This document shows positions 1-57,402 of a DNA stretch of 57,402 nt, piece after piece. A program made the translations under genes and the position numbers. Under the pieces are notes generated by a model that saw nothing but the letters and a program-made list of their open reading frames with translations, ran no database searches and had not been told where the DNA came from. The DNA lies in IMG/VR virus record IMGVR_UViG_3300030061_000751, positions 1-57,402 of that record; one strand, given 5' to 3'. The stretch is from a virus. How positions within the stretch are numbered: the first letter of the stretch is position 1; the number at the start of each line of letters is the position of its first letter.

Positions 1-57
1 CGCGGAGCCTATGATTCAACCTCGCAAAAAGTAGTGCTTGCGTACAGAGACAACGGT
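1..57. repeat. Left copy of the terminal overlap (57 bp)
   Basis: Identical to 57346-57402 except base 18 (A here, G at 57363). The difference is synonymous (TCA/TCG, Ser) in the tail-fibre reading frame that crosses the junction. This is the pattern expected of a circular or terminally redundant phage genome whose assembly overlaps itself. A collapsed internal repeat of the fibre genes is a possible alternative, but the joined gene has the length and repeat number of its paralogues. Confidence 0.85.
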
Positions 58-633
58 AACGGAGGCGCTGGAACTGCCCGTGTTTGCACAATTAGCGGCA
101 CAGATGTTTCTTTTGGCACCGCAGTGGTTTTTGAGTCTGGACAAACAGCTTACAACGACACGGCGGCAGGAGGCGGAAAGGTTGTAGTCAGTTATGAAGA
201 TGACAGTGACACAGACCAAGGCAAAGTAGTTGTTGGAGTCGTTTCCGGTACGGACATCACTTTTGGTTCGCCTATAGAGTTTGATCCAGTAGACGTAGAG
301 TACACCGCAATAGCCTATGACGCCTCCACCAGCCAATTTGTCATTGCTTATAGAGATATGGATAACTCAAGTCGTGGGGCGGCGGTTGTGTTCGATGCGG
401 CCCCAACCAACATGACATCAGAAAACTACATAGGCATTGCAGAGTACGGCGCGGCTAATACAGAAACCGCAACCGTCTTAATCAAGGGCGGCGTCAGCAC
501 CACGCAGTCTAGCTTGACCCCCGGCCAAACATACTTTGTGCAGAGAGACGGCACAATAGGTACTACCGCGGCTAGTCCCAGCGTTACCGCTGGTACTGCC
601 GTTACATCCACAAAGCTAATAGTAAAGGGCTGA
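1..633 (+). CDS. Seven-blade propeller tail-fibre paralogue, C-terminal part
   Basis: This is the downstream half of the gene that starts at 56545. Frame 1 is open from base 1 to the TGA at 631-633. Joined at the 57-bp overlap, the protein is 477 residues, against 481 and 475 for its two neighbours. This part holds repeat units 5 to 7 of the form (K)VVxAYRDxGNSxxGTAxVGTxSGTxxSFGT, about 45-50 residues each, and then the shared C-terminal domain with SENYIGIAE, SLTPGQTYFVQ and SPSVTAGTAVTSTKLIVKG. Repeats of this kind fit a beta-propeller. Position after the connector genes and three tandem copies suggest a receptor-binding or fibre protein; that role is inferred. Confidence 0.85.
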   Translation, partial: RGAYDSTSQKVVLAYRDNGNGGAGTARVCTISGTDVSFGTAVVFESGQTAYNDTAAGGGKVVVSYEDDSDTDQGKVVVGVVSGTDITFGSPIEFDPVDVEYTAIAYDASTSQFVIAYRDMDNSSRGAAVVFDAAPTNMTSENYIGIAEYGAANTETATVLIKGGVSTTQSSLTPGQTYFVQRDGTIGTTAASPSVTAGTAVTSTKLIVKG

Positions 634-634
634 T

Positions 635-2062
635 ATGAGCTATCTAGGCAGACAGCTTAATGTACCAGCTAGTACGACACAGATTACTGCCGCTGTAGCC
701 TTGAGCGCGGGCAACGCGGTGTTAATCAAGAGTGACGGCAAGGCCACCAAGCCGGGTGCAACATTAGGCTCAGAGGTAGTCGTGGCGGCTGTTGGATCAA
801 GCTACAACGTGGCGATTTTTGACAGCAGTAACAATAAAACTTTGGTTGCGTATCAAGACGCGGGAGACAGTGACAAAGGAAAATGTGCGGTAGTCAGCGT
901 ATCTGGAACAACGTGTACCGTTGGCTCTGTTGTAGAGTTTGAGGCAGGAAACATAAGTTACTTGGAAGGCACGTTCGACTCTAACAGCAACAAAGTGGTT
1001 TTGACCTATCGTGACGGCGGGAATAGCGACTACGGCACTGCTATTGTTGGGACAATATCTGGAGACTCAGTGAGTTTCGGCACACCGACAGTTTTTGAGA
1101 GCGCAACTACAGTCTTTACCTCTGCGACTTTTGATAGCAGTAACAATAAAGTCGTAATCGCTTACGCAGACAATGGGAACTCTAATTACGGCACTGCCAT
1201 TGTTGGAACCGTTTCGGGAACTGGCATCTCGTTCGGCTCTGCGTCTGTTTTTGAGAGCGCAAACACTAATAGCCCTTCCGCTACTTTCGACAGTAGCAAT
1301 AATAAAGTTGTGATTTCGTACAGAGATAATGGGAATAGCAGTTATGGCACGTCGATTGTCGGCACGGTGTCTTCAACCAGTATTTCTTTTGGGTCTGCTA
1401 CGGTTTTTGAGTCAGCGGAAGTTGCTTTTATCAGTTCTGCTTTTGACACAACGAACAACAAAGTCGTTGTTTGTTATGCAGATGCTGGTAACTCAAACAT
1501 TGGAACGGCAATTGTAGGCACAGTTTCGTCCACAAGTATTTCTTTTGGAACTGCCGCCGTATTCTCTGGCTCAGAGCAAGGTTACTATAGTAACGCGGCA
1601 TTTAATCCAGATACCGGCACAGTAGGAGTCGCATATCAAGGGGCCGCAGATGTGCAAAAGTTTGCAGAAGGCACTGTGTCAGGCACGGGTATAAGTTTTG
1701 GATCGGCTACTACAATTAACAGTAGCGGTACTTACATAGATTTGGCTTACGACACTAGCGCAGACGTTTTTGTTTTTCATTTAAGAGATGCTGGGAACAG
1801 TTCTAGGCCCACTGTTTTGGCGTTTGACCTTGGCATCGCTCTGACCTCTGAAAACTTTATTGGCTTTGCAGAAGAAGATGCCACTGCAAATGGCCTAGCG
1901 ACGATTCAGTTAGGCGGCTCAGTCAACGACAAACAGACCAGCTTGACCGCAGGGCAAACATATTTTGTGCAGACGGACGGTACAATAGGCACAACTGCCG
2001 ACTCACCATCCGTGACGGCAGGCACAGCAGTTTCATCCACTAAAATTTTAGTAAAGGGCTAA
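635..2062 (+). CDS. Seven-blade propeller tail-fibre paralogue 3
   Basis: 475 residues, third tandem copy. The start ATG lies 1 base after the preceding stop. The N-terminal ~75 residues (MSYLGRQLNVPAS...) differ from the other copies. Seven repeat units follow, with cores such as KVVIAYADNGNSNYGTAIVG and a closing SISFG(T/S), then the ~75-residue C-terminal domain with ENFIGFAEE, SLTAGQTYFVQTDGTIGTTA and a closing ILVKG. Seven units suggest a seven-bladed beta-propeller. Internal DNA similarity between units and between the three genes gives ample substrate for recombination. Probably a virion surface, host-recognition protein; no enzyme motif seen. Confidence 0.85.
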   Translation: MSYLGRQLNVPASTTQITAAVALSAGNAVLIKSDGKATKPGATLGSEVVVAAVGSSYNVAIFDSSNNKTLVAYQDAGDSDKGKCAVVSVSGTTCTVGSVVEFEAGNISYLEGTFDSNSNKVVLTYRDGGNSDYGTAIVGTISGDSVSFGTPTVFESATTVFTSATFDSSNNKVVIAYADNGNSNYGTAIVGTVSGTGISFGSASVFESANTNSPSATFDSSNNKVVISYRDNGNSSYGTSIVGTVSSTSISFGSATVFESAEVAFISSAFDTTNNKVVVCYADAGNSNIGTAIVGTVSSTSISFGTAAVFSGSEQGYYSNAAFNPDTGTVGVAYQGAADVQKFAEGTVSGTGISFGSATTINSSGTYIDLAYDTSADVFVFHLRDAGNSSRPTVLAFDLGIALTSENFIGFAEEDATANGLATIQLGGSVNDKQTSLTAGQTYFVQTDGTIGTTADSPSVTAGTAVSSTKILVKG

Positions 2063-2065
2063 ACC

Positions 2066-2332
2066 ATGAAAACCATCACCGAAAACTCAACCAAGCTGTC
2101 CAAGTATCTTTTTGAGGACAGCAAGGCTGTGGCTATGGGTTCTGACAAGATTACGATTGGTGACCCGTCCTCACCGGACTTTTACATTGCTGACCTAGAC
2201 TCCAGCAATGCTACGCTGACTGAGAGCGTGACGGATGCGCCCAGTAATTGGTCAGGCAATCGGTATACCTACGACCCTAGTGCTGATCCAAAATGGGTAG
2301 CAAACCCAGATTGGGTCGACCCTAGTGCGTAA
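2066..2332 (+). CDS. Small conserved phage protein, tail-fibre region
   Basis: 88 residues, starting 3 bases after the fibre gene. It has a mixed N-terminal half (KTITENSTKLSKYLFEDSK) and a Trp/Asp/Pro-rich C-terminus (DPKWVANPDWVDPSA). Similar small proteins sit beside fibre genes in marine phages (from memory). A structural or fibre-accessory role is only a guess. No signal peptide or membrane segment. Confidence 0.75.
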   Translation: MKTITENSTKLSKYLFEDSKAVAMGSDKITIGDPSSPDFYIADLDSSNATLTESVTDAPSNWSGNRYTYDPSADPKWVANPDWVDPSA

Positions 2333-2335
2333 TAT

Positions 2336-2536
2336 GTGGAGACTATCGTCCTGTATTTGGTGCTCGACACCTACACCTACACATGGGCGATAGGAAGTCG
2401 AACGAGGCTAGAGCATTACCGGATATGCAAATACAAGGAGCTAAATAGCGAGTCGGATCAGACCTACACTTGGTACTTGCCGTATTTTAGCTCGTACTGT
2501 GATCCCTATGTAGTTTACGAGGTTCCTAATGATTGA
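2336..2536 (+). CDS. Small aromatic-rich hypothetical protein
   Basis: 66 residues if it starts at GTG 2336; the ATG at 2334 is in another frame and leads only to a 19-codon ORF. Very rich in Tyr/Trp (YTYTW, YTWYLPYF). No clear ribosome-binding site, so translation may depend on coupling with the gene just upstream. The 3' end overlaps the next gene by 8 bases, as is usual in this operon. Function unknown. Confidence 0.5.
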   Translation: METIVLYLVLDTYTYTWAIGSRTRLEHYRICKYKELNSESDQTYTWYLPYFSSYCDPYVVYEVPND

Positions 2537-3005
2537 CCCGATCACAGCGGCGGCGGCGGCGACCAAAGCGTATGCGGGGGTCAGAGCCTTCATAGAGGCT
2601 GGAAAATCCATAGAAGACACGTTTCAGGTAGTCGCTAGGTGGCAGGGCCACGCCAGCGACATCATGTACGCCAGCAAGCGCCAGAAAAAGCGTACAAATC
2701 CCCTCAAGCAGGTGGTTTTTTCGGAGTCTGTTGAAGCAGAAGCCGCGCAAATGTTTGCCGCAAAAAAACGCATAGAAAATCAACGCAAAGAAATAGTGAC
2801 GTTGTTGCAATATGCATACGGCAACGAGGGTCTTGAAGAATACAGAAACTGCATGAGAGAAGTGCAGGATCAAAGGCAAAGAGAAGTCTATGCCCAGCAG
2901 GAAGCTAAGGACACGATAGTCAAGTCATTTTGGATTGTTGTGTTAGTGGCAATAGCGGGGGGCATCATAGCGTTTATTTTTGATGCGGTATCAAGCAGAG
3001 GGTAG
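2529..3005 (+). CDS. Coiled-coil protein with C-terminal membrane helix
   Basis: 158 residues. Residues 1-30 are Ala-rich (ITAAAAATKAYAGVRAF). A long charged, probably helical/coiled-coil segment follows (about 50-130). The C-terminus holds one clear transmembrane segment (SFWIVVLVAIAGGIIAFIF, about 133-151). Its layout, soluble helical body plus single membrane anchor, and its place just ahead of another membrane/coiled-coil protein suggest a lysis-accessory or virion membrane-interacting protein. Not recognised as a named family. Confidence 0.8.
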   Translation: MIDPITAAAAATKAYAGVRAFIEAGKSIEDTFQVVARWQGHASDIMYASKRQKKRTNPLKQVVFSESVEAEAAQMFAAKKRIENQRKEIVTLLQYAYGNEGLEEYRNCMREVQDQRQREVYAQQEAKDTIVKSFWIVVLVAIAGGIIAFIFDAVSSRG

Positions 3006-3006
3006 T

Positions 3007-3237
3007 ATGGATCAAGGCATGATTAACACAATTATTACCCTCGGTGCCGGTATTTTCGGGTGGCTTATGAAGACGCTATGGGACTCTGTTAGGAAGCTGG
3101 AGACAAGTGTTAGCGGCATAGAGGTTCGTGTCGCTGGCGAGTACGTTAAAAGAGATGAGTTCCGCGAAGATATACAGCGCATCTTTGAGAAGCTGGACAC
3201 AATCGAAACCAAAATAGACTCTAAGGCCGATAAGTAA
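3007..3237 (+). CDS. Holin-like/XhlA-like protein, one membrane helix plus coiled coil
   Basis: 76 residues from the ATG at 3007, which directly follows the upstream stop. The N-terminus is hydrophobic (INTIITLGAGIFGWLMKTLW, about 5-24), and a charged heptad-like helix follows (RKLETSVSGIEVRVAGEYVKRDE and beyond to KIDSKADK). This architecture is common in XhlA-type accessory lysis proteins and in small phage membrane proteins of unknown function. The holin-like label is by architecture only. Confidence 0.75.
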   Translation: MDQGMINTIITLGAGIFGWLMKTLWDSVRKLETSVSGIEVRVAGEYVKRDEFREDIQRIFEKLDTIETKIDSKADK

Positions 3238-3743
3238 TGTTTGGCGTTACCGGCTTTTCAGTAACCACATTTGCCAGCGATCAGGGTGCTGGGCTAGTAG
3301 ATGTTACTGGTGTAGCGGCTACTGGGGGTGTTGGCAGTGTTGTAATTGACGGCGACTCAATTGTATCTGTCACGGGTGTGGCGGCTACCGGATCGGTCGG
3401 CAGTGTTACGGCTACTGGCGCGGCAAATGCTTCTGTTACTGGCCTGTCAGCAACAGGCTCTGTTGGTAGCGTAGAGGTAGACGGCGACTCCATAGTCAAC
3501 GCCACAGGATTGGCGGGGACAGGCGGCGTAGGCTCTGTCACAGTCGTTGAAGGCACGGGGATAAATGTTGCAGTTGGCTCGTTGTCGGCGCAGGGTCAGG
3601 TTGGCGTTGCCTCTGCTACTGGTGCTATTAGTGTGCTGGTAACGGGCGTTGCGGCAACAGGAGCCACATCAGGCGCATCCGTAGTAGCGTGGAACGAAAT
3701 CATACCGAATCAAGACCCGAATTGGACAGAGATAGCGGCATAA
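3237..3743 (+). CDS. Repetitive Gly/Val/Thr-rich fibre-like protein
   Basis: 168 residues. Start ATG overlaps the preceding TAA by one base. Residues 20-150 are tandem copies of V(T/S)VTGVAATGxVGSV with alternating valines, typical of beta-strand-rich fibre or spike repeats. DGDSIV spacers separate the units. The C-terminus ends IPNQDPNWTEIAA. Likely a thin fibre or virion surface protein, by composition and by its neighbour, a tail-fibre gene. Confidence 0.8.
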   Translation: MFGVTGFSVTTFASDQGAGLVDVTGVAATGGVGSVVIDGDSIVSVTGVAATGSVGSVTATGAANASVTGLSATGSVGSVEVDGDSIVNATGLAGTGGVGSVTVVEGTGINVAVGSLSAQGQVGVASATGAISVLVTGVAATGATSGASVVAWNEIIPNQDPNWTEIAA

Positions 3744-3746
3744 GAC

Positions 3747-4718
3747 ATGACTAGCACATATACGACCAACCTAGGCATAGAGAAGATCGCAACAGGCGAT
3801 CAATCTGGTACATGGGGCGACACAACCAATACTAACTTTGACATTCTGGATCAGGCTGTCAACGGGATACTGTCTTTGACCCTAGCGTCTGCCGGTAGCT
3901 CTGGTTCGCCAACAGACATCCCCGTTACAGACGGCGCTGTATCAAACGGCAGAAACAAGTTTATTGAGCTTACTGATGGCGGCGACCTTGGCGGCACAGC
4001 CTATGTCAGGCTGACCCCCAATGATGCAGAGAAGATTGTTTTTGTTCGTAACAGCCTTTCAGCAAGTCGATCTGTCATTTTGTTCCAAGGCACATATAAC
4101 GCTTCAAATGACTTTGAGCTTGCCAATGGCAAGGATGCAGTGCTGAAGTTTAGCGGCACAGGGTCTGGTGCCACGGTTACACAGGTTTTTGTTAACTTGT
4201 TAGCAACAGCGGTGACATCCAACCTCACAGGTAACGTGACCGGAAATGTCACAGGTGCGGTAACAGGAAATGTCACCGGTAACCTGACGGGCAATGTCAC
4301 TGGAAACGTCACGGGCAATGTCACCGGAAATGTTACTGGAAATATCGCGTCTACAGGCTCGTCATCATTTTCGACTATTGATGTAAACGGCGGCGCTATT
4401 GACGGCACACCGATTGGAGCAAGCTCTGCCAGCACAGGTGCATTCACGACACTCAGCACTACGGGCACAGCAACGCTACCTACTGTGGACATCAATGCTG
4501 GAAACATAGACGGCACCAACATAGGTGCGTCTACCCCCGGCGCAGGCACGTTCAACGCTCTAGCCACCACTGGTGACAACATCAGAATAGATACCAGCCA
4601 AACTCCGTCTAGTTCTTCAGCGTCAGGCACCAAGGGTGAAATAGCCTACGACACAAGCTATATATATGTCTGTGTCGCAACAAACACATGGAAAAGGGTT
4701 GCACTGTCTACCTTCTAA
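3747..4718 (+). CDS. Tail fibre protein with GNVT tandem repeats
   Basis: 323 residues. The N-terminal ~140 residues (TNLGIEKIATGDQSGTWGD... and DAEKIVFVRN) resemble the attachment region of marine phage fibres. Residues about 155-200 are a run of (N)VTG tetrapeptides, at DNA 4200-4350. Next are GAIDGTPIGASS and NIDGTNIGAST triple-strand-like repeats. The C-terminus (GEIAYDTSYIYVCVATNTWKRVAL) is a frequent fibre tip motif. A host-contact role fits its place between the propeller fibres and the lysis cassette. Confidence 0.85.
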   Translation: MTSTYTTNLGIEKIATGDQSGTWGDTTNTNFDILDQAVNGILSLTLASAGSSGSPTDIPVTDGAVSNGRNKFIELTDGGDLGGTAYVRLTPNDAEKIVFVRNSLSASRSVILFQGTYNASNDFELANGKDAVLKFSGTGSGATVTQVFVNLLATAVTSNLTGNVTGNVTGAVTGNVTGNLTGNVTGNVTGNVTGNVTGNIASTGSSSFSTIDVNGGAIDGTPIGASSASTGAFTTLSTTGTATLPTVDINAGNIDGTNIGASTPGAGTFNALATTGDNIRIDTSQTPSSSSASGTKGEIAYDTSYIYVCVATNTWKRVALSTF

Positions 4719-4727
4719 GGAGGCGTT

Positions 4728-5105
4728 ATGTTACAAGCTCTGATAGGGCCGGTTGCTAATCTCGTTGGCGGCTTTCTCAACAATAAACATGAGCAAGCGC
4801 AAGCCAAGCACCAAGCAAAACTACAGGTAATACAGAATGATGCCGATTGGGAAAGCAAGATGGCGGCGGCTTCTGCCAGTAGCTGGAAGGACGAGTTCTG
4901 GACTATTGTTCTCGCAGTCCCTCTCTTTTGCCTTGGTTACAGTGTTGTGGTTGATGATCCCGCTATTCTTGAGCGTGTTTCTAACAGTTTTTCTGCTTTG
5001 GATACTCTGCCAGATTGGTATCAGTATCTATTATTTCTTGCAGTATCTGCGTCATTTGGAATCCGTGGTGCTGATAAGCTGATGAAGTTGAAGGGTGGCA
5101 AATGA
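4728..5105 (+). CDS. Holin (GTA_holin_3TM-like)
   Basis: 125 residues, preceded by a strong Shine-Dalgarno (AAGGAGG at 4717-4723). The N-terminus has a small hydrophobic segment (LIGPVANLVGGFLNN). An amphipathic charged stretch follows (HEQAQAKHQAKLQ). Then come two membrane segments, about 58-76 (FWTIVLAVPLFCLGYSVVV) and 98-114 (YQYLLFLAVSASFGIRG). This order matches the three-segment holins first described for gene transfer agents. The peptidase gene two ORFs downstream completes a lysis cassette. It would form the membrane lesion that lets endolysin reach the wall. Confidence 0.85.
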   Translation: MLQALIGPVANLVGGFLNNKHEQAQAKHQAKLQVIQNDADWESKMAAASASSWKDEFWTIVLAVPLFCLGYSVVVDDPAILERVSNSFSALDTLPDWYQYLLFLAVSASFGIRGADKLMKLKGGK

Positions 5106-5296
5106 CTCCCGAACAACTTAACGCATGGCGCATCATTCCAAGGATATTGATATTCGCCATGATCGCCATGACGTACAGAACGGTTGAGTGGTTTATGTCT
5201 CTGCCTGACCCGAACCCAGAACAGGCGGCGCTGGTGTCTGTAATGACGGGCGCTTTGACCGGCGCTTTTGGTTTGTTTCTCGGGAAAAAAGAGTGA
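5102..5296 (+). CDS. Small two-helix membrane protein of the lysis cassette
   Basis: 64 residues, overlapping the holin by 4 bases (ATGA). Two hydrophobic segments are visible: about 11-26 (IIPRILIFAMIAMTYR) and 40-60 (LVSVMTGALTGAFGLFLG). The tail is positively charged (KKE). It lies between holin and endolysin, so it is probably a second holin, antiholin or pinholin-like partner. No sequence signature separates these. Confidence 0.8.
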   Translation: MTPEQLNAWRIIPRILIFAMIAMTYRTVEWFMSLPDPNPEQAALVSVMTGALTGAFGLFLGKKE

Positions 5297-5643
5297 GCGA
5301 GTTTAAATACTTCAAGCTGTCTGATTTCGACTGTCAAGAGACGGGCGAGAACGAAATGGACTTCGATTTCATTATGGAGCTAGATGAACTGCGCGAGTCC
5401 TGTGGCTTTCCGTTCATTATTACCTCTGGCTACAGGTCAAACAGCCACAGCCTAGAGGCAAAGAAAGAAAAGCCCGGAATGCACGCCCACGGCATTGCCG
5501 CAGACATTGCGGTGCGTAGCGGTGTAGAGCGGATGACCATTGTTCAAAGGGCGATAGAGCACGGCTTTAACGGCATAGGAGTGGCTAAGTCATTTATTCA
5601 TGTAGACAAACGGCAATCGACGCCAGTGATGTGGGTGTATTGA
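5293..5643 (+). CDS. Endolysin: M15-family peptidase
   Basis: 116 residues from GTG 5293, overlapping the previous gene by 4 bases. It has the hallmarks of peptidase family M15 (VanY/D-Ala-D-Ala type): SGYRS at 45-49, HxxGxAxD at 64-71 (H64 and D71 as zinc ligands) and FIHVD at 101-105 (H103 as third ligand). Family members cut peptidoglycan stem peptides. No signal peptide, so it would need the holin to reach the wall. Usual length for single-domain phage M15 enzymes. Confidence 0.9.
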   Translation: MSEFKYFKLSDFDCQETGENEMDFDFIMELDELRESCGFPFIITSGYRSNSHSLEAKKEKPGMHAHGIAADIAVRSGVERMTIVQRAIEHGFNGIGVAKSFIHVDKRQSTPVMWVY

Positions 5644-7494
5644 GTGGCTCTTACCAAAATACAGTTCAAGCCGGGAATAGATAAGGAAGGCACCGAATAC
5701 AGTGCCGACTCTGGTTGGTTTGACTCAGACCGTATTCGCTTCAGAAAGGGCCGCGTCGAAACGATAGGCGGCTGGCAGAAGTACGTCAGCACGGCGATCA
5801 AGGGCGTGGCGCGGTCACTGTTTGATTGGGGCGCGGCTGATGGTGACAAGTACTTGGGTGTCGGCACTAACCTGAAGTTCTATGTGGAGTCAGGCGGCAC
5901 GGTGGCGGATGTAACCCCGATCAGGGCTACTACCTCTGCTGGCGACGTGACCTTTGCCGCAACCAACGGTTCGTCAACGCTGGTGGTAAGTGACACGGGT
6001 CATGGTGCTGTAGAGGGCGACTTTGTAACGTACTCTGGTGCCGCGTCATTGGGCGGCAATGTGACAGCCGCTGTACTCAATCAGGAGTATCAGATCGGCG
6101 TTATCGTGAATGCCAACAGCTACAACATCACCGCCAAGGACACCGCTGGCGCGGCAGTTACAGCCAACTCCAGCGACTCTGGTAATGGTGGCGGCTCCAC
6201 AGTGGGCGCATACCAGATCAACACTGGCACCAACTTCTATGTAGACAGCACAGGATGGGGTGTAGGTGCATGGGGTGCTGGGACTTTTGGTGAGTCTGTA
6301 GCGATTACCTCGTCAAACCAGTTACGGCTGTACAGTCAGGACGCATTTGGCGATGACCTTATATTCAACCCCAGAGGCAGTTCTGTCTACTTCTGGGACG
6401 AAAGCAGTGGCCTGTCAACTAGGTCGGTTGCCCTATCTAGTTTAGGTGGCGCATCTGACACGCCGGTTGAGGCGCTTCAGGTCATGGTGTCCGATATTGA
6501 CAGGCACGTTATCTGCTTTGGTTGCAACCCGATTGGCTCGTCAACCCTAGACCCGCTATTTATCCGCTGGTCTGACCAAGAAAACGCAGTAGATTGGACG
6601 CCAACAGCAACAAACAGTGCTGGCGGTCAGGTGATCTCCACAGGAACTACAATTGTCGGGGCGGTTAAAACTCGTCAGGAAATACTGGTATTTACGGATG
6701 TGGGCATCCAAGCCATGCGCTTTGTGGGCGCTCCGTTTATTTACTCATTCTCTCCGGTGGCAGAGAACGTCAGCATGATTTCGCCCAAGGCCGGAGTGGC
6801 GGCGGCTGACAGCGTGTTTTTTATGGACAGGGAAGGGTTCTATGTCTATCGCGGATCGGTACAGAGACTGCCTTGCTCGGTTCTCGACCATGTGTTTTCC
6901 AATCTTCAATTTCAACAGAGATTTAAGATATACGCTACGACAAACCCTGATGACTCAGAGGTAACGTGGTATTACCCAGTAGGGACACCAAGTGCCGACA
7001 TCACAAACTATGTCACATACAATTACCAAGAGAACAACTGGGCTATAGGCACACTGGATCGCGGGGCGTTTATCCATGCGCCAACCAAAGAGTTTCCGAT
7101 TGCCGCGTCAAACAGCCTGACCAGTGACAATTATCTTTATACACATGAGATTGGTCATACGGCTGACGGCGAGCCGCTAAATGCGTTTGTTGCCTCTGGC
7201 GGCATTGGCTTGGGTGATGGCGAGCAGTTTGCGGCAGTGCGAAGGGTAATACCCGACTTTACCTTTAGGGGTAACTCTGCGGCTGTTGACCTGTCCCTTG
7301 AGGTCAAGGGCAGGGACTTTCCGCTGGGCAGTGAGACGCTGTTAGATACAGCGACAATAGCCAGCACTACAGGCCAGTTTCACCTCAGAGCTAGGACTCG
7401 GGAGATGATCATCAAAATATCCAGCAACGGAACGGATTATGGTTGGACACTGGGTGACTTGCGATTTGATGTCAGAACAGATGGACGCCGATAA
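5644..7494 (+). CDS. Tail hub/packaged-DNA stabilisation protein (P22 gp10-like)
   Basis: 616 residues from GTG 5644, directly after the endolysin stop. The opening (FKPGIDKEGTEYSADSGW, FDSDRIRFRKGRVETIGGW) is the typical start of phage stabilisation proteins related to P22 gp10, the tail hub that plugs the portal-adaptor channel. The rest is beta-rich. Its place between lysis and internal-protein genes is common in marine podoviruses. It is 616 residues against about 470 for P22 gp10. The extra length seems to lie in a Gly/Ser/Thr-rich insert at about 90-190. Confidence 0.8.
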   Translation: MALTKIQFKPGIDKEGTEYSADSGWFDSDRIRFRKGRVETIGGWQKYVSTAIKGVARSLFDWGAADGDKYLGVGTNLKFYVESGGTVADVTPIRATTSAGDVTFAATNGSSTLVVSDTGHGAVEGDFVTYSGAASLGGNVTAAVLNQEYQIGVIVNANSYNITAKDTAGAAVTANSSDSGNGGGSTVGAYQINTGTNFYVDSTGWGVGAWGAGTFGESVAITSSNQLRLYSQDAFGDDLIFNPRGSSVYFWDESSGLSTRSVALSSLGGASDTPVEALQVMVSDIDRHVICFGCNPIGSSTLDPLFIRWSDQENAVDWTPTATNSAGGQVISTGTTIVGAVKTRQEILVFTDVGIQAMRFVGAPFIYSFSPVAENVSMISPKAGVAAADSVFFMDREGFYVYRGSVQRLPCSVLDHVFSNLQFQQRFKIYATTNPDDSEVTWYYPVGTPSADITNYVTYNYQENNWAIGTLDRGAFIHAPTKEFPIAASNSLTSDNYLYTHEIGHTADGEPLNAFVASGGIGLGDGEQFAAVRRVIPDFTFRGNSAAVDLSLEVKGRDFPLGSETLLDTATIASTTGQFHLRARTREMIIKISSNGTDYGWTLGDLRFDVRTDGRR

Positions 7495-7691
7495 TGCCTA
7501 AATATACGACACTGCCGGTAGCCAGCCCAGAGTATGAGCGAGAAAACGAGCAGGTTGCCCGTAGAACAATAGAGCAGTCGCTACAGGACATATCATCAAC
7601 TGTGGAAGGCAACACAAACAAGACAAACAAGGACTCGTCACTGGCCCTGCGCCGGTTTCAGTTCTTGCTGATGGGTGCAAGCAATGGCTGA
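7494..7691 (+). CDS. Small hypothetical virion-operon protein
   Basis: 65 residues. ATG overlaps the previous TAA (TAATG). Charged and helical, with NEQVARRTIEQSLQDISSTVEGN in the middle. Overlaps the next gene by 8 bases. It is probably translated as part of the late operon. Not recognised beyond that. Confidence 0.7.
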   Translation: MPKYTTLPVASPEYERENEQVARRTIEQSLQDISSTVEGNTNKTNKDSSLALRRFQFLLMGASNG

Positions 7692-8013
7692 TGTCATCAA
7701 GGTTCTCGGTCAGCTTGACCCGTCTGCCACAACAACAACCACGCTGTACACGGTGCCTAACCTGAACCAGACAACGGTTAGTTCTATTAACGTATGTAAC
7801 CGCACCTCTGGCGCATTGACATTTAGACTAAGCGTCCATGTCGCAGGTGCTGGAGCAGACAATAAACAGTTTATTTATTATGATAAGTCAGTCTCAGCAA
7901 CGGACACATTTTCTGCTGTGTTAGGACTGACGCTTAACCAAAGCGATGTGGTCAAGGTGTACGCAAGTGGCACTGGCCTTAGCTTCAATATGTTTGGTGT
8001 AGAGACAAGCTGA
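7684..8013 (+). CDS. Small beta-rich virion protein
   Basis: 109 residues from ATG 7684; an in-frame GTG at 7675 is less likely. Sequence such as TLYTVPNLNQTTVSSINVCN, a central SVHVAGAGADNKQFIYYD and a closing FNMFGVETS is typical of small beta-sandwich phage structural proteins beside fibres. The 55103-side gene at 54719-55093 has a comparable size and style. Role inferred as structural; no catalytic motif. Confidence 0.75.
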   Translation: MADVIKVLGQLDPSATTTTTLYTVPNLNQTTVSSINVCNRTSGALTFRLSVHVAGAGADNKQFIYYDKSVSATDTFSAVLGLTLNQSDVVKVYASGTGLSFNMFGVETS

Positions 8014-10214
8014 TGAATAGATACCCAGCAAAACCAATGATGGACGAGATGGCGAAGTATGGTCGCTATGGCGACACGATGCTTGTCCACATGAACCCCG
8101 TTGAAGTGGCAGGGATAGCCTCTCTGGTTCCCGGCGGCAGACTCACCACAAACCCCGTGACAGGCCAGCCAGAGGCGTTCCTGCCTCTCCTTGCTGGCTT
8201 TGTGGCAAAGGGTCTTGGCCTGAAGGCGCTGGGAACTGGCGTTCTTGTGGGGGCGACCTCTGCGGCTGTAACAGGTGACCTCAAACGCGGCATTCTTTCT
8301 GGCCTGACAGCAGGCTTTGGTGCCGGTATTGGAGATGCGGTTGGCCTTGGAGATGCAATTCCAAGCGAGCTTGATGTGGGTATTTCAGAAATTGTAGAGG
8401 GCGCTGGAAATGTTCCTGCGGGAGAAGCCTTGGCGGCGGCGTCTGAGGCGGGACAGCTTGCTGATATGTCTAGAACTGCTGGCTCCTCTCTCGGCGGTCT
8501 TGGCGAGGGGATAGAACAAGCTAGAGCGGCAGTGCCAGACATCCTAAAGAAACAGCCAGAGTTCCTAGACACTGCTGTAGATAAGCTCGGCTTCACAGGA
8601 AACCTAGCTGGTGCTGGCATTACGTCAGGCATCATGGAGCAGGACAGGCTCCAAGAGCAGTTTGCTAGACAGGAAATGGCGCGCTTAGGAGAGGCAGAGG
8701 CAGATCGAAGAGAGGGATTTGAGAACCTGCAAGCAGGCTACATAGCTTCAGGTGTGCCTACGGGTCTTTCTTCTGCACGATCTGAAATGAGTCGCTACCA
8801 ACAACCGCCCATGTATGCGGCTGGTGGCGGTCAGGTTCGCGCTATGGCAGATGGTGGCACAACAAAAGAAAATGAAAACCCCTACGCAAGGCAGTATGCG
8901 GGTCTTGGCGCGGCTAGGGACATTGCTCGCTTTATGGGTGGCCCTAGAGGGTATATGGGCGTTGATCCTGTCAGCGTACAGCAAAGACTGCGCGGTCAGG
9001 ACGTTGTAGCCCCACCACGCGACTATATGCCCGGTTTTGAGCCAGAGGTTCAGTATTTCCAAAATCTAGCCCGTGACCCAGATGGCAACATAGTTGGCAC
9101 CCCTGACGTTCCTGACAGAAGCTACAGGCCGATGAGACAGGGCGTCATATCTCGTAGTCAGTACTTTGACCCAGTGCTACAAGCACCACAGTCAGGCGCT
9201 CAAATGAATGAGTATCGTCGAACGCTGGAAAAGCTCGACCCCGGCCCTCTTGACGAGGCGTCAGTCATGGGGCTGGCTTCTGAGGGGTCAGTGCTGTCTC
9301 CAATGCAACAGAATATGTTTCAGCAATATGCTCCATTAGCTCCGTTTAACCCCGCCCAACGAAATCGAATATCGGAATTGATGGGTCGCGGGAAGACTAT
9401 GCAGGAGGCAATAAACCAGCAAGAATTGTCAAGATCAAAAGGTTACGACTTGGATGGTGACGGAGTTGTAACAGACGCGGAATTTACTCAGGCCACAGCA
9501 GAGCCAGAAAAGCCAGATGTTCCAGACTACGCGAAAGGTATGTCTCCAGAGCAACAGGCTATTGTTGCAGATTATATGGAACAATACGGTGCAGACACCG
9601 GCAGGTTTTTGTCGAGCTTGATGACGGGTGGCCTTGGTAGTATCGGTAGTTTTATGGCTGAAGGGGGAGAGGCGAAGAAGATGCCAGAGGTTGGCCCTGC
9701 ACCCACAGGCGGCGACATACCTATCCGTACCTCCATGATGGAGGGGACCGTCCCTGACGGCGGTATAGCCCGTGTTCCCACTGAGTTTACCCAGCATGCG
9801 ATGCCTAGCGAGCAAGAGATGTCAATGTTGGCTATGGCTGTTCTAGGCCAGACAGAAAACCCCGACCCGATTATAAGTATGTTTGTCGATAAGTATGGCC
9901 CTGATGTGTATCGTCAGGCTAGACAGATGATTCTTGAGTCTGTCGTGCCAAATGCTCAGACAGAGGGCATGGTTCGTGGTAATGGCAGTGGGATGGATGA
10001 CAAGGTGCAGGGTATGATAGGCAGAGATCAGCCTGTTGCCGTGTCTCCCGGCGAATATATTGTTGCCGCCGATGTGGTGTCCGGTCTAGGCGAAGGCAGT
10101 TCTGATGCTGGAGCTAGGGAGCTGGACAGGATGATGGATAAGGTTCGCATGGAGCGCAACGGCACAACGCAACAGGCTCCCAGAATTGATGAAAGGAAAG
10201 TGATGCCTGCATGA
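8013..10214 (+). CDS. Internal/ejected virion protein with EF-hand-like loop
   Basis: 733 residues. ATG overlaps the upstream TGA. Residues 30-130 are Gly/Ala-rich and hydrophobic (LLAGFVAKGLGLKALGTGVL), suited to membrane insertion. One calcium-binding EF-hand-type loop is seen at D479-L-D-G-D-G-V-V-T-D-A-E490. Near the C-terminus is SPGEYIVAADVVSGLGEG followed by a short helix, a motif shared with other marine phage tail/internal proteins (from memory). With the following four genes it forms the block usually occupied by internal core or ejection proteins. Confidence 0.75.
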   Translation: MNRYPAKPMMDEMAKYGRYGDTMLVHMNPVEVAGIASLVPGGRLTTNPVTGQPEAFLPLLAGFVAKGLGLKALGTGVLVGATSAAVTGDLKRGILSGLTAGFGAGIGDAVGLGDAIPSELDVGISEIVEGAGNVPAGEALAAASEAGQLADMSRTAGSSLGGLGEGIEQARAAVPDILKKQPEFLDTAVDKLGFTGNLAGAGITSGIMEQDRLQEQFARQEMARLGEAEADRREGFENLQAGYIASGVPTGLSSARSEMSRYQQPPMYAAGGGQVRAMADGGTTKENENPYARQYAGLGAARDIARFMGGPRGYMGVDPVSVQQRLRGQDVVAPPRDYMPGFEPEVQYFQNLARDPDGNIVGTPDVPDRSYRPMRQGVISRSQYFDPVLQAPQSGAQMNEYRRTLEKLDPGPLDEASVMGLASEGSVLSPMQQNMFQQYAPLAPFNPAQRNRISELMGRGKTMQEAINQQELSRSKGYDLDGDGVVTDAEFTQATAEPEKPDVPDYAKGMSPEQQAIVADYMEQYGADTGRFLSSLMTGGLGSIGSFMAEGGEAKKMPEVGPAPTGGDIPIRTSMMEGTVPDGGIARVPTEFTQHAMPSEQEMSMLAMAVLGQTENPDPIISMFVDKYGPDVYRQARQMILESVVPNAQTEGMVRGNGSGMDDKVQGMIGRDQPVAVSPGEYIVAADVVSGLGEGSSDAGARELDRMMDKVRMERNGTTQQAPRIDERKVMPA

Positions 10215-10633
10215 ACATTAGTCTAGTTCCGTTGGAACACGCCCACACGGCTTGGAATGATGTACGTCATTATCTTGAACCTGCCGTCGAGAGGTGCAAC
10301 GGGCGCTGGACGATGGAGCATTTGTGTGCCGCAGTGGTCATGGGTAGCACACAGCTTTGGATAGCCTTTGATGATGATCAAAAGGTTTGGGGTTGTCTCA
10401 CCACAGAGATAACGCAATATCCTGCCAAGCGGGTGTTATCCATGCACTTTCTTGGCGGCGAAGACTTTGATTCTTGGTACAACCTACTGCTTGAGCAAAT
10501 CACCCGATACGGACTAGATATGGGCTGTGACGGGATTGAGGGCGTGGCAAGGTTTGGTTTCTGGAAATATCTACAGGCTGACGGTTTTGAAAAGTCGGCG
10601 GCATTCTATGAGAAGGGCATGAAAAATGGGTAA
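10211..10633 (+). CDS. GNAT-fold protein, T7 gp13-like internal virion protein A
   Basis: 140 residues, overlapping the previous gene by 4 bases. LWIAFDDDQKVWGCLTTEI at about 48-66 and the last third (IEGVARFGFWKYLQADGFEK) follow the pattern of small acetyltransferase-like phage proteins, including T7 gene 13 (internal virion protein A, needed for internal-core assembly). The acetyl-CoA loop is degenerate, so catalysis is unlikely. It sits directly ahead of the internal protein genes, as in T7. Confidence 0.65.
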   Translation: MNISLVPLEHAHTAWNDVRHYLEPAVERCNGRWTMEHLCAAVVMGSTQLWIAFDDDQKVWGCLTTEITQYPAKRVLSMHFLGGEDFDSWYNLLLEQITRYGLDMGCDGIEGVARFGFWKYLQADGFEKSAAFYEKGMKNG

Positions 10634-11624
10634 AGGCGGCGGAAGCTCTGGGCCTACTGAGTCCAAGGTAGTACAGTCAAATCTACCGGAATACGCAGAA
10701 CCATATTACAAAGACCTGTTGGCCCGTGTTGGCTATGAGTCTGCTGAACCATACACCCCGTACCCTGCGGCGCGTATGGCGTACTTCACTCCTGCCGAAC
10801 AGGAGGCCATGTCGCGGTTTACGGAGATGGGCGTGTCTGGTACGCCCCCAGAGCTTGATGTGGCTGGCAATATCGCTGGCACTGTTGGCATGGGTAGTCC
10901 TTATGCCGGAACCATGCTGGAGGTGACTCGTCGAGCGCAGGAAATGCCGTCTATGGCTGACCCCTATGCGATGGCGTCCTACATGAACCCTTATCAGCAG
11001 ATCGTTCTGGATAATCAGATGCGAGAGGCTCGCCGTCAGTCTGACATCATGGGTCGTGACTTTGGCTTGCAGGCGGCTGGTCAGGGCAGTCTGGGTGGAT
11101 ACCGCGAAGGAATTATGCAGGCAGAGCGTCAGCGCAACTTGGAGCGCCAGCTTGGTGATCTGTATGGCGCGGGTATGCAACAAGCGTTTGGTCAGGCACA
11201 GCAGGCTCTTGGTCAGGACAGGGCATACGCACAGCAGGCCGCTCAGTTAGGTCAGGCGGCATACGGTAGCTTGCTATCTGGTGATGCACAGCGTCTGCAG
11301 GCGGCTGGAATGCTGGGTGACTATGCTGATCAGCGTCAGAGAATGGAAATCGAAAGACTCCGTAATATGCAGGCGGCAGGAGAAGCAGAACGCAGGCTCC
11401 GTCAGGCAGGCATGGATATTGGCTATCAGGACTTCCTGAGGCAAAGAGCCTTCCCGCAGGAGCAACTCGGTTTCTACAGCCAGATGTTGCAGGGAACGCC
11501 GATCTCGCCCGGACAGACGCAGACATCATTTGGTATGCAACCGTCCACCATGCAACAGTTGCTGGGAACGGGGATTGCGGCGGCTGGTTTGTACAACGCA
11601 TTTAGAGGGACGCCGGGGCCATGA
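10626..11624 (+). CDS. Internal virion protein, Gln/Ala-rich helical
   Basis: 332 residues, overlapping the previous gene by 8 bases. Starts GKGGGSSGPTESKVVQSNLP, a motif seen in short-tailed marine phages (from memory), and becomes a long Gln/Ala/Arg helix at about 140-300 (QAFGQAQQALGQDRAYAQQA). Ends near GIAAAGLYNAFRG. It probably belongs to the ejectosome with its neighbours. No enzymatic motif seen. Confidence 0.75.
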   Translation: MGKGGGSSGPTESKVVQSNLPEYAEPYYKDLLARVGYESAEPYTPYPAARMAYFTPAEQEAMSRFTEMGVSGTPPELDVAGNIAGTVGMGSPYAGTMLEVTRRAQEMPSMADPYAMASYMNPYQQIVLDNQMREARRQSDIMGRDFGLQAAGQGSLGGYREGIMQAERQRNLERQLGDLYGAGMQQAFGQAQQALGQDRAYAQQAAQLGQAAYGSLLSGDAQRLQAAGMLGDYADQRQRMEIERLRNMQAAGEAERRLRQAGMDIGYQDFLRQRAFPQEQLGFYSQMLQGTPISPGQTQTSFGMQPSTMQQLLGTGIAAAGLYNAFRGTPGP

Positions 11625-14494
11625 ACATTCTTGAGCAAGAAGACATTATTAAGGGGCTACCCGATCAGGCGTTGATGCAGGAAGCGCAGATGCCTAGCGG
11701 TCAGGTGCCGCAGTATTTGGTTGTGTCTGAGATACAGCGCAGATCAGATATGCGTAAGCGGTATAAGGCGGAGCAGGAACAGATGCCGCAGGCTACCGTC
11801 AAGGAGCAAGTCATGCAGGAAGGCATTATGGGTGCTATGCCCCAAATGCCGCCACAAATGGCTATGGCTCCACAGATGCCGCAACGTATGCCTCAGATGC
11901 CTCCACAGGGCATACAGCAGGCCATGCCTCCTCAGATGATGTCCGGTGGTGGTGTGATAAGGATGGACGAAGGTCGTCAAGCACAAGGCGGCTTAAATCT
12001 TGACCCACTGAGAGAAAGATTGGGTGCGCTTGGGGACACGATAAAGAGTATAGAGTCTAGCAATCGCCAAGCAGACAGCTCAGGCAATGTCTTGAGGTCA
12101 GTAAAGGGCGCTGTTGGCCTAATGCAGGTGATGCCTGCGACAGCCGCACAACCGGGATATGGCGTTCCAAGCATATTTGATTTGGCAAGAAACGCGGGAA
12201 TTGAGGTAAACGAAGATCAGGTCACGTTCGATAGAGAGGTGCTAGAGGACGGGAAGATTAAAATAACTCCAACGGCAGAGGCTATTGCTGAAGCAGACAG
12301 GTTGCTAGAAAACCCAAGGCTTAACGAGGCGATTGGGCTTCGATACCTTGAGGCGATGGTGGATGAGTTTGATGGCGACCTAGATCGCATAGGTATTGCT
12401 TATAACGCAGGGCCGAAAGTTGCAGAGAGATGGGACGGTGACCCAGAATCTCTCATAAAGGAAACCAGAGACTACATAGCTAAAATAAAAGACAGTGAGG
12501 ATGTCGTCAACGCCAGAGACAGTCTTGTGGGCCTTGAACAGCAGGACACTCCAGCGGAGGGTAGCCCAGAAGCCCAAGCCAGAGTTGTAGAGGCCATCCA
12601 GAGAAACAGGGCCGAACGTCCCCCGCGAAGTGCTGAAGAGCAGTTATTGGATATGGCAGGGGGACGCCCGATGCCAGTGGTAGGGCAAGATGCGCCGCGT
12701 GAAAGCGTTTCTGTGATGCCGTTGCCACGGCCTCCCGCCGTCAGTCTCGACAACACCTTTGACCCGACAATGGCGGCTCCGAACATTTCTATGCCAAATC
12801 TTCCCGCACCGTTGCCATCTGAGCAGGATGTTGCTGGCGCAAGAGCGGCATACATGGGTGTAACGCCGCCCTCACAGCCCAGACTAGACTTTGTGACTCC
12901 ACAGGAAGGCCCAAGAGAAAGGCGCGAGTCTGCTCAAAGGGGCATGGATATGATGCTTGACCAGCTTGACCAGAATGACAGGCAAAGACGCTTTGAAGCA
13001 GTGCCAGAGTTGAGCAAGCTGTATCAGGATATGGGGATGGACTCAACCCAAGCCAGTAATCTGGCATTAGGCATTGGGCCAAGAGGCCCAGCAAGTCCGT
13101 TTGGCGCACCCCCTGCTGACAGGTCTGGTGTTAGCGCATTGCCCGTCGATCTAGGAATCGGCCCAGACGGCCCTGTCAGGTATCCCTTTGGCGCACCTGC
13201 TCCTGACGAGTCTGGGGTTACCGCATTGCCTGTTGATTTGGGCATCGGCCCAGACGGCCCTGTTAGGTATCCGTTTGGACGACCAACAGAGTCTGGTGTT
13301 GCCACACTGCCAACTGACCCAGCCATTGCCGATGCGAGAGCGGCGTATATGGGGAGGACAGTTATGCCTCCGGCTGGCGATTCTCGTATGCAGGCCAAAG
13401 ACAGTGCAGAAGTTCAGGCGGGTCCGGCGAGTCCTCTATCTGGTTCAACCCTAGAAGAGATTGCAGAGTCTTTGTATGACTATCGACCGCCCGTTGACAC
13501 AAGGGGCAGAGTTAAAGAGGGATTCCTCTCTAGGGAAGAGATGATTTATGACGTTCTTGGGTCTGATACTGCAGAGTCTATATTTGATTATCGACCGCCT
13601 ACTGATCAAAGAGGCAGACGCCCTGAAGGCACGTTATCGACAAGGGATTACTTCATACAACAGGCGGTAGAAACAAGCTCTGAGGCTCTTGGGCAATACT
13701 TGCCGAATGCCAATCGTGACGGATTGACCCAACCCGCTGATGCCAATGGCATAGCTCCAGAGGCTCCAATCATAGATGCTCTTGTCAATACGCCAAGCGG
13801 AGATCGAAGCAATCCCGAATACAGCCTTGACCAGTTAAGAAAGCCCACTGACGAGATGCTGGCACGTTTGAGTGCCCCAACCCTAAGCCCAGTGGAGTTT
13901 GATCAGAATCTTGGCCTAGAGCCTGAGAAGACTACATCCGTAACGCCGCCAGAGTTTAACATCACAGATATTCTGGATGAGTCACGGCGCATGAATAAGG
14001 CAAACATACTCATGCAACTAGGCGCGGGTATCGCCGCTGGGGATGTCTCTAAGGGACTGTCTGCCGCAGGTGCCGCCGCCGCTAGTGGGGCAAAGGAAAT
14101 CAGAGACTTGGATATGAGGTCGCGCCTCGCCAAGTACCAAGCTGGCAGAGAGGATCAGAAGCGAGAAACTGCGGCAAGTCAGTTCGACAGGCAAATGACG
14201 TTGCTTGAGGAGAAGGTTAAGAATGCCGCCGAATATGGCGGTGCGGCTAGAGATGCGGCGCTCATCAGGGTGCTTGGTGATGAAGCGGAAGTTTTGAGGC
14301 AGAATCTGAGGTACATAGATCAAGAAAAAGAAGGTGGGCCAGAAAGTTATCGACGCGCAGTAGATAGGCTTGAACGTCTGCAAGAGACACTATATTCGCT
14401 TGGCGGCATTAAGATGCCTACTGGAGACGTTGGAGGCGCTGGGATAGTGGACTTTCGGAACATAACTGGTAGCCAAGCAATAGTGGGAGGCTAA
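11621..14494 (+). CDS. Ejected internal protein with lytic transglycosylase (SLT) domain
   Basis: 957 residues, overlapping the previous gene by 4 bases. N-terminus (QEDIIKGLPDQALMQEAQ) then a Met/Gln/Pro-rich linker at about 55-105. A soluble lytic transglycosylase domain at about 130-290 shows IES with the likely catalytic E145, GLMQVMPATA at 166-175 and AYNAGP at 260-265. It would cut the glycan strands of the wall during DNA entry. The middle has two sets of tandem repeats: a ~28-residue unit with GIGPDGPVRYPFG (DNA 13062-13310) and a ~38-residue unit with (S/F)DYRPPxDxRGR (DNA 13450-13640). The C-terminal third is a helical Ala/Gly-rich segment. Confidence 0.9.
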   Translation: MNILEQEDIIKGLPDQALMQEAQMPSGQVPQYLVVSEIQRRSDMRKRYKAEQEQMPQATVKEQVMQEGIMGAMPQMPPQMAMAPQMPQRMPQMPPQGIQQAMPPQMMSGGGVIRMDEGRQAQGGLNLDPLRERLGALGDTIKSIESSNRQADSSGNVLRSVKGAVGLMQVMPATAAQPGYGVPSIFDLARNAGIEVNEDQVTFDREVLEDGKIKITPTAEAIAEADRLLENPRLNEAIGLRYLEAMVDEFDGDLDRIGIAYNAGPKVAERWDGDPESLIKETRDYIAKIKDSEDVVNARDSLVGLEQQDTPAEGSPEAQARVVEAIQRNRAERPPRSAEEQLLDMAGGRPMPVVGQDAPRESVSVMPLPRPPAVSLDNTFDPTMAAPNISMPNLPAPLPSEQDVAGARAAYMGVTPPSQPRLDFVTPQEGPRERRESAQRGMDMMLDQLDQNDRQRRFEAVPELSKLYQDMGMDSTQASNLALGIGPRGPASPFGAPPADRSGVSALPVDLGIGPDGPVRYPFGAPAPDESGVTALPVDLGIGPDGPVRYPFGRPTESGVATLPTDPAIADARAAYMGRTVMPPAGDSRMQAKDSAEVQAGPASPLSGSTLEEIAESLYDYRPPVDTRGRVKEGFLSREEMIYDVLGSDTAESIFDYRPPTDQRGRRPEGTLSTRDYFIQQAVETSSEALGQYLPNANRDGLTQPADANGIAPEAPIIDALVNTPSGDRSNPEYSLDQLRKPTDEMLARLSAPTLSPVEFDQNLGLEPEKTTSVTPPEFNITDILDESRRMNKANILMQLGAGIAAGDVSKGLSAAGAAAASGAKEIRDLDMRSRLAKYQAGREDQKRETAASQFDRQMTLLEEKVKNAAEYGGAARDAALIRVLGDEAEVLRQNLRYIDQEKEGGPESYRRAVDRLERLQETLYSLGGIKMPTGDVGGAGIVDFRNITGSQAIVGG

Positions 14495-14497
14495 CTT

Positions 14498-17400
14498 GTG
14501 GATGTACGCCTGCCAAATGGTCAAATTATCACTAATGTTCCAGATAGCATCACTCAACAGCAACTGGCTCAAATTGCTATAGCGAACAATCTCGCTAGAG
14601 AAGAAGACTTTGCTGGGATTTTTGATGCCCCACAGGCGGCTGAAGAGGACGACACAACCCTTCTCGGCGCAACTGGTGAGTTTTTCAAGGGCATCCCCCG
14701 TGGCGTAGCAAATAGCCTTATATCGACAGGAGAGGGTCTGTTTCAGCTTGCTGACGCCGGTCTAAACCTCGTCGGGCTTGAAGACGCGATAGATCAGGAA
14801 GACGAAGATGTCATCCTTGGTCTAGCCAAACAGGGCAGAGATGCTGTCAACGAGAGCTTTCTGGGTGCAGATGAGGCATATAGAGACTCTTTTGGCGCCA
14901 AGTTTGGCGAAGGTCTTGGCTCATTCCTGACATTCCTCGGCCCCGGCTTCTTGGGCAAAGCGGCTGGTCTTACCGGCAAGGGAATGGCGGCGGCAAGATA
15001 CGGTGGTGCAGGAACGCTCGCTGTGGGTGCCGGTGCAGGAGATCAGTCGCAAAGAATACAGTTTGCCAGAGAGCAAGGCATTGATGTCAGCGGAGATCAA
15101 GAGGACTTGGCGATTGGCCTTGGTGGTGCGATTGGCCTGACAGAGCTTGCGCCTGTTGAAAAGCTGTTGAAGGGTTTGCCAAGGGAACTGCCTGACGGGT
15201 TCAAGGACAAGTCTATCGCTATGCTCAAGAAGGCGCTTGGCACGGGCAGTGTCGAGGCTGTACAAGAGGGCGTGGCAGGAGTCTTACAAGATGCCGTGGC
15301 TCTCGGGGTATACGATCCCAATCAGAAGGTAGGAGAGTCTCTTTGGGATGACCTGACTGTTGGCGGTGCTGTCGGTACAACGGCAGACCTTATCGTCACC
15401 TACGCGGCTGGACGGCGCAAAAGGTCTATTGACCAAAGTCTTCTCGACACAGAAAAAGAGATAAGAGAGCGGCTTGAGGCTGAAGAGCAGAAAAGAAGAG
15501 AGCAGTCCTCTCAGAGAAAGCTAGACCCGCAAGAAGAAGCTGTCACCGCCCCAGTGGATGAAGAGCCGGATGTTATCAACGTCCAGCCAGTTACCGTCCC
15601 ATTTACAACCCCCTCCCAAGCTGGAGAAAGATTCCCCGATAGAAAAAGAGTGCCTGTGGGCACACCCACCCTTGTCGAAGGCGAGAAGTTTGCTGGAGGC
15701 AATCCCTATGCCGCAACTGCAATAGAAATATCCCGCAGGCTTGGCGACTCATTCCCACTAAACGAAACCTTTACTGTCGCGGCAACTGCCACAGGTGCAG
15801 AAGGCCCAGTAAGACAGCGCACCGCTGTGTTTGACAGTCAGGGAAAGCAGTATGGGCCTGAGTATGCAGACCCCAGAGAGGCGATACAGTTAGCTGGCGC
15901 TTTAAACGGGCAGGTTCTTGAGCAAACTCTAGAGCAAAACAATGCCTTGGTGATTGACGAAGCTGGACTTGATCTTGATGAAGATCAGAGACAGACCATG
16001 CTCACTCTGGGCCGCAGGGTGCTTGGAACAGATACAAACAGCTATCACAAGTCAGCCATTGATTATGCCGCAGGAACCACTGCTGAAAACGGCTATGCAG
16101 ACGATCTGACGGCACAGCAGGCCATAGACGAAGGTATTAGGCCCAAGGACATGACCGCATCCCAGCGGATTAATGCCGCTAGGTTGAAAAAGGGTTTGCC
16201 GGAAACAAACAACTTCTCTCTCTCGGAGGCCCGTAAGGCGCTTGGCGACAATGTTGGCAGGCTTGCAGAGTTTGAGTCGGGCGCTTCAGAGGTCGATACG
16301 CTTAGAGCGTTTTCTCAGGATGGCGTACCAGCCGTAAGCGTAGACAGAGATGGCGTTTCTACGGGCGTCATAAAGACTAGACCTACAACAGCCGCAGAGA
16401 AAGAGGCGGCTAGGAGCCAAGGTAAGAGAGCGCCGGGGCGGGTCAAGTTTACGAGCATGAGGGACGCTCAGGAGTATGCTGGTTTTATCAATCAGCGTAA
16501 GGGCGGTGCGTTCGTTAGTAGCGCAGAAATGTTTGGCGAGATGGAGCTTAGTCAGGAGAAGTTCGCTGAACTGCTTGCCGCCAAAAACATTGACATGGAC
16601 TACAACTCGCCAGAGATGCGTAAGCTCGCGCAGATACTGACTGGCAGAAAGCTCAGGCGCGATCAGTCCATCAATGACCTGAAAAACGAAGAGCTACAGT
16701 TTCTCTATCACAAAATGCGAGCTTTTCCTCGCTTCAATAAACCCACCAAACTACCTGTCTTTGAGCTAAAGCCATACTCTCCAGCAGAGCTACAGCTTGC
16801 AGTAGACCATCTCCGCCGACAAGGCACAGATATATCCAGAGCCGCCCTTGAGTATCAGGGCAAGACCATGAAGGCGAGAGCCTACGATCAGGTCATCAAA
16901 AAGGCTAGAGAGGTTGTGAGCCGTGATCAGGCGGCAGTCGAAGAGGCTTCTCAGCCAGAGCAAACCTCTCAGATACTTGCACTGCCGTCACCAGACCAAA
17001 GACGAACAGCAATGTCTGAGGCTATTGCGGCAAGAGTTAAAAAGCTCGGCCTGTCTGATGACTTCATTACTAGGCTGGTGGACAGGGTTAGAACGCCCAA
17101 CAGAGATGCACAGGGCAACATAGATTTTGTTGAGTCAGCCGATCCTCGTCAGGCGGCGGCTCGCGGAGCATTTGATCCGCTACAGAGAGTCCTCCAAGTT
17201 AGCTTTGACAACATACTTGCAGAAGCTGGCCCCAACGCCACAGATGCGGAGCTGTTGGTCAGAATACTAGGGACTTTAAATCACGAAGTCTTACACGCTC
17301 TAAGAGTTCTCGACTTAATTACTGAGCAGGAGATGGCGACCCTTGAAAAAGCGGCTCGCGCCTACGCGCCAGATGGCGCACAGGGATATGAAGCTGGAGA

Positions 17401-20400
17401 GACGTTCTTTCAGTATGCAGAGAGGGTTTACAGCAACCTAGACCCCGCGTCCCGCATGGAAGAGGCGATAGCGGAGCTAATCAAGTATGGCTACCAGAAC
17501 AACCTCATTGATGACAGGGGCAAGGCAGTAAGGCTGGGCGGCAAGCCACGCGGCATCATTACCAAAATCGTTGACTTCCTGAAAGAAATGGTCGGCTTTT
17601 CCAGAGGCACTGGTGCAAGATCGTTTAACGACTTCTTGCAGGCACTTGAGTCTGGAGAGGTTGGTGCTAGAGCTAGGGGTGAGGTTAGAACCCCAGTTAT
17701 GTTGGACAAGATTGCCTCTAAACAAGGCATTACCAGAGAGGAAGCGGCGAGAAGGGTGAGGGGAGAGTCGCCTCAAACTCGCGCACAGGAAGGAGAGGAA
17801 GAGGAGCGGGAGCCGGAGTTCAGACAGACAACCCCTGATGAGCCGGAGCTGGCTTTCGACAGAAGCGTCCCAGACTTTGCCAAGCGTGATCCAGAGCTTA
17901 GTGAAGCGGCTGATATGCTGAAGAAGGGCGAGATCACAAGGGAAGAATACTCTGCGCTGGTTGACGAGCGCAGGCCGGTGCGCCCTTATGAGGATGTGCC
18001 AGACCCAGCGACACCGGCACAAGCAAAACGTGCGCTCAGGGAGGGAAAAGGACAAAGTCCTGAGAAGGCGGCTAAGTACGGCAAGCCGCAGGAGGTGCTG
18101 AAAAAGGGTGAGCCTGCACAGCTAAGGCTTGACATACCCTCGTATACCCAGAGTGACACATGGGTTGTCTCGGTTCACTACCCAGACTCTGCAAAGAAAA
18201 GGCGTGAGAAAAAAGACTTGGACGCCCAGAAGGTCAAAGCTGGCGAGCTGTCTTTAACGGATTATATGCAGAACAAAACCGCAGAGTCCCTTTTCACAGC
18301 AGGAGAAGTTGTAGGCTATCAGTCTGTTGCGGCGCTTACGAATGTCAAGTTCGGCATGAGTCAGAGAGCCGCCCAAGCTATATCTATAGATAAACCCAAA
18401 GGCACGATAGCCACGATAATGGGTGGCTGGAACCCTATGGGTCCAAAAAAGGCAAAGGCACTAGCGGATAAGGCTCTGGAGAGTAAAGACTGGATTCAGG
18501 TCGGCATGGACCCGTACAGGCACAGCTATTTCTACAACAGGAGCAATCCTAACAAGCGGGTTATCAGTGCTGACGAGGTTATACAGGTTGGTCCTCTCGT
18601 CCTCGCAAAGAACGCGATTGAGGTAGATGCTCTTGATAACGCGGCGGTAGAGTCTTTTGGGATGCAACCCACGGTTTTTGATGTAGGGCCAGCGCAGGAA
18701 TCTGTTGACATCATAGATGTTGTATCTGGTCGAGAGCAACCGCCTCCCCTGAAGGGAAAGAAGCAAGTGGCTGGTTATCTCCAACGCCGAACCCTTGAGC
18801 GTCTGGGTGTGCCAAGGGACATTACCAGAGAGGAAGACAGGGAGGCGATAGCAGAAGACCTTTCTAGGGAAGCGGTCTACGAGTACGAGAACGTACAGGA
18901 GAGCGCCGTCGAGTGGTACAACGAAACCATCGACAAGACCATTGAGATGCTTGGTGAGCTGTACCCAGAAATAAAAACTGATTCCAACGCAAGAACGGCA
19001 TTCCTACTATCTCTGGCAATCACTTCGCAAAACATGGCAGTTCCCGATAATTTGGCCTTAGCCGAGAAGGCGTATAAGTTTTACAGAGACAACGGGCGCT
19101 TCAAAGAAGAGGGCAGTGGCGACAAAAAGCAGTCAATGAAAGCCAACTTTGTTAAGGCTAACAAACTGCTTGAAAAAATGTCCATGTCGGAAATAGAGCA
19201 ATTCTTGCAGACAGAATTTATCGTTAGAGACTTGAACGAGGCGAGCGCAAAGCTACTTGGAAAGCAGGCTGACACAGGCGAGAACGTAGACAACAGGGTG
19301 TTTGGCTCCGCTATATTCGGCCCAAAAATAGGTCAGGGTTTCTTTACAAACCTTCGCGGAGACTACCGCCCCGTCACGATGGATATGTGGTTTATGAGAA
19401 CCATAGGCCGTCTTTCGGGTACGCTAACCGGCACATCACCAGAAAACATTTCCAAGGCGTACAAGCGTCTTGCTACGGCACTTGGTAAGAAAAAGGTTTT
19501 TCGGGAGTCGATAGAAAAGCAAGCCAGAGAAATCAAGCGCAAGCACGAAAGCGACTACAGGAAGTTTGGCGAAGAATACAAGTCTGGCAAGCGGGAAAAG
19601 AGCGAGACAGTTAAGGCGGCAGAGAACTTAATAAAACTGCTTGACGGCACTAATGACGCCCCGACTAGCGGTAGCCAGCGAAACAATTTAAGAGATATTG
19701 TATACAGAGCGATAGAGAAGTTTGAGCAACAGACTGGTGAGAGGATTGAGCCAGCGGCATTCCAAGCTCTAATATGGTATCCTGAGCAAGATTTATATAA
19801 GTCACTTGGAGTAAAGTTACGCCATGTCAGACAGGATTACGCCACCTCAACTGAGCAACTCCTCAATTCAAGAGGAATCAAGCGGAGCAGAATTGAACGG
19901 GCCAAGGATAGGGTTCGGAGCCGCGCAGAGCGAGGATCAGGAGATGTTCGATCAGCAGATGCTGTCGGACAAGGAGATCGACAAGGGACTGGACGAGCTG
20001 ATAGCGTTGTTCCGCAAGATGAGAACCTCTACGACAGGCCAGCCGCTCGACAGATAGACCCTGCGAAGGTAGAGGAAGCTGTAGAGCAAAACCTTAAGGA
20101 CATCGACAAGACGCCCGGCCCACCAGTATTCAGCGTTAAAGCGTCCCCAGAAGCACAATACATAGGAAGAAATCCAGAGGCGGCGCTAACTCCGCGCCCT
20201 GAAGACCAGTATTTTGATACCCCTCCGCTTTCTGAGTCACAGCAGAAGGCAGTAGACGAACTCACCACAGGCCCAGAAAAGTCGCAACCCAACAACGAGA
20301 TACTCTTAGAAGTTCTTGAGGGTGGGCCAATAGACACCTTCTACAAAAGATTCAGAGCGCGGATGAGATTGCGCGTAATGAAGCTGAGATACGGCGGGAT

Positions 20401-22858
20401 CAATAGACACGCGGTCTTTGAAGCGATTAGCCAGAGGGTGCCTGAGCTTAGAGAGATGGAGGCTGACTCTGGTGCGATACAGGCGCTCATCCTTGCTGAC
20501 AGGTCTAATGCTATAACCGCCAGCGCCTTCAAGGACGGGAGTGTCTACTACAAAGGCGGTGGTTACGGGGTAGAGGATTTTGTTTTTGAGGGGAGAAGAT
20601 ACAAGGGACTGCTAGAGATCATGTCCCTGATCTACAACAAGGACTCCAAGGATTTAAGAAAGCTCGCCCAAGCCTACGCTATGGTTCAGCGGGGAGAGTT
20701 TCTTAGTGATCAGGGCAAGGTTGTTCCTGTCACTGAAGAGAATAAACAGCAAATTCTTGCCGCTGTAGAGGCAGTGACAGAGAGAAATGGCTACAACCCT
20801 GTAAAGAAATGGCACGATGTCTGGACTGCGTACAACAACAAGACCATCGACTTCCTGAAAGATACCGGCGTGTTGAGCGAAGAGACTGCGGATATATGGC
20901 GCAAGTCTTCTTATGTCCCGTTCTACAGAGCCGCTCAGGAAGATGATGCAAGCCTATCCAAAGCAACTGGCGGCATCTTCGATGATCTTACCAAGATGTC
21001 CTACTTTAAGCAGTACGAGGGTAGCGAAAGGGCTGTAGACATTGGTCTGGTTGAGTCGGTGGCAATGAATCTGAGCGCCGCTGTCAACATGGGCATGAAG
21101 AATGTTGCCCAGCAAAGAGTGGCCCGTGATTTGCAAAAGCTGGGATTGGCGCGGCAGGTTGTTGCCCCCAGCAAAAACACGATTACGTTCAAGGTCAACG
21201 GACGCCCTGTTCACTTCCAGATAGACGATGGCCTGCTATACGAGTCATTGCAGACCGTGGACGATGGCGCGACCCTACAGAGAATTGCCTACTACGGCGG
21301 CTTGCCAGCTACCGTCCTTAGAGAAATGGTCACGCGAACACCAGATTTTATTCTGGCAAATATGTTCCGCGACACACTGTCAACCTACGTCACCTCTGGC
21401 GGCGACTTCACGCCTATCGTTGATACGGTCTTTGGCTTTGCAGAAAGCATGAACAGGCTGGAAAGACGCGGTGTGGTTGGCGGCTATGACTTCTCCATTG
21501 GCGAGCAAAGTATGAAGAAATACTTTGAGACGGAAGCCAAGAGGCGCGGTCAATCCCCTGACGGCAAAACCCTGAATATGTTTAGAAGGTTGTGGGACGG
21601 CTTGGGCATGATCACCACCAAGTCGGACGCCGCCACAAGGAATGCAGTATATAACGATGTTCTTGCCAGAACGGGGAATGACGCAGAGGCAACCTATCAG
21701 GCCATAGAGATCATCAACTACGCCAGACGCGGCGCTCATCCTGCGGCGCGTTTGCTGGGCGCATTGATCCCCTTCCTGAACGCAAGATTCCAAGGTATTG
21801 ATGTTTTTGTCAGAGCTATATCTGGCGACTACACCACGCAGGACAACAAGACCAGAGCGAAAATAATACAACGGTTTACCGCCAGATCGTTTACCGCGAT
21901 GGCCCTCACAGCCGTTTACTATATGCTGGTCAGCGATGATGATCAGTACAAGCGTCAGTCTGCCGAAACAAAAGACAACAACATAATCGTCCCGACATCT
22001 GGGCCGGTGCCAATTCTATTGCCAAGCCCGTTTGAAGTTGGTCTGTTGCTGAAGACTATTCCAGAGGCGATTATCGCCAGAGTGATGGGGGATAGGACTG
22101 ACAGAGAGGTGAGGGACACAATGGTCAGGGGTGTTGTGTCTACCCTAGAGGTCAATCCCCTCGGTGTGCAGGCGATTGCGCCACTGGCAGAGGCGGCGTT
22201 TAACCACAACTTCTTCACCAACAGGCCAATCGTACCCTTCTATGTGGACAAGGACATCGTCGGTGGATTTCAGGACAATGTAGGCACCACTGAGTTTGCG
22301 AAATTCATAGGCCAGAACCTTCCGGGCAACTTCAGCCCAATGAAGATCGACCATGTTATCAGGGGCTACACTGGCACACTCGGCGGTTATGGCGTTGCCA
22401 TGATTGATGCAGTGCTGAAGTCTGAGGCGGTGAGGGGAGATTTGGCGGCGATCCCACAAAGCAAGTCTATATTCCAATTTCCTCTTTGGCGCAGATTCTT
22501 TGGTACAGAGACAGGCTCTGCCCAGAAACAAGTTGCTTACGAGATGATCAACGAAGTCAAATCCGTGGTCAGAACAGCGAATATGCTTAACAAACAGCAA
22601 CGGTACACGGAATACAACAGATTCATTGAGGCGAGAGCACCATTTTTGGCGGCACAAGACCTCGCTAATGAAATATCAAACGAGCTGAAGAACATGAGAA
22701 ATGAGATAAAAGCTATTCAAGCGGCTCCAATGTTGGACGAGGACACGAAGAGAGAGCGAATACGGGTAATTGAGGCGCAGATAGAGCGTTATCTTAACTA
22801 CCAGAACCCAAGGATGAGGTCAGTGATTGACCTGCCTGTTGTCGATAGGGCGTACTAA
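14498..22858 (+). CDS. Giant polyvalent internal virion protein with HExxH peptidase-like domain
   Basis: 2786 residues from GTG 14498, nearly 15% of the genome. N-terminus 5-33 is the LPNGQIITNVPDSITQQQL module found on ejected proteins. A Gly-rich hydrophobic stretch lies at about 60-210. A zincin-like motif, H929-E-V-L-H933, is followed by EEAIAEL about 60 residues on, as expected for a third ligand. A conserved block with AFLLSLAITSQNMAVPDN and MDMWFMRTIGRLSG lies at about 1495-1645. An Arg/Ser/Gly linker at about 1780-1850 leads to a ~900-residue C-terminal region (MFRDTLSTYVTSGGDF, NARFQGIDVFVRAISGDY) resembling the LPD38 type of large polyvalent proteins. Such proteins travel in the capsid and enter the cell with the DNA. 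Confidence 0.85.
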   Translation: MDVRLPNGQIITNVPDSITQQQLAQIAIANNLAREEDFAGIFDAPQAAEEDDTTLLGATGEFFKGIPRGVANSLISTGEGLFQLADAGLNLVGLEDAIDQEDEDVILGLAKQGRDAVNESFLGADEAYRDSFGAKFGEGLGSFLTFLGPGFLGKAAGLTGKGMAAARYGGAGTLAVGAGAGDQSQRIQFAREQGIDVSGDQEDLAIGLGGAIGLTELAPVEKLLKGLPRELPDGFKDKSIAMLKKALGTGSVEAVQEGVAGVLQDAVALGVYDPNQKVGESLWDDLTVGGAVGTTADLIVTYAAGRRKRSIDQSLLDTEKEIRERLEAEEQKRREQSSQRKLDPQEEAVTAPVDEEPDVINVQPVTVPFTTPSQAGERFPDRKRVPVGTPTLVEGEKFAGGNPYAATAIEISRRLGDSFPLNETFTVAATATGAEGPVRQRTAVFDSQGKQYGPEYADPREAIQLAGALNGQVLEQTLEQNNALVIDEAGLDLDEDQRQTMLTLGRRVLGTDTNSYHKSAIDYAAGTTAENGYADDLTAQQAIDEGIRPKDMTASQRINAARLKKGLPETNNFSLSEARKALGDNVGRLAEFESGASEVDTLRAFSQDGVPAVSVDRDGVSTGVIKTRPTTAAEKEAARSQGKRAPGRVKFTSMRDAQEYAGFINQRKGGAFVSSAEMFGEMELSQEKFAELLAAKNIDMDYNSPEMRKLAQILTGRKLRRDQSINDLKNEELQFLYHKMRAFPRFNKPTKLPVFELKPYSPAELQLAVDHLRRQGTDISRAALEYQGKTMKARAYDQVIKKAREVVSRDQAAVEEASQPEQTSQILALPSPDQRRTAMSEAIAARVKKLGLSDDFITRLVDRVRTPNRDAQGNIDFVESADPRQAAARGAFDPLQRVLQVSFDNILAEAGPNATDAELLVRILGTLNHEVLHALRVLDLITEQEMATLEKAARAYAPDGAQGYEAGETFFQYAERVYSNLDPASRMEEAIAELIKYGYQNNLIDDRGKAVRLGGKPRGIITKIVDFLKEMVGFSRGTGARSFNDFLQALESGEVGARARGEVRTPVMLDKIASKQGITREEAARRVRGESPQTRAQEGEEEEREPEFRQTTPDEPELAFDRSVPDFAKRDPELSEAADMLKKGEITREEYSALVDERRPVRPYEDVPDPATPAQAKRALREGKGQSPEKAAKYGKPQEVLKKGEPAQLRLDIPSYTQSDTWVVSVHYPDSAKKRREKKDLDAQKVKAGELSLTDYMQNKTAESLFTAGEVVGYQSVAALTNVKFGMSQRAAQAISIDKPKGTIATIMGGWNPMGPKKAKALADKALESKDWIQVGMDPYRHSYFYNRSNPNKRVISADEVIQVGPLVLAKNAIEVDALDNAAVESFGMQPTVFDVGPAQESVDIIDVVSGREQPPPLKGKKQVAGYLQRRTLERLGVPRDITREEDREAIAEDLSREAVYEYENVQESAVEWYNETIDKTIEMLGELYPEIKTDSNARTAFLLSLAITSQNMAVPDNLALAEKAYKFYRDNGRFKEEGSGDKKQSMKANFVKANKLLEKMSMSEIEQFLQTEFIVRDLNEASAKLLGKQADTGENVDNRVFGSAIFGPKIGQGFFTNLRGDYRPVTMDMWFMRTIGRLSGTLTGTSPENISKAYKRLATALGKKKVFRESIEKQAREIKRKHESDYRKFGEEYKSGKREKSETVKAAENLIKLLDGTNDAPTSGSQRNNLRDIVYRAIEKFEQQTGERIEPAAFQALIWYPEQDLYKSLGVKLRHVRQDYATSTEQLLNSRGIKRSRIERAKDRVRSRAERGSGDVRSADAVGQGDRQGTGRADSVVPQDENLYDRPAARQIDPAKVEEAVEQNLKDIDKTPGPPVFSVKASPEAQYIGRNPEAALTPRPEDQYFDTPPLSESQQKAVDELTTGPEKSQPNNEILLEVLEGGPIDTFYKRFRARMRLRVMKLRYGGINRHAVFEAISQRVPELREMEADSGAIQALILADRSNAITASAFKDGSVYYKGGGYGVEDFVFEGRRYKGLLEIMSLIYNKDSKDLRKLAQAYAMVQRGEFLSDQGKVVPVTEENKQQILAAVEAVTERNGYNPVKKWHDVWTAYNNKTIDFLKDTGVLSEETADIWRKSSYVPFYRAAQEDDASLSKATGGIFDDLTKMSYFKQYEGSERAVDIGLVESVAMNLSAAVNMGMKNVAQQRVARDLQKLGLARQVVAPSKNTITFKVNGRPVHFQIDDGLLYESLQTVDDGATLQRIAYYGGLPATVLREMVTRTPDFILANMFRDTLSTYVTSGGDFTPIVDTVFGFAESMNRLERRGVVGGYDFSIGEQSMKKYFETEAKRRGQSPDGKTLNMFRRLWDGLGMITTKSDAATRNAVYNDVLARTGNDAEATYQAIEIINYARRGAHPAARLLGALIPFLNARFQGIDVFVRAISGDYTTQDNKTRAKIIQRFTARSFTAMALTAVYYMLVSDDDQYKRQSAETKDNNIIVPTSGPVPILLPSPFEVGLLLKTIPEAIIARVMGDRTDREVRDTMVRGVVSTLEVNPLGVQAIAPLAEAAFNHNFFTNRPIVPFYVDKDIVGGFQDNVGTTEFAKFIGQNLPGNFSPMKIDHVIRGYTGTLGGYGVAMIDAVLKSEAVRGDLAAIPQSKSIFQFPLWRRFFGTETGSAQKQVAYEMINEVKSVVRTANMLNKQQRYTEYNRFIEARAPFLAAQDLANEISNELKNMRNEIKAIQAAPMLDEDTKRERIRVIEAQIERYLNYQNPRMRSVIDLPVVDRAY
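19824..20057 (+). CDS. Candidate embedded ORF within the giant protein gene (low confidence)
   Basis: 77 codons in a different forward frame, inside the linker of the 2786-residue protein. The product (MSDRITPPQLSNSSIQEE... KEIDKGLDELIALFRKM) has a balanced, helix-like composition, while the host frame here is Arg/Ser/Gly-rich and low in complexity. A GGAG at 19807-19810 lies 13 bases before the ATG, so the start signal is weak. It could be a real overlapping gene, a remnant of a separate gene before fusion, or chance. Confidence 0.25.
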   Translation: MSDRITPPQLSNSSIQEESSGAELNGPRIGFGAAQSEDQEMFDQQMLSDKEIDKGLDELIALFRKMRTSTTGQPLDR

Positions 22859-22859
22859 T

Positions 22860-23306
22860 ATGAAGATGGACTGGCTTTACCACGCTACCTGTGAGCGTGT
22901 AGTGGACGGCGACTCTATTATTCTGACGATAGACGCTGGATTTGACGTTCTCCTGAGCAAACAGTCGGTGCGCCTATATGGCATAGACACGGCAGAGACT
23001 CGCGGAGGAACCCCAGAATTGAAGGCTCTTGGCCTTCTCGCCAAAGATTATGTGACGCAGATGGTGCCAGAAGGTTCTGAGCTGTTGATCAGGACGCACA
23101 TGGATCGAAAGGGCAAGTTCGGCAGGATACTGGGAGAGCTGTATCTGCCAGAGGTGCCTGACGTTGAGGGCTTTCAGGACAGAAGCCTGAACACCATCCT
23201 GCTGGACGAGATGTTGGCTGTGCAGTATTACGGTCAGTCGAAGGAAGACATCATCAATCAGCACCTGATCAATGTTCAGCATCACAAGGCTGAAGGCAGA
23301 ATCTAG
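22860..23306 (+). CDS. Thermonuclease (SNase/TNase family)
   Basis: 148 residues from ATG 22860. SNase-type motifs are VVDGDSI at 14-20, VRLYGIDTAETR at 37-48 (R38, D43 and E46 at positions of metal-binding/catalytic residues) and DRKGKFGRILGELY further on, with the second Arg. The ending (NTILLDEMLAVQYYG) also matches the family. It would cleave DNA or RNA near the cell surface or help degrade host DNA. No signal peptide. It closes the late operon just ahead of two tiny genes. Confidence 0.85.
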   Translation: MKMDWLYHATCERVVDGDSIILTIDAGFDVLLSKQSVRLYGIDTAETRGGTPELKALGLLAKDYVTQMVPEGSELLIRTHMDRKGKFGRILGELYLPEVPDVEGFQDRSLNTILLDEMLAVQYYGQSKEDIINQHLINVQHHKAEGRI

Positions 23307-23476
23307 TGGAGGAGTGCGCGGCTAATCAGGTTGAGTCCGCGCTTGAGGGCATCTGGGAGATACTGGCTTTGCACCCGTGGGACTTGATCTACCTGTCCAT
23401 TCCCATGAGCATTATCGCCTTCTACTTCTTGTCGATCTATGCGATCTACAAGCACATCCAAAAAAAGTATTCGTGA
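23306..23476 (+). CDS. Small single-span membrane protein
   Basis: 56 residues from GTG 23306, overlapping the thermonuclease stop by one base. An acidic N-terminus (MEECAANQVESALEGIWEIL) leads to one hydrophobic helix (LIYLSIPMSIIAFYFLSIYA) and a basic tail (KHIQKKYS). Frame and coupled start/stop with both neighbours support it. Function unknown; possibly lysis-related or a host-envelope modulator. Confidence 0.7.
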   Translation: MEECAANQVESALEGIWEILALHPWDLIYLSIPMSIIAFYFLSIYAIYKHIQKKYS

Positions 23477-23667
23477 AGTTGCATATTCTGTTTGCTGTCA
23501 GCGACAAGTTACGCAAAGCCATCAATCACCACCACGGTAAGTCTGGACAGGCTACAAGGCAGGAGGTGAAGAGCTGGCTGTGGCAACACGGACACTCTCG
23601 TGACGATGAGATACTTGCCGCGCTATACGAGCATGAGAATGATCAGGGTGCCGACAGCAAGAAGTAA
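23473..23667 (+). CDS. Small protein, paralogue of the minus-strand gene at 24148-24381
   Basis: 64 residues from GTG 23473, overlapping the upstream TGA. Pattern K(L/V)xxxFxxxDxxRxAxNxxxGKxGxAT(R/H)xE(V/M) is shared with the 77-residue minus-strand protein just beyond the convergence. Last gene of the rightward operon, 3 bases from the end of the facing gene. No terminator was recognised between them. Possibly a small DNA- or protein-binding regulator. Confidence 0.75.
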   Translation: MKLHILFAVSDKLRKAINHHHGKSGQATRQEVKSWLWQHGHSRDDEILAALYEHENDQGADSKK

Positions 23668-23670
23668 TCT

Positions 23671-23958
23671 TCAAAGCTCCCCCTTCATCTTCTTTGTGAC
23701 GAAAAAGCCTTCATGCTCAGGGTAATGCGCCATGAATAGCCGGGCGTAGTAGGCGATAAAGTCATTGCTGATCTTAAAGTCGCAACCAGATGTCTCAATC
23801 GCAGTCTCCCAGCGTATCCTGTTGATTATCAGCCAAGCACTACAGCGTTTGTGTCCACGCCTGATGGCCTGAAAAGTAAACCGCTTGAACAGCTCGTAAA
23901 CGTGAGGGTTCTGCTTGTGCCATTCCCACCATGCCTGCTTGCGAGTCATCTTAGCCAT
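23671..23958 (-). CDS. Conserved hypothetical, Trp/Arg-rich
   Basis: 95 residues, last gene of the leftward recombination operon. WWEWHKQNPHVYELFKRF, then SAWLIINRIRWETAIETSG and YYARLFMAHYPEHEGFF, form a pattern common to small proteins of marine phages (from memory). Basic and helical with no membrane segment. Overlaps its upstream neighbour by 8 bases. Could be a nucleic-acid-binding accessory; function not established. Confidence 0.8.
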   Translation of the reverse strand: MAKMTRKQAWWEWHKQNPHVYELFKRFTFQAIRRGHKRCSAWLIINRIRWETAIETSGCDFKISNDFIAYYARLFMAHYPEHEGFFVTKKMKGEL

Positions 23959-24151
23959 CTTTCAGCATCTTCATGGCGTTTTCTAGCGACTTAACAGCTT
24001 CAGCGATGTTTTCCACGGCATCACGATTGTCCTCCACAAGCTCCTCAATCCGTGTCAGCCTTTCAACAACTGTCTCTATAAACTTGTCGGCAGTGGTGAT
24101 TGCATCCGTGTAAGCATCGCCTTCTAACTTCAAAGTAAATTTACCTGTCAT
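23951..24151 (-). CDS. Small coiled-coil protein
   Basis: 66 residues. The second half is a regular heptad-like helix (IETVVERLTRIEELVEDN, VENIAEAVKSLENAMKML). Start overlaps the upstream gene by 4 bases. Probably a dimeric accessory protein; function unknown. Confidence 0.75.
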   Translation of the reverse strand: MTGKFTLKLEGDAYTDAITTADKFIETVVERLTRIEELVEDNRDAVENIAEAVKSLENAMKMLKDG

Positions 24152-24381
24152 TTTGAGTCAGCCAACCGCGCCAAGCTGTCGTAGTCGTTAACGTAAAATG
24201 CTCTAACTGGGCCTTCTTCGGGAATGCAAGACTCGTCAAATATGTCGCTAAGTGCTGACTTCCCGTATTGCTCAAAAAAGTCCCGCATCTCTGCGTGTGT
24301 CGCCTTTCCCTCTTTGCCATAAAAAGCATTTACAGCACGCCTAATCTCATCGTCGCACTCGAAAACAACTTTTACCTTCAT
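24148..24381 (-). CDS. Small protein, paralogue of 23473-23667
   Basis: 77 residues. Its first 55 residues (KVKVVFECDDEIRRAVNAFY, GKEGKATHAEMRDFFEQYG) align residue by residue in pattern with the plus-strand gene at 23473. It adds a C-terminal extension (GPVRAFYVNDYDSLARLADSK). Coupled to both neighbours by 4-base overlaps. Having one copy in each of two converging operons is unusual. Function unknown. Confidence 0.8.
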   Translation of the reverse strand: MKVKVVFECDDEIRRAVNAFYGKEGKATHAEMRDFFEQYGKSALSDIFDESCIPEEGPVRAFYVNDYDSLARLADSK

Positions 24382-24806
24382 GATCCTTCCTCCCTAGCTG
24401 GGGGCGGCACATCGTATCCCATCTCTGCCGCCACCCTGCATAATGTTTCGATAAGCTCAGAGTAGTCCCCACGGGTAGCATCGTTGCTACGTTTCACCGG
24501 GCGACGAACTACCCCAAACTTGCTTTCGATCTCCTCTGACCCATAGCATTGGCAGAGAATCTCGTTGTGCATTTCGTCAGGGGTCAAGCCGCAGAATTTT
24601 GCGAATCCGTTGCACCACTTTCTGTAGTAGTTTTCTTGCGGTCTGGAGCGGTGAGTCCGTAGTGGCTTCACCTCCAGTGTGACCCCGTGCCTCGACTGTA
24701 GATTGACCTCCAGAATCTGAGGTGCCATCTGCGGAAACTCCTGACACAGTGACTGCAACACTCTCATCCGCTTCACTGCTTCGCTCTTTGGTAGGTGTAT
24801 CTCCAT
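24378..24806 (-). CDS. NinB-like or related phage recombination accessory protein (tentative)
   Basis: 142 residues. RSRPQENYYRKW at about 53-64 followed by FCGLTPDEMHNEI recalls phage proteins often called NinB-like (PQN-Y..., TPDE-H). The C-terminal half is basic, then ends in PPPAREEGS. It is coupled to a YbcO-like nuclease, and ninB and ybcO-type genes co-occur in lambdoid phages. That context and the short motif are the only support, so the family label is tentative. Confidence 0.55.
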   Translation of the reverse strand: MEIHLPKSEAVKRMRVLQSLCQEFPQMAPQILEVNLQSRHGVTLEVKPLRTHRSRPQENYYRKWCNGFAKFCGLTPDEMHNEILCQCYGSEEIESKFGVVRRPVKRSNDATRGDYSELIETLCRVAAEMGYDVPPPAREEGS

Positions 24807-25129
24807 TATTCATCCTTCATTCCTTCTATTGTGATGACGCCCTGATCAATCCGGCGCATCAAGGTTTTGACTATGTTGAACAGGAATTGCTCTGACTTGT
24901 CGATCTTCTTCTCAAAGGTTGCGCCACCGCCGCCCACATCGAACTGGTAGTGGCACTTGTGGCAAAGGTCAGCGATCACTAAGTCATGTGGCTTGTGACC
25001 TGTACCCTTGCCAAGTGCGTGTGCGCGTAGGCCGGTGTAATGTGCCGCGACCACGGTGCCATCCCTGACACCGCAGTTGACGCAGGACTGATCCTTCGCC
25101 GCATCCAACAGTTTTTTCGACCTGATCAA
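24806..25129 (-). CDS. YbcO-like nuclease (DUF1364/HNH-type)
   Basis: 107 residues. IRSKKLLDAAKDQSCVNCG at the start, a middle AAHYTGLRAHALGKGTGHKP and ADLCHKCHYQFD form the zinc-binding (C-C...C-C) and His-rich pattern of DUF1364/YbcO, an HNH-related recombination nuclease. Overlaps both neighbours by 1 to 4 bases. It fits the surrounding recombination genes. Confidence 0.8.
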   Translation of the reverse strand: MIRSKKLLDAAKDQSCVNCGVRDGTVVAAHYTGLRAHALGKGTGHKPHDLVIADLCHKCHYQFDVGGGGATFEKKIDKSEQFLFNIVKTLMRRIDQGVITIEGMKDE

Positions 25130-25434
25130 AACGGAATGTCGTCTTCTTCAAGCTCAATCGGCTGGGGCTTTGGCGGGGGCGGAGGAGCCGCCTGTGCCTC
25201 TGCATCCCAGAACACTTCAGCCGTGACGTACTGATATTCCTGCCCAGTGTCCTTTGCCTTGCGGTTCCATGAGGCAATCTGAATCTTAGGCTCCTTGCCC
25301 TCCTTGGCCTGCGCGATCAGCCCTTTCATCTGCTCAGAGCTGATCCTGACGTTCCCTTTCATGTCGGGGTGGGTTGGCTTGGCCTTGTCTTTGTTGGGCC
25401 ATAGACCGCCATCGGTTTTGTGGTACTTACTCAT
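25126..25434 (-). CDS. SSB-tailed small protein (ends DDIPF)
   Basis: 102 residues. The first 75 residues may be a small OB-like or beta domain (GNVRISSEQMKGLIAQAK, PKIQIASWNRKAKDTG). A Pro-run linker (APPPPPKPQP) leads to an acidic tip, ELEEDDIPF, the same ending used by bacterial single-strand binding proteins to recruit partners. It directly follows the annealing-protein gene. It may be a phage single-strand binder or an adaptor that plugs into the SSB interaction network. Confidence 0.65.
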   Translation of the reverse strand: MSKYHKTDGGLWPNKDKAKPTHPDMKGNVRISSEQMKGLIAQAKEGKEPKIQIASWNRKAKDTGQEYQYVTAEVFWDAEAQAAPPPPPKPQPIELEEDDIPF

Positions 25435-26215
25435 TGCTGGACTCCTGATTGTTGATTGCTTGCTTTAAGGCGCTCATGTGAGCGGATAAAATTTCGTATT
25501 GGCCTGTGGTGCTGTACTCTTTCACCAGATCGAAAACTCCGGTGTTGCGGACATAGCCATCTTTGAGGTCTTTTTTACTCGTTGACCAGAAAGTGTCGAG
25601 AAAGCCAATGAAAAAGTTGACAAAGTTTTCGCACTCGCCTTGATCACCAAAACTGCCGACCTCGACAATCTCGTCAATATAGCTCTGAGCATCGTCTAAA
25701 TCGTCTAACGTCTTGACTTGAGGCATTTGGACGATGTTGTCGGCTTTTTTTGCCGGTGCTTTCTTCGCGGCTGTCTTTTTGGGCGGCGGCTTTTCTTCTG
25801 GCACGGGTTCTGTCTGAGCTGGTACATCTTCGCCAGCATAGATGTAGTGGCCCAGACCGTACATGGCGAGACACTTTGTCAGACAGCGCATACGAGTGTC
25901 AGATACTGCTCTGGTGTCTGGGCTGACTATCGCCTTGTTTTTGTAGTCCATGACGGGTAGCCACATGAGCCGCTCCAGCTCACCGATTCTTACCTTACAC
26001 CACACAGTACAGCGGTCTTCTCTATCCCACTCTTCGTTGAGGAAGTCGTAGGTGGCCTGCGGGTAATTCTCCATGAGAATCCCCCATGCCCACGCCCACG
26101 AAAGATAGGTCAGTCCGTTCTTGCTTTCTGCTTTGTCAGAGCAGTCTATTTTACTCAGCGTTTTCCAGACGCTTTCGTAAGTCGGCTCACCTGAGCCAGC
26201 TTTTTTTGTGGTCAT
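25427..26215 (-). CDS. Sak-type single-strand annealing protein (DUF1071)
   Basis: 262 residues. VWKTLSKIDCSDKAESKNGL, LTYLSWAWAWGILMENYP and a middle RCLTKCLAMYGLGHYIYAGE are the hallmark strings of DUF1071/Sak single-strand annealing proteins, remote relatives of Rad52. A basic Ala/Lys/Pro linker (PPPKKTAAKKAPAKKAD) at about 145-162 joins a helical C-terminal domain. It anneals complementary strands after end resection. The Cas4/RecB-like nuclease gene lies one small gene upstream, the usual pairing. Confidence 0.88.
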   Translation of the reverse strand: MTTKKAGSGEPTYESVWKTLSKIDCSDKAESKNGLTYLSWAWAWGILMENYPQATYDFLNEEWDREDRCTVWCKVRIGELERLMWLPVMDYKNKAIVSPDTRAVSDTRMRCLTKCLAMYGLGHYIYAGEDVPAQTEPVPEEKPPPKKTAAKKAPAKKADNIVQMPQVKTLDDLDDAQSYIDEIVEVGSFGDQGECENFVNFFIGFLDTFWSTSKKDLKDGYVRNTGVFDLVKEYSTTGQYEILSAHMSALKQAINNQESSNE

Positions 26216-26408
26216 TGCTCACCCCTATTGTTTTGAGGATTTCGTTGGGCGTCAGCTTAAAGAACAGCCCTGAGTTCATGTCACCAACGTGCTTGTCGCT
26301 GACATAAAACCTAACACTGTCTCCGCTAACGGTTATCTTTAGTTTGCGTGTGGTTATCTGATTCAATGCGACAACCTTGCGATAGAACTCGGGGTCAGTC
26401 TGTATCAT
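26187..26408 (-). CDS. Small hypothetical protein between nuclease and annealing genes
   Basis: 73 residues from the ATG at 26408, which overlaps the upstream TGA (ATGA); an in-frame ATG lies 6 bases earlier at 26414. Beta-like core (RKLKITVSGDSVRFYVSDKH) then LTPNEILKTIGVS. Overlaps the annealing gene by 29 bases. Function unknown. Confidence 0.7.
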   Translation of the reverse strand: MIQTDPEFYRKVVALNQITTRKLKITVSGDSVRFYVSDKHVGDMNSGLFFKLTPNEILKTIGVSNDHKKSWLR

Positions 26409-27274
26409 GACCATGCCTCGTTCTCGTACTGCTCACACCAGTCTGCAACTCTGCACCAGTTGTCTTCACACCTGATACAGCGCCCGACACGATGCTCCAG
26501 CTCCAGACCTTGTTGGTCTGACATAAATTGCTCCGCCTCCTCCGTAGAGTTGAATACTCGTAATGCTCGCTTGTTGCCCTTTTTCTTGACAGCAAACGAG
26601 TCGTCCTTTTTCCACCGCTCCTCTTCGGTGCAGTGTGGGATGTGACCGCCAGTCAGCCTTTCATACTCAGCGTGTTGGTGCAGTGCGACCCGCTCCTTGA
26701 CGTAGGCGTTCCTCTCCTCCTTAGACCACAGGGGGATGGGGACTACCATCATCGGTGCGGCAGGATAGTTAGGGTCTTGCTTTGCCTTCGACCGTTGCCA
26801 GTCTCTGAGCACCGCTACTATTTGCAAGCCGCTCACCTCTCTGCCAGCTTGCTCCGCAAGCCACGCATAGCAGTTGAGTTGCTTGTCCCACTCTTTCTTG
26901 CCGTAAATCACAGACCACACAGAGGTGCATTTGTAATCAAGGATCGTGACTGTGCCGTCATCCTCCGACCTTTGTAAGTCGATTGCGCCACTGATTGTCC
27001 ACCCGTCAATGTCTGCATAGAGCCGCTCTTCGACGGTGTGACCATCTGCGTGATGCTCCTCGAACATTTTGTGAACTGACGTACCCAATACGCTCCAGAC
27101 CATATCGCTCACATCCTCGGTGATGTCGTCGTCATGCTCCTTGCGAAGTATTCGGACGCGAGGCGAGTCGATAAGCTGGGTGACTGAGCGGTTGCTGTGA
27201 CCTCTGGTGTAGTCACTGTGCGTCAGCGCCTTGAATATCGGCTGGGGTAGATTGGTGACGTTGGTGTAGTTCAT
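26405..27274 (-). CDS. PD-(D/E)XK exonuclease, Cas4/RecB-like
   Basis: 289 residues. Nuclease core: GAID at 96-99, ILDYKCTS with D113 and K115, and QLNCYAW with Q132 and Y136, the order seen in RecB-family exonucleases. The C-terminus has four cysteines (C266, C269, C274, C280) in CIRCEDNWCRVADWC, suited to an iron-sulphur cluster or zinc as in Cas4 and AddB. It would resect DNA ends for the Sak-type annealing protein. First large gene of the leftward operon. Confidence 0.85.
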   Translation of the reverse strand: MNYTNVTNLPQPIFKALTHSDYTRGHSNRSVTQLIDSPRVRILRKEHDDDITEDVSDMVWSVLGTSVHKMFEEHHADGHTVEERLYADIDGWTISGAIDLQRSEDDGTVTILDYKCTSVWSVIYGKKEWDKQLNCYAWLAEQAGREVSGLQIVAVLRDWQRSKAKQDPNYPAAPMMVVPIPLWSKEERNAYVKERVALHQHAEYERLTGGHIPHCTEEERWKKDDSFAVKKKGNKRALRVFNSTEEAEQFMSDQQGLELEHRVGRCIRCEDNWCRVADWCEQYENEAWS

Positions 27275-27501
27275 GCTACGCGAAACACCCTCATGTCATC
27301 GCCATCTCGGATGCAACTAAAACGGGATGTCGTCCCACGTTGCCAGCGACTCACTCTCTGTCTCAGCGCCCTGACCTCGACGGGATTGCTTGCGTCGATG
27401 GGTGCTACGAAGCTGTCGCCCGTCTCCATCATCTCTAATGGTAGATCGGGTATCTTCGTCCGCTTTGGGACGGGAATGTGCTTGTCGATCTGAATCTGCA
27501 T
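27271..27501 (-). CDS. Small conserved phage protein
   Basis: 76 residues with a good Shine-Dalgarno (AGGAGA 9 bases before ATG). IDKHIPVPKRTKIPDLPLE, then EMMETGDSFVAP and a closing RDGDDMRVFRV is a recurring small-protein pattern in phages (from memory). Its last ~60 codons overlap another candidate gene in a different frame (27317-27547). Function unknown, probably nucleic-acid or partner binding. Confidence 0.75.
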   Translation of the reverse strand: MQIQIDKHIPVPKRTKIPDLPLEMMETGDSFVAPIDASNPVEVRALRQRVSRWQRGTTSRFSCIRDGDDMRVFRVA

Positions 27502-27547
27502 TTGCAGTCTCCTGTAAGTTGAAAACGTAACGTCCCATCTTGCTCAT
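27317..27547 (-). CDS. Overlapping candidate gene ending WDDIPF
   Basis: 76 residues from the ATG at 27547, with AGGAG 8 bases upstream. The first codons (MSKMGRYVFNLQE) lie before the overlapped gene begins. The remaining ~61 codons share DNA with 27271-27501 in another frame. The middle is Arg/Asp/Ser-rich and reads like an overprinted sequence, yet it ends SLATWDDIPF, nearly the same tip as the protein at 25126. A good ribosome-binding site, first position in the operon and this tail support it; overlap and composition argue against it. Confidence 0.5.
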   Translation of the reverse strand: MSKMGRYVFNLQETANADSDRQAHSRPKADEDTRSTIRDDGDGRQLRSTHRRKQSRRGQGAETESESLATWDDIPF

Positions 27548-27598
27548 GCTAAACTCCTGAATGACTGGGACAACGAATAATGAGTGAGACAGCACAAT

Positions 27599-27952
27599 AT
27601 GTCAATCAATATGGTGATATTTGGTGAGCCATGCAGTAAAGCCAACAGCCGGAGACTTGTGAAGAGCAAGGCTGGCAGGCCACTTTTCATCAAGAGCAAG
27701 AAGGCGCTAGATTATGTGAAGTCATTTGGTCAGCAGTGCCAATCTGTCGATCCGCTGATCACTGAGGATGTCTCTGTCATCATCAGAATTTACTACGCCA
27801 GTCGCCGTCCCGACCTTGATGAGTCTCTCATACTGGACTGTATGCAGGGGCTGGTGTATAAGAATGACAGGCAAGTGAAAGAGAAGCACATCATCTGGGG
27901 AGGCGTGGATAAAGAAAATCCACGGGCAGAAATTAGTGTCAGACACCTATAG
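27599..27952 (+). CDS. RusA-like Holliday junction resolvase
   Basis: 117 residues from ATG 27599; an in-frame GTG at 27584 is less likely. RPDLDESLILDCMQGLVYKN followed by DRQV matches the acidic catalytic region of the RusA family. The N-terminus (VIFGEPCSKANSRR) is also typical. It resolves four-way junctions that recombination or replication leave before packaging. It diverges from the recombination operon across about 50 bases (27548-27598), where both promoters would have to fit. Confidence 0.85.
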   Translation: MSINMVIFGEPCSKANSRRLVKSKAGRPLFIKSKKALDYVKSFGQQCQSVDPLITEDVSVIIRIYYASRRPDLDESLILDCMQGLVYKNDRQVKEKHIIWGGVDKENPRAEISVRHL

Positions 27953-28187
27953 GGTTATCTACAGCAAGGTCATCAACCAAGCCATCAAGGACTTGGTTTG
28001 TAACCACGCAGATGACCGTGATGCCGCCGCTAAGTATCTGAAATCTCCAGCTTTTACATCACATTGCCACACCGCCGGATACCCTTCCGGTTTACAGGAT
28101 GCACTCGACGAGATGCTTCTTCTGAGCCTACCTGAGCAGAAAGTTGTCGCCCAGATGGTGATGGATGAGCTGACTGAGCTTGCGTAA
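27936..28187 (+). CDS. Small hypothetical protein
   Basis: 83 residues from GTG 27936, overlapping the resolvase by 17 bases. Helical, with VINQAIKDLVCNHADDRDAA and LPEQKVVAQMVMDELTELA. His/Cys residues (CNH, SHCH) could bind metal but do not form a known finger. Function unknown. Confidence 0.7.
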   Translation: MSDTYRVIYSKVINQAIKDLVCNHADDRDAAAKYLKSPAFTSHCHTAGYPSGLQDALDEMLLLSLPEQKVVAQMVMDELTELA

Positions 28188-28211
28188 AAAAAGCCCCTCT
28201 CTGGGAGGGGC
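28186..28211 (-). terminator. Intrinsic terminator reading leftward
   Basis: Stem GCCCCTC/GAGGGGC (28193-28199 and 28205-28211) with loop TCTGG. On the minus strand it is followed by seven T (28192-28186). No T-run follows on the plus strand. No minus-strand gene lies between this site and 30967, so the transcript it ends is unexplained. Confidence 0.75.
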
Positions 28212-28237
28212 GAAGCTCAAAAAAAAGGAGTGTATCC

Positions 28238-28258
28238 ATGAACCTAGTAACTTACTAG
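28238..28258 (+). other. Six-codon leader ORF (MNLVTY) with strong ribosome-binding site
   Basis: AAAGGAG at 28224-28230 lies 7 bases before ATG 28238. Five more codons follow and the TAG stop is the right arm of a CTAG palindrome. It precedes the primase-helicase gene by about 100 bases. Could be a leader peptide, or a chance start in an AT-rich control region. Confidence 0.35.
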
Positions 28259-28317
28259 ACCTAGTAACTTACCAAGGTTTAAAACTTAGGAAGATTCTAG
28301 TCTAGGAAATTACTAGG
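28243..28317. promoter_or_regulatory. CTAG operator-like array 1 (three 17-bp sites)
   Basis: Sites at 28243-28259 (CCTAGTAACTTACTAGA), 28260-28276 (CCTAGTAACTTACCAAG) and 28301-28317 (TCTAGGAAATTACTAGG). The core of the first, CTAGTAA-C-TTACTAG, is a perfect 7+1+7 palindrome. Six CTAG tetramers occur in 73 bases. A further imperfect half-site pair lies at 28285-28300. The array precedes the primase-helicase and matches the array at 38622-38746. Binding by a dimeric protein is inferred. Confidence 0.7.
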
Positions 28318-28355
28318 GGAATTAAATAGCAGAAAAAAAGGAGGTAGTCAACAAC

Positions 28356-30098
28356 ATGAACAGCTTGGAAGAGTTTGTTCTAGGTCACAATCAAGACGCT
28401 AGGACACGTTGCCCCGATTGCTCGGACGCAAGAAAGAAGAAAAACATCAAGACTTTTTCCATCACCATAAAGCCAGAACACGCACTGTATCACTGTCACC
28501 ACTGTGGATTATCAGGCTCATTCCGGCGCAAAAAATTTTACGAGGCTCACATGAACGAACCGAAAAAGGTGGTCAAGCTACCCACCCAGCTCAACAACAA
28601 CGTAGACCAGATCAAAGAATTTTTCGCAGGCAGGGGCGTCACTCTCGACAGTCTCGACTCACTCCCCGCCATGACGACCGGCACAAAGATGTTCAGAGGC
28701 GAGGAGAAGGCCGCTGTGGGCTTCGTGTATGGCCCCAGAGAGAATCCTACCGCAATCAAGTGGCGGAGTATCGACGGTAAGGGATTTACTTGTGACGGCG
28801 CTCCCAGAGCCTTCTACGGCATTGAGCAGATAGACGATGGCGAAGAAGAGCTGACCATCGTCGAGGGCGAGTGCGATGTGATTGCGCTGGCGTCCGTGGG
28901 GATCAAGGCAGTGTCATGTCCGAACGGCGCACCAATCAAAGTGTCATCGCACCGTATCGACCCAGAAGAGGACAAGAAGTTCAACTTCATCTGGAACGAG
29001 CGTGAGCGGCTGGAGCACTGCAAGAAGATTGTGCTGGCGACAGATGCCGATGAGGCAGGCGAGGCACTGGCAGAAGAGATTGCCCGTCGAGTGGGTAGGG
29101 CCAAGTGCTGGCGGGTCAAGTTCCCTGACTCGGTGAAGGATGGCAATGACGCCGTCGAGAAGCTGGGCGCGGAAGAAACCAAGTGGCTGTTCGACAACCC
29201 CGAACCTGTACCGCTGTCCGGCGTGTATTGCGCGTCAGACTACCTTGATGACGTTAAAAACATCTACGCCAATGGGCATGGGAGGGGCGCGTCTACAGGG
29301 TTCGACAGTATTGACGAGCTGTTCACGATTGCAGAGGGTCAGTTGTCCATAGTAACTGGTATGCCCAGTAGCGGTAAGTCAGAGTTCATAGACCAGATCA
29401 TGATCAACCTAGCCCAGCGTGATGGCTGGAAGTTCGCGGTCTGTTCTTTTGAGAACCCCCCTGCCATGCACATTGCAAAGATGGCAGAGAAGATTACAGG
29501 CAAGCCATTCTACAGCGGTATCAAAGAGAGGATGAGTGAAGATGAGTTGAGTGAGGCGATGTCATTTATCGAAGATCACTTCATGTTCCTTGAGTCAAAG
29601 GACGGCAACCTCAGCACGATTGATTCAATCATCGACAGGACAAAGCAGGCGATCATGCGCGGCGCTAACGGTCTGCTGATTGACCCCTACAACTATATCG
29701 AAAGCACTGGCGGCGAGGAGCACAGCAGTATCAGCCAGATGTTGACCCGCATCACGAGCTTCGCCAAGGCTCACTCCATCCATGTCTGGTTTGTGGCACA
29801 CCCCCAGAAGATGTATCCCAAGGAGGACGGCTCCTATTCTGTTCCCAAGGGAATGAACATCTCAGGCTCGGCGGCTTGGTTTGCCAAGGCTGACCTCGGC
29901 ATCACCGTTCATAGAGGCGAGGATGGCGTCGAGGTTCATTGCTGGAAGTCACGCTTCAAGTGGGTGGGACAGCAGGGCATGGCTTTGCTCGACTATGACA
30001 TATCGACAGGCCAGTACAGCCAGAAAGAAATCGAAGCGCCAAAGACAAACCTGAGCAAGCTGAAGGGAAGGGGTTGGGATGATTTTGATGAGTTCTAA
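28356..30098 (+). CDS. Primase-helicase (T7 gp4/Twinkle type)
   Basis: 580 residues; Shine-Dalgarno AAGGAGG at 28338-28344. Zinc-finger cysteines C19, C22, C47 and C50 (CPDC, CHHC). TOPRIM region with IVEGECDVIAL at about 168-178 and LATDADEAGEA. RecA/DnaB-type helicase: Walker A GMPSSGKS at 335-342, Walker B LLIDPYN at 440-446, then WFVAHPQK. The C-terminus ends GWDDFDEF, an acidic aromatic tail like those that recruit polymerase or SSB in T7. It would prime and unwind at the fork. No phage DNA polymerase is seen, so host polymerase is the likely partner. Confidence 0.92.
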   Translation: MNSLEEFVLGHNQDARTRCPDCSDARKKKNIKTFSITIKPEHALYHCHHCGLSGSFRRKKFYEAHMNEPKKVVKLPTQLNNNVDQIKEFFAGRGVTLDSLDSLPAMTTGTKMFRGEEKAAVGFVYGPRENPTAIKWRSIDGKGFTCDGAPRAFYGIEQIDDGEEELTIVEGECDVIALASVGIKAVSCPNGAPIKVSSHRIDPEEDKKFNFIWNERERLEHCKKIVLATDADEAGEALAEEIARRVGRAKCWRVKFPDSVKDGNDAVEKLGAEETKWLFDNPEPVPLSGVYCASDYLDDVKNIYANGHGRGASTGFDSIDELFTIAEGQLSIVTGMPSSGKSEFIDQIMINLAQRDGWKFAVCSFENPPAMHIAKMAEKITGKPFYSGIKERMSEDELSEAMSFIEDHFMFLESKDGNLSTIDSIIDRTKQAIMRGANGLLIDPYNYIESTGGEEHSSISQMLTRITSFAKAHSIHVWFVAHPQKMYPKEDGSYSVPKGMNISGSAAWFAKADLGITVHRGEDGVEVHCWKSRFKWVGQQGMALLDYDISTGQYSQKEIEAPKTNLSKLKGRGWDDFDEF

Positions 30099-30564
30099 GA
30101 AGTACAGCGACCTCGGCTCCCCAGAGGTGCATCAGCGCCACGCCGTCATGATCGAAGGCGGCACTGTACCTCGGGCAAGGGTCATGGATCAGACTCTGAT
30201 CGACAGGTATCTGATCGACGGGTTGCTGACTTTGCAGGAGCATCAGGCCGGAGAGTATCTGCTGAGTCAGGCGGCAAAGGCAGGCATCTTCACCAAGCCG
30301 CTCAGGTATGAGGCTGGAGCTGGCGAGGCTAACGCTGACTCAATGGCGTCAGAGTCATTGATGCGGTACGGCAGGACGCTGGCCCTTGTCAGGAAACGAT
30401 ATGGTCAGGAGCATCAGCGGCTTGTCGAGGATGTAGTGATAGACGGGTTGGATGTGTGTCGGGACAAGCGATTACTGGTGATGCTGAAGGAGGCGCTCGG
30501 CTTGATCTCAGACCGGCGTATGGCGGGAGGCAGGAACCCCATGAGGCACTTGAGAAAAGACTGA
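30079..30564 (+). CDS. Conserved hypothetical in replication operon
   Basis: 161 residues; ATG 30079 lies 10 bases after AAGGGG, an in-frame ATG at 30088 is also possible. Helical, with LIDRYLIDGLLTLQEHQAGE, LMRYGRTLALVRKRYGQEH and MLKEALGLISDRR. It overlaps the primase-helicase by 20 bases. The helical pattern suggests a DNA-binding or regulatory role. Family not recognised with confidence. Confidence 0.75.
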   Translation: MILMSSKKYSDLGSPEVHQRHAVMIEGGTVPRARVMDQTLIDRYLIDGLLTLQEHQAGEYLLSQAAKAGIFTKPLRYEAGAGEANADSMASESLMRYGRTLALVRKRYGQEHQRLVEDVVIDGLDVCRDKRLLVMLKEALGLISDRRMAGGRNPMRHLRKD

Positions 30565-30565
30565 T

Positions 30566-30826
30566 ATGGGCGGGATGGACAACAAGACCAGTGTAGGTTT
30601 TGCCAAGGACAAGCGGCTAGGCGCTCACCGTGCTAGATCATTCTACAAGGGGTGCTATGACGAGTTTCTCAGTGACCCGTCAGCTCAGTATCTCATGACG
30701 TTCTCGGAGTACAAACGGAAGTGGGCTAAGGCTAAGAGGGAGGCGCAGAAATGCAGTGCAGTTGTGGAGGTCAAACGGAAGAAAGGGAACAAGTCAGGAA
30801 GAAAGAAGTCGTCACGAAGTATGTGA
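30566..30826 (+). CDS. Small basic protein
   Basis: 86 residues from ATG 30566 (ATG 30575 also possible). YKGCYDEFLSDPSAQYLMTF, then SEYKRKWAKAKREAQK, and a Lys/Arg/Ser-rich end. Very basic C-terminus suggests nucleic-acid binding. Its end overlaps the zinc-ribbon gene at 30751. Confidence 0.65.
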   Translation: MGGMDNKTSVGFAKDKRLGAHRARSFYKGCYDEFLSDPSAQYLMTFSEYKRKWAKAKREAQKCSAVVEVKRKKGNKSGRKKSSRSM

Positions 30827-30927
30827 GATGTGAGGCTTGCGGGAGGGTTCATGTCTACTGGCGGAAGGATGCGGTGGATGACAATCGCGCTTTCATGAAT
30901 CATGAAGGGGGAACGCGAAAAGTCTGA
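30751..30927 (+). CDS. Zinc-ribbon mini-protein
   Basis: 58 residues; GGGAGG 6 bases before the ATG. Four cysteines as CSC (3 and 5) and CEAC (29 and 32) with a basic spacer, the layout of a small zinc ribbon. It overlaps the previous gene by 76 bases in another frame and closes the rightward replication operon. Possibly a nucleic-acid-binding or transcription-modulating protein. Confidence 0.65.
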   Translation: MQCSCGGQTEEREQVRKKEVVTKYVRCEACGRVHVYWRKDAVDDNRAFMNHEGGTRKV

Positions 30928-30966
30928 CGATGCCACCGCACACCGTTAGGAGTCATCCCCCCCGAA

Positions 30967-31239
30967 TTAGTCTACTAGACCAGCCTTCTTCGCGCAGTAT
31001 TCAACTAGCAAGTATCGAGAATTTGAGCGTGGATCATCCTTTGGGACATCCGTATAGCCATTCACTCGCTTAGCCATAGCAAGGCCGGTAGCATCGTCGT
31101 GCCAATAGTCAGTAAACACAAAGCCGTTACTTGCCTTGAAATAATCCGAAGGCTTGCTGTAGATAAGCTCTAAATCAGCTATAGCCTTCTCAAAAGCGTC
31201 TTTGCTTACCTCGACGCTAAACTCATCTTTCTTTGCCAT
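30967..31239 (-). CDS. Hypothetical protein, last gene of leftward accessory cluster
   Basis: 90 residues. Starts KKDEFSVEVSKDAFEKAIAD, middle KPSDYFKASNGFVFTDYWHD, end YLLVEYCAKKAGLVD. Starts 3 bases after the end of the upstream gene. Only ~40 bases separate its end from the facing replication operon. Function unknown. Confidence 0.7.
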   Translation of the reverse strand: MAKKDEFSVEVSKDAFEKAIADLELIYSKPSDYFKASNGFVFTDYWHDDATGLAMAKRVNGYTDVPKDDPRSNSRYLLVEYCAKKAGLVD

Positions 31240-31242
31240 GTT

Positions 31243-31437
31243 TCATTCCTTTTTTTTGAGCGCCGCAGGACAGCGCACTATTTCTAGCACGATGCCCTTG
31301 GCAGTTCGTAGTGGTTGGACGCTGAGGTCAGACATGATCGCCATGTCCTCACCCAGCATCTCAGCCGTTTGCATAGCCGCTTCCACGGCTATCTGTGCGT
31401 CATCGCTATACAGGACAGGTAACTCCCTTGCATCCAA
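31243..31437 (-). CDS. Hypothetical small protein
   Basis: 64 residues, ATG preceded by AAAGG at 9 bases. DAQIAVEAAMQTAEMLGEDM then LSVQPLRTAKGIVLEIVRCP. Overlaps the previous gene by 32 bases. No recognised domain. Confidence 0.65.
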   Translation of the reverse strand: MDARELPVLYSDDAQIAVEAAMQTAEMLGEDMAIMSDLSVQPLRTAKGIVLEIVRCPAALKKKE

Positions 31438-31594
31438 TGACCTTTATCGCCTCCTTCCTGCCATCATCAACCTGCGAGCTGGTTAAATGTTTAGCAAGAT
31501 TTTCGGCAAGCTCTACGGCTTTTTCGCATTGTTCGTCTGTCGGCGCGTCAATCGCCAGTACAAGCGCCATGACAAAGGCGTCATACGAGTTCAT
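31406..31594 (-). CDS. Hypothetical small helical protein
   Basis: 62 residues. MNSYDAFVMALVLAIDAPTD then EQCEKAVELAENLAKHLTS and a C-terminal CKGVTCPV with two cysteines. Starts within the stop of the Myb-like gene (4-base overlap). Function unknown. Confidence 0.65.
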   Translation of the reverse strand: MNSYDAFVMALVLAIDAPTDEQCEKAVELAENLAKHLTSSQVDDGRKEAIKVIGCKGVTCPV

Positions 31595-31944
31595 GACAAC
31601 AGCGCCAGCAGAACGATCAGGAAGGTGCTGAACGAGCAGACCGCACTGGTCAACCCGCCCACCATCGCCAGCCAGATGCGGTTGTCATCCGCAATAGACT
31701 TGATCTCTGGCTCGGATACTTCGACAACAGGGTCAGGGCGTCTGATCTTTACCCTCTTCCTGTCGCCAGCAGTGGCTCGGTAGGCGTCCAGAATCTCCTG
31801 CTTCTGGTAAATCCTGTTGTATACCGCTGACTTGGTGCGTCTCGGAATTTTCTCAGCCATCTCTGCTGGCGTGAGTCCCTCGGAGATAAGGCGTACCAGT
31901 AAGGCATCCTCCTTATCATTCCAGTGCTTCCATCCATTTTTCAT
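31591..31944 (-). CDS. Myb/SANT-like DNA-binding protein with C-terminal membrane helix
   Basis: 117 residues. Residues 4-48 (WKHWNDKEDALLVRLISEGL, TPAEMAEKIPRRTKSAVYNR) form a three-helix Myb-like or GcrA-like DNA-binding motif with conserved Trp/ED/LL. A basic stretch (GDRKRVKIRRPDP) follows. The C-terminus is one transmembrane segment (IWLAMVGGLTSAVCSFSTFL and beyond, about 92-117). A DNA-binding head tethered to the inner membrane is uncommon in phages. It could regulate transcription or attach phage DNA to the membrane. Confidence 0.75.
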   Translation of the reverse strand: MKNGWKHWNDKEDALLVRLISEGLTPAEMAEKIPRRTKSAVYNRIYQKQEILDAYRATAGDRKRVKIRRPDPVVEVSEPEIKSIADDNRIWLAMVGGLTSAVCSFSTFLIVLLALLS

Positions 31945-31948
31945 GATA

Positions 31949-32119
31949 CTACTCCTTGCAGTTCACATTAGTGTTGAAGTGAGGCCAGACACCTGACCCC
32001 ACCATTTCGCAGTAGTGGCGAGCATCAGCAATCTCCTGCTGATAGTCATCCTCCCCCACGATTCCTAGTGCCAGTACAATCAGCACGATAAAAACAAAAC
32101 CCTTGCGGCTGTCAGTCAT
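31949..32119 (-). CDS. Small membrane or exported protein
   Basis: 56 residues. Basic start (MTDSRKG) then one hydrophobic helix (FVFIVLIVLALGIVG), then ADARHYCEMVGSGVWPHFN with two Cys overall. Similar short proteins with YCExV..G.WP occur in marine phages (from memory). Overlaps the GIY-YIG gene by 4 bases. Confidence 0.7.
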   Translation of the reverse strand: MTDSRKGFVFIVLIVLALGIVGEDDYQQEIADARHYCEMVGSGVWPHFNTNVNCKE

Positions 32120-32673
32120 AATCTACTCTCCACTGGCACACCTTGATCATGCCAATGTGGGGGCCAACGCCGCCGACATATCTCTCGGTATGCGGGAATG
32201 TTCAGCTCGGCCTTTCGCCTGTACAGCATTGACATGATCAGACTTGGCTCCTCCTTGGATTTTTTTAGCCATTTACCCACAAGCCGCTCATGAAGTTTAA
32301 GATTGGAAATCAGTTTGGATAGAGATTGGCTGGGGGCATTAACAAAACCATCATCCCGTCCATCCCAGTCCCCCGTGACTGGTTTTGTAACCGCTCCCGC
32401 CTTGTTGAAGACTGGATACTCTGTGCGGATTGCTGTGCTTTCCGCGTCGAGAGCTGTGTTCCTGTCGGGATACCACTCCACGGTTATGTCACGGGCAGAA
32501 GCAAACCAGTCAGAAGAAGAGCTGTGATTGCTCAGTCGAGAGAACACGCTGAGTGATATGCCGACATAAAGCAGTTCGCCCTTCTCTGAGTAGGCCCGAT
32601 AAAGCGCAGTTCTCTCTGAGCTGATGTTGCGCCTTGGCTTTGATTGCTTTGGGCTTATCGCTACGTCAGTCAT
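32116..32673 (-). CDS. GIY-YIG nuclease-domain protein
   Basis: 185 residues from ATG 32673; the open frame extends further upstream but that part is not protein-like. ALYRAYSEKGELLYVGIS at about 23-40 is the GIY-YIG core in variant form (LYR.../YVG), followed by FSRLSNHSSSSDWF, the Arg/His catalytic helix, and AESTAIRTEYPVFN with the conserved Glu and Asn. The C-terminal half (SKLISNLKLHERLVGKWLKK) is helical, perhaps for DNA targeting. It may be a homing-type or junction nuclease. No intron or intein was seen. Confidence 0.8.
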   Translation of the reverse strand: MTDVAISPKQSKPRRNISSERTALYRAYSEKGELLYVGISLSVFSRLSNHSSSSDWFASARDITVEWYPDRNTALDAESTAIRTEYPVFNKAGAVTKPVTGDWDGRDDGFVNAPSQSLSKLISNLKLHERLVGKWLKKSKEEPSLIMSMLYRRKAELNIPAYREICRRRWPPHWHDQGVPVESRL

Positions 32674-32944
32674 ATATCCAGCCCTCGTTGTGATCGTTGA
32701 TGTAGCAACCGCCAGTAACGACCAGCCCGTCTCGTAGGATGTCGGCCTCGCCTTCTGACATGACAACGTCAGCGTCAAACCCCAGCTTGTTGGCGGCTCT
32801 CCGCATGGCGCTCTCTGATCTGAGCACAGTGTCGATTGCGTTACCCACCTGCCAGATGGTGAAGGTAGGCTCCGGCATATCATCAGCCTCGGAGCAGTTG
32901 GGGTGGCAGTCGAACCTGCCGCATTCAGTGCATAATCTTTTCAT
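32666..32944 (-). CDS. Small Cys-rich N-terminal protein
   Basis: 92 residues. N-terminus MKRLCTECGRFDCHPNCSEA has four Cys and one His spaced as a small zinc site. The remainder (FTIWQVGNAIDTVLRSESAM, ADILRDGLVVTGGCYI) is mixed. Overlaps the nuclease gene by 8 bases. Function unknown. Confidence 0.75.
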   Translation of the reverse strand: MKRLCTECGRFDCHPNCSEADDMPEPTFTIWQVGNAIDTVLRSESAMRRAANKLGFDADVVMSEGEADILRDGLVVTGGCYINDHNEGWIYD

Positions 32945-32963
32945 GATCTCCTCCTAAAGAGAT

Positions 32964-33037
32964 TGGAAGGGCGAGCGGGGATCGAACCCGCCTATCTGGA
33001 TTTGCAGTCCAGTGCATAACCACTCTGCCACCGCCCT
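32964..33037 (-). tRNA. tRNA-Cys (GCA), CCA encoded
   Basis: Reading the minus strand from 33037: acceptor AGGGCGG pairs with TCGCCCT (one G-T). The anticodon arm is CTGGA-CTGCAAA-TCCAG with anticodon GCA. The T arm is GCGGG-TTCGATC-CCCGC. The discriminator is T, as required in tRNA-Cys, followed by an encoded CCA (32966-32964). All arms are intact, so it should be functional. An intrinsic terminator stands just ahead of it in the leftward direction. Confidence 0.93.
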
Positions 33038-33039
33038 GT

Positions 33040-33058
33040 AAAAAGCCGCTCACGCGGC
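33040..33058 (-). terminator. Intrinsic terminator ahead of tRNA-Cys
   Basis: Minus strand: GCCGC-GTGA-GCGGC followed by TTTTTAC. The stop codon of the gene at 33050 sits in the tetraloop. A transcript from the gene upstream would end here, 3 bases before the tRNA, so the tRNA needs readthrough or another promoter. Confidence 0.6.
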
Positions 33059-33265
33059 CTGCTCTTCTGCCTTTGTGATCTCGGCTTTCGCTTCCGCAAC
33101 CGTATTGAAGTAACGCCAGCCATTAATCAAGCGAGAATTCACGCCCCACATCTTGCCGAATCGGGGGTGACCTATTCGGCGGATAGTGGCAACTGGGTAG
33201 CCACTATCGTTGCGAGCGGTTGTTGTTCTAAATGGGCCGCCAAGGTAGGTAAATTTGATTGCCAT
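33050..33265 (-). CDS. Small basic hypothetical protein
   Basis: 71 residues from ATG 33265, with AAGGAG 7 bases upstream. AIKFTYLGGPFRTTTARNDS, a middle WGVNSRLINGWRYFNT, and an Ala/Glu-rich end EEQAA. Looks like a compact DNA- or RNA-binding domain (AP2-like style) but not firmly assigned. Confidence 0.7.
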   Translation of the reverse strand: MAIKFTYLGGPFRTTTARNDSGYPVATIRRIGHPRFGKMWGVNSRLINGWRYFNTVAEAKAEITKAEEQAA

Positions 33266-33559
33266 TCTCTGCTCCTTGAATGGCCCCATGAGGGGCCGGT
33301 TAGTAATTAAAAAATGATTGCACATACCCTACTCACAACGATTACCTAGGCTCGTTGTTTTCGCCACCCTCGCCTAGCCTTAGCCTATTTGAATGAGCAT
33401 ATTCGTGGTCTATATCGCACTAAACTCAAACTGTTACAGTCGCAGATGGTGTTAGCCACCTTTGCAACACGGTTACAAGCCATCGCACTACTACTCCTCT
33501 GTACAATCGGTGCGTTCCGCTACAGACAGCAGAAACCTAAAACTGTTGAAGTGTTGATG
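33266..33559. promoter_or_regulatory. Gene-poor region, probable leftward leader
   Basis: 294 bases without a convincing gene. It contains hairpin GGCCCC-ATGA-GGGGCC (33282-33297) just upstream of the Shine-Dalgarno of 33265. An AT-rich patch lies at 33301-33315. An inverted repeat ACAACGA/TCGTTGT (33335-33341, 33352-33358) surrounds a CCTAGG core. It likely holds a leader or promoter for the tRNA/GIY-YIG end of the cluster. No confident -35/-10 pair was found. Confidence 0.4.
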
Positions 33560-33883
33560 TTACCCGCCACAAAAGTCCAGGTCAAATGAGAAGTACGGTT
33601 CTGCAAGACCCCAAGGCCCATTGATGAATCGAACTATTGACCACTCGTATGGGCCTGACTCCCAGCTCACCTTCCAGACGCCGCTGTCCTCCTCACGGAT
33701 AAAGACCTCGTCGCCGGGGTCTAGTTCAAACAGCTCGCAGTCCTTGCAGAGCGCCTTGTAGGCGGCGTGTGCCGCCGCCTTGGGGGTCTTGTACTGGGTG
33801 AAGTCCACCTTGTCCAAGTTGGGCAGGGTGCTCATTGCCTCGTTGTATAAGCTCGCCAGTGCGGCCTCAAAGTCATTGCTCAT
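33560..33883 (-). CDS. Hypothetical acidic protein
   Basis: 107 residues from ATG 33883 with GGGAGG 8 bases upstream. DFEAALASLYNEAMSTLPNL, then DPGDEVFIREEDSGVWKVSW and EWSIVRFINGPWGLAEPYF. The middle is a small beta-rich domain (KOW/SH3-like style). Overlaps a 28-residue gene by 11 bases. Function unknown. Confidence 0.75.
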   Translation of the reverse strand: MSNDFEAALASLYNEAMSTLPNLDKVDFTQYKTPKAAAHAAYKALCKDCELFELDPGDEVFIREEDSGVWKVSWESGPYEWSIVRFINGPWGLAEPYFSFDLDFCGG

Positions 33884-33959
33884 AGCTCTGCCTCCCGTAG
33901 CGGAATGCTTCCGCACCTGTTGCGTAGGCGTCGATGTAGTCCAGAGTTGAATCACTCAT
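33873..33959 (-). CDS. Mini-gene of 28 residues
   Basis: MSDSTLDYIDAYATGAEAFR then YGRQSYEQ. Very strong Shine-Dalgarno (AAAGGAG, 9 bases before ATG), 8-base overlap with the upstream gene and 11-base overlap with the downstream one. The AY..G..AFR.GR pattern resembles small ribosome-modulation-factor-like phage proteins. Real expression is likely; function unknown. Confidence 0.6.
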   Translation of the reverse strand: MSDSTLDYIDAYATGAEAFRYGRQSYEQ

Positions 33960-34137
33960 GATGCGTCACTCCTTTAAGATTATTTTCGCAGTCTGCTTCG
34001 CTGAAGGAGGCAGTGCCCTCGATGTAGATAAACTCTTCTTCGCCGCGCTCGTTCTTTTCGACACGGTACGCCCTCCAGATGCAAAACTTTTGATCGGCGT
34101 CTAAATTCTCAATTTCGCTCTTAATTTCAATCTTCAC
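33952..34137 (-). CDS. Small hypothetical protein
   Basis: 61 residues from GTG 34137, preceded by GGGGAGG at 5 bases. KIEIKSEIENLDADQKFCIW then a beta segment (EEEFIYIEGTASFSEADCE). Overlaps the upstream gene by 11 bases. No family recognised. Confidence 0.65.
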   Translation of the reverse strand: MKIEIKSEIENLDADQKFCIWRAYRVEKNERGEEEFIYIEGTASFSEADCENNLKGVTHHE

Positions 34138-34396
34138 GACACCTCCCCTTCTCCTCAAGACGGGTTTGAATTTGGTTGATCAGCTCGGTTCGGGTTCTGC
34201 CCTTGAGGTGTCTCCATCCGGGGGTGCCCTCACACTTCCAGACCTCTCGGCTCCCGTACTGGCCCCAACCGTATCTATCGTGGTAGTGGTAGCGTTCTCT
34301 TACCTTCGTGAGCTGGATGTCCTCACGACCCACTACCGCATACACGGCGTAGGTGCCAGCCTCCCAGTCCTCCGCTTGAATCTTCTTGAGTTTCAT
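34127..34396 (-). CDS. Hypothetical basic protein under a start-associated element
   Basis: 89 residues. KKIQAEDWEAGTYAVYAVVG, then RERYHYHDRYGWGQYGSREV, W/H-rich, and LIKGRTR-like LKGRTRTELINQIQTRLEE at the end. Its start is controlled by the element at 34401-34438. Function unknown. Confidence 0.7.
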   Translation of the reverse strand: MKLKKIQAEDWEAGTYAVYAVVGREDIQLTKVRERYHYHDRYGWGQYGSREVWKCEGTPGWRHLKGRTRTELINQIQTRLEEKGRCRED

Positions 34397-34400
34397 AATT

Positions 34401-34438
34401 GACTCCTCAGTCGTTTAGGTTTCGGCCAGTATCAGGCC
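34401..34438 (-). promoter_or_regulatory. Start-associated element D
   Basis: SD hairpin at 34401-34412: on the RNA, GACT-GAGG-AGTC, 4 bases before the ATG at 34396. An upstream hairpin GGCC-TGATACT-GGCC (34424-34438) follows, and the linker between them starts GAAAC as in element A. The upstream gene's stop lies in the GGCC hairpin loop. It lacks the second GC hairpin of the full form. Confidence 0.7.
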
Positions 34439-34581
34439 TCTTCGATAAAAAGAATGGGTGATGTACCCTGCAAAGTTTCAGTATCGTCAGTCGGCTCAAG
34501 AATCTCCCTGACCTCTTCCTCTGAAGCCGCATGGATATACACATAGCTATGGTTTTCAAACTCAACAAAAAATCTTTTCAT
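34432..34581 (-). CDS. Small hypothetical protein (49 residues)
   Basis: KRFFVEFENHSYVYIHAASE then EEEVREILEPTDDTETLQG and SPILFIEEA. Alternating beta/alpha pattern of a compact fold. Its start carries a weaker copy of the start-associated element (34586-34597). Function unknown. Confidence 0.65.
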   Translation of the reverse strand: MKRFFVEFENHSYVYIHAASEEEVREILEPTDDTETLQGTSPILFIEEA

Positions 34582-34585
34582 GATC

Positions 34586-34629
34586 GAATCCTCAATCGTT
34601 CTGTCAAACCTAGGGGGCGCATGGCCCCC
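34586..34629 (-). promoter_or_regulatory. Start-associated element E (diverged)
   Basis: RNA-strand GATTGAGGATTC replaces GACTGAGGAGTC, 4 bases before ATG 34581; one stem pair is lost. A strong hairpin GGGGGC/GCCCCC with 5-base loop lies upstream at 34613-34629, in the position of the GC hairpin of the full form. Confidence 0.55.
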
Positions 34630-34635
34630 AGTTGA

Positions 34636-34836
34636 TTAACCGCGTTTGGATTTAAAGGGCGTCATATACTTGCGTTCTGACACCTTGACTCGCTTGCGTG
34701 AGCCGTCAGTCCAGCGGATGTGCATCCACTTAGGCCCAACTTTCTCAATACAGGCGACCCGTATCCCTCGATCAGTGTGATACCAAACCGGCTCCCATCC
34801 TCGGTTGAGGGCTTTGCGGTAGGTCAGGCTCTGCAT
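34636..34836 (-). CDS. Small basic hypothetical protein
   Basis: 66 residues, overlapping the upstream gene by 13 bases and lacking its own start-associated element, so probably coupled. WEPVWYHTDRGIRVACIEKV then MHIRWTDGSRKRVKVSERKY: SH3-like beta pattern with a basic end. Possibly nucleic-acid binding. Confidence 0.7.
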   Translation of the reverse strand: MQSLTYRKALNRGWEPVWYHTDRGIRVACIEKVGPKWMHIRWTDGSRKRVKVSERKYMTPFKSKRG

Positions 34837-35027
34837 ATCGAAACACTCACATAGCGATTCTCTGACCCTTCCTTCTGAATCACATAGTGGATGTGATCAG
34901 TCTCGACATCGCGCATGATTTGATAGATGACATCATCAATATCATCATCAGTCACGGTGTCCTTCAGAGTAACGTGATCGGTGTACTCCTCTGGGTGCTC
35001 TGCGGTGCTATACCAAAGCGTAGTCAT
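34824..35027 (-). CDS. Small acidic hypothetical protein under element B
   Basis: 67 residues from ATG 35027; an in-frame ATG at 35045 lies inside the conserved hairpin and is probably not used. TTLWYSTAEHPEEYTDHVTL then TVTDDDIDDVIYQIMRDVE and a beta end. Strongly acidic. Acidic small proteins can be DNA mimics, but no specific sign is seen. Confidence 0.7.
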   Translation of the reverse strand: MTTLWYSTAEHPEEYTDHVTLKDTVTDDDIDDVIYQIMRDVETDHIHYVIQKEGSENRYVSVSICRA

Positions 35028-35031
35028 GGTT

Positions 35032-35106
35032 GACTCCTTAGTCATTCGGGCGGATTCCCGATAGCCGCCGGAGCGGCTTTCACGCTGTATCCCTCAGCGA
35101 TCATCA
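35032..35106 (-). promoter_or_regulatory. Start-associated element B (full structured leader)
   Basis: RNA order 5' to 3': hairpin P1 CGCTG/CAGCG (35099-35095 with 35087-35083) whose loop contains GGAT; hairpin P2 AGCCGC-TCCG-GCGGCT (35078-35063); GGGAATCCGCCC whose ATCC can pair with the P1 loop GGAT (pseudoknot 35092-35089 with 35055-35052); SD hairpin GACT-AAGG-AGTC (35043-35032) 4 bases before ATG. Layout is shared with elements A and C with different stem sequences. Confidence 0.7.
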
Positions 35107-35475
35107 GTCGGGGCTGTCTGCGCCTCTTATGGGGTGTTTCCAGCCCAAGTGAGGTGAGGGTAAGTCCAAGCAGACATTGAACGTGCTATTGCCGCCGTGG
35201 CGCGGCCCCCAGCTTCTTTTGAGTGCAACGCTTCTCATGTGGAGCGGTTCAAGTTGGTGAAGCCGCTCCTCGAATGAATCCATAAAGGCGTTGTATTTTT
35301 TCCACTCGGCGTCTGTGGTGAAGGCTCGCCCAGTGCGCGAGGTGTCTGCCAGAATGTCTTGTATTTCCTCTCTGGCGCGGAGCACACCCTTGCGCTCATC
35401 GGCGTTGTCACATTTGTGAAGGGCATCCGCGAGGATGCGGCCTAGTGTTGCGGCGTTGGCTTTGCTGATATTCAT
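35104..35475 (-). CDS. Hypothetical helical protein
   Basis: 123 residues. ANAATLGRILADALHKCDNA, a middle EWKKYNAFMDSFEERLHQLE, and a basic Trp-containing end. The first 85 residues look like a helical bundle. Its start carries element G. Function unknown. Confidence 0.7.
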   Translation of the reverse strand: MNISKANAATLGRILADALHKCDNADERKGVLRAREEIQDILADTSRTGRAFTTDAEWKKYNAFMDSFEERLHQLEPLHMRSVALKRSWGPRHGGNSTFNVCLDLPSPHLGWKHPIRGADSPD

Positions 35476-35479
35476 GGCT

Positions 35480-35491
35480 GACTCCTTAGCC
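35480..35491 (-). promoter_or_regulatory. Start-associated element G
   Basis: RNA strand GGCT-AAGG-AGTC: stem kept with a G-T pair where other copies have A-T. Four bases before ATG 35475. No clear upstream GC hairpin within 40 bases. Confidence 0.6.
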
Positions 35492-35492
35492 G

Positions 35493-35669
35493 TTAGGCGT
35501 TCTCTACCATGTTTTCTTGAACGGACTTTATTAAAGCCAGTGCGCTCTCTACATGGGCCAGTAGGTGTTGATTGTTGATGTTAATGCTTTGATTCAGCAG
35601 TAATTCATCTACAAAAATCAACAGGTCTGTTCTCGCTTCGTCTAGCTTTGCAACGTGAGCGTTTGTCAT
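35493..35669 (-). CDS. Small helical protein (58 residues)
   Basis: TNAHVAKLDEARTDLLIFVD then ELLLNQSININNQHLLAHVE and LALIKSVQENMVENA. Amphipathic helices with heptad character. Preceded by element F. Function unknown. Confidence 0.7.
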   Translation of the reverse strand: MTNAHVAKLDEARTDLLIFVDELLLNQSININNQHLLAHVESALALIKSVQENMVENA

Positions 35670-35673
35670 GATT

Positions 35674-35710
35674 GACTCCTAGTCAGTGGGTGAAGGCCGC
35701 TTATGCGGCC
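35674..35710 (-). promoter_or_regulatory. Start-associated element F
   Basis: RNA strand GACT-AGG-AGTC, one base shorter loop, 4 bases before ATG 35669. Upstream hairpin GGCCGC-ATAA-GCGGCC at 35710-35695; its tetraloop carries the TAA stop of the upstream antirestriction gene. Confidence 0.65.
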
Positions 35711-36597
35711 TGTTGAAGTTCGACATCATCAGAGAATGAGTCGAGATGCTCGTATGCCGCCTGAGCTAGCTTGGCGGCGCGGTAGATGGCCTTGCTGTCA
35801 TCACGCAGAGCCTGCATCCAGCTCTTGAGGTAGATGGCATGGTCAGGGCGAGGTGTCTGCTCCAGACCGTGAGCCGCGCAGGCGAAGGTTGCAGTGAGTT
35901 CAGCGACCAATTCTTCGAACCCATAGTCGGCACTGCCAAACCTGCCAGATTGGTCACGGTCAAGCTGTGAGGTGTGGCCTGTTGCATGACCAAACTCATG
36001 AAACAGAGTGCCATACGCGGTGCAGGTTGCGGTGGCATCGCCGATGCTGACAAATGAATCGAAATCAGGCATCCCGATGTGGTGCAGGGCGGGGTTGTAG
36101 TAAGCGCCAGACTGCCCGTATTTGACAGCAGGCATCCCCATGCCCACCCGTGCATTCTCAAGCCACTGGTCAATCTCAGCGACACGCTCGACGGGGTTGA
36201 GCACTGGGGTGGCGTCCAGCTCGGGAGCGCCGTCTACCTGCTCGGCATTGAATACCGTGTACACCTTGGCAAACGGTATCTTTTTCTTTGAGCCGTCATC
36301 TTCTTCGATGTCGAGCATCTTAAAGAAGATGATCTTAGTGCCGCTCTCGCCCTTGCGGACCTGAGCATTGAGTGACTTCCACTGCTTGTAGGTAGCCCAG
36401 CGGGTATCGGTAAAGGTGGAGAGCATCATCAGCACGATCTGATTGATGCCCTTGTAGGCGTTGCCGCTGACAATGTTGGTCTGCAAGCCTGCGGAGGTGT
36501 TGGTGAAAAACGGCTTGGTGTAGTCGCTCAGGCTCACCTCTTCGAGCTGTGCCAATACGGTGTTGGTGACTACTTCATACGCTGTTTGCTTTGCCAT
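35701..36597 (-). CDS. ardC-like: ArdC-like antirestriction protein with zincin domain
   Basis: 298 residues from ATG 36597. N-terminal ~130 residues (ISGxAY-type stretch IVSGNAYKGINQIVLM; RWATYKQWKSLNAQVRKGES; GTKIIFFK) match the single-strand-DNA-binding domain of ArdC/DUF1738. The C-terminal domain has the metallopeptidase motif H200-E-F-G-H204 and FEELVAE (about 227-233) for the third ligand. ArdC homologues protect incoming DNA from restriction. Leftmost large gene of the early cluster, so it would be made early. Starts with the full structured leader A. Confidence 0.85.
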   Translation of the reverse strand: MAKQTAYEVVTNTVLAQLEEVSLSDYTKPFFTNTSAGLQTNIVSGNAYKGINQIVLMMLSTFTDTRWATYKQWKSLNAQVRKGESGTKIIFFKMLDIEEDDGSKKKIPFAKVYTVFNAEQVDGAPELDATPVLNPVERVAEIDQWLENARVGMGMPAVKYGQSGAYYNPALHHIGMPDFDSFVSIGDATATCTAYGTLFHEFGHATGHTSQLDRDQSGRFGSADYGFEELVAELTATFACAAHGLEQTPRPDHAIYLKSWMQALRDDSKAIYRAAKLAQAAYEHLDSFSDDVELQQAA

Positions 36598-36604
36598 GAT
36601 CGGT

Positions 36605-36673
36605 GACTCCTCAGTCATCAGGGTGGATTCCCATGACGCCCCGTGGGGCGTTTCGGCCTGTATCCAGCAGGCC
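36605..36673 (-). promoter_or_regulatory. Start-associated element A (full structured leader)
   Basis: RNA order: P1 GGCCTG/CAGGCC (36673-36668 with 36660-36655), loop containing GGAT; linker GAAA; P2 ACGCCC-CACG-GGGCGT (36651-36636); GGGAATCCACCC with ATCC (36628-36625) able to pair with GGAT (36665-36662); SD hairpin GACT-GAGG-AGTC (36616-36605) 7 bases before ATG 36597. Conserved CTGATGAT precedes P1 in both A and B. Confidence 0.7.
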
Positions 36674-36686
36674 ATCATCAGATGGG

Positions 36687-37076
36687 TTAGGCGGCGTCCA
36701 CTTCGACACCTTCATAGGTATCAGCGAACACGGTACGCACAGCGGCCTGCGAGGCTTTAGCCTCAGACCATCTGCGCTTCTTCGCGGCGTGCTTTGGGGT
36801 GCGGGTGCGACTGAACTGCACCGGCTTCAGCGGATCGTCGGTGTAGCTGTCATCATCAACCTTGCCATACAGGCCGCGATGATCAGCAATCCACGCGCCG
36901 TCATACTCGGTGACATCGTAGATTGCAGAGTAGATGTTGACCTCGGACAGATCGTAGTAGGTAGTCCAATCTGTCAAGGCCATGAGCATCTGCTCGACTG
37001 CCTCGCACGGTGTGTCACCGTATCCCCATGAAGAACCGCCGCCGATTGAAACGAAAGAAAGGTATTGCGTTTTCAT
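36687..37076 (-). CDS. Hypothetical protein, first gene of leftward cluster
   Basis: 129 residues. TQYLSFVSIGGGSSWGYGDT then EAVEQMLMALTDWTTYYDLS at the N-terminal half; YDGAWIADHRGLYGKVDDDS in the middle; Lys/Arg/Ala-rich C-terminus (HAAKKRRWSEAKASQAAVR). Preceded by element C. As the first gene after the 37.1-37.8 kb control region it should be among the earliest expressed. Function unknown. Confidence 0.75.
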   Translation of the reverse strand: MKTQYLSFVSIGGGSSWGYGDTPCEAVEQMLMALTDWTTYYDLSEVNIYSAIYDVTEYDGAWIADHRGLYGKVDDDSYTDDPLKPVQFSRTRTPKHAAKKRRWSEAKASQAAVRTVFADTYEGVEVDAA

Positions 37077-37080
37077 ATTT

Positions 37081-37138
37081 GACTCCTCAGTCAGTTATGA
37101 GTGGGGTTGAGCGAAAGTGCTCACGCATACCCAACGCG
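37081..37138 (-). promoter_or_regulatory. Start-associated element C (full structured leader)
   Basis: SD hairpin GACT-GAGG-AGTC (37092-37081) 4 bases before ATG 37076. P2 TGAGC-ACTTTC-GCTCA (37123-37108). P1 weak, CGC/GCG plus a G-T (37138-37124). Loop GGGT (37132-37129) can pair with ACCC (37107-37104). In A and B these partners are GGAT and ATCC, a compensatory change. Confidence 0.6.
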
Positions 37139-37819
37139 CTCGGCGGTGGGCATGGTGTGAAAACTCTCTGATCAGCCACTCCACCCTACAGCGCAGGTAT
37201 GGGATAGCTGATGCATCAATGCGGGGTCAGTGATGCGCTGACTGTCACCCTGCTGGTAGGCATGAGGTGCCGCTTGCTTGCTCAAGACAGGACGGCTTGA
37301 ATCGCCCCGAAGTTGGCCGTGTGGTTTGTAGGCCCACCCCTGCGGGCGTAAGGTGCCCCGTATCCCCCAACCTCGTTATCAGGTTGGTGTGGTAACGCTA
37401 CAGGATGCAAAGTCATAAAACAACACCCTGAGACAAATGATTTTCAGACAAGTCTTATGACTATATATAGCAAATTAAATTGCGAGCAGTGGGGAAAGGT
37501 GTTGACACAGTGATGAGAAGTGTGATTGCGATCATGAATCACGTAAGTCATTGATATGTCAGGAATTAAAAAGTGTTGACAAAGTGTAATTTACCAAAAA
37601 ACACTGTATATACATACAGGTCTCTAAATGGCCCGTGAGCGGCTTTTAAGGGGTTACCCCTTGCGTTGGTATTGGTGACAGCTAATCGCTCCCACAGCGC
37701 TTCCTATGGCCCTTGTCGAGGGTGTGACTGTTTTTGGGTACTTCTTAGCTTTTTGTAGGAAAGTGGTTGATTTCGGGGTCATGGTATGCTGGGGGTATTG
37801 AATCAGTGAGGTGATCATC
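37139..37819. promoter_or_regulatory. Main control region between early and late transcription
   Basis: About 680 bases without a gene. The GC-rich left half (37139-37400) holds hairpins, e.g. CCAACCT/AGGTTGG at 37367-37387. The AT-rich right half (37420-37625) holds two near-identical boxes GTGTTGACA(C/A)AGTG (37502-37515 and 37573-37586), an extended -10-like TGCTATATAT on the minus strand near 37465, and a LexA-box-like site. The hairpin AAGGGG-TTA-CCCCTT lies at 37649-37663. It probably contains the early leftward promoter and perhaps the replication origin; this is inferred. Confidence 0.55.
37604..37619. promoter_or_regulatory. LexA/SOS-box-like site 1
   Basis: CTGTATATACATACAG has the CTGT-N8-ACAG form of gamma-proteobacterial LexA boxes with the AT-rich alternating core. 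The extended 15 bases 37602-37616 recur inverted at 38380-38394. Binding by host LexA, or by a phage repressor not identified here, is inferred. Confidence 0.55.
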
Positions 37820-38299
37820 ATGGGTAAGACACGGGACAATTTGACTCCGAAGATGTTGCATTTTTGCCGATGCGTTGCCGCAGGCATGGCGTATGCCGAT
37901 GCGTACAGAGAATCGCACGCCGTTACTGCAACAGGGAAGAGCGCGACACACAGAGAGGCGGCGAGCAGGTTGATGGCGAGGGCTGACATAAGGGCAAGGG
38001 TGGACGCCTTAGTGAAGCAGAGAGAGCGGTCTGTACTAGCCTCTGCCCTTTCAGACAGAGAGAGAGTGCTATCGAAGCTCAGGCACTGGCTTGATCACGC
38101 AGAGAGCGGTGACTCGAACCGCATCAGGAGTGCTGAGTTGCTCGGCAAGTCAGTCGGCCTATTCAAAGATGTGGTGGAGACTACCGACAGCCGGAGCAGT
38201 GAGGAGCTGTTGGCCGAGCTGGACGCAATGCTGGAGCAGACCGAGCCAGACCAGCCGGAAGCCGAGCGGGATCAGCCGGAGTCTGGCCAGCTCCACTGA
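37820..38299 (+). CDS. terS: Terminase small subunit
   Basis: 159 residues from ATG 37820, with GAGGTG at 37808-37813; GTG 37811 would overlap that ribosome-binding site. LTPKMLHFCRCVAAGMAYAD, AYRESHAVTATGKSATHREA and SRLMARADIRARVDALVKQR follow the helix-turn-helix start of small terminases (Terminase_2 type). The end is an acidic Glu/Pro tail (EQTEPDQPEAERDQPESGQ). It would recognise packaging DNA and hand it to the large subunit at 40518. It is first in the late operon and is separated from it by a 480-base control region. Confidence 0.85.
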   Translation: MGKTRDNLTPKMLHFCRCVAAGMAYADAYRESHAVTATGKSATHREAASRLMARADIRARVDALVKQRERSVLASALSDRERVLSKLRHWLDHAESGDSNRIRSAELLGKSVGLFKDVVETTDSRSSEELLAELDAMLEQTEPDQPEAERDQPESGQLH

Positions 38300-38379
38300 A
38301 AAAATCTGGGGCAAGGCCGAGCCGTCCATAGTACCACCAGCCGACCCCCACCCCCCCCTGACGCTGACGCCACGTTGCA

Positions 38380-38394
38380 TATGTATATACAGTG
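38380..38394. promoter_or_regulatory. LexA-box-like site 2 (inverted copy)
   Basis: TATGTATATACAGTG is the exact reverse complement of 37602-37616. This copy lacks the left CTG arm (CATATG instead of CTGTATG), so it is a weaker match to a LexA box. The pair flanks the terminase small-subunit gene. Confidence 0.5.
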
Positions 38395-38621
38395 ATCTGC
38401 TCAAAAAATGAGCTAATTTTGGACTTTGTCTTACTGTCACACTGTCTAATCGGGGGGATTTTGCTCAGAAAACGCCCTAGGAGTCCCACTACCCCCCACT
38501 TTTCTACAAAAATTTGCCCAAAATGCCAAAAATTACCAAAAAAGCGGTAAAAACCACTGTCTAACTGTAGATTTGTGCCTGTCAAGGGGGTATATTCTGT
38601 ACAATCCGAGGGGTATTTCTA

Positions 38622-38746
38622 CCTAGTAATTTTCTAGGTCTAGAAATCTCCTAGAACTAGGACTGTTCTGGCCTAGTAATTACCTAAGTTTGTTTTTTAT
38701 AGGAATGTTCTAGCTAGAACCTTCCTAGACCTAGGATATTACTAGG
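38622..38746. promoter_or_regulatory. CTAG operator-like array 2 (three 17-bp sites)
   Basis: Sites CCTAGTAATTTTCTAGG (38622-38638), CCTAGTAATTACCTAAG (38672-38688) and CCTAGGATATTACTAGG (38730-38746, reverse orientation). The perfect palindrome GTTCTAGCTAGAAC is at 38707-38720. Eleven CTAG tetramers occur in 123 bases. The array precedes the late-operon ATG at 38784 by about 40 bases. Same consensus as array 1. Confidence 0.7.
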
Positions 38747-38783
38747 GGGAACACCCTATTTGCGCCCATAGTGGAGAATTTTT

Positions 38784-40265
38784 ATGCCTGTAGCAGGTGA
38801 AGTGGTCCAGTTAAACCCAGATGGGACGGTGCCGGAGGGGGCGTATTACAATCCTGCGGCTGGCGTAGCAATGGTAATACCCGGCGGCATACTCGATACG
38901 GGTGACAGTCCTTCAACCACGGGTTCGGGTGATGTCTTGGAACTAACGCCTATCGTGGACGCAGAAGGCAATACAGTTTCATCTACAGACTACGACTCTG
39001 GAAACTTTGTAGGTGTCGCCAGTCCCGGCAATCAGGGCAATGTCCCAGTCACAACACTGGAAGCCATGCAGGGGGTGTATGTAGACAAGCTGGGCCGCAC
39101 CGGAACGCCAGAGAACGTGATTAACTGGGTCAATGCCGTTAATGCTGGGCAGATGACCTTTGATGAGGCCGTGGCTGGCATTGCGAACTCAGCAGAGGGG
39201 CAAGCCTACGCCGCAAGTCAGGCCGCTGGTGCAGACGCAAACGCAGACGCAAACGCAGACGCAGACGCTGATACTGGTATGCCGGGTCCGCCAGACGGAG
39301 ACGATGTGCTAGACGCTACAACAAATGGGGCGCCGCCACCCGTCAATACCAACTTCAACCCTCTGATACAGCAGTATTATCAGGAATTGTTCAATCGTCA
39401 GGCGCAACAGCCGGGGCTTGATTACTTCTCAGGCAGACTAGGGTCTGGTGCCCTCACTGAGGAAGGGTTGCGGGATGCCATCATCTCTGGCGCTACAGGA
39501 ACAGATAAGCTTTACTACGATTCTTCTCAGGCGTATGGCCCCGTATTTGACGCAACACAGTCATTGTTTGGCAGACGACCCGCAAGGGGAAGATACAACC
39601 CAGAGACAGGACAGCTTGAGGGCGGATTTGGGCAGTACAGGAGACAGCTTGACGCAGGAGAACTGACGCCCGAACAGCTTAGAGGCAGGCTAGTACAGCT
39701 TGCCTATAATCGTGGCGAAGGTGGAGGGCAAAGCGGAGACTACCAAAACTACCTCAACACGCTAGGCATAGACCGGGCAAACAATCCATTCCTGCAAGAT
39801 GATGGCACTTACGCCAATGTCGCTTATGGCAGTGATCTGAGTCAGTACCAGCCAGACCCCGGAATGCCTGCTCCGCCACCCGGAAGCAATCTACCGCTCC
39901 CCGGAGAAGGAACACCCTTTCCGATGCCCGGCCCCACGCCGCCCAGAATGCCCGGAAAAGGTGGCGGAATGCCCGGAAGAATGCCCGGTCAGTACATTAC
40001 AGGCAACCAGCTTTACTCCGGTATGCCTTATGGCATGAGTCAGCCTATGGGTATGTTCGCGCAACCGATGATATATCAGCCCCCGCAGTTTTCTGAGCAA
40101 TATATGCCTAACCGTGGGTTGATGTCTGGATACTCGACGGGCTTTGGGTCTTACGGCGGCTATCGAAGACCCAGATTTGGTGGCGGTAAAGGCGGCTTGA
40201 GAACCAGACCAATTTACCCGATGGGTGGAGGAAAGGGTGGATTCGGAGGCGGTTTCGGCTACTGA
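38784..40265 (+). CDS. Virion-associated protein with DUF4214-like domain
   Basis: 493 residues from ATG 38784 (GGAGA 7 bases upstream). Residues about 150-165 are an Ala/Asp/Asn repeat. IQQYYQELFNRQAQQPGLDY then FSGRLGSGALTEEGLRDAII (about 196-236) matches the Y..LF.R.PD..GL.Y pattern of DUF4214-like linker domains. The C-terminal third is Pro/Gly/Met-rich (MPGRMPGQ, GGGKGG repeats). Such proteins may be surface or scaffolding components. First gene after the CTAG array and ahead of the terminase, hence likely made in quantity. Confidence 0.75.
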   Translation: MPVAGEVVQLNPDGTVPEGAYYNPAAGVAMVIPGGILDTGDSPSTTGSGDVLELTPIVDAEGNTVSSTDYDSGNFVGVASPGNQGNVPVTTLEAMQGVYVDKLGRTGTPENVINWVNAVNAGQMTFDEAVAGIANSAEGQAYAASQAAGADANADANADADADTGMPGPPDGDDVLDATTNGAPPPVNTNFNPLIQQYYQELFNRQAQQPGLDYFSGRLGSGALTEEGLRDAIISGATGTDKLYYDSSQAYGPVFDATQSLFGRRPARGRYNPETGQLEGGFGQYRRQLDAGELTPEQLRGRLVQLAYNRGEGGGQSGDYQNYLNTLGIDRANNPFLQDDGTYANVAYGSDLSQYQPDPGMPAPPPGSNLPLPGEGTPFPMPGPTPPRMPGKGGGMPGRMPGQYITGNQLYSGMPYGMSQPMGMFAQPMIYQPPQFSEQYMPNRGLMSGYSTGFGSYGGYRRPRFGGGKGGLRTRPIYPMGGGKGGFGGGFGY

Positions 40266-40266
40266 G

Positions 40267-40518
40267 ATGCGCCGCAACTACCGCAAGGAATACGACAACT
40301 ACCAAGCCAAGCCCAAACAGCGCCGAAACAATGACAAGCGGAAAGCCGCTAGGCGCTTGATGGAGAAGGAAGGCAGGGTTAAGAAGGGTGACGGCAAAGA
40401 CGTAGCCCACAAGAAACCACTGGCAAAGGGCGGCTCTAATAAGAAGGGCAACTTGAAAGTGGCGAACAGATCAAAGAACAGGTCATTTAAGCGTACTAAA
40501 ACAGCACGGATGGCGTAA
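40267..40518 (+). CDS. Small basic HNH-like protein
   Basis: 83 residues from ATG 40267. Lys/Arg-rich throughout. DVAHKKPLAKGGSNKKGNLK then VANRSKNRSFKR mirrors the end of phage HNH nucleases (DH-PL-GG-N-L-N-R), but the usual acidic/His residue before the His is Ala, so activity is uncertain. HNH genes often neighbour terminases and aid packaging. ATG of the terminase overlaps its stop by one base. Confidence 0.65.
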   Translation: MRRNYRKEYDNYQAKPKQRRNNDKRKAARRLMEKEGRVKKGDGKDVAHKKPLAKGGSNKKGNLKVANRSKNRSFKRTKTARMA

Positions 40519-42026
40519 TGTCAGACCTAATCACGCCCGAACTAGCTAAGAAGCTAAAGGGCGCATCTCCAGAGATGAGGCTTAGGGCCGCAGAGCTTCT
40601 GGAGAAAGCAAAGCAGGCAGAAGAGATAGAAAAGGCACAGACCTCTTATATGGGGTTTGTGAAGCACATGTGGCCTGCATTTATTGAAGGCAGGCATCAC
40701 AAGATTATGGCAGAGGCGTTTGAGCGCATTGCTAGAGGCGAACTGAAGCGCCTGATCGTGAATATGCCGCCACGCCACACCAAGTCTGAGTTTGCTTCTT
40801 TCTTGCTACCGGCATGGTTCTTGGGCCAGATGCCTGAGAAGAAAATCATTCAGACGGCGCACACCGCTGAATTATCTGTCGGTTTCGGCAGAAAGGTGCG
40901 AAACCTTGTGGATTCGGATGACTTCAAGAAGGTCTTTCCTAGTCTACAACTAAGAGCAGACTCAAAGGCGGCGGGACGCTGGAGCACCAACAAGAATGGC
41001 GAATACTTCGCTATCGGTGTTGGCGGTGCGGTAACAGGTAAAGGTGCCGATCTGTTGATTATTGACGACCCTCACTCAGAGCAGGAGGGCCAGTCAGCAG
41101 ACCCAGCCGTGTTTGACCGGACGTATGACTGGTACACATCTGGGCCTCGACAGCGTCTTCAGCCGGGAGGCGCTATTGTTATTGTAATGACGCGCTGGCA
41201 TATGCGTGATTTGACCGGCAAGATTATTAAGTCTTCTGCTCAACGGGTAGGTTCCGATGAGTGGGAGCTAATAGAGTTTCCAGCCATCATGCCGTCAGGA
41301 AAACCCCTGTGGCCTGAGTTCTGGAGCCAAACGGAGCTTGAGGCTCTGCGGAGCGAACTGCCCTCCCCCAAGTGGAACGCGCAGTACCAGCAAAACCCAA
41401 CCGCCGAAGAAGGCGCACTGATCAAGAGAGAATGGTGGAAAAGGTGGGAGCCTGACTATCCGCCGCAATGTGAGTTCGTGATTCAGTCATGGGACACAGC
41501 TTTCTTGAAAACCCAACGGGCAGACTACTCTGCCTGCACAACGTGGGGCGTGTTTTATCACCCCGACGATGACGGCCTATCACAGCCGAATATCATCCTA
41601 TTGGATGCCTACAAAGAACGTCTGGAGTTTCCTGAGCTAAAGAAAACGGCTTACGAGATGTGGAGTGAGATGCAACCAGACGCATTTATCGTGGAAGGAA
41701 AGGCGGCAGGGATGCCGCTTATTTTTGAACTACGGGCGATGGGGATTCCGGTTTCGGAATACACCCCCTCGCGTGGTAACGACAAGATAGCAAGGGTAAA
41801 CGCTGTTGCTGACTTGTTTGCTTCTGGCAACGTATGGGCGCCAGAGACACGATTCGCTGAAGAAGTCATTGAGGAATTTGCCGCGTTCCCTGCTGGGGAG
41901 CATGACGACCTTGTGGACTCTTCAACGCAAGCACTTCTCCGTTTCAGGCAGGGCGGCTTTGTATCGCTCCACACTGACGAGGAAGATGACTTTGACCCCC
42001 ACGGGAGGGTGGCAAACTATTACTGA
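40518..42026 (+). CDS. terL: Terminase large subunit
   Basis: 502 residues. ATPase: Walker A-like PPRHTKSE at 84-91, Walker B LLIIDDP at 179-185. Nuclease: SWDTAF at 324-329 with D326, middle acidic residues, and HDDLVDS at 462-468. These are the expected order and length for a phage packaging motor. It pumps DNA through the portal encoded at 43695. Headful or cos packaging cannot be decided from sequence alone. Confidence 0.95.
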   Translation: MSDLITPELAKKLKGASPEMRLRAAELLEKAKQAEEIEKAQTSYMGFVKHMWPAFIEGRHHKIMAEAFERIARGELKRLIVNMPPRHTKSEFASFLLPAWFLGQMPEKKIIQTAHTAELSVGFGRKVRNLVDSDDFKKVFPSLQLRADSKAAGRWSTNKNGEYFAIGVGGAVTGKGADLLIIDDPHSEQEGQSADPAVFDRTYDWYTSGPRQRLQPGGAIVIVMTRWHMRDLTGKIIKSSAQRVGSDEWELIEFPAIMPSGKPLWPEFWSQTELEALRSELPSPKWNAQYQQNPTAEEGALIKREWWKRWEPDYPPQCEFVIQSWDTAFLKTQRADYSACTTWGVFYHPDDDGLSQPNIILLDAYKERLEFPELKKTAYEMWSEMQPDAFIVEGKAAGMPLIFELRAMGIPVSEYTPSRGNDKIARVNAVADLFASGNVWAPETRFAEEVIEEFAAFPAGEHDDLVDSSTQALLRFRQGGFVSLHTDEEDDFDPHGRVANYY

Positions 42027-42777
42027 CATCAATCGCTGGCACGGCTTTGTTGATAATCTGGAGCGCAAACTGCGCCCGATGTTTAGGCGGCACTCCAAGC
42101 TAGGAGGCCTAGCCTACTTCGACAACAAAGACTTTCCGATTGCCCACAAGCTGGAAGAAAACTACTTCGTGATACGCGGAGAGTTCGATCAGGTGAGACA
42201 GCGGTTGCAGGACTTTCCGTTGTTCCAAGATATAAGTCCCGAGCAGACCTATATATCGGATGACGATAAGTGGAGGATGTTCTTCCTCAAGGCGAACAAC
42301 ATACGCTTTGAGAAGAACTGCGAGATGTTTCCCAAGACGATGGCGGTTGTCGAGAGCGACAAAAATATCGTTTCGGCCTATTTCTCCATCCTCGACTCAA
42401 ACAAGATGCTTGTACCCCATGAGGGGCCGTGGTCTGGGGTGCTGAGAATGCACCTTGGCGTGGACATACCCACAGATGGAAAGGGATGTGTGCTGTCTGT
42501 GATGGGCAGAGAGTATCGTTGGAAGACCGGCAAGGTCGTTATATTTGACGATACCTACGAGCATTTTGCGATCAACCTGACGGATAACATCAGGGTGGTC
42601 TTGTTTATGGATTATCTTAGGCCACTCCCGTTGCCTCTGCATTGGTTGAACAAGTTTTGCATCTACATAGGGCGATTCTTGCCGTACTACAAAGTACCGA
42701 TCCAGCGGCATAAGGCGTGGGAACGGAGGTTTTACGGCGAAGATGGCATTCCTGCAAAGCAACATTCCGCACTTTAA
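41986..42777 (+). CDS. Aspartyl/asparaginyl beta-hydroxylase-like 2OG-Fe(II) oxygenase
   Basis: 263 residues from ATG 41986, overlapping the terminase by 41 bases; the frame is open further upstream but that stretch lies inside the terminase. MLVPHEGPWSGVLRMHLGVD, then KTGKVVIFDDTYEHFAINLT and NIRVVLFMDYLRPL carry the His...Asp...His...Arg order (H-EG, FDD, EH, DNIR) of the AspH family. These enzymes hydroxylate Asp/Asn side chains using 2-oxoglutarate and iron. The C-terminus is basic and hydrophobic. Unusual site between terminase and portal, so the substrate may be a virion protein. Confidence 0.82.
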   Translation: MTLTPTGGWQTITDINRWHGFVDNLERKLRPMFRRHSKLGGLAYFDNKDFPIAHKLEENYFVIRGEFDQVRQRLQDFPLFQDISPEQTYISDDDKWRMFFLKANNIRFEKNCEMFPKTMAVVESDKNIVSAYFSILDSNKMLVPHEGPWSGVLRMHLGVDIPTDGKGCVLSVMGREYRWKTGKVVIFDDTYEHFAINLTDNIRVVLFMDYLRPLPLPLHWLNKFCIYIGRFLPYYKVPIQRHKAWERRFYGEDGIPAKQHSAL

Positions 42778-43432
42778 GTGCTGGGTAAGACGCGAATACA
42801 CACACAACCACAGCAAATATCATGGCGAGTTTCTACACGCTATGGCGGTTGCAGTAACAACGATGCCCTGTCGGTGTCTCAGCTTCCAGATGATATTCAC
42901 TGGCGCTGAAACCTATGACAACGACGAGCCAAACATCCACGGAGGCGCGATGTGGGCAAGGATGCCCATCACTGCCTTGGTCGGAGACACCCCCTTTGAG
43001 GAGTGGCCCGAGCCAATGCCGGTCTACGCGGCCCAGCCGTGGGACTGCTCGTCCAGAGAGCACAGCGTTTATGTCCTTGAGAGGGCAACGCCGTGTCCTT
43101 GGATCGCCAAGATAGACGGGGAGTTTTACCCTGCTAAGTATATGTTCACGGTGGACTACACAGACAACGAGATCGCTGACGACCCTGCTCAACACAAGCA
43201 GAGCCATGTGATGGAGCTTCTGGATGCAGGCCCGTGGACAGGCAATATCGTGGCGCTACCCAACAACCGTGTACGGGTGACACACCCGGCATGGTGGTCA
43301 ACGGGAGAGGGCGCACCGGACTTCAGGCCGTCACAGCACATTCACTACTCCAAGTCCGACTTGGATTACACGCTGGACGTAAACAGAGTATTCGACAACT
43401 TATACGCAGGTGAGGACGATGAAGAAACCTAA
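42743..43432 (+). CDS. Conserved hypothetical in packaging operon
   Basis: 229 residues, overlapping the oxygenase by 35 bases. His/Trp-rich: WVRREYTHNHSKYHGEFLHA near the start, IHGGAMWARMPITALVG, DCSSREHSVYVLERATPCPW, and a Trp-rich WWSTGEGAPDFRPSQHIHYS at the end. The pattern is known from marine phages next to terminase or portal (from memory) but has no assigned function. It may act with the oxygenase or in assembly. Confidence 0.8.
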   Translation: MAFLQSNIPHFKCWVRREYTHNHSKYHGEFLHAMAVAVTTMPCRCLSFQMIFTGAETYDNDEPNIHGGAMWARMPITALVGDTPFEEWPEPMPVYAAQPWDCSSREHSVYVLERATPCPWIAKIDGEFYPAKYMFTVDYTDNEIADDPAQHKQSHVMELLDAGPWTGNIVALPNNRVRVTHPAWWSTGEGAPDFRPSQHIHYSKSDLDYTLDVNRVFDNLYAGEDDEET

Positions 43433-43694
43433 AGGCATGGCAAACGGCGGCATGATGCGAAAGGTTCCCAAAGGCATGGCGGCAGGCGGCACAAAGGGCG
43501 AAAAGCTCAAGATGGTTACCAACGACAAGGGCGAAGAGGTGCCACATTTTGCCGCAGACGGCAAAGGGAAAATGGCAGGCGGCGGAAAGACAAGAGTAGC
43601 CAACAAGATGATGCCCAAAGGCTATTTCAAGGGCGGCAAAACCATGAATACCAAGATGGATACCAAAGGCGGCAAGATGGGTGGCAAAGGCTAA
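43419..43694 (+). CDS. Small Lys/Gly-rich basic protein
   Basis: 91 residues from ATG 43419 (in-frame GTG 43410 overlaps the ribosome-binding site GGTGAGGA). Repeating KGMA(A/N)GG and (K)GGK motifs with a central EEVPHFAADGKGK. Likely a disordered, nucleic-acid- or virion-binding protein. Ends directly before the portal start. Confidence 0.75.
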   Translation: MKKPKGMANGGMMRKVPKGMAAGGTKGEKLKMVTNDKGEEVPHFAADGKGKMAGGGKTRVANKMMPKGYFKGGKTMNTKMDTKGGKMGGKG

Positions 43695-46151
43695 GTGGCT
43701 ATTGACCGCGTAGCAACACCCTTCAGCCCTCAAGGGGCTGGCGAGGAACAGCTAGAGATCGTGATCGAAAACCCTGAGTCTGTCAGTGTGATGGACGAAG
43801 ACGGGGGCATGATTATTGATTTCGATCCCAATATGCCTGCCCTCATGGGTGTTGATCATGGCTCCAACCTAGCGGAGTACATGGACGAGCGAGACCTAGA
43901 TAGTCTTGCTAGCGAGCTTGTTGGGCAGTTTGACGCTGATCGCATGAGCCGTGCGGATTGGGAAGACTCCTATGTCCGTGGTCTTGATCTTCTTGGACTA
44001 AAGTTTGAGGACAGGTCTACACCGTGGGAGGGCGCTTGTGGCGTCTTTCACCCGATGCTGTCTGAGGCGGTTATCCGCTTTCAAGCCCAGACCATACAGG
44101 AGATATATCCTGCCAGTGGTCCTGTAAAGACCACTATCGTCGGCAAGATAGACGACGAAAAGACTAAGCAGGCGCACAGAGTACAGAACTACCTGAACTA
44201 CCTGATTACCCAGCGTATGACGGAGTACAGAACGGAGACAGAGAAGCTGTTGTTCTCCCTGCCGATTGCAGGCTCCGCATTCCGTAAAGTCTACTTTGAC
44301 CCAAGTATGGGCAGACCCTGCGCCATGTTTGTGCCAGCAGAGGATTTTGTGGTCAGCTATGGTGCGTCAGACCTGTCAACGTGCGAACGCGCCACCCATG
44401 TGATGAAGAAAACTTCCAATGAAATCAGGAAGTTACAGGTTGCTGGGTTTTATTCAGACATAGATTTGCCTGCACCAACACCGGACATTTCTGAGATACA
44501 GCAGAAGTATGACCGGATGACGGGAGACTCGGACAACTACGAGCTTGACCATAGGCACACCCTGCTGGAGATGCACGTTGACATCGACCTGCTAGGGTTT
44601 GAGGACACAGACAAGGGCAAGCAGACAGGCATTGCTTTGCCTTACGTTGTTACCATTGACAAGTCATCACGAACGATCCTGTCGATACGGCGCAACTGGT
44701 ACGAAGACGATCCCAACAAAATGAAGCGGGATCACTACGTTCATTACCAGTATCTGCCGGGGCTGGGATTCTACGGGTTTGGCTTGGTACACATGATCGG
44801 CGGTCTATCCAAGTCGGCAACATCTTTGCTCCGACAGTTGGTGGACGCTGGAACACTTGCCAACCTACCGGGGGGATTGAAGTCTCGGGGACTCAGGATC
44901 AAGGGCGATGACACTCCCATCATGCCCGGCGAGTTCCGTGACGTAGACGTTCCGGGTGGTGCAATCCGCGACAACATCACGTTCCTGCCCTACAAGGAGC
45001 CAAGCAACGTCCTTTACCAGTTGCTGGGCGACATTGTGAATGAGGGGCGTCGATTCGCGTCAGCGGCGGATGTGAAAGCCTCAGACATCAATGGCGAAGC
45101 GCCGGTTGGCACCACACTTGCAGTACTAGAGCGAGAGATGAAGGTGATGAGTGCGGTACAAGCCCGTGTTCACGCCGCAGTCTCCAAAGAACTCAAGATA
45201 CTGTCGGAGCTTGTCAGGGACTATGGCCCAGAGGTTTATCCCTATGAGGAGGGCGATGGGCAGATTGTCCCCACAGACTTTGATGATCGGGTAGACATTA
45301 TCCCTGTCAGTGACCCCAATGCGGGGACGATGGCGCAAAGGATTATGCAGTATCAGGCGGCGTTGCAGTTGGCGGCTCAGGCACCCCAGATGTATGACAT
45401 GCCACTGCTTCACCGCCAAATGTTAGACGTTTTGGGCATTCAGGATGCAGACAAGATCGTCCCAACAGAGGACGACATCAAGCCGACAGACCCTGTCACA
45501 GAGAATATGAACATCATTACCGGCGAGCCGGTCAAGGCGTTCATATATCAGGATCACGAAGCGCACATCCAAGTTCACATGGCGGCGATGCAAAACCCAG
45601 AGATTATGAAGATGGTCGCCAGAGCGCCTAATAAGAAGGCCATAGAGGCCGCTTTTGCCGCGCACATTGCAGAACATGTAGCGTTTCTATACAGAGCTAG
45701 GATTGAGAAAGAGCTGGGAATGGAGCTTCCCGGCCCAGACGAGAAGCTACCTGAAGATATCGAACTGCGTATATCCAGATTGGCAGTGCCTGCCGCAGAA
45801 CAGCTTACAGGCAAGGCCCAGATGATGGAGCAGGCAGAGAAAAACGCCCAGCAGTCACAAGACCCGATTGTTCAGATGCAACAACGCGAGTTGGCGCTCA
45901 AAGAACAGCAGGCGGCGGCTAAGGCGCAGACCGACATGGCTAAAGTCCAAGTCGATGCACAAAAGGCGGAAGCCAAAACCATGCTTGATCTGGAAAAGAT
46001 GGATCAGGAGGAACGCTTAGAAAGCGCAAAGATCGCCGCAAAGGTGGCGATGCAAGACTCCAAAGAGGAAACCCAGCAAGAAATAGAGGGTTTCAAGGCT
46101 GGATTCAACTTAATCAGGGACACCCTAGATGACGAAAAAGGCAACGAATAA
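43695..46151 (+). CDS. Portal protein
   Basis: 818 residues from GTG 43695. RADWEDSYVRGLDLLGLKFE, STPWEGACGVFHPMLSEAVI, QEIYPASGPVKTTIVG and VEMHVDIDLLGFEDT-type segments are characteristic of large P22-like portals in marine podoviruses. The C-terminal 120 residues form a Gln/Lys/Ala coiled coil (QQREL, EQQAAAKAQTDMAKVQVDAQ). The dodecamer forms the DNA channel for the terminase. Length is above the ~725 of P22 owing to the C-terminal coil. Confidence 0.92.
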   Translation: MAIDRVATPFSPQGAGEEQLEIVIENPESVSVMDEDGGMIIDFDPNMPALMGVDHGSNLAEYMDERDLDSLASELVGQFDADRMSRADWEDSYVRGLDLLGLKFEDRSTPWEGACGVFHPMLSEAVIRFQAQTIQEIYPASGPVKTTIVGKIDDEKTKQAHRVQNYLNYLITQRMTEYRTETEKLLFSLPIAGSAFRKVYFDPSMGRPCAMFVPAEDFVVSYGASDLSTCERATHVMKKTSNEIRKLQVAGFYSDIDLPAPTPDISEIQQKYDRMTGDSDNYELDHRHTLLEMHVDIDLLGFEDTDKGKQTGIALPYVVTIDKSSRTILSIRRNWYEDDPNKMKRDHYVHYQYLPGLGFYGFGLVHMIGGLSKSATSLLRQLVDAGTLANLPGGLKSRGLRIKGDDTPIMPGEFRDVDVPGGAIRDNITFLPYKEPSNVLYQLLGDIVNEGRRFASAADVKASDINGEAPVGTTLAVLEREMKVMSAVQARVHAAVSKELKILSELVRDYGPEVYPYEEGDGQIVPTDFDDRVDIIPVSDPNAGTMAQRIMQYQAALQLAAQAPQMYDMPLLHRQMLDVLGIQDADKIVPTEDDIKPTDPVTENMNIITGEPVKAFIYQDHEAHIQVHMAAMQNPEIMKMVARAPNKKAIEAAFAAHIAEHVAFLYRARIEKELGMELPGPDEKLPEDIELRISRLAVPAAEQLTGKAQMMEQAEKNAQQSQDPIVQMQQRELALKEQQAAAKAQTDMAKVQVDAQKAEAKTMLDLEKMDQEERLESAKIAAKVAMQDSKEETQQEIEGFKAGFNLIRDTLDDEKGNE

Positions 46152-46329
46152 CGTCCTACAGGCTATACAGGATGACCTGAGAACCCAGATGAACGAGGTT
46201 TCAGATCACATGGCAATGGGCGGTTGCAAAAACATGGACGAGTATTCTCGTAATGTAGGCATCATCCAAGGGCTGGCCTTTGCAGAGAGGACGCTATTAG
46301 ACCTAGACGAGAGGTTGGAGCGCGAGTAA
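46129..46329 (+). CDS. Small helical protein
   Basis: 66 residues, overlapping the portal by 23 bases. NNVLQAIQDDLRTQMNEVSD then GIIQGLAFAERTLLDLDERL. Helical, acidic; possibly assembly-related. No family recognised. Confidence 0.7.
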   Translation: MTKKATNNVLQAIQDDLRTQMNEVSDHMAMGGCKNMDEYSRNVGIIQGLAFAERTLLDLDERLERE

Positions 46330-46332
46330 TTC

Positions 46333-46378
46333 GTTACAAACGGTAACGCATGGTGACACCAGACACCTATTTCTGGTG
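46333..46378 (+). promoter_or_regulatory. Two hairpins before the GroES-like gene
   Basis: GTTAC-AAACG-GTAAC (46333-46347) and CACCAGA-N8-TCTGGTG (46357-46378). Neither is followed by a T-run. The second ends 12 bases before ATG 46391, so it may modulate translation or mRNA processing. Confidence 0.45.
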
Positions 46379-46390
46379 CAGGAACGGACT

Positions 46391-46747
46391 ATGACTGAAG
46401 AAGACACAGAAGTTGCCAAGCAACTACCCGACCCGAAAGGCTACAAATTACTTATCGCTCTCCCCGAACCGGAAGAAATGACGGAGGGAGGCATCCTCAA
46501 GGCAAGAGAAACCATGCAGACAGAAGAGATTGGTTCTGTTTGCGGGTTTGTAATGAAGATGGGCGCTGACGCTTATGGAGACAAGACTCGTTTCCCAAGC
46601 GGCCCGTGGTGTGAGGAAGGTGATTGGGTGCTGATGCGCTCATATAGCGGAACGCGATTCAAGGTTCATGGTAAGGAATTTCGCCTTATCAACGACGATA
46701 GCGTTGAAGCAGTAGTTGAAGACCCGAGGGGGATTGTGAAGGTATGA
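46391..46747 (+). CDS. GroES-like co-chaperonin
   Basis: 118 residues from ATG 46391; GTG 46376 in frame is inside the hairpin region. PDPKGYKLLIALPEPEEMTE then GGILKARETMQTEEIGSVCG match the Cpn10 start and mobile loop region. CEEGDWVLMRSYSGTRFKVH and EFRLINDDSVEAVVEDP match the second half (GD.V....G...). It would cap host GroEL to fold capsid proteins, as T4 gp31 does. It sits between portal and scaffold, as expected for such a role. Confidence 0.85.
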   Translation: MTEEDTEVAKQLPDPKGYKLLIALPEPEEMTEGGILKARETMQTEEIGSVCGFVMKMGADAYGDKTRFPSGPWCEEGDWVLMRSYSGTRFKVHGKEFRLINDDSVEAVVEDPRGIVKV

Positions 46748-47739
46748 GCGAAGAGCAGATGGAAGAACAAACCATGTCCACTGAGGACAAGTTTTTCGGT
46801 GTCAAGACAACCATTGGCGGTGAAAAAGCTGATGTTGATGTCGAAGTCGTAGATGATCGGCCCCCAGAGGATCGCCGTCCTCCTGCCAAAGAGGCCAAGG
46901 AGGAAGAAGGTGGTGACGAGGAGCTGGAGGGTTACTCAGACAAAGTCAAAAAGCGCATTAATAAACTACGCTATCAACAGCATGAGGAGCGTAGGCAACG
47001 CGAATCCGCTGAGAAGATGCGCGAAGAAGCTGTCAGAGTGGCTCAGAAGTATGCGGATGAGAACAAGAAGTATCATGCGATCATCCAAGAGGGCGAGCAG
47101 TATCTGGTTCATCAGATTCGAGAGCGAGCTAATCTGGCTCTGGAGCAAGCTAAAGGTCAGTATCGCCAAGCATACGAAGAAGGAAACACGGATAAGGTTG
47201 TCGAAGCCCAAGAAGCTATGATGAGGGCGCAATCTGAGTTTCAGTCTGCGGATTACCAGATGAACCAGATGAATGCGGAGCGGCAAAGGCAGGCTCAACA
47301 GCCACAGCGTTTTCCAGAGCCGCAACCGGCAGTACAACAGCCACAGCCACAGGTTCAAGAGCCGCCACAGCCAACCGAAAAAGCGGCCAAGTGGGCGCAG
47401 GATAATCAGTGGTTTGGTCAGGAGAAGGACATGACTGCTCTGGCGTATGGCGTCCATGAGCGGCTTGTCAGGGACGAAGGGTACGACCCTAACTCCGACG
47501 AATACTTTGAGACTATAGATCGCACAATGCGTTCTAAGTTTCCAGAATACTTTGGTGATGATGACTCGCAAGAGGTGTCTACCACTAAAAGTCCCCCCGT
47601 GGTCACAGCGCCGTCCTCACGGAATAACGGTGCGAAGCCACGCAAGGTGAAGCTGACTCGCACTCAGCTAAGTCTAGCCAAAAGGCTAGGACTAACACCC
47701 GAACAATATGCCAACCAGCTTGTTAAGGAGGCTCAGTAA
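46744..47739 (+). CDS. Scaffolding protein
   Basis: 331 residues, overlapping the GroES-like gene by 4 bases. Acidic N-terminus (VEVVDDRPPEDRRPPAKEAK), long charged helix at about 60-185 (RRQRESAEKMREEAVRVAQK), Gln/Pro linker at about 183-215, basic helical end (KVKLTRTQLSLAKRLGLTPE). High charge, no Cys, and position before the coat genes are typical of podovirus scaffolds. Confidence 0.85.
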   Translation: MSEEQMEEQTMSTEDKFFGVKTTIGGEKADVDVEVVDDRPPEDRRPPAKEAKEEEGGDEELEGYSDKVKKRINKLRYQQHEERRQRESAEKMREEAVRVAQKYADENKKYHAIIQEGEQYLVHQIRERANLALEQAKGQYRQAYEEGNTDKVVEAQEAMMRAQSEFQSADYQMNQMNAERQRQAQQPQRFPEPQPAVQQPQPQVQEPPQPTEKAAKWAQDNQWFGQEKDMTALAYGVHERLVRDEGYDPNSDEYFETIDRTMRSKFPEYFGDDDSQEVSTTKSPPVVTAPSSRNNGAKPRKVKLTRTQLSLAKRLGLTPEQYANQLVKEAQ

Positions 47740-48191
47740 TGGCAGAACAGCGCACTAAAAGGGACGCAGAGTCCAGAGAAGTTGAAACAAGACCTAGCGA
47801 TTCGTGGCTTCCGGCCTCCGTATTGCCTAACCCCGCTCCGCAAGACGGATGGGTGTTTAGGTGGGTACGCACCAGCACATTGGGCCACGCGGATAACACG
47901 AATGTCTCCCAGAAGTTTCGGGAGGGCTGGGTTCCTGTAAAAGCAGAAGATCATCCAGAGCTAGAGGTAATGTCTGATATCGACTCCCGTTTTGCGGGAA
48001 ACATCGAAATTGGAGGACTTCTCCTATGCAAACAGCCAGAGGCTAACGCAGAGGCGAGGGAGGTCCATTATCAGCAGGTTGCCGATAGCCAGATGGAGTC
48101 TGTGGACAACAACTTCTTAAAGCAAAACGATCCCCGAATGCCCGTTCTCAATCCTGAGCGGTCAACTCGGACTACCTTTGGTCGAAGTTGA
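47739..48191 (+). CDS. Capsid-associated hypothetical protein
   Basis: 150 residues; ATG overlaps the scaffold stop by one base. SWLPASVLPNPAPQDGWVFR, then SQKFREGWVPVKAEDHPELE and a closing TRTTFGRS. Pattern common in coat operons of marine phages (from memory). Role in head assembly inferred from position. Confidence 0.75.
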   Translation: MAEQRTKRDAESREVETRPSDSWLPASVLPNPAPQDGWVFRWVRTSTLGHADNTNVSQKFREGWVPVKAEDHPELEVMSDIDSRFAGNIEIGGLLLCKQPEANAEAREVHYQQVADSQMESVDNNFLKQNDPRMPVLNPERSTRTTFGRS

Positions 48192-48207
48192 CTCCGGTTT
48201 ACCGGAG
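48192..48207 (+). other. Hairpin between capsid genes
   Basis: CTCCGG-TTTA-CCGGAG directly after the stop of the preceding gene, with no following T-run. Could protect mRNA or separate expression levels. Confidence 0.5.
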
Positions 48208-48242
48208 AGCTTTGGCCTTTAATCTAAGTTTGGAGACTTAAA

Positions 48243-48830
48243 ATGGCTACAGCGGCTACTCCGATGGGTGCAGAACCCGTAGGCACTCTTAGTGCTTCTG
48301 GTTCTTTCACCGGAAAAGTGCGCCATATCAAGATTGCCAATGCGTATGCAACGGACATCTTTTATGGCGATTTCGTCAAGCTGGTTGCGGCTGGTACTTT
48401 GGAAAAGGCGGCGGTTACTACTGCTGTCGTGGCAGGAACTGTCGGCATCTTTGTCGGTGTTTCCTACACTGATCCCGGTACTGGGCAACTGACTTTTAAC
48501 CAGTATTTCCCTGCTTCAACAGCGGCGGATGACATCATGGCTTATGTCGTGGATGATCCCAAGCTGTTGTTCCAAATGCAGGCAGACGAGGCAATTGCTC
48601 AGACAGGTCTGGGTAACAACGTCTCGGCTGTTAGTACTGCTGGTTCAACCGCTATCGGAAGGAGCAAAAATGCTCTCGACGGTGGCTCTATCGCAACCAC
48701 CAACTCGCTTCCGCTTCGTATTGTGGACTTCGTGGATGGGCCTAAGAGTACGGTAGGTGATGCTTTCACCGACTGTATTGTGACGTACCTCCCACTTAGC
48801 CATGCCTACGAAACCAAGCTCGGCGTTTAA
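48243..48830 (+). CDS. Virion structural (decoration-like) protein
   Basis: 195 residues. Beta-rich, Gly/Ala/Thr/Val: GTLSASGSFTGKVRHIKIAN, VVAGTVGIFVGVSYTDPGTG, VDDPKLLFQMQADEAIAQTG. Directly before the major capsid gene. Probably a head decoration or stabilising protein. Confidence 0.75.
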   Translation: MATAATPMGAEPVGTLSASGSFTGKVRHIKIANAYATDIFYGDFVKLVAAGTLEKAAVTTAVVAGTVGIFVGVSYTDPGTGQLTFNQYFPASTAADDIMAYVVDDPKLLFQMQADEAIAQTGLGNNVSAVSTAGSTAIGRSKNALDGGSIATTNSLPLRIVDFVDGPKSTVGDAFTDCIVTYLPLSHAYETKLGV

Positions 48831-48843
48831 GGAGAACTAGGTA

Positions 48844-49752
48844 ATGGCTATTTCACGCGCACAAATGTTGAAAGAATTACTGCCCGGTTTGAACGCCTTA
48901 TTTGGGTTGGAATACGAGCGGTACGACGACGAGCACACGATGATTTACGAAACTGAATCATCTGAGCGTTCGTTCGAGGAAGAGGTAAAGCTGTCCGGCT
49001 TTGGTGCCGCACCAGTTAAAGCTGAAGGCGCCGCCATCAGCTATGACTCGGCGCAAGAGTCGTTCACTGCTCGCTATAACCACGAAACGATTGCTCTCGG
49101 CTTCTCCATCACAGAAGAAGCAATGGAGGACAATCTATATGACTCATTGTCAGCAAGATATACAAAAGCTCTTGCAAGGGCAATGGCACACACCAAGCAG
49201 GTGAAGTCAGCGAATCCGTTGAACAACGGTTTCAACACCTTCCAATCTGGTGACGGCGTAACGCTGTTCAGCACGGCTCACCCGCTGGTAAACGGTGGCA
49301 CCAACGCCAACCGTCCTACCACTGCGGCTGATCTGAACGAAACCTCACTGGAAGATGCTGTGATTAACATCGCCGCATTTACCGATGAGCGTGGACTGCT
49401 GATCGCGGCTCGCCCCCGTCGTTTGATTGTTCCCCCCGCACTTCAGTTTGTAGCAACTCGTTTGCTTGAGACTGAAGGTCGAGTCGGAACTGCTGACAAC
49501 GACATCAACGCCCTTCGCAACAACGGGTCAATTCCAGAAGGCTACTCTGTCAATCACTTCCTGACTGACACCAACGCCTTCTTCGTGATCACTGATGTAC
49601 CGAACGGCATGAAGCACTTCGACAGAACGGCGTTGGAGACTTCAATGGATGGCGACTTTGATACGGGCAACGTCCGTTACAAAGCCCGTGAAAGATACAG
49701 CTTCGGCGTATCTGATCCACTCGGAATTTACGGCTCGCCCGGAACTTCCTAA
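48844..49752 (+). CDS. Major capsid protein
   Basis: 302 residues; AAGGAG at 48828-48833. RAQMLKELLPGLNALFGLEY, RSFEEEVKLSGFGAAPVKAE, FTARYNHETIALGFSITEEA, VNGGTNANRPTTAADLNETS, and LIAARPRRLIVPPALQFVAT are typical of Mu gpT/HK97-fold coats in marine phages. It ends at a strong terminator, as expected for the most abundant protein. Confidence 0.92.
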   Translation: MAISRAQMLKELLPGLNALFGLEYERYDDEHTMIYETESSERSFEEEVKLSGFGAAPVKAEGAAISYDSAQESFTARYNHETIALGFSITEEAMEDNLYDSLSARYTKALARAMAHTKQVKSANPLNNGFNTFQSGDGVTLFSTAHPLVNGGTNANRPTTAADLNETSLEDAVINIAAFTDERGLLIAARPRRLIVPPALQFVATRLLETEGRVGTADNDINALRNNGSIPEGYSVNHFLTDTNAFFVITDVPNGMKHFDRTALETSMDGDFDTGNVRYKARERYSFGVSDPLGIYGSPGTS

Positions 49753-49758
49753 AATATC

Positions 49759-49779
49759 GGGGGCTTCGGCCCCCTTTTT
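49759..49779 (+). terminator. Strong intrinsic terminator after major capsid gene
   Basis: GGGGGC-TTCG-GCCCCC followed by TTTTT. UUCG tetraloop gives high stability. It would raise the ratio of capsid to downstream connector transcripts by partial termination. Confidence 0.9.
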
Positions 49780-49790
49780 CCCTGACTAAT

Positions 49791-49806
49791 TGTTCCATGT
49801 GGAACA
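49791..49806. promoter_or_regulatory. parS-like 16-mer
   Basis: TGTTCCATGTGGAACA differs by one central base from the ParB-binding parS form TGTTCCACGTGGAACA known from bacterial chromosomes. Lies 12 bases after the terminator T-run and 30 bases before the next ATG. On RNA it could also form TGTTCC-ATGT-GGAACA, so a hairpin is the alternative reading. Confidence 0.5.
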
Positions 49807-49835
49807 TTAGACACTAGCCACGACAGGAGAATCAC

Positions 49836-50318
49836 ATGGCTAATACTACATTCAGCGGTGCTGTCCGCTCTGAAAATGGTTTTTCAGATATCACCAAAAA
49901 TTCCACTACTGGCTCTATTACCAGCACCATGACGTTATCCACCTACGAGGCGACGATTACCGTGGCTAATGGTGCAACGACAGGTAAGGAAGCCGCTATT
50001 GGCATCCCCTCAAACTTTATCCCTATGGGTGTGTTGGTCGCTGTTACCACAGCTTCTGCTAACTCCGTCAACCTTAACGATATTGGCACCGATGCAGACA
50101 CTGACGGCTTTGTCGATGGTATCTCTGCCGCTGTTAACTCTACGGGCTTCAAAGGGTTTTTCCCCTGCAATGGCGTTCTCGGGATGTCCGGTGGCACAAC
50201 CACTGCGTCTACAGAAACAGCAGACGAAGTAGAGATTGTGCTTTCTGGCGATCCGGGTGGCGACACAGTTGTTGTCCTCAAGTTTTTCGGCATCTCTACC
50301 ACTTCAGACGCATCATAA
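49836..50318 (+). CDS. Capsid decoration-like protein
   Basis: 160 residues, good ribosome-binding site (ACAGGAGA). Thr/Ser/Gly/Val-rich beta protein: TSTMTLSTYEATITVANGAT-type segments, NFIPMGVLVAVTTASANSVN, EVEIVLSGDPGGDTVVVLKF. It follows the coat gene. Likely an outer head or fibre component; no enzyme motif. Confidence 0.75.
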   Translation: MANTTFSGAVRSENGFSDITKNSTTGSITSTMTLSTYEATITVANGATTGKEAAIGIPSNFIPMGVLVAVTTASANSVNLNDIGTDADTDGFVDGISAAVNSTGFKGFFPCNGVLGMSGGTTTASTETADEVEIVLSGDPGGDTVVVLKFFGISTTSDAS

Positions 50319-50324
50319 ACTGAC

Positions 50325-50341
50325 GGGGGCATAGCCCCCTT
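50325..50341 (+). terminator. GC hairpin after decoration gene (weak or attenuating)
   Basis: GGGGGC-ATA-GCCCCC then TTATCT. The stem equals that of the capsid terminator but the T-run is only two. It may attenuate transcription or stabilise the 3' end. Confidence 0.5.
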
Positions 50342-50355
50342 ATCTGGAGGATAAG

Positions 50356-50766
50356 ATGGCTGATACAGTCACAAGTAAGACTATTGAGGATGGCCCTCGC
50401 ACAGCGATCATGTATTTCACCAACGTCAGCGATGGCTCAGGTGAATCGGCTGTTGCCAAGGTAGATGTTTCTGCGCTGAGTTCAGACCCCGCAAGCAAGG
50501 GAGCCTGTACCAGCGTCAACATCGAAAGCATCCAGTACACGACCAAAGGCATGGGTGTGCAAATCTTCTTTGATGCAACCACCAATGTTTTGGCGTGGGA
50601 GTTGATTCCTGACTACGGCGACACGCTGGACTTTTCTGACTTTGTTGGCCTGCCCAACACCGCCGCCGCTTCTGGCAAAACAGGCGACATTCTTTTCACT
50701 ACCACAGGCGCGAGTAGTGGCGACACTTACTCTGTCGTTCTGAAACTGAAGAAGAACTACGGCTGA
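50356..50766 (+). CDS. Capsid/virion structural protein
   Basis: 136 residues; GGAGG 7 bases upstream. TSKTIEDGPRTAIMYFTNVS, then SSDPASKGACTSVNIESIQY, and a beta-rich end. Same style as its neighbour, so possibly a second decoration or a head-completion protein. Confidence 0.75.
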   Translation: MADTVTSKTIEDGPRTAIMYFTNVSDGSGESAVAKVDVSALSSDPASKGACTSVNIESIQYTTKGMGVQIFFDATTNVLAWELIPDYGDTLDFSDFVGLPNTAAASGKTGDILFTTTGASSGDTYSVVLKLKKNYG

Positions 50767-50981
50767 TGAGACAGTATTACAAGAAAGGCGGCAAAGCCAA
50801 AAAAAAGTCCAAGTCCCGCGTCAATGAGGCGGGAAACTACACCAAGCCCGGAATGCGAAAGCGGATATTCAATCGAATAAAAGCTGGCGGCAAGGGCGGT
50901 AAGCCGGGGCAGTGGTCGGCGCGTAAAGCGCAGATGGTTGCCGCCGCTTACAAGAAAGCTGGGGGAGGATACAAGGACTGA
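50766..50981 (+). CDS. Tiny basic protein 1 (DUF5872-like)
   Basis: 71 residues, TGATG-coupled to the previous gene. RVNEAGNYTKPGMRKRIFNR then GGKGGKPGQWSARKAQMVAA resembles the KPGQWSARKAQ..A..Y..GGGY motif of DUF5872-type phage proteins (from memory). Strongly basic, one of four tandem tiny proteins; likely nucleic-acid-binding and perhaps packaged. Confidence 0.75.
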   Translation: MRQYYKKGGKAKKKSKSRVNEAGNYTKPGMRKRIFNRIKAGGKGGKPGQWSARKAQMVAAAYKKAGGGYKD

Positions 50982-51235
50982 TGGCGCTCAAGAAGTCGCA
51001 AAAGTCCCTCAAGAAGTGGACGAAGCAGAAGTGGCGCACCAAGTCTGGCAAGCCCAGTACTCAGGGTGCAAAAGCCACTGGCGAGCGTTACCTTCCTGAA
51101 AAAGCCATCAAGTCCATGTCATCCAAGGAGTATGCCGCGACTACGCGGAAAAAACGCGCAGACACCAAGAAAGGCAAGCAACATTCAAAGCAACCCAAGC
51201 GGATTGCCAAGAAAACAGCGAGGCATCGGAAGTAA
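50981..51235 (+). CDS. Tiny basic protein 2
   Basis: 84 residues; start overlaps the upstream stop by one base. KKWTKQKWRTKSGKPSTQGA then KATGERYLPEKAIKSMSSKE and a Lys-rich tail. About a third Lys/Arg. Known in cyanophage and marine phage genomes (from memory) without function. Second of four coupled genes. Confidence 0.75.
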   Translation: MALKKSQKSLKKWTKQKWRTKSGKPSTQGAKATGERYLPEKAIKSMSSKEYAATTRKKRADTKKGKQHSKQPKRIAKKTARHRK

Positions 51236-51504
51236 TGCGCCTTTATTACAAAAAGGGCGGCAAGGTCAACAAGAAGTCCATGTCGTGCAACAAGCCAAAG
51301 CGAACGCCCAGCCACGCCAAGAAGAAGTTTGTGGTCAAGGCGTGTGAGGACGGCAAAGAGAAAATTATTCGCTATGGCGACAAGAATATGAAGATCAAGA
51401 AGAGCCAGCCGGGGCGGCGCAAGTCTTTCCGCGCTAGACATAAGTGCGACTCCAAGCCGCCAAGCAAGATGTCTGCTCGTTATTGGTCTTGCAAGAACTG
51501 GTGA
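51235..51504 (+). CDS. Tiny basic protein 3 with conserved cysteines
   Basis: 89 residues; one-base overlap with the previous gene. FVVKACEDGKEKIIRYGDKN then RRKSFRARHKCDSKPPSKMS and ARYWSCKNW. Cys at four places could bind zinc. This sequence pattern recurs across marine phages (from memory) and is strikingly conserved. No function known to me. Confidence 0.78.
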   Translation: MRLYYKKGGKVNKKSMSCNKPKRTPSHAKKKFVVKACEDGKEKIIRYGDKNMKIKKSQPGRRKSFRARHKCDSKPPSKMSARYWSCKNW

Positions 51505-51508
51505 CGAT

Positions 51509-51634
51509 ATGCCTATAAGCAGAGCGCAGATGGGCAAGCAGGTCAAAAACGCGCCCAAGTCAAAGAAGATCAAGGCGGCTAAGTGCAGGAACGGCTTGGC
51601 CCGTAGAGGCAGGACAAGAGGAAGGAAGGTCTGA
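51509..51634 (+). CDS. Tiny basic protein 4 (41 residues)
   Basis: MPISRAQMGKQVKNAPKSKK then IKAAKCRNGLARRGRTRGRK V. Starts 4 bases after the previous stop and its TGA overlaps the ATG of the adaptor gene (TGATG). Nearly half Lys/Arg. The perfect coupling on both sides supports a real gene. Confidence 0.7.
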   Translation: MPISRAQMGKQVKNAPKSKKIKAAKCRNGLARRGRTRGRKV

Positions 51635-52329
51635 TGGCGACTAGCGGAACAACAGCCTTTACTCTTGACTTGTCAGATATATTTGAAGAGGCGTTTGAGC
51701 GAGCAGGCTCTGAGCTACGAAGCGGCTATGACTACCGGACGGCACGGCGCAGTCTGGATTTGCTGATGTTGGAGTGGCAGAACCGTGGTCTTAACTTGTG
51801 GACAGTAAGAGATGCTACGCAGACTCTGACCGCAGGCACCTCGTCATACACATTGACCGCTGAAAAGCAGGACATAATAGAAGGTCTGTTGCGAACTGAC
51901 GCAGGCGACACCTCCAAGCAGTCTGACCTGACCATGCAGAGAATCTCGGTGAGCCAGTATGCCCATCAGACCAATAAGCTGACGCAGGGCAGGCCGCTAC
52001 AGTATTACGTTGAGCGCAAGCCGACAGGACTGACGTTGCACTTCTGGCCCGTGCCAGACGCAACAACCACCTACACGTTTGCGTACTACTACCTAGACAG
52101 GATAGAGGACACCGGAAAGCCAGCGTCCAACAACATGGATGTGCCAGCGCGGTATCTGCCGTGCATGGTGGCTGGCCTAGCCTACTACATAGCGAGCAAG
52201 AAGCCTGAGTCGATACCACTGGCACCGGCACTCAAAGAGGTATACGAAGAGCAGTGGAATCTGGCGGCAGACGCATCCAGAGAGAAGGCATCGTTGTATA
52301 TGGCCCCCGGCGGATATAACAACTTATGA
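51634..52329 (+). CDS. Head-to-tail adaptor (P22 gp4-like)
   Basis: 231 residues. LDLSDIFEEAFERAGSELRS, YDYRTARRSLDLLMLEWQNR and GLNLWTVRDATQTLTAGTSS are characteristic of the adaptor that binds the portal ring. YLPCMVAGLAYYIASKKPES is a second conserved element. It extends the portal channel for tail assembly. Confidence 0.88.
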   Translation: MATSGTTAFTLDLSDIFEEAFERAGSELRSGYDYRTARRSLDLLMLEWQNRGLNLWTVRDATQTLTAGTSSYTLTAEKQDIIEGLLRTDAGDTSKQSDLTMQRISVSQYAHQTNKLTQGRPLQYYVERKPTGLTLHFWPVPDATTTYTFAYYYLDRIEDTGKPASNNMDVPARYLPCMVAGLAYYIASKKPESIPLAPALKEVYEEQWNLAADASREKASLYMAPGGYNNL

Positions 52330-52670
52330 GCAGTTACGCGAAAGGATCGAAAGCGTTTGGCTTTTGTGACCGGACAGGGTTCCGATACCCGTTGCGTGAT
52401 CTGGTCAGGCAGATTGAGGATGGTCGTTGGAACGGACTGCTGGTTGGCAGGGACGTTGTAGATCAAGACCAGCCACAGTTGAAGCTAGGGGATGTCAATG
52501 CAAACGACCCACAGGCGTTACGATTCCCGCGACCTGATAGCAGTATTGATGAAAGTCGTGCGCTTTCTGCGTTCGATCCTGTCGGGGGAGGCAACACGGC
52601 GCTTGGAAGCCGCACTGTCGGCCTTGATATGGCGGGTGCTGTTGGGCGCGTAACAGTGGAGACATCCTGA
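52326..52670 (+). CDS. Small head/neck protein
   Basis: 114 residues, 4-base overlap with the adaptor. FGFCDRTGFRYPLRDLVRQI then LKLGDVNANDPQALRFPRPD is a known small protein pattern between two adaptors in marine podoviruses (from memory). The CDRTGFRYPL motif lacks the second Cys pair that would make a zinc ribbon. Role inferred from position. Confidence 0.78.
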   Translation: MSSYAKGSKAFGFCDRTGFRYPLRDLVRQIEDGRWNGLLVGRDVVDQDQPQLKLGDVNANDPQALRFPRPDSSIDESRALSAFDPVGGGNTALGSRTVGLDMAGAVGRVTVETS

Positions 52671-53311
52671 TGGCGTTTACCCTTACGACTCTAAAACAGG
52701 CCATTCAGGACTATACGGAGTCAAACGAGACTACATTTGTCAATAATTTGACAACGATTATTACGCAGGCAGAGGATAAGATTCTCAAGACCGTGCAACT
52801 ACCTGATTTTCGTAAGAATGTTTCAGGTTCTGTGGCAAGCGGTAATCAGTACCTCATTATGCCTACAGATTTTTTGACACCCTACTCACTAGCCATCGAC
52901 AATTCTGGCTTTGAGTATCTGATGTTTAAGGACGTAAACTTTATACGTCAGGCGTACCCGCTAACAACAACGCAGGGAGCGCCCAAGTACTACGGCATCT
53001 TCAGCCGCACCGCGTTTATTCTCGGCCCCACCCCTGATTCTGCCTATGACGCAGAACTGCACTACTTCCACAAACCCACTTCTATTACCGCATCTGGAGA
53101 CGGCACAAGCTGGCTTGGCACCAACGCAGAGTCCACGCTCCTGTATGGCTGTCTTGTCGAGGCGTACACCTTTTTGAAGGGCGACCCCGATCTGATGCAG
53201 ATGTATACCCAAAGGTATATGGAGGCGCTGGCTAATCTGGAGCAGTTGGGCGAAGGCTACAGCACGACAGACAGCTATAGATCGGGCGAGGTTAGGAAAG
53301 CTAGAGCATGA
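52670..53311 (+). CDS. Second adaptor/tail-connector protein
   Basis: 213 residues; one-base overlap. TLKQAIQDYTESNETTFVNN, ITQAEDKILKTVQLPDFRKN, YLIMPTDFLTPYSLAIDN and ESTLLYGCLVEAYTFLKGDP are typical of gp11/gp53-type connector proteins in podoviruses. Likely binds below the P22 gp4-like ring. Confidence 0.82.
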   Translation: MAFTLTTLKQAIQDYTESNETTFVNNLTTIITQAEDKILKTVQLPDFRKNVSGSVASGNQYLIMPTDFLTPYSLAIDNSGFEYLMFKDVNFIRQAYPLTTTQGAPKYYGIFSRTAFILGPTPDSAYDAELHYFHKPTSITASGDGTSWLGTNAESTLLYGCLVEAYTFLKGDPDLMQMYTQRYMEALANLEQLGEGYSTTDSYRSGEVRKARA

Positions 53312-53598
53312 TTGGTGTTAGCGGTGGTTTTGAGGTGGGTAGCGTTAATGTCCACACAACACAGAATAGGGGGTTTTCCCCAGACGAGATTGCTGAGAGA
53401 TGCTTAGACAAGATCATCTCGGTAGCTGACACTGCGTTGCCAGAGGTACAGGCACAAGCGCAGGCATTCAAGGATCACATCAGAGCGGTTCTTGTTTTTT
53501 ACATGAAAGAGGCCGCAAACAGCGACCGAACTACAGTGTATAACGCCCTTCTGGACGCAGGGCAAAAAGACTTAGCCGAACTTATCAGGAGAATGTGA
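53308..53598 (+). CDS. Small helical protein in neck operon
   Basis: 96 residues, 4-base overlap. FSPDEIAERCLDKIISVADT then QAQAFKDHIRAVLVFYMKEA, a conserved pattern in marine phages between connector and fibre genes (from memory). Probably structural or assembly-related. Confidence 0.78.
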   Translation: MIGVSGGFEVGSVNVHTTQNRGFSPDEIAERCLDKIISVADTALPEVQAQAQAFKDHIRAVLVFYMKEAANSDRTTVYNALLDAGQKDLAELIRRM

Positions 53599-53599
53599 T

Positions 53600-54043
53600 A
53601 TGGCTTTCAGCGGAAACTTCATGTGTACCAGTTTTAAGCAAGAACTGCTTATTGGTGCTCACAATTTTACTAACGGTGCTCACACGTTCAAGCTGGCAAT
53701 GTATACCAATAGCGCCTCTTTTACTGCGGCAACCACGGCGTACACAACCAGCAATGAGATTAGCGGTACAGGCTACTCAGCAGGCGGCGGAACACTGACC
53801 AATGTGACCCCAACAACCTCTGGAACCACAGCCCTGACCGACTTCTCAGACCTCACGTTCTCTTCCAGCACCCTGACGGCGAGAGGAGCACTTATATACA
53901 ACACTACAACTAGCGGCGGCTCTGGTACTACAGATACCGTTCTCGTGTTGGACTTTGGTGGTGACAAGTCATCCAGTGCTGGCGACTTTACGATTGTGTT
54001 CCCAACTGCTGATGCGTCTAACGCTATTATCAGGATTGCATAG
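53600..54043 (+). CDS. Small tail/fibre-associated beta protein
   Basis: 147 residues. SGNFMCTSFKQELLIGAHNF, HTFKLAMYTNSASFTAATTA and a Thr/Ser/Gly-rich end. This sequence pattern is frequent in fibre operons of marine phages. Structural role by position and composition. Confidence 0.8.
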   Translation: MAFSGNFMCTSFKQELLIGAHNFTNGAHTFKLAMYTNSASFTAATTAYTTSNEISGTGYSAGGGTLTNVTPTTSGTTALTDFSDLTFSSSTLTARGALIYNTTTSGGSGTTDTVLVLDFGGDKSSSAGDFTIVFPTADASNAIIRIA

Positions 54044-54045
54044 TC

Positions 54046-54708
54046 ATGGCTTTGGTCGTTGCTGATCGGGTAAAAGAAACCACCACGACAACGGGAACTG
54101 GCGCTGTATCTTTGGCGGGAGCCGCCACCAACTTCAGGACATTCTCGTCTGTCCTGTCAAATGCGGATACAACCTATTACGCAATAGTGGATAACGCCAA
54201 CTTTGCGTTTGAGGTGGGCCTTGGAACCTATGCCAGCAGTGGTAACACGATAACTCGCACCACAGTCCTTTCAAGCTCTAACAGCAACAGCGCCGTTGAT
54301 TTTGGAGCGGGAAGCAAAGATGTCATTCTGACGTACCCCGCCGATAAAGCAGTGTTTGAAGATGCTGACGGCATAGTGTCGATTGAGAACCTTCAGTTTG
54401 ATACCAATGCCATGAAGGCCACAAACACCAACGGCAACGTACAGCTTACGCCAAACGGCACGGGCTTTGTCGAGTTGGTGGGTGCAACTAACGCAGGAGC
54501 GATACGCTTTAACTGCGAGTCGAACAGCCACGGCGTAACCCTAAAGGGGCCACCTCACTCAGCCACCGCAACATACAGTCTTGAGCTTCCAAATGCTGAC
54601 GGCTCCAGCGGGGAGGCTTTGGTAACGGACGGCTCCGGCAAGTTGTCGTTTTCAAGCGCAGGGATTAGCACAGGTAAAGCCATTGCGATGGCTATTGTAT
54701 TCGGATAG
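54046..54708 (+). CDS. Tail fibre protein
   Basis: 220 residues. VADRVKETTTTTGTGAVSLA at the N-terminus is the virion-attachment motif of many phage fibres. NTITRTTVLSSSNSNSAVDF and KDVILTYPADKAVFEDADG follow, then repeats like GNVQLTPNGTGFVELVG. Likely a side fibre. Confidence 0.82.
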   Translation: MALVVADRVKETTTTTGTGAVSLAGAATNFRTFSSVLSNADTTYYAIVDNANFAFEVGLGTYASSGNTITRTTVLSSSNSNSAVDFGAGSKDVILTYPADKAVFEDADGIVSIENLQFDTNAMKATNTNGNVQLTPNGTGFVELVGATNAGAIRFNCESNSHGVTLKGPPHSATATYSLELPNADGSSGEALVTDGSGKLSFSSAGISTGKAIAMAIVFG

Positions 54709-54718
54709 GAGATAGAAA

Positions 54719-55093
54719 ATGGCCGCACCGAACATTGTCAATGTCGGCACTATTACAGGCAAGTCGTTCTACCTTGCGTTAGCTAACACAAGCGCAACCG
54801 CGCTGGTCAGCAACGCGGCTTCAAGCGGCAAAGTTTTCAAGATCAATATGATTCAGGTTGCCAATGTCGATGGGTCTGTAGCTTGTGATGTAACCGTTAA
54901 GTATCACACACAAGATGATATTGGCGGGACGGGATATGCCTTGGTGTCTACCGTATCCGTTCCACAGGATTCGTCACTGGTTGTTTTAGACAAAAACACA
55001 GCCCTATATCTGGAAGAAGACCGATCCATCTCTGTCACAGCAGGGACGGCAAATGATCTTGAGGTTCTTGTTAGCTACGAAGAGATCAGCTAG
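54719..55093 (+). CDS. Small beta-rich virion protein
   Basis: 124 residues; AGGAG 9 bases upstream. VNVGTITGKSFYLALANTSA, then VFKINMIQVANVDGSVACDV and EDRSISVTAGTANDLEVLVS. Compact beta-sandwich pattern, likely structural. Sits between fibre genes. Confidence 0.78.
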   Translation: MAAPNIVNVGTITGKSFYLALANTSATALVSNAASSGKVFKINMIQVANVDGSVACDVTVKYHTQDDIGGTGYALVSTVSVPQDSSLVVLDKNTALYLEEDRSISVTAGTANDLEVLVSYEEIS

Positions 55094-55102
55094 GTCTAGG
55101 CC

Positions 55103-56548
55103 ATGAGGTTTATTGGCAAAGACCCCAACATCATTGATGCTTATTACACCGCTACGGCTGAAGGTGCAATCACGGCTGGAAAACCTGTCATTGTTGAGGC
55201 AGACGGTGATGTGGCGCAAATCTCTCAAACATCTGGAATTGGGTCTGCGTCCACATTCAACTCAAATGGCAGTTATCACCAAGCGTGTGCTTATGATACG
55301 ACCAACGATAAGTTAGTTATCGCGTACAGAGACGACGGCAACTCTAGTTACGGCACTGCTGTTGTTGCAACATTTGACGGCTCATCGTTTTCATTCGGAA
55401 CACCCGTTGTGTTTGAGTCGGCACAGATTGCTTACACAGACATGACATTTAACTCTAACGCGGGCAAAGTTGTAATAGCCTACGAGGACAAAGGCAATTC
55501 GTCTTACGGAACAGCGGTTGTCGGCACAGTAAGCGGTACTAGCATTTCGTTTGGGACGCCTGCTGTTTTTGAGTATGGCACGACTAGATTTATTTCTGTT
55601 GAGCAAGCTACCGGCTCGTCAAAAGTATTCTTGTCTTATAGAGACATTAGCAATTCAAGCTACGGGACGGGATGCATTGGTGAGATAAGCGGCACCAGCA
55701 TTTCTTATGGCACTGCGTCTGTTTTTAAATCTGCCTTTAGCTCTAATATGGGTTCAGCATACGATGACAATGCTGGGAAGTGTGCGTTTTTTTATAGCTC
55801 CGGTACTAATGGCTACGCAAGAGTTGCTAGTCTAAGCGGCACCAGCATTTCTTATGGCACAGAAAACGAATTTTACACTTCGTCTGGCGGCACAGCAGGC
55901 TATGATAAATCAGTGGTTTATCACGCATCAGGAAATAAAATTGTCGCTGGGTTTCGTGATCTGGGCGATGGAAATTCAGGCTATGCCATTGTTGGAACTA
56001 TAAGCGGGACAAGTATTTCTTTTGGCACTGCCGTGCAATTTTATGCTTCGTATGCCGTCCCTATAAGGGCGGTTTACAACTCAGATGACGCCAATGTCGC
56101 CTTTTTCTTTTTGCTAGGGGGTGACGCATCAAAAAATGCTGTAATTATAGGAACGGTCAGTGGCACCTCAATTAGTTTTGGCACACATGAAGTTTGGCAA
56201 ACAGAGGCGGCAGACATGGGTGACACCGCTTATGACCCAGATCAAAGCAAAACTCTTTTTGTCTACAGAGATACTAATGACAGCAATTATGGAAAAGCAA
56301 GGTCTTATACACCCCCCGTTACTAATTTAACCGCAGAAAACTATATAGGCATCGCCGCAGACACCTACGCTGACAATGAAGACTCAACGATTGGCATTGT
56401 CGGCTGTATAGACCGTAATCAGACGAGCCTGACAGCAGGTCAGCAATACTTTGTTCAAACTGATGGCACACTTAGCACTACAGCAGACGATCCTTCTGTT
56501 CTGGCTGGCACGGCCATATCCGCTACTGAACTGGTGGTCAAAGAATGA
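55103..56548 (+). CDS. Seven-blade propeller tail-fibre paralogue 1
   Basis: 481 residues. N-terminal domain of about 55 residues (FIGKDPNIIDAYYTATAEGA; ITAGKPVIVEADGDVAQISQ). Seven repeat units with cores such as KLVIAYRDDGNSSYGTAVV and KVFLSYRDISNSSYGTG and SGTSISFGT ends. C-terminal domain with ENYIGIAAD, SLTAGQQYFVQTDGTLSTTA and ATELVVKE. First of three tandem paralogues. Overlaps the next gene by 4 bases (ATGA). Confidence 0.85.
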   Translation: MRFIGKDPNIIDAYYTATAEGAITAGKPVIVEADGDVAQISQTSGIGSASTFNSNGSYHQACAYDTTNDKLVIAYRDDGNSSYGTAVVATFDGSSFSFGTPVVFESAQIAYTDMTFNSNAGKVVIAYEDKGNSSYGTAVVGTVSGTSISFGTPAVFEYGTTRFISVEQATGSSKVFLSYRDISNSSYGTGCIGEISGTSISYGTASVFKSAFSSNMGSAYDDNAGKCAFFYSSGTNGYARVASLSGTSISYGTENEFYTSSGGTAGYDKSVVYHASGNKIVAGFRDLGDGNSGYAIVGTISGTSISFGTAVQFYASYAVPIRAVYNSDDANVAFFFLLGGDASKNAVIIGTVSGTSISFGTHEVWQTEAADMGDTAYDPDQSKTLFVYRDTNDSNYGKARSYTPPVTNLTAENYIGIAADTYADNEDSTIGIVGCIDRNQTSLTAGQQYFVQTDGTLSTTADDPSVLAGTAISATELVVKE

Positions 56549-57402
56549 AAGCTATAGGCAATACGCTACCAAGAAGATTCAAGGCCAAGGCCAGCGGCTC
56601 AATCACTGCGGGTAAGCCTTGCATTGTCGAGGCTGACGGGGATGTGGCGCAGGTCGCGGAAAGTGCGGCAAGCGTAGGCACACCAGTTGTTCTTGATAGC
56701 AATAACTGCCTAGGAATGATTTCTGTATATCATGCTACGGCAGAAAGAGTGGTGGTTATCTATCAAAGATCATCCAAGGTGAGAGCAAGGGTGGGCGCTG
56801 TCTCTGGCGACACTATAAGCTGGGGCAGTGAAACTGATGTTGAGTCAGGAAATAGCTATCCTCTAGGACTTTCGTATGACTCTGGGGAAGAGCAAGTTGT
56901 CGCTGTTTATTATGATGACGGTAATTCTACCTATGGTACAGCCCGTGTTATGACGGTTAATGCCAGCGGCGACTCTGGCTCTGGAAACATATCCTCCCTT
57001 GGAACCCCTGTTGTTTTTAACTCTGCGACCACCTATGGCGGCGGTATCGCTTATGACATCAACGCCAGCAAACACCTAGTTGCTTTTCGTGATAGCAACA
57101 ATGATGGTCGCGGTAGGGTTGCGACCGTTTCGGGGACGAGTATCAGTTTTGGCACAGAGGCTACATTTCAGTCTGCTACCGCCTATTACATTAGCGTGAC
57201 TTATGACGAGGCCGCGCAAAAACACATTGTTTTTCATAACAGAAACTTTACTGACGGCAAAGCAGTTGTCGGAACAATCAGTGGTACGGATGTCACGTTT
57301 GGTAGCCAAGCAGAATTCAACGCCTCAAACACTGGTGACTATTTGCGCGGAGCCTATGATTCGACCTCGCAAAAAGTAGTGCTTGCGTACAGAGACAACG
57401 GT
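56545..57402 (+). CDS. Seven-blade propeller tail-fibre paralogue 2, N-terminal part
   Basis: First 286 codons of the gene that continues at base 1. N-terminus (NTLPRRFKAKASGSITAGKP then CIVEADGDVAQVAESA) matches paralogue 1. Repeat units 1 to 4 and the start of unit 5 lie here; the 57-bp overlap falls in unit 5. Joined product: 477 residues, seven units, full C-terminal domain. Confidence 0.85.
   Translation, partial: MKAIGNTLPRRFKAKASGSITAGKPCIVEADGDVAQVAESAASVGTPVVLDSNNCLGMISVYHATAERVVVIYQRSSKVRARVGAVSGDTISWGSETDVESGNSYPLGLSYDSGEEQVVAVYYDDGNSTYGTARVMTVNASGDSGSGNISSLGTPVVFNSATTYGGGIAYDINASKHLVAFRDSNNDGRGRVATVSGTSISFGTEATFQSATAYYISVTYDEAAQKHIVFHNRNFTDGKAVVGTISGTDVTFGSQAEFNASNTGDYLRGAYDSTSQKVVLAYRDNG
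57346..57402. repeat. Right copy of the terminal overlap (57 bp)
   Basis: Matches bases 1-57 with one mismatch (57363 G versus 18 A). Joining here keeps the reading frame of the fibre gene that starts at 56545 and ends at 633. Confidence 0.85.

Follow-up and report, generated by a model that had tools for sequence, protein, structure and literature searches.

The stretch of viral DNA analysed here (57,402 nucleotides, the whole of IMG/VR record IMGVR_UViG_3300030061_000751; hereafter the window) contains a minus-strand operon in which seven genes, with start codons at 34396, 34581, 35027, 35475, 35669, 36597 and 37076, are preceded by a small hairpin bearing the Shine–Dalgarno (SD) sequence (Table 1). 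The first-pass annotation had placed a repeated motif at these starts, and all seven motifs are present, 4–8 nt 5′ of the ATG of minus-strand open reading frames; like the start-associated sequences (SAS) of cluster K mycobacteriophages, they lie directly 5′ of start codons and outside structural genes. The motif is absent from the start at 34836, within the same cluster. Exact GACTNAGGAGTC occurs four times in the window, every time at one of the seven starts, against a chance expectation of 0.028 from base composition over the whole window. At three mismatches it is found 58 times compared with 50 in shuffles, which is no enrichment, so only close copies are meaningful. A direct-repeat search across the window leaders recovered the SD repeat as their sole shared sequence.

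Pairing extends by one further base in several copies (TGACU/AGUCA), and the isolated hairpins fold weakly, at −3.4 to −5.2 kcal/mol; in longer sequence context some copies adopt other folds. The copy at 34586 had been described as having lost a pair, and an alternative 6-bp hairpin (GAUUGA-GGAU-UCGAUC) forms there instead, while the copy at 35480, described as retaining its stem through a G–T pair, could also fold as GGCU/AGCC. When SD hairpins of any sequence are counted, they occur at six of the seven starts in this operon (1.8 expected) and at 22 of 65 starts in the remaining window, where 16.2 expected places them near chance.

Table 1. Coordinates of genes and leader elements in the window (all on the minus strand)
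Feature	Position	Strand	Basis or remark
Gene 37076, 129 aa, no assigned function	36687..37076	-	homologs in L101, L133 and L170 have a type I hammerhead upstream
ardC-like antirestriction protein (ArdcN + MPTase-PolyVal)	35701..36597	-	Pfam and PHROG matches
Gene 35027, 67 aa, no assigned function	34824..35027	-	
SD hairpin, gene 37076	37080..37093	-	motif and fold
SD hairpin UGACU-GAGG-AGUCA, ardC	36604..36617	-	motif and fold
SD hairpin UGACU-AGG-AGUCA, gene 35669	35673..35685	-	motif and fold
SD hairpin variant GGCUAAGGAGUC, gene 35475	35480..35491	-	motif and fold; alternative fold GGCU/AGCC
SD hairpin UGACU-AAGG-AGUCA, gene 35027	35031..35044	-	motif and fold
SD hairpin variant GAUUGA-GGAU-UCGAUC, gene 34581	34582..34597	-	motif and fold
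SD hairpin, gene 34396	34400..34412	-	motif and fold
Type I hammerhead upstream of ardC	36625..36687	-	R1 covariance model, 85.9 bits, E 1e-19
Predicted cut, ardC ribozyme	between 36635 (C17) and 36634	-	
Predicted post-cut 5′ end of ardC mRNA, with short GGG/CCC hairpin re-using stem I 3′ strand	36619..36634	-	weak, 3–4 bp
Type I hammerhead upstream of gene 35027	35052..35113	-	R1, 66.8 bits, E 8e-15
Predicted cut, gene 35027 ribozyme	between 35062 and 35061	-	CUA cleavage triplet
Post-cleavage 5′ hairpin UCGGG-AAUCCG-CCCGA, gene 35027 leader	35046..35061	-	mutually exclusive with ribozyme stem I
Type III remnant A: leading GGGGGC hairpin, mutated triplet GGUU, part of stem I	34600..34638	-	compared with intact L098 and L072
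Type III remnant B: stem II, GAAAC, stem III 3′ strand	34413..34438	-	compared with L072 and L022
Hairpin GGCCGC-AUAA-GCGGCC at ardC stop, in gene 35669 leader	35695..35710	-	

The SD hairpins are the downstream end of larger leaders, often with a hammerhead ribozyme, which the first-pass annotation had overlooked. Of the seven leaders, the ardC and gene 35027 ones contain complete type I hammerheads; the next best match of the R1 covariance model in the window reaches 9.9 bits, against 85.9 and 66.8 bits for these two. Every position of the type I core (C3 U4 G5 A6 N7 G8 A9, G12 A13 A14, A15.1–U16.1 and a cleavable H17) is present in both copies, with cleavage triplets GUC and CUA; the ardC ribozyme combines the core CUGAUGA..GAAAC..GUC with three helices, and that of gene 35027 overlaps the stop codon of gene 35475. 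Two further leaders contain halves of a decayed type III hammerhead, whose core is missing and whose remnants flank a 49-aa gene, and the remaining three have other upstream structure or none. Because a complete hammerhead is missing from five of the seven leaders, the SD hairpin is independent of ribozyme presence. The hairpin at the ardC stop recurs in the relatives L033, L047, L072, L084 and L098, and the homolog of gene 35475 in L180 has a type I hammerhead at the leader position.

Searches with a descriptor, patterns and a custom covariance model, the only means by which the ribozymes were detected, identified about 55 type I and 8 type III relatives among uncultivated phage contigs, nearly all with cuts 24–58 nt 5′ of a same-strand start codon. 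In an alignment of 41 type I sequences, whose helices open at stem I, 92.8% of pair cells are formed, compared with 76.1% after shuffling and 28–45% after sliding, for a seed set picked by a descriptor that required pairing. Double changes occur at 18 of 21 pairs, spanning all three helices and the loop II pseudoknot, with counts that overstate independence since the sequences are related. The pseudoknot itself (GGAU/AUCC) is paired in 86% of cells and shows double changes at two of its four pairs. Stem II of type I often has one unpaired base beside A9, an unusual detail. The eight type III copies all have the core, hairpin stems I and II and an open stem III, and their seven distinct sequences give a covariation of 0.479, compared with 0.171 when shuffled and at most 0.146 when slid.

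These ribozymes have the same core and topology as Rfam RF00163 (Hammerhead_1) and RF00008 (Hammerhead_3). Rfam searches at standard or whole-window E-value settings reported no ribozyme: the window and L101 copies score 12–21 bits and L098 28 bits (matched by Hammerhead_3 at E 2e-4), below gathering cut-offs of 34–48.5, which are detection thresholds and not biochemical criteria. The class is therefore probably under-annotated. A short-region scan scored Hammerhead_1 at 12.3 bits and Hammerhead_II at 20.6; the Hammerhead_II match at 36601–36658 was rejected because its stem I cannot form and a type I interpretation has a much higher score. CUGAGGA and GUC are both present in GACUGAGGAGUC, but we discarded a reading of the start repeat itself as a hammerhead core, since the GACUAAGGAGUC and GACUUAGGAGUC variants and other stem families break that core. 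Promoter and terminator scans of each leader gave no more than shuffles. No match was obtained for two patterns in 84,980 prokaryote genomes searched for a host, or among named phages for the 129-aa gene or the nucleotide sequence of the region; the closest terminases are those of Pelagibacter and lake-water phages.

Downstream of the cut, a hairpin of at least 4 bp that re-uses the stem I 3′ strand can form in 51 of 56 type I copies, compared with 18.4 in tail shuffles and 30.3 (maximum 37) in tail swaps. Its covariation in a separate alignment is modest (0.240 compared with 0.147), and it also occurs in two named isolates, Faecalibacterium phage FP_Brigit and Salisaeta icosahedral phage 1. 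Single-structure folds, from a program that ignores pseudoknots, favour this hairpin over ribozyme stem I, so cutting must win through co-transcriptional order or the pseudoknot.

Among ribozyme-linked starts, 35 of 53 have an SD stem of 4 bp or longer (11.1 expected), whereas control starts are near chance (173 of 533, 145 expected; P 2e-6 between the two sets); about a third of the ribozyme-linked starts have no 4-bp stem. The strict SAS pattern was found in 94 IMG/VR stretches, mostly as single matches unconnected to the leader system, and only a few contigs carry several copies. The repeated start-associated element proposed initially is borne out, with a conserved structure and compensatory changes in relatives.

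Identical genes also occur with unrelated leaders, the junction lying at or near the start codon; gene and upstream identities in three cases are 100% and 54%, 99% and 57%, and 97% and 57%. Of the earlier suggestion of a translational switch or a module boundary, the second part agrees with these junctions at or near the hairpin, but a stand-alone on/off switch is unsupported because the hairpins are weak, nothing points to a ligand or regulator, and stem sequence varies between the genes of one phage.

The occurrence of hammerheads in phages has been on record from 2011 or earlier, and as late as 2023 a paper described the cause of their association with genes as unknown (PMC10085705). In the available part of Perreault et al. 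(2011; PMC3088659), several hammerheads flank single prophage genes, including the antirestriction gene ardA, a loop II pseudoknot is described, an Agrobacterium tumefaciens set is shown to be active, and processing to operon- or gene-length mRNAs is proposed; no description of the post-cleavage or SD hairpins was found in that part. Compared with those prophage hammerheads, as far as that text describes them, each ribozyme here ends in a standard leader of a post-cleavage hairpin re-using stem I, an SD hairpin and a start codon. Hammerheads in phages are already known, and the start-codon leader architecture is a new variation.

The closest engineered design is RiboJ, the sTRSV hammerhead followed by a 23-nt hairpin, with which transcript levels rise about 2-fold and protein levels 2- to 10-fold (PMC8794103, PMC6206723). 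The two complete leaders of the window, like most relatives, share its order of hammerhead, hairpin and ribosome-binding site, with the ribozyme predicted; RiboJ removes the upstream RNA, and its removal is predicted here. Unlike RiboJ, which was engineered from a plant satellite RNA, the present ribozymes are natural phage types I and III, and the type I hairpin re-uses its own stem I strand. The likeness to cluster K drawn at first is a fair analogy that does not extend to sequence. Cluster K SAS are repeated 12–13-nt elements with the SD and inverted GGG..CCC ends, found at many starts outside structural genes, and in their extended form they are preceded by paired, imperfect inverted repeats of 17 bp (Pope et al., 2011; PMC3203893). 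Their sequence differs and their arms are invariant; the consensus GGGATAGGAGCCC has no match in the window at up to two mismatches, and the ribozyme model has none in cluster K phage Pixie. Citrobacter phage Mordin carries an SAS-like 26-bp repeat 5′ of eight start codons (PMC4611695), which differs in sequence from the leader repeat here and for which that paper reports no ribozyme.

Many accessory genes of this phage and its relatives are preceded by a hammerhead, predicted to be self-cutting, that would probably give each gene a trimmed, structured mRNA start. The ribozymes, their covariation and placement, both downstream hairpins and the junctions between modules are evident in the sequences themselves. 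A type I or type III hammerhead would cut the phage transcript a few dozen nucleotides 5′ of the start codon. In type I, the freed stem I 3′ strand would then be captured through pairing with a second, complementary strand that follows closely 3′ of it, and the resulting hairpin at the new 5′-OH end would render cutting irreversible and serve as a cap for the mRNA. The small hairpin that keeps the SD near its loop may prevent pairing with foreign sequence, leaving each gene with its own mRNA start and a standard leader, which would suit accessory genes that are often swapped. We infer in-cell cutting, the co-transcriptional folding order, mRNA stabilisation and insulation. On balance we favour the leaders as a natural counterpart of RiboJ, in which the ribozyme would trim the transcript, the 5′ hairpin cap it and the SD hairpin display the SD, so that swapped-in genes may be translated independently of context. 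More tentatively, and with somewhat less than even confidence, the leader may be a plug-in natural RNA insulator with an interchangeable type I or III cut, strand-capture cap and SD hairpin; accessory genes would then be exchangeable between genomes without re-tuning, and the cassette would determine the sites at which recombination junctions are tolerated.

Alternatively, the ribozymes might act in transcript processing or in some other role, for instance dividing the phage RNA into operon pieces, with the start repeat only a good ribosome-binding site spread by copying and its hairpin idle. The strong SD (GAGGAG) inside the repeat, the near-identical copies within one phage, the weak hairpins and the hairpin-less starts beside ribozymes are consistent with this, but we consider it unlikely, because the flanking arms covary (51 double-change cells compared with 26 in shuffles) and a single contig carries GATC, GACC and GTCC stems around the same AACAGGA loop. 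Starts with CTNRGGAG, moreover, keep both outer pairs in 41 of 60 cases in ribozyme-relative contigs and 7 of 37 elsewhere (21 of 40 in the former after removal of GA/TC copies). Half-site covariation would also be expected of a protein dimer site, and the perfect dyad TGACTnnnnAGTCA could be the DNA operator of a dimeric phage regulator that overlies the SD by accident. That the palindrome always lies over the SD and is oriented with the gene, that several lie just 3′ of ribozymes and inside the transcript, that one phage's genes differ in stem around a constant SD loop, and that G–U pairs are present make this very improbable indeed.

T4 RegA and the coat proteins of RNA phages are trans-acting translational regulators, and a hairpin common to seven starts of one cluster, with the SD partly within its stem, would fit a regulon read in trans by such a phage protein or by a small RNA. 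Stem and loop sequences, however, vary between phages and within one, and no candidate regulator was found, so we judge this improbable. We give as little credence to the view that module exchange is the main reason for retaining repeat and ribozymes, as short stretches of homology, with expression effects secondary. It would account for the (near-)identical genes with unrelated leaders and junctions at start sites, for L124 and L145, which share the gene and SD repeat and not the ribozyme, and for the split type III remnants either side of the 49-aa gene; but some exchanged genes have no common repeat (L135 and L162: gene 100% identical, SD region 57%), and the conservation of catalytic core and pseudoknot goes beyond what homology by itself would account for.

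If the plug-in leader proposed above is correct, it would explain the clustering of hammerheads in phage genomes, and every part of the leader would have a function open to testing, namely cutting, capping and display of the SD. The hand-engineered RiboJ design may have a natural equivalent in many phages, isolates among them, and the leaders would be ready-made natural insulator sequences. Such a leader also hints at a physical basis for the ease with which accessory genes of phages can be shuffled.

The seven minus-strand repeats that the first-pass annotation had placed at start codons, each holding the Shine-Dalgarno (SD) in a hairpin loop, were recovered at exactly those positions, and four of them are exact copies of GACTNAGGAGTC (0.028 expected). 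Folded in isolation, their SD hairpins reach -3.4 to -5.2 kcal/mol, with alternative hairpins around the SD possible in the deviant copies at 34586 and 35480, and elsewhere in the window SD hairpins occur at a frequency near chance.

Hammerhead ribozymes came to light when leaders of the window, the RNA upstream of its start codons, were compared with those of relatives. An IMG/VR pattern search with a pairing descriptor yielded 41 distinct type I copies, in whose alignment all three helices and the loop II pseudoknot covary. Paired cells amount to 92.8%, versus 76.1% shuffled and 28-45% slid, percentages biased upward because the seed descriptor required pairing; double-change cells number 129 versus 31.6. 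Compensatory changes and the invariant core are the stronger evidence for type I, because a pairing filter does not produce them. The covariance model from this alignment has exactly two matches in the window (next best 9.9 bits) and about 75 across 45-odd fetched loci, many overlapping or from duplicate contigs. Relative contigs are mostly uncultivated fragments, several of them near-duplicates, and our counts treat related sequences as separate.

Structured RNAs and other features in the window and in relative contigs (L-numbers)
Feature	Sequence	Coordinates	Strand	Score or remark
Type I hammerhead	window	36625-36687	-	covariance model 85.9 bits
Type I hammerhead	window	35052-35113	-	covariance model 66.8 bits
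Type I hammerhead	L190 (Flavonifractor phage Castelnaud)	1215-1279	+	65 bits
Leader element of gene 37076	window	37095-37250		ATGCCCA..TGGGCAT hairpin, then GTGAG..CTCA
Same element	L033	~1560-1620
Same element	L099	8384-8455
Possible H-type pseudoknot, ardC leader	L084	~940-990		CGGC-aacGGGGA-GCCG..TCCCC
Possible H-type pseudoknot, ardC leader	L047	~1190-1240		as in L084
Mu-gpT-DE RNA (Rfam RF03012)	window	49780-49838	+	51.8 bits, above cut-off
tRNA-Cys (GCA) gene	window	32964-33037	-	just downstream of start-repeat cluster
Terminal repeat	window	1-57 and 57346-57402		near-identical

Downstream of the 3' strand of stem I, type I copies have a loop, usually AAUCCA, and then a second strand complementary to that 3' strand. 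This post-cleavage hairpin has at least 4 bp in 51 of 56 copies, compared with 18.4 for shuffled tails and 30.3 for tails swapped between copies (maximum 37 in 500); counting by columns, a stricter measure, points the same way, though less strongly (0.240 vs 0.147; 1/500 shuffles). Stem I and this hairpin are mutually exclusive; we therefore infer co-transcriptional folding and cutting of the ribozyme, followed by capture of the product by the second strand. The hairpin also follows the ribozymes of the isolates Faecalibacterium phage FP_Brigit and Salisaeta icosahedral phage 1, where 3/3 copies lie upstream of annotated genes. The fourth named-phage copy, in Castelnaud, is antisense to a gene annotated as hypothetical, an annotation that may be wrong. 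L101, L133, L154, L156, L172 and others carry an extra hairpin, CCCC-acaccact-GGGG, between cut and SD, and their leaders are longer (51-58 nt).

Among 53 non-redundant ribozyme-linked starts, 35 have an SD stem of at least 4 bp (11.1 by flank shuffles); the remaining starts of these loci have one in 173 of 533 cases, where 145 are expected (P 2e-6 by Fisher's test). SD hairpins show 51 double changes against 26 shuffled. At starts picked by the core CTNRGGAG alone, with no pairing requirement, both outer pairs (GA/TC, CA/TG, AC/GT, TC/GG or TA/TA) are kept in 41/60 cases in these contigs and 7/37 elsewhere, the latter set leaving out exact GA/TC copies because it was fetched by pattern; with GA/TC dropped from both sets the counts are 21/40 and 7/37 (P 0.002). 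In L143 (also L138 and L168), three genes carry GATC/GATC, GACC/GGTC and GTCC/GGAC stems around an identical AACAGGA loop, and different stems around one constant loop in a single contig argue for RNA pairing and against a single protein operator.

Type III hammerheads end just before the SD repeat in relatives sharing the window's repeat; they covary (0.479 vs 0.171 shuffled), and Rfam Hammerhead_3 recognises one relative's copy (E 2e-4). The window retains two broken type III pieces, before genes 34581 and 34396, and in L022 a type I copy has collapsed to CCCATCTGATGATGGGAATCC. Ribozymes thus come and go, whereas the SD repeat persists. Upstream of ardC, L101 and L170 hold a possible type III hammerhead with enlarged stem II. 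Its stem III strand, ACAA, would share bases with CAATC, the SD hairpin's 5' arm, an overlap that could couple cutting to SD folding.

Near-identical genes occur with unrelated leaders among relatives: the MRKPTP gene (L135 vs L162: gene 100%, upstream 54%), the MYYIN gene (same pair: 99%, 57%; L124 vs L145: 97%, 57%, SD repeat retained) and the MKMHNV gene (L180 vs L033: 95%, 56%). Junctions lie at or near the start codon, and ardC-like genes are found behind several kinds of leader, among them type I and type III hammerheads, a pseudoknot and plain hairpins. The candidate pseudoknot of L084 and L047 stands directly before the SD repeat, in place of a ribozyme. The gene 37076 leader has a different element, common to L033 and L099. 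Another structured leader, the Mu-gpT-DE RNA, lies among the structural genes and ends at the ATG start of gene 49836. The window's terminal repeat resembles a tail-fibre repeat unit (GAYDSTSQKVVLAYRDNGN), and the break in the contig probably falls within a repeated gene.

Perreault et al. (2011; PMC3088659) describe hammerheads that cluster around genes of phages, ardA among them, show activity for some of these ribozymes and suggest mRNA processing; a later paper (PMC10085705) states the reason for hammerhead-gene associations as unknown. RiboJ, an insulator joining the sTRSV hammerhead to a hairpin before the ribosome-binding site, is an engineered counterpart of the phage leader (PMC8794103, PMC6206723). 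The proposed likeness to cluster K start-associated sequences (PMC3203893) holds for position but not for sequence, and a ribozyme search in one cluster K phage, Pixie, found none. No description of the combined leader was found in the open-access literature searched, and strict patterns gave no match in prokaryote reference genomes.

The first-pass annotation had also proposed a shared translational switch as one reading. Hairpins weaker than about -6 kcal/mol barely impede E. coli ribosomes, and the weakness of the SD hairpin agrees better with display of the SD than with an on/off switch. A 5'-OH end from cleavage, and 5' hairpins, slow bacterial mRNA decay. The reading that fits best is a leader that matures itself and gives the mRNA a start independent of context: the ribozyme would cut, the post-cleavage hairpin cap and the SD hairpin display.
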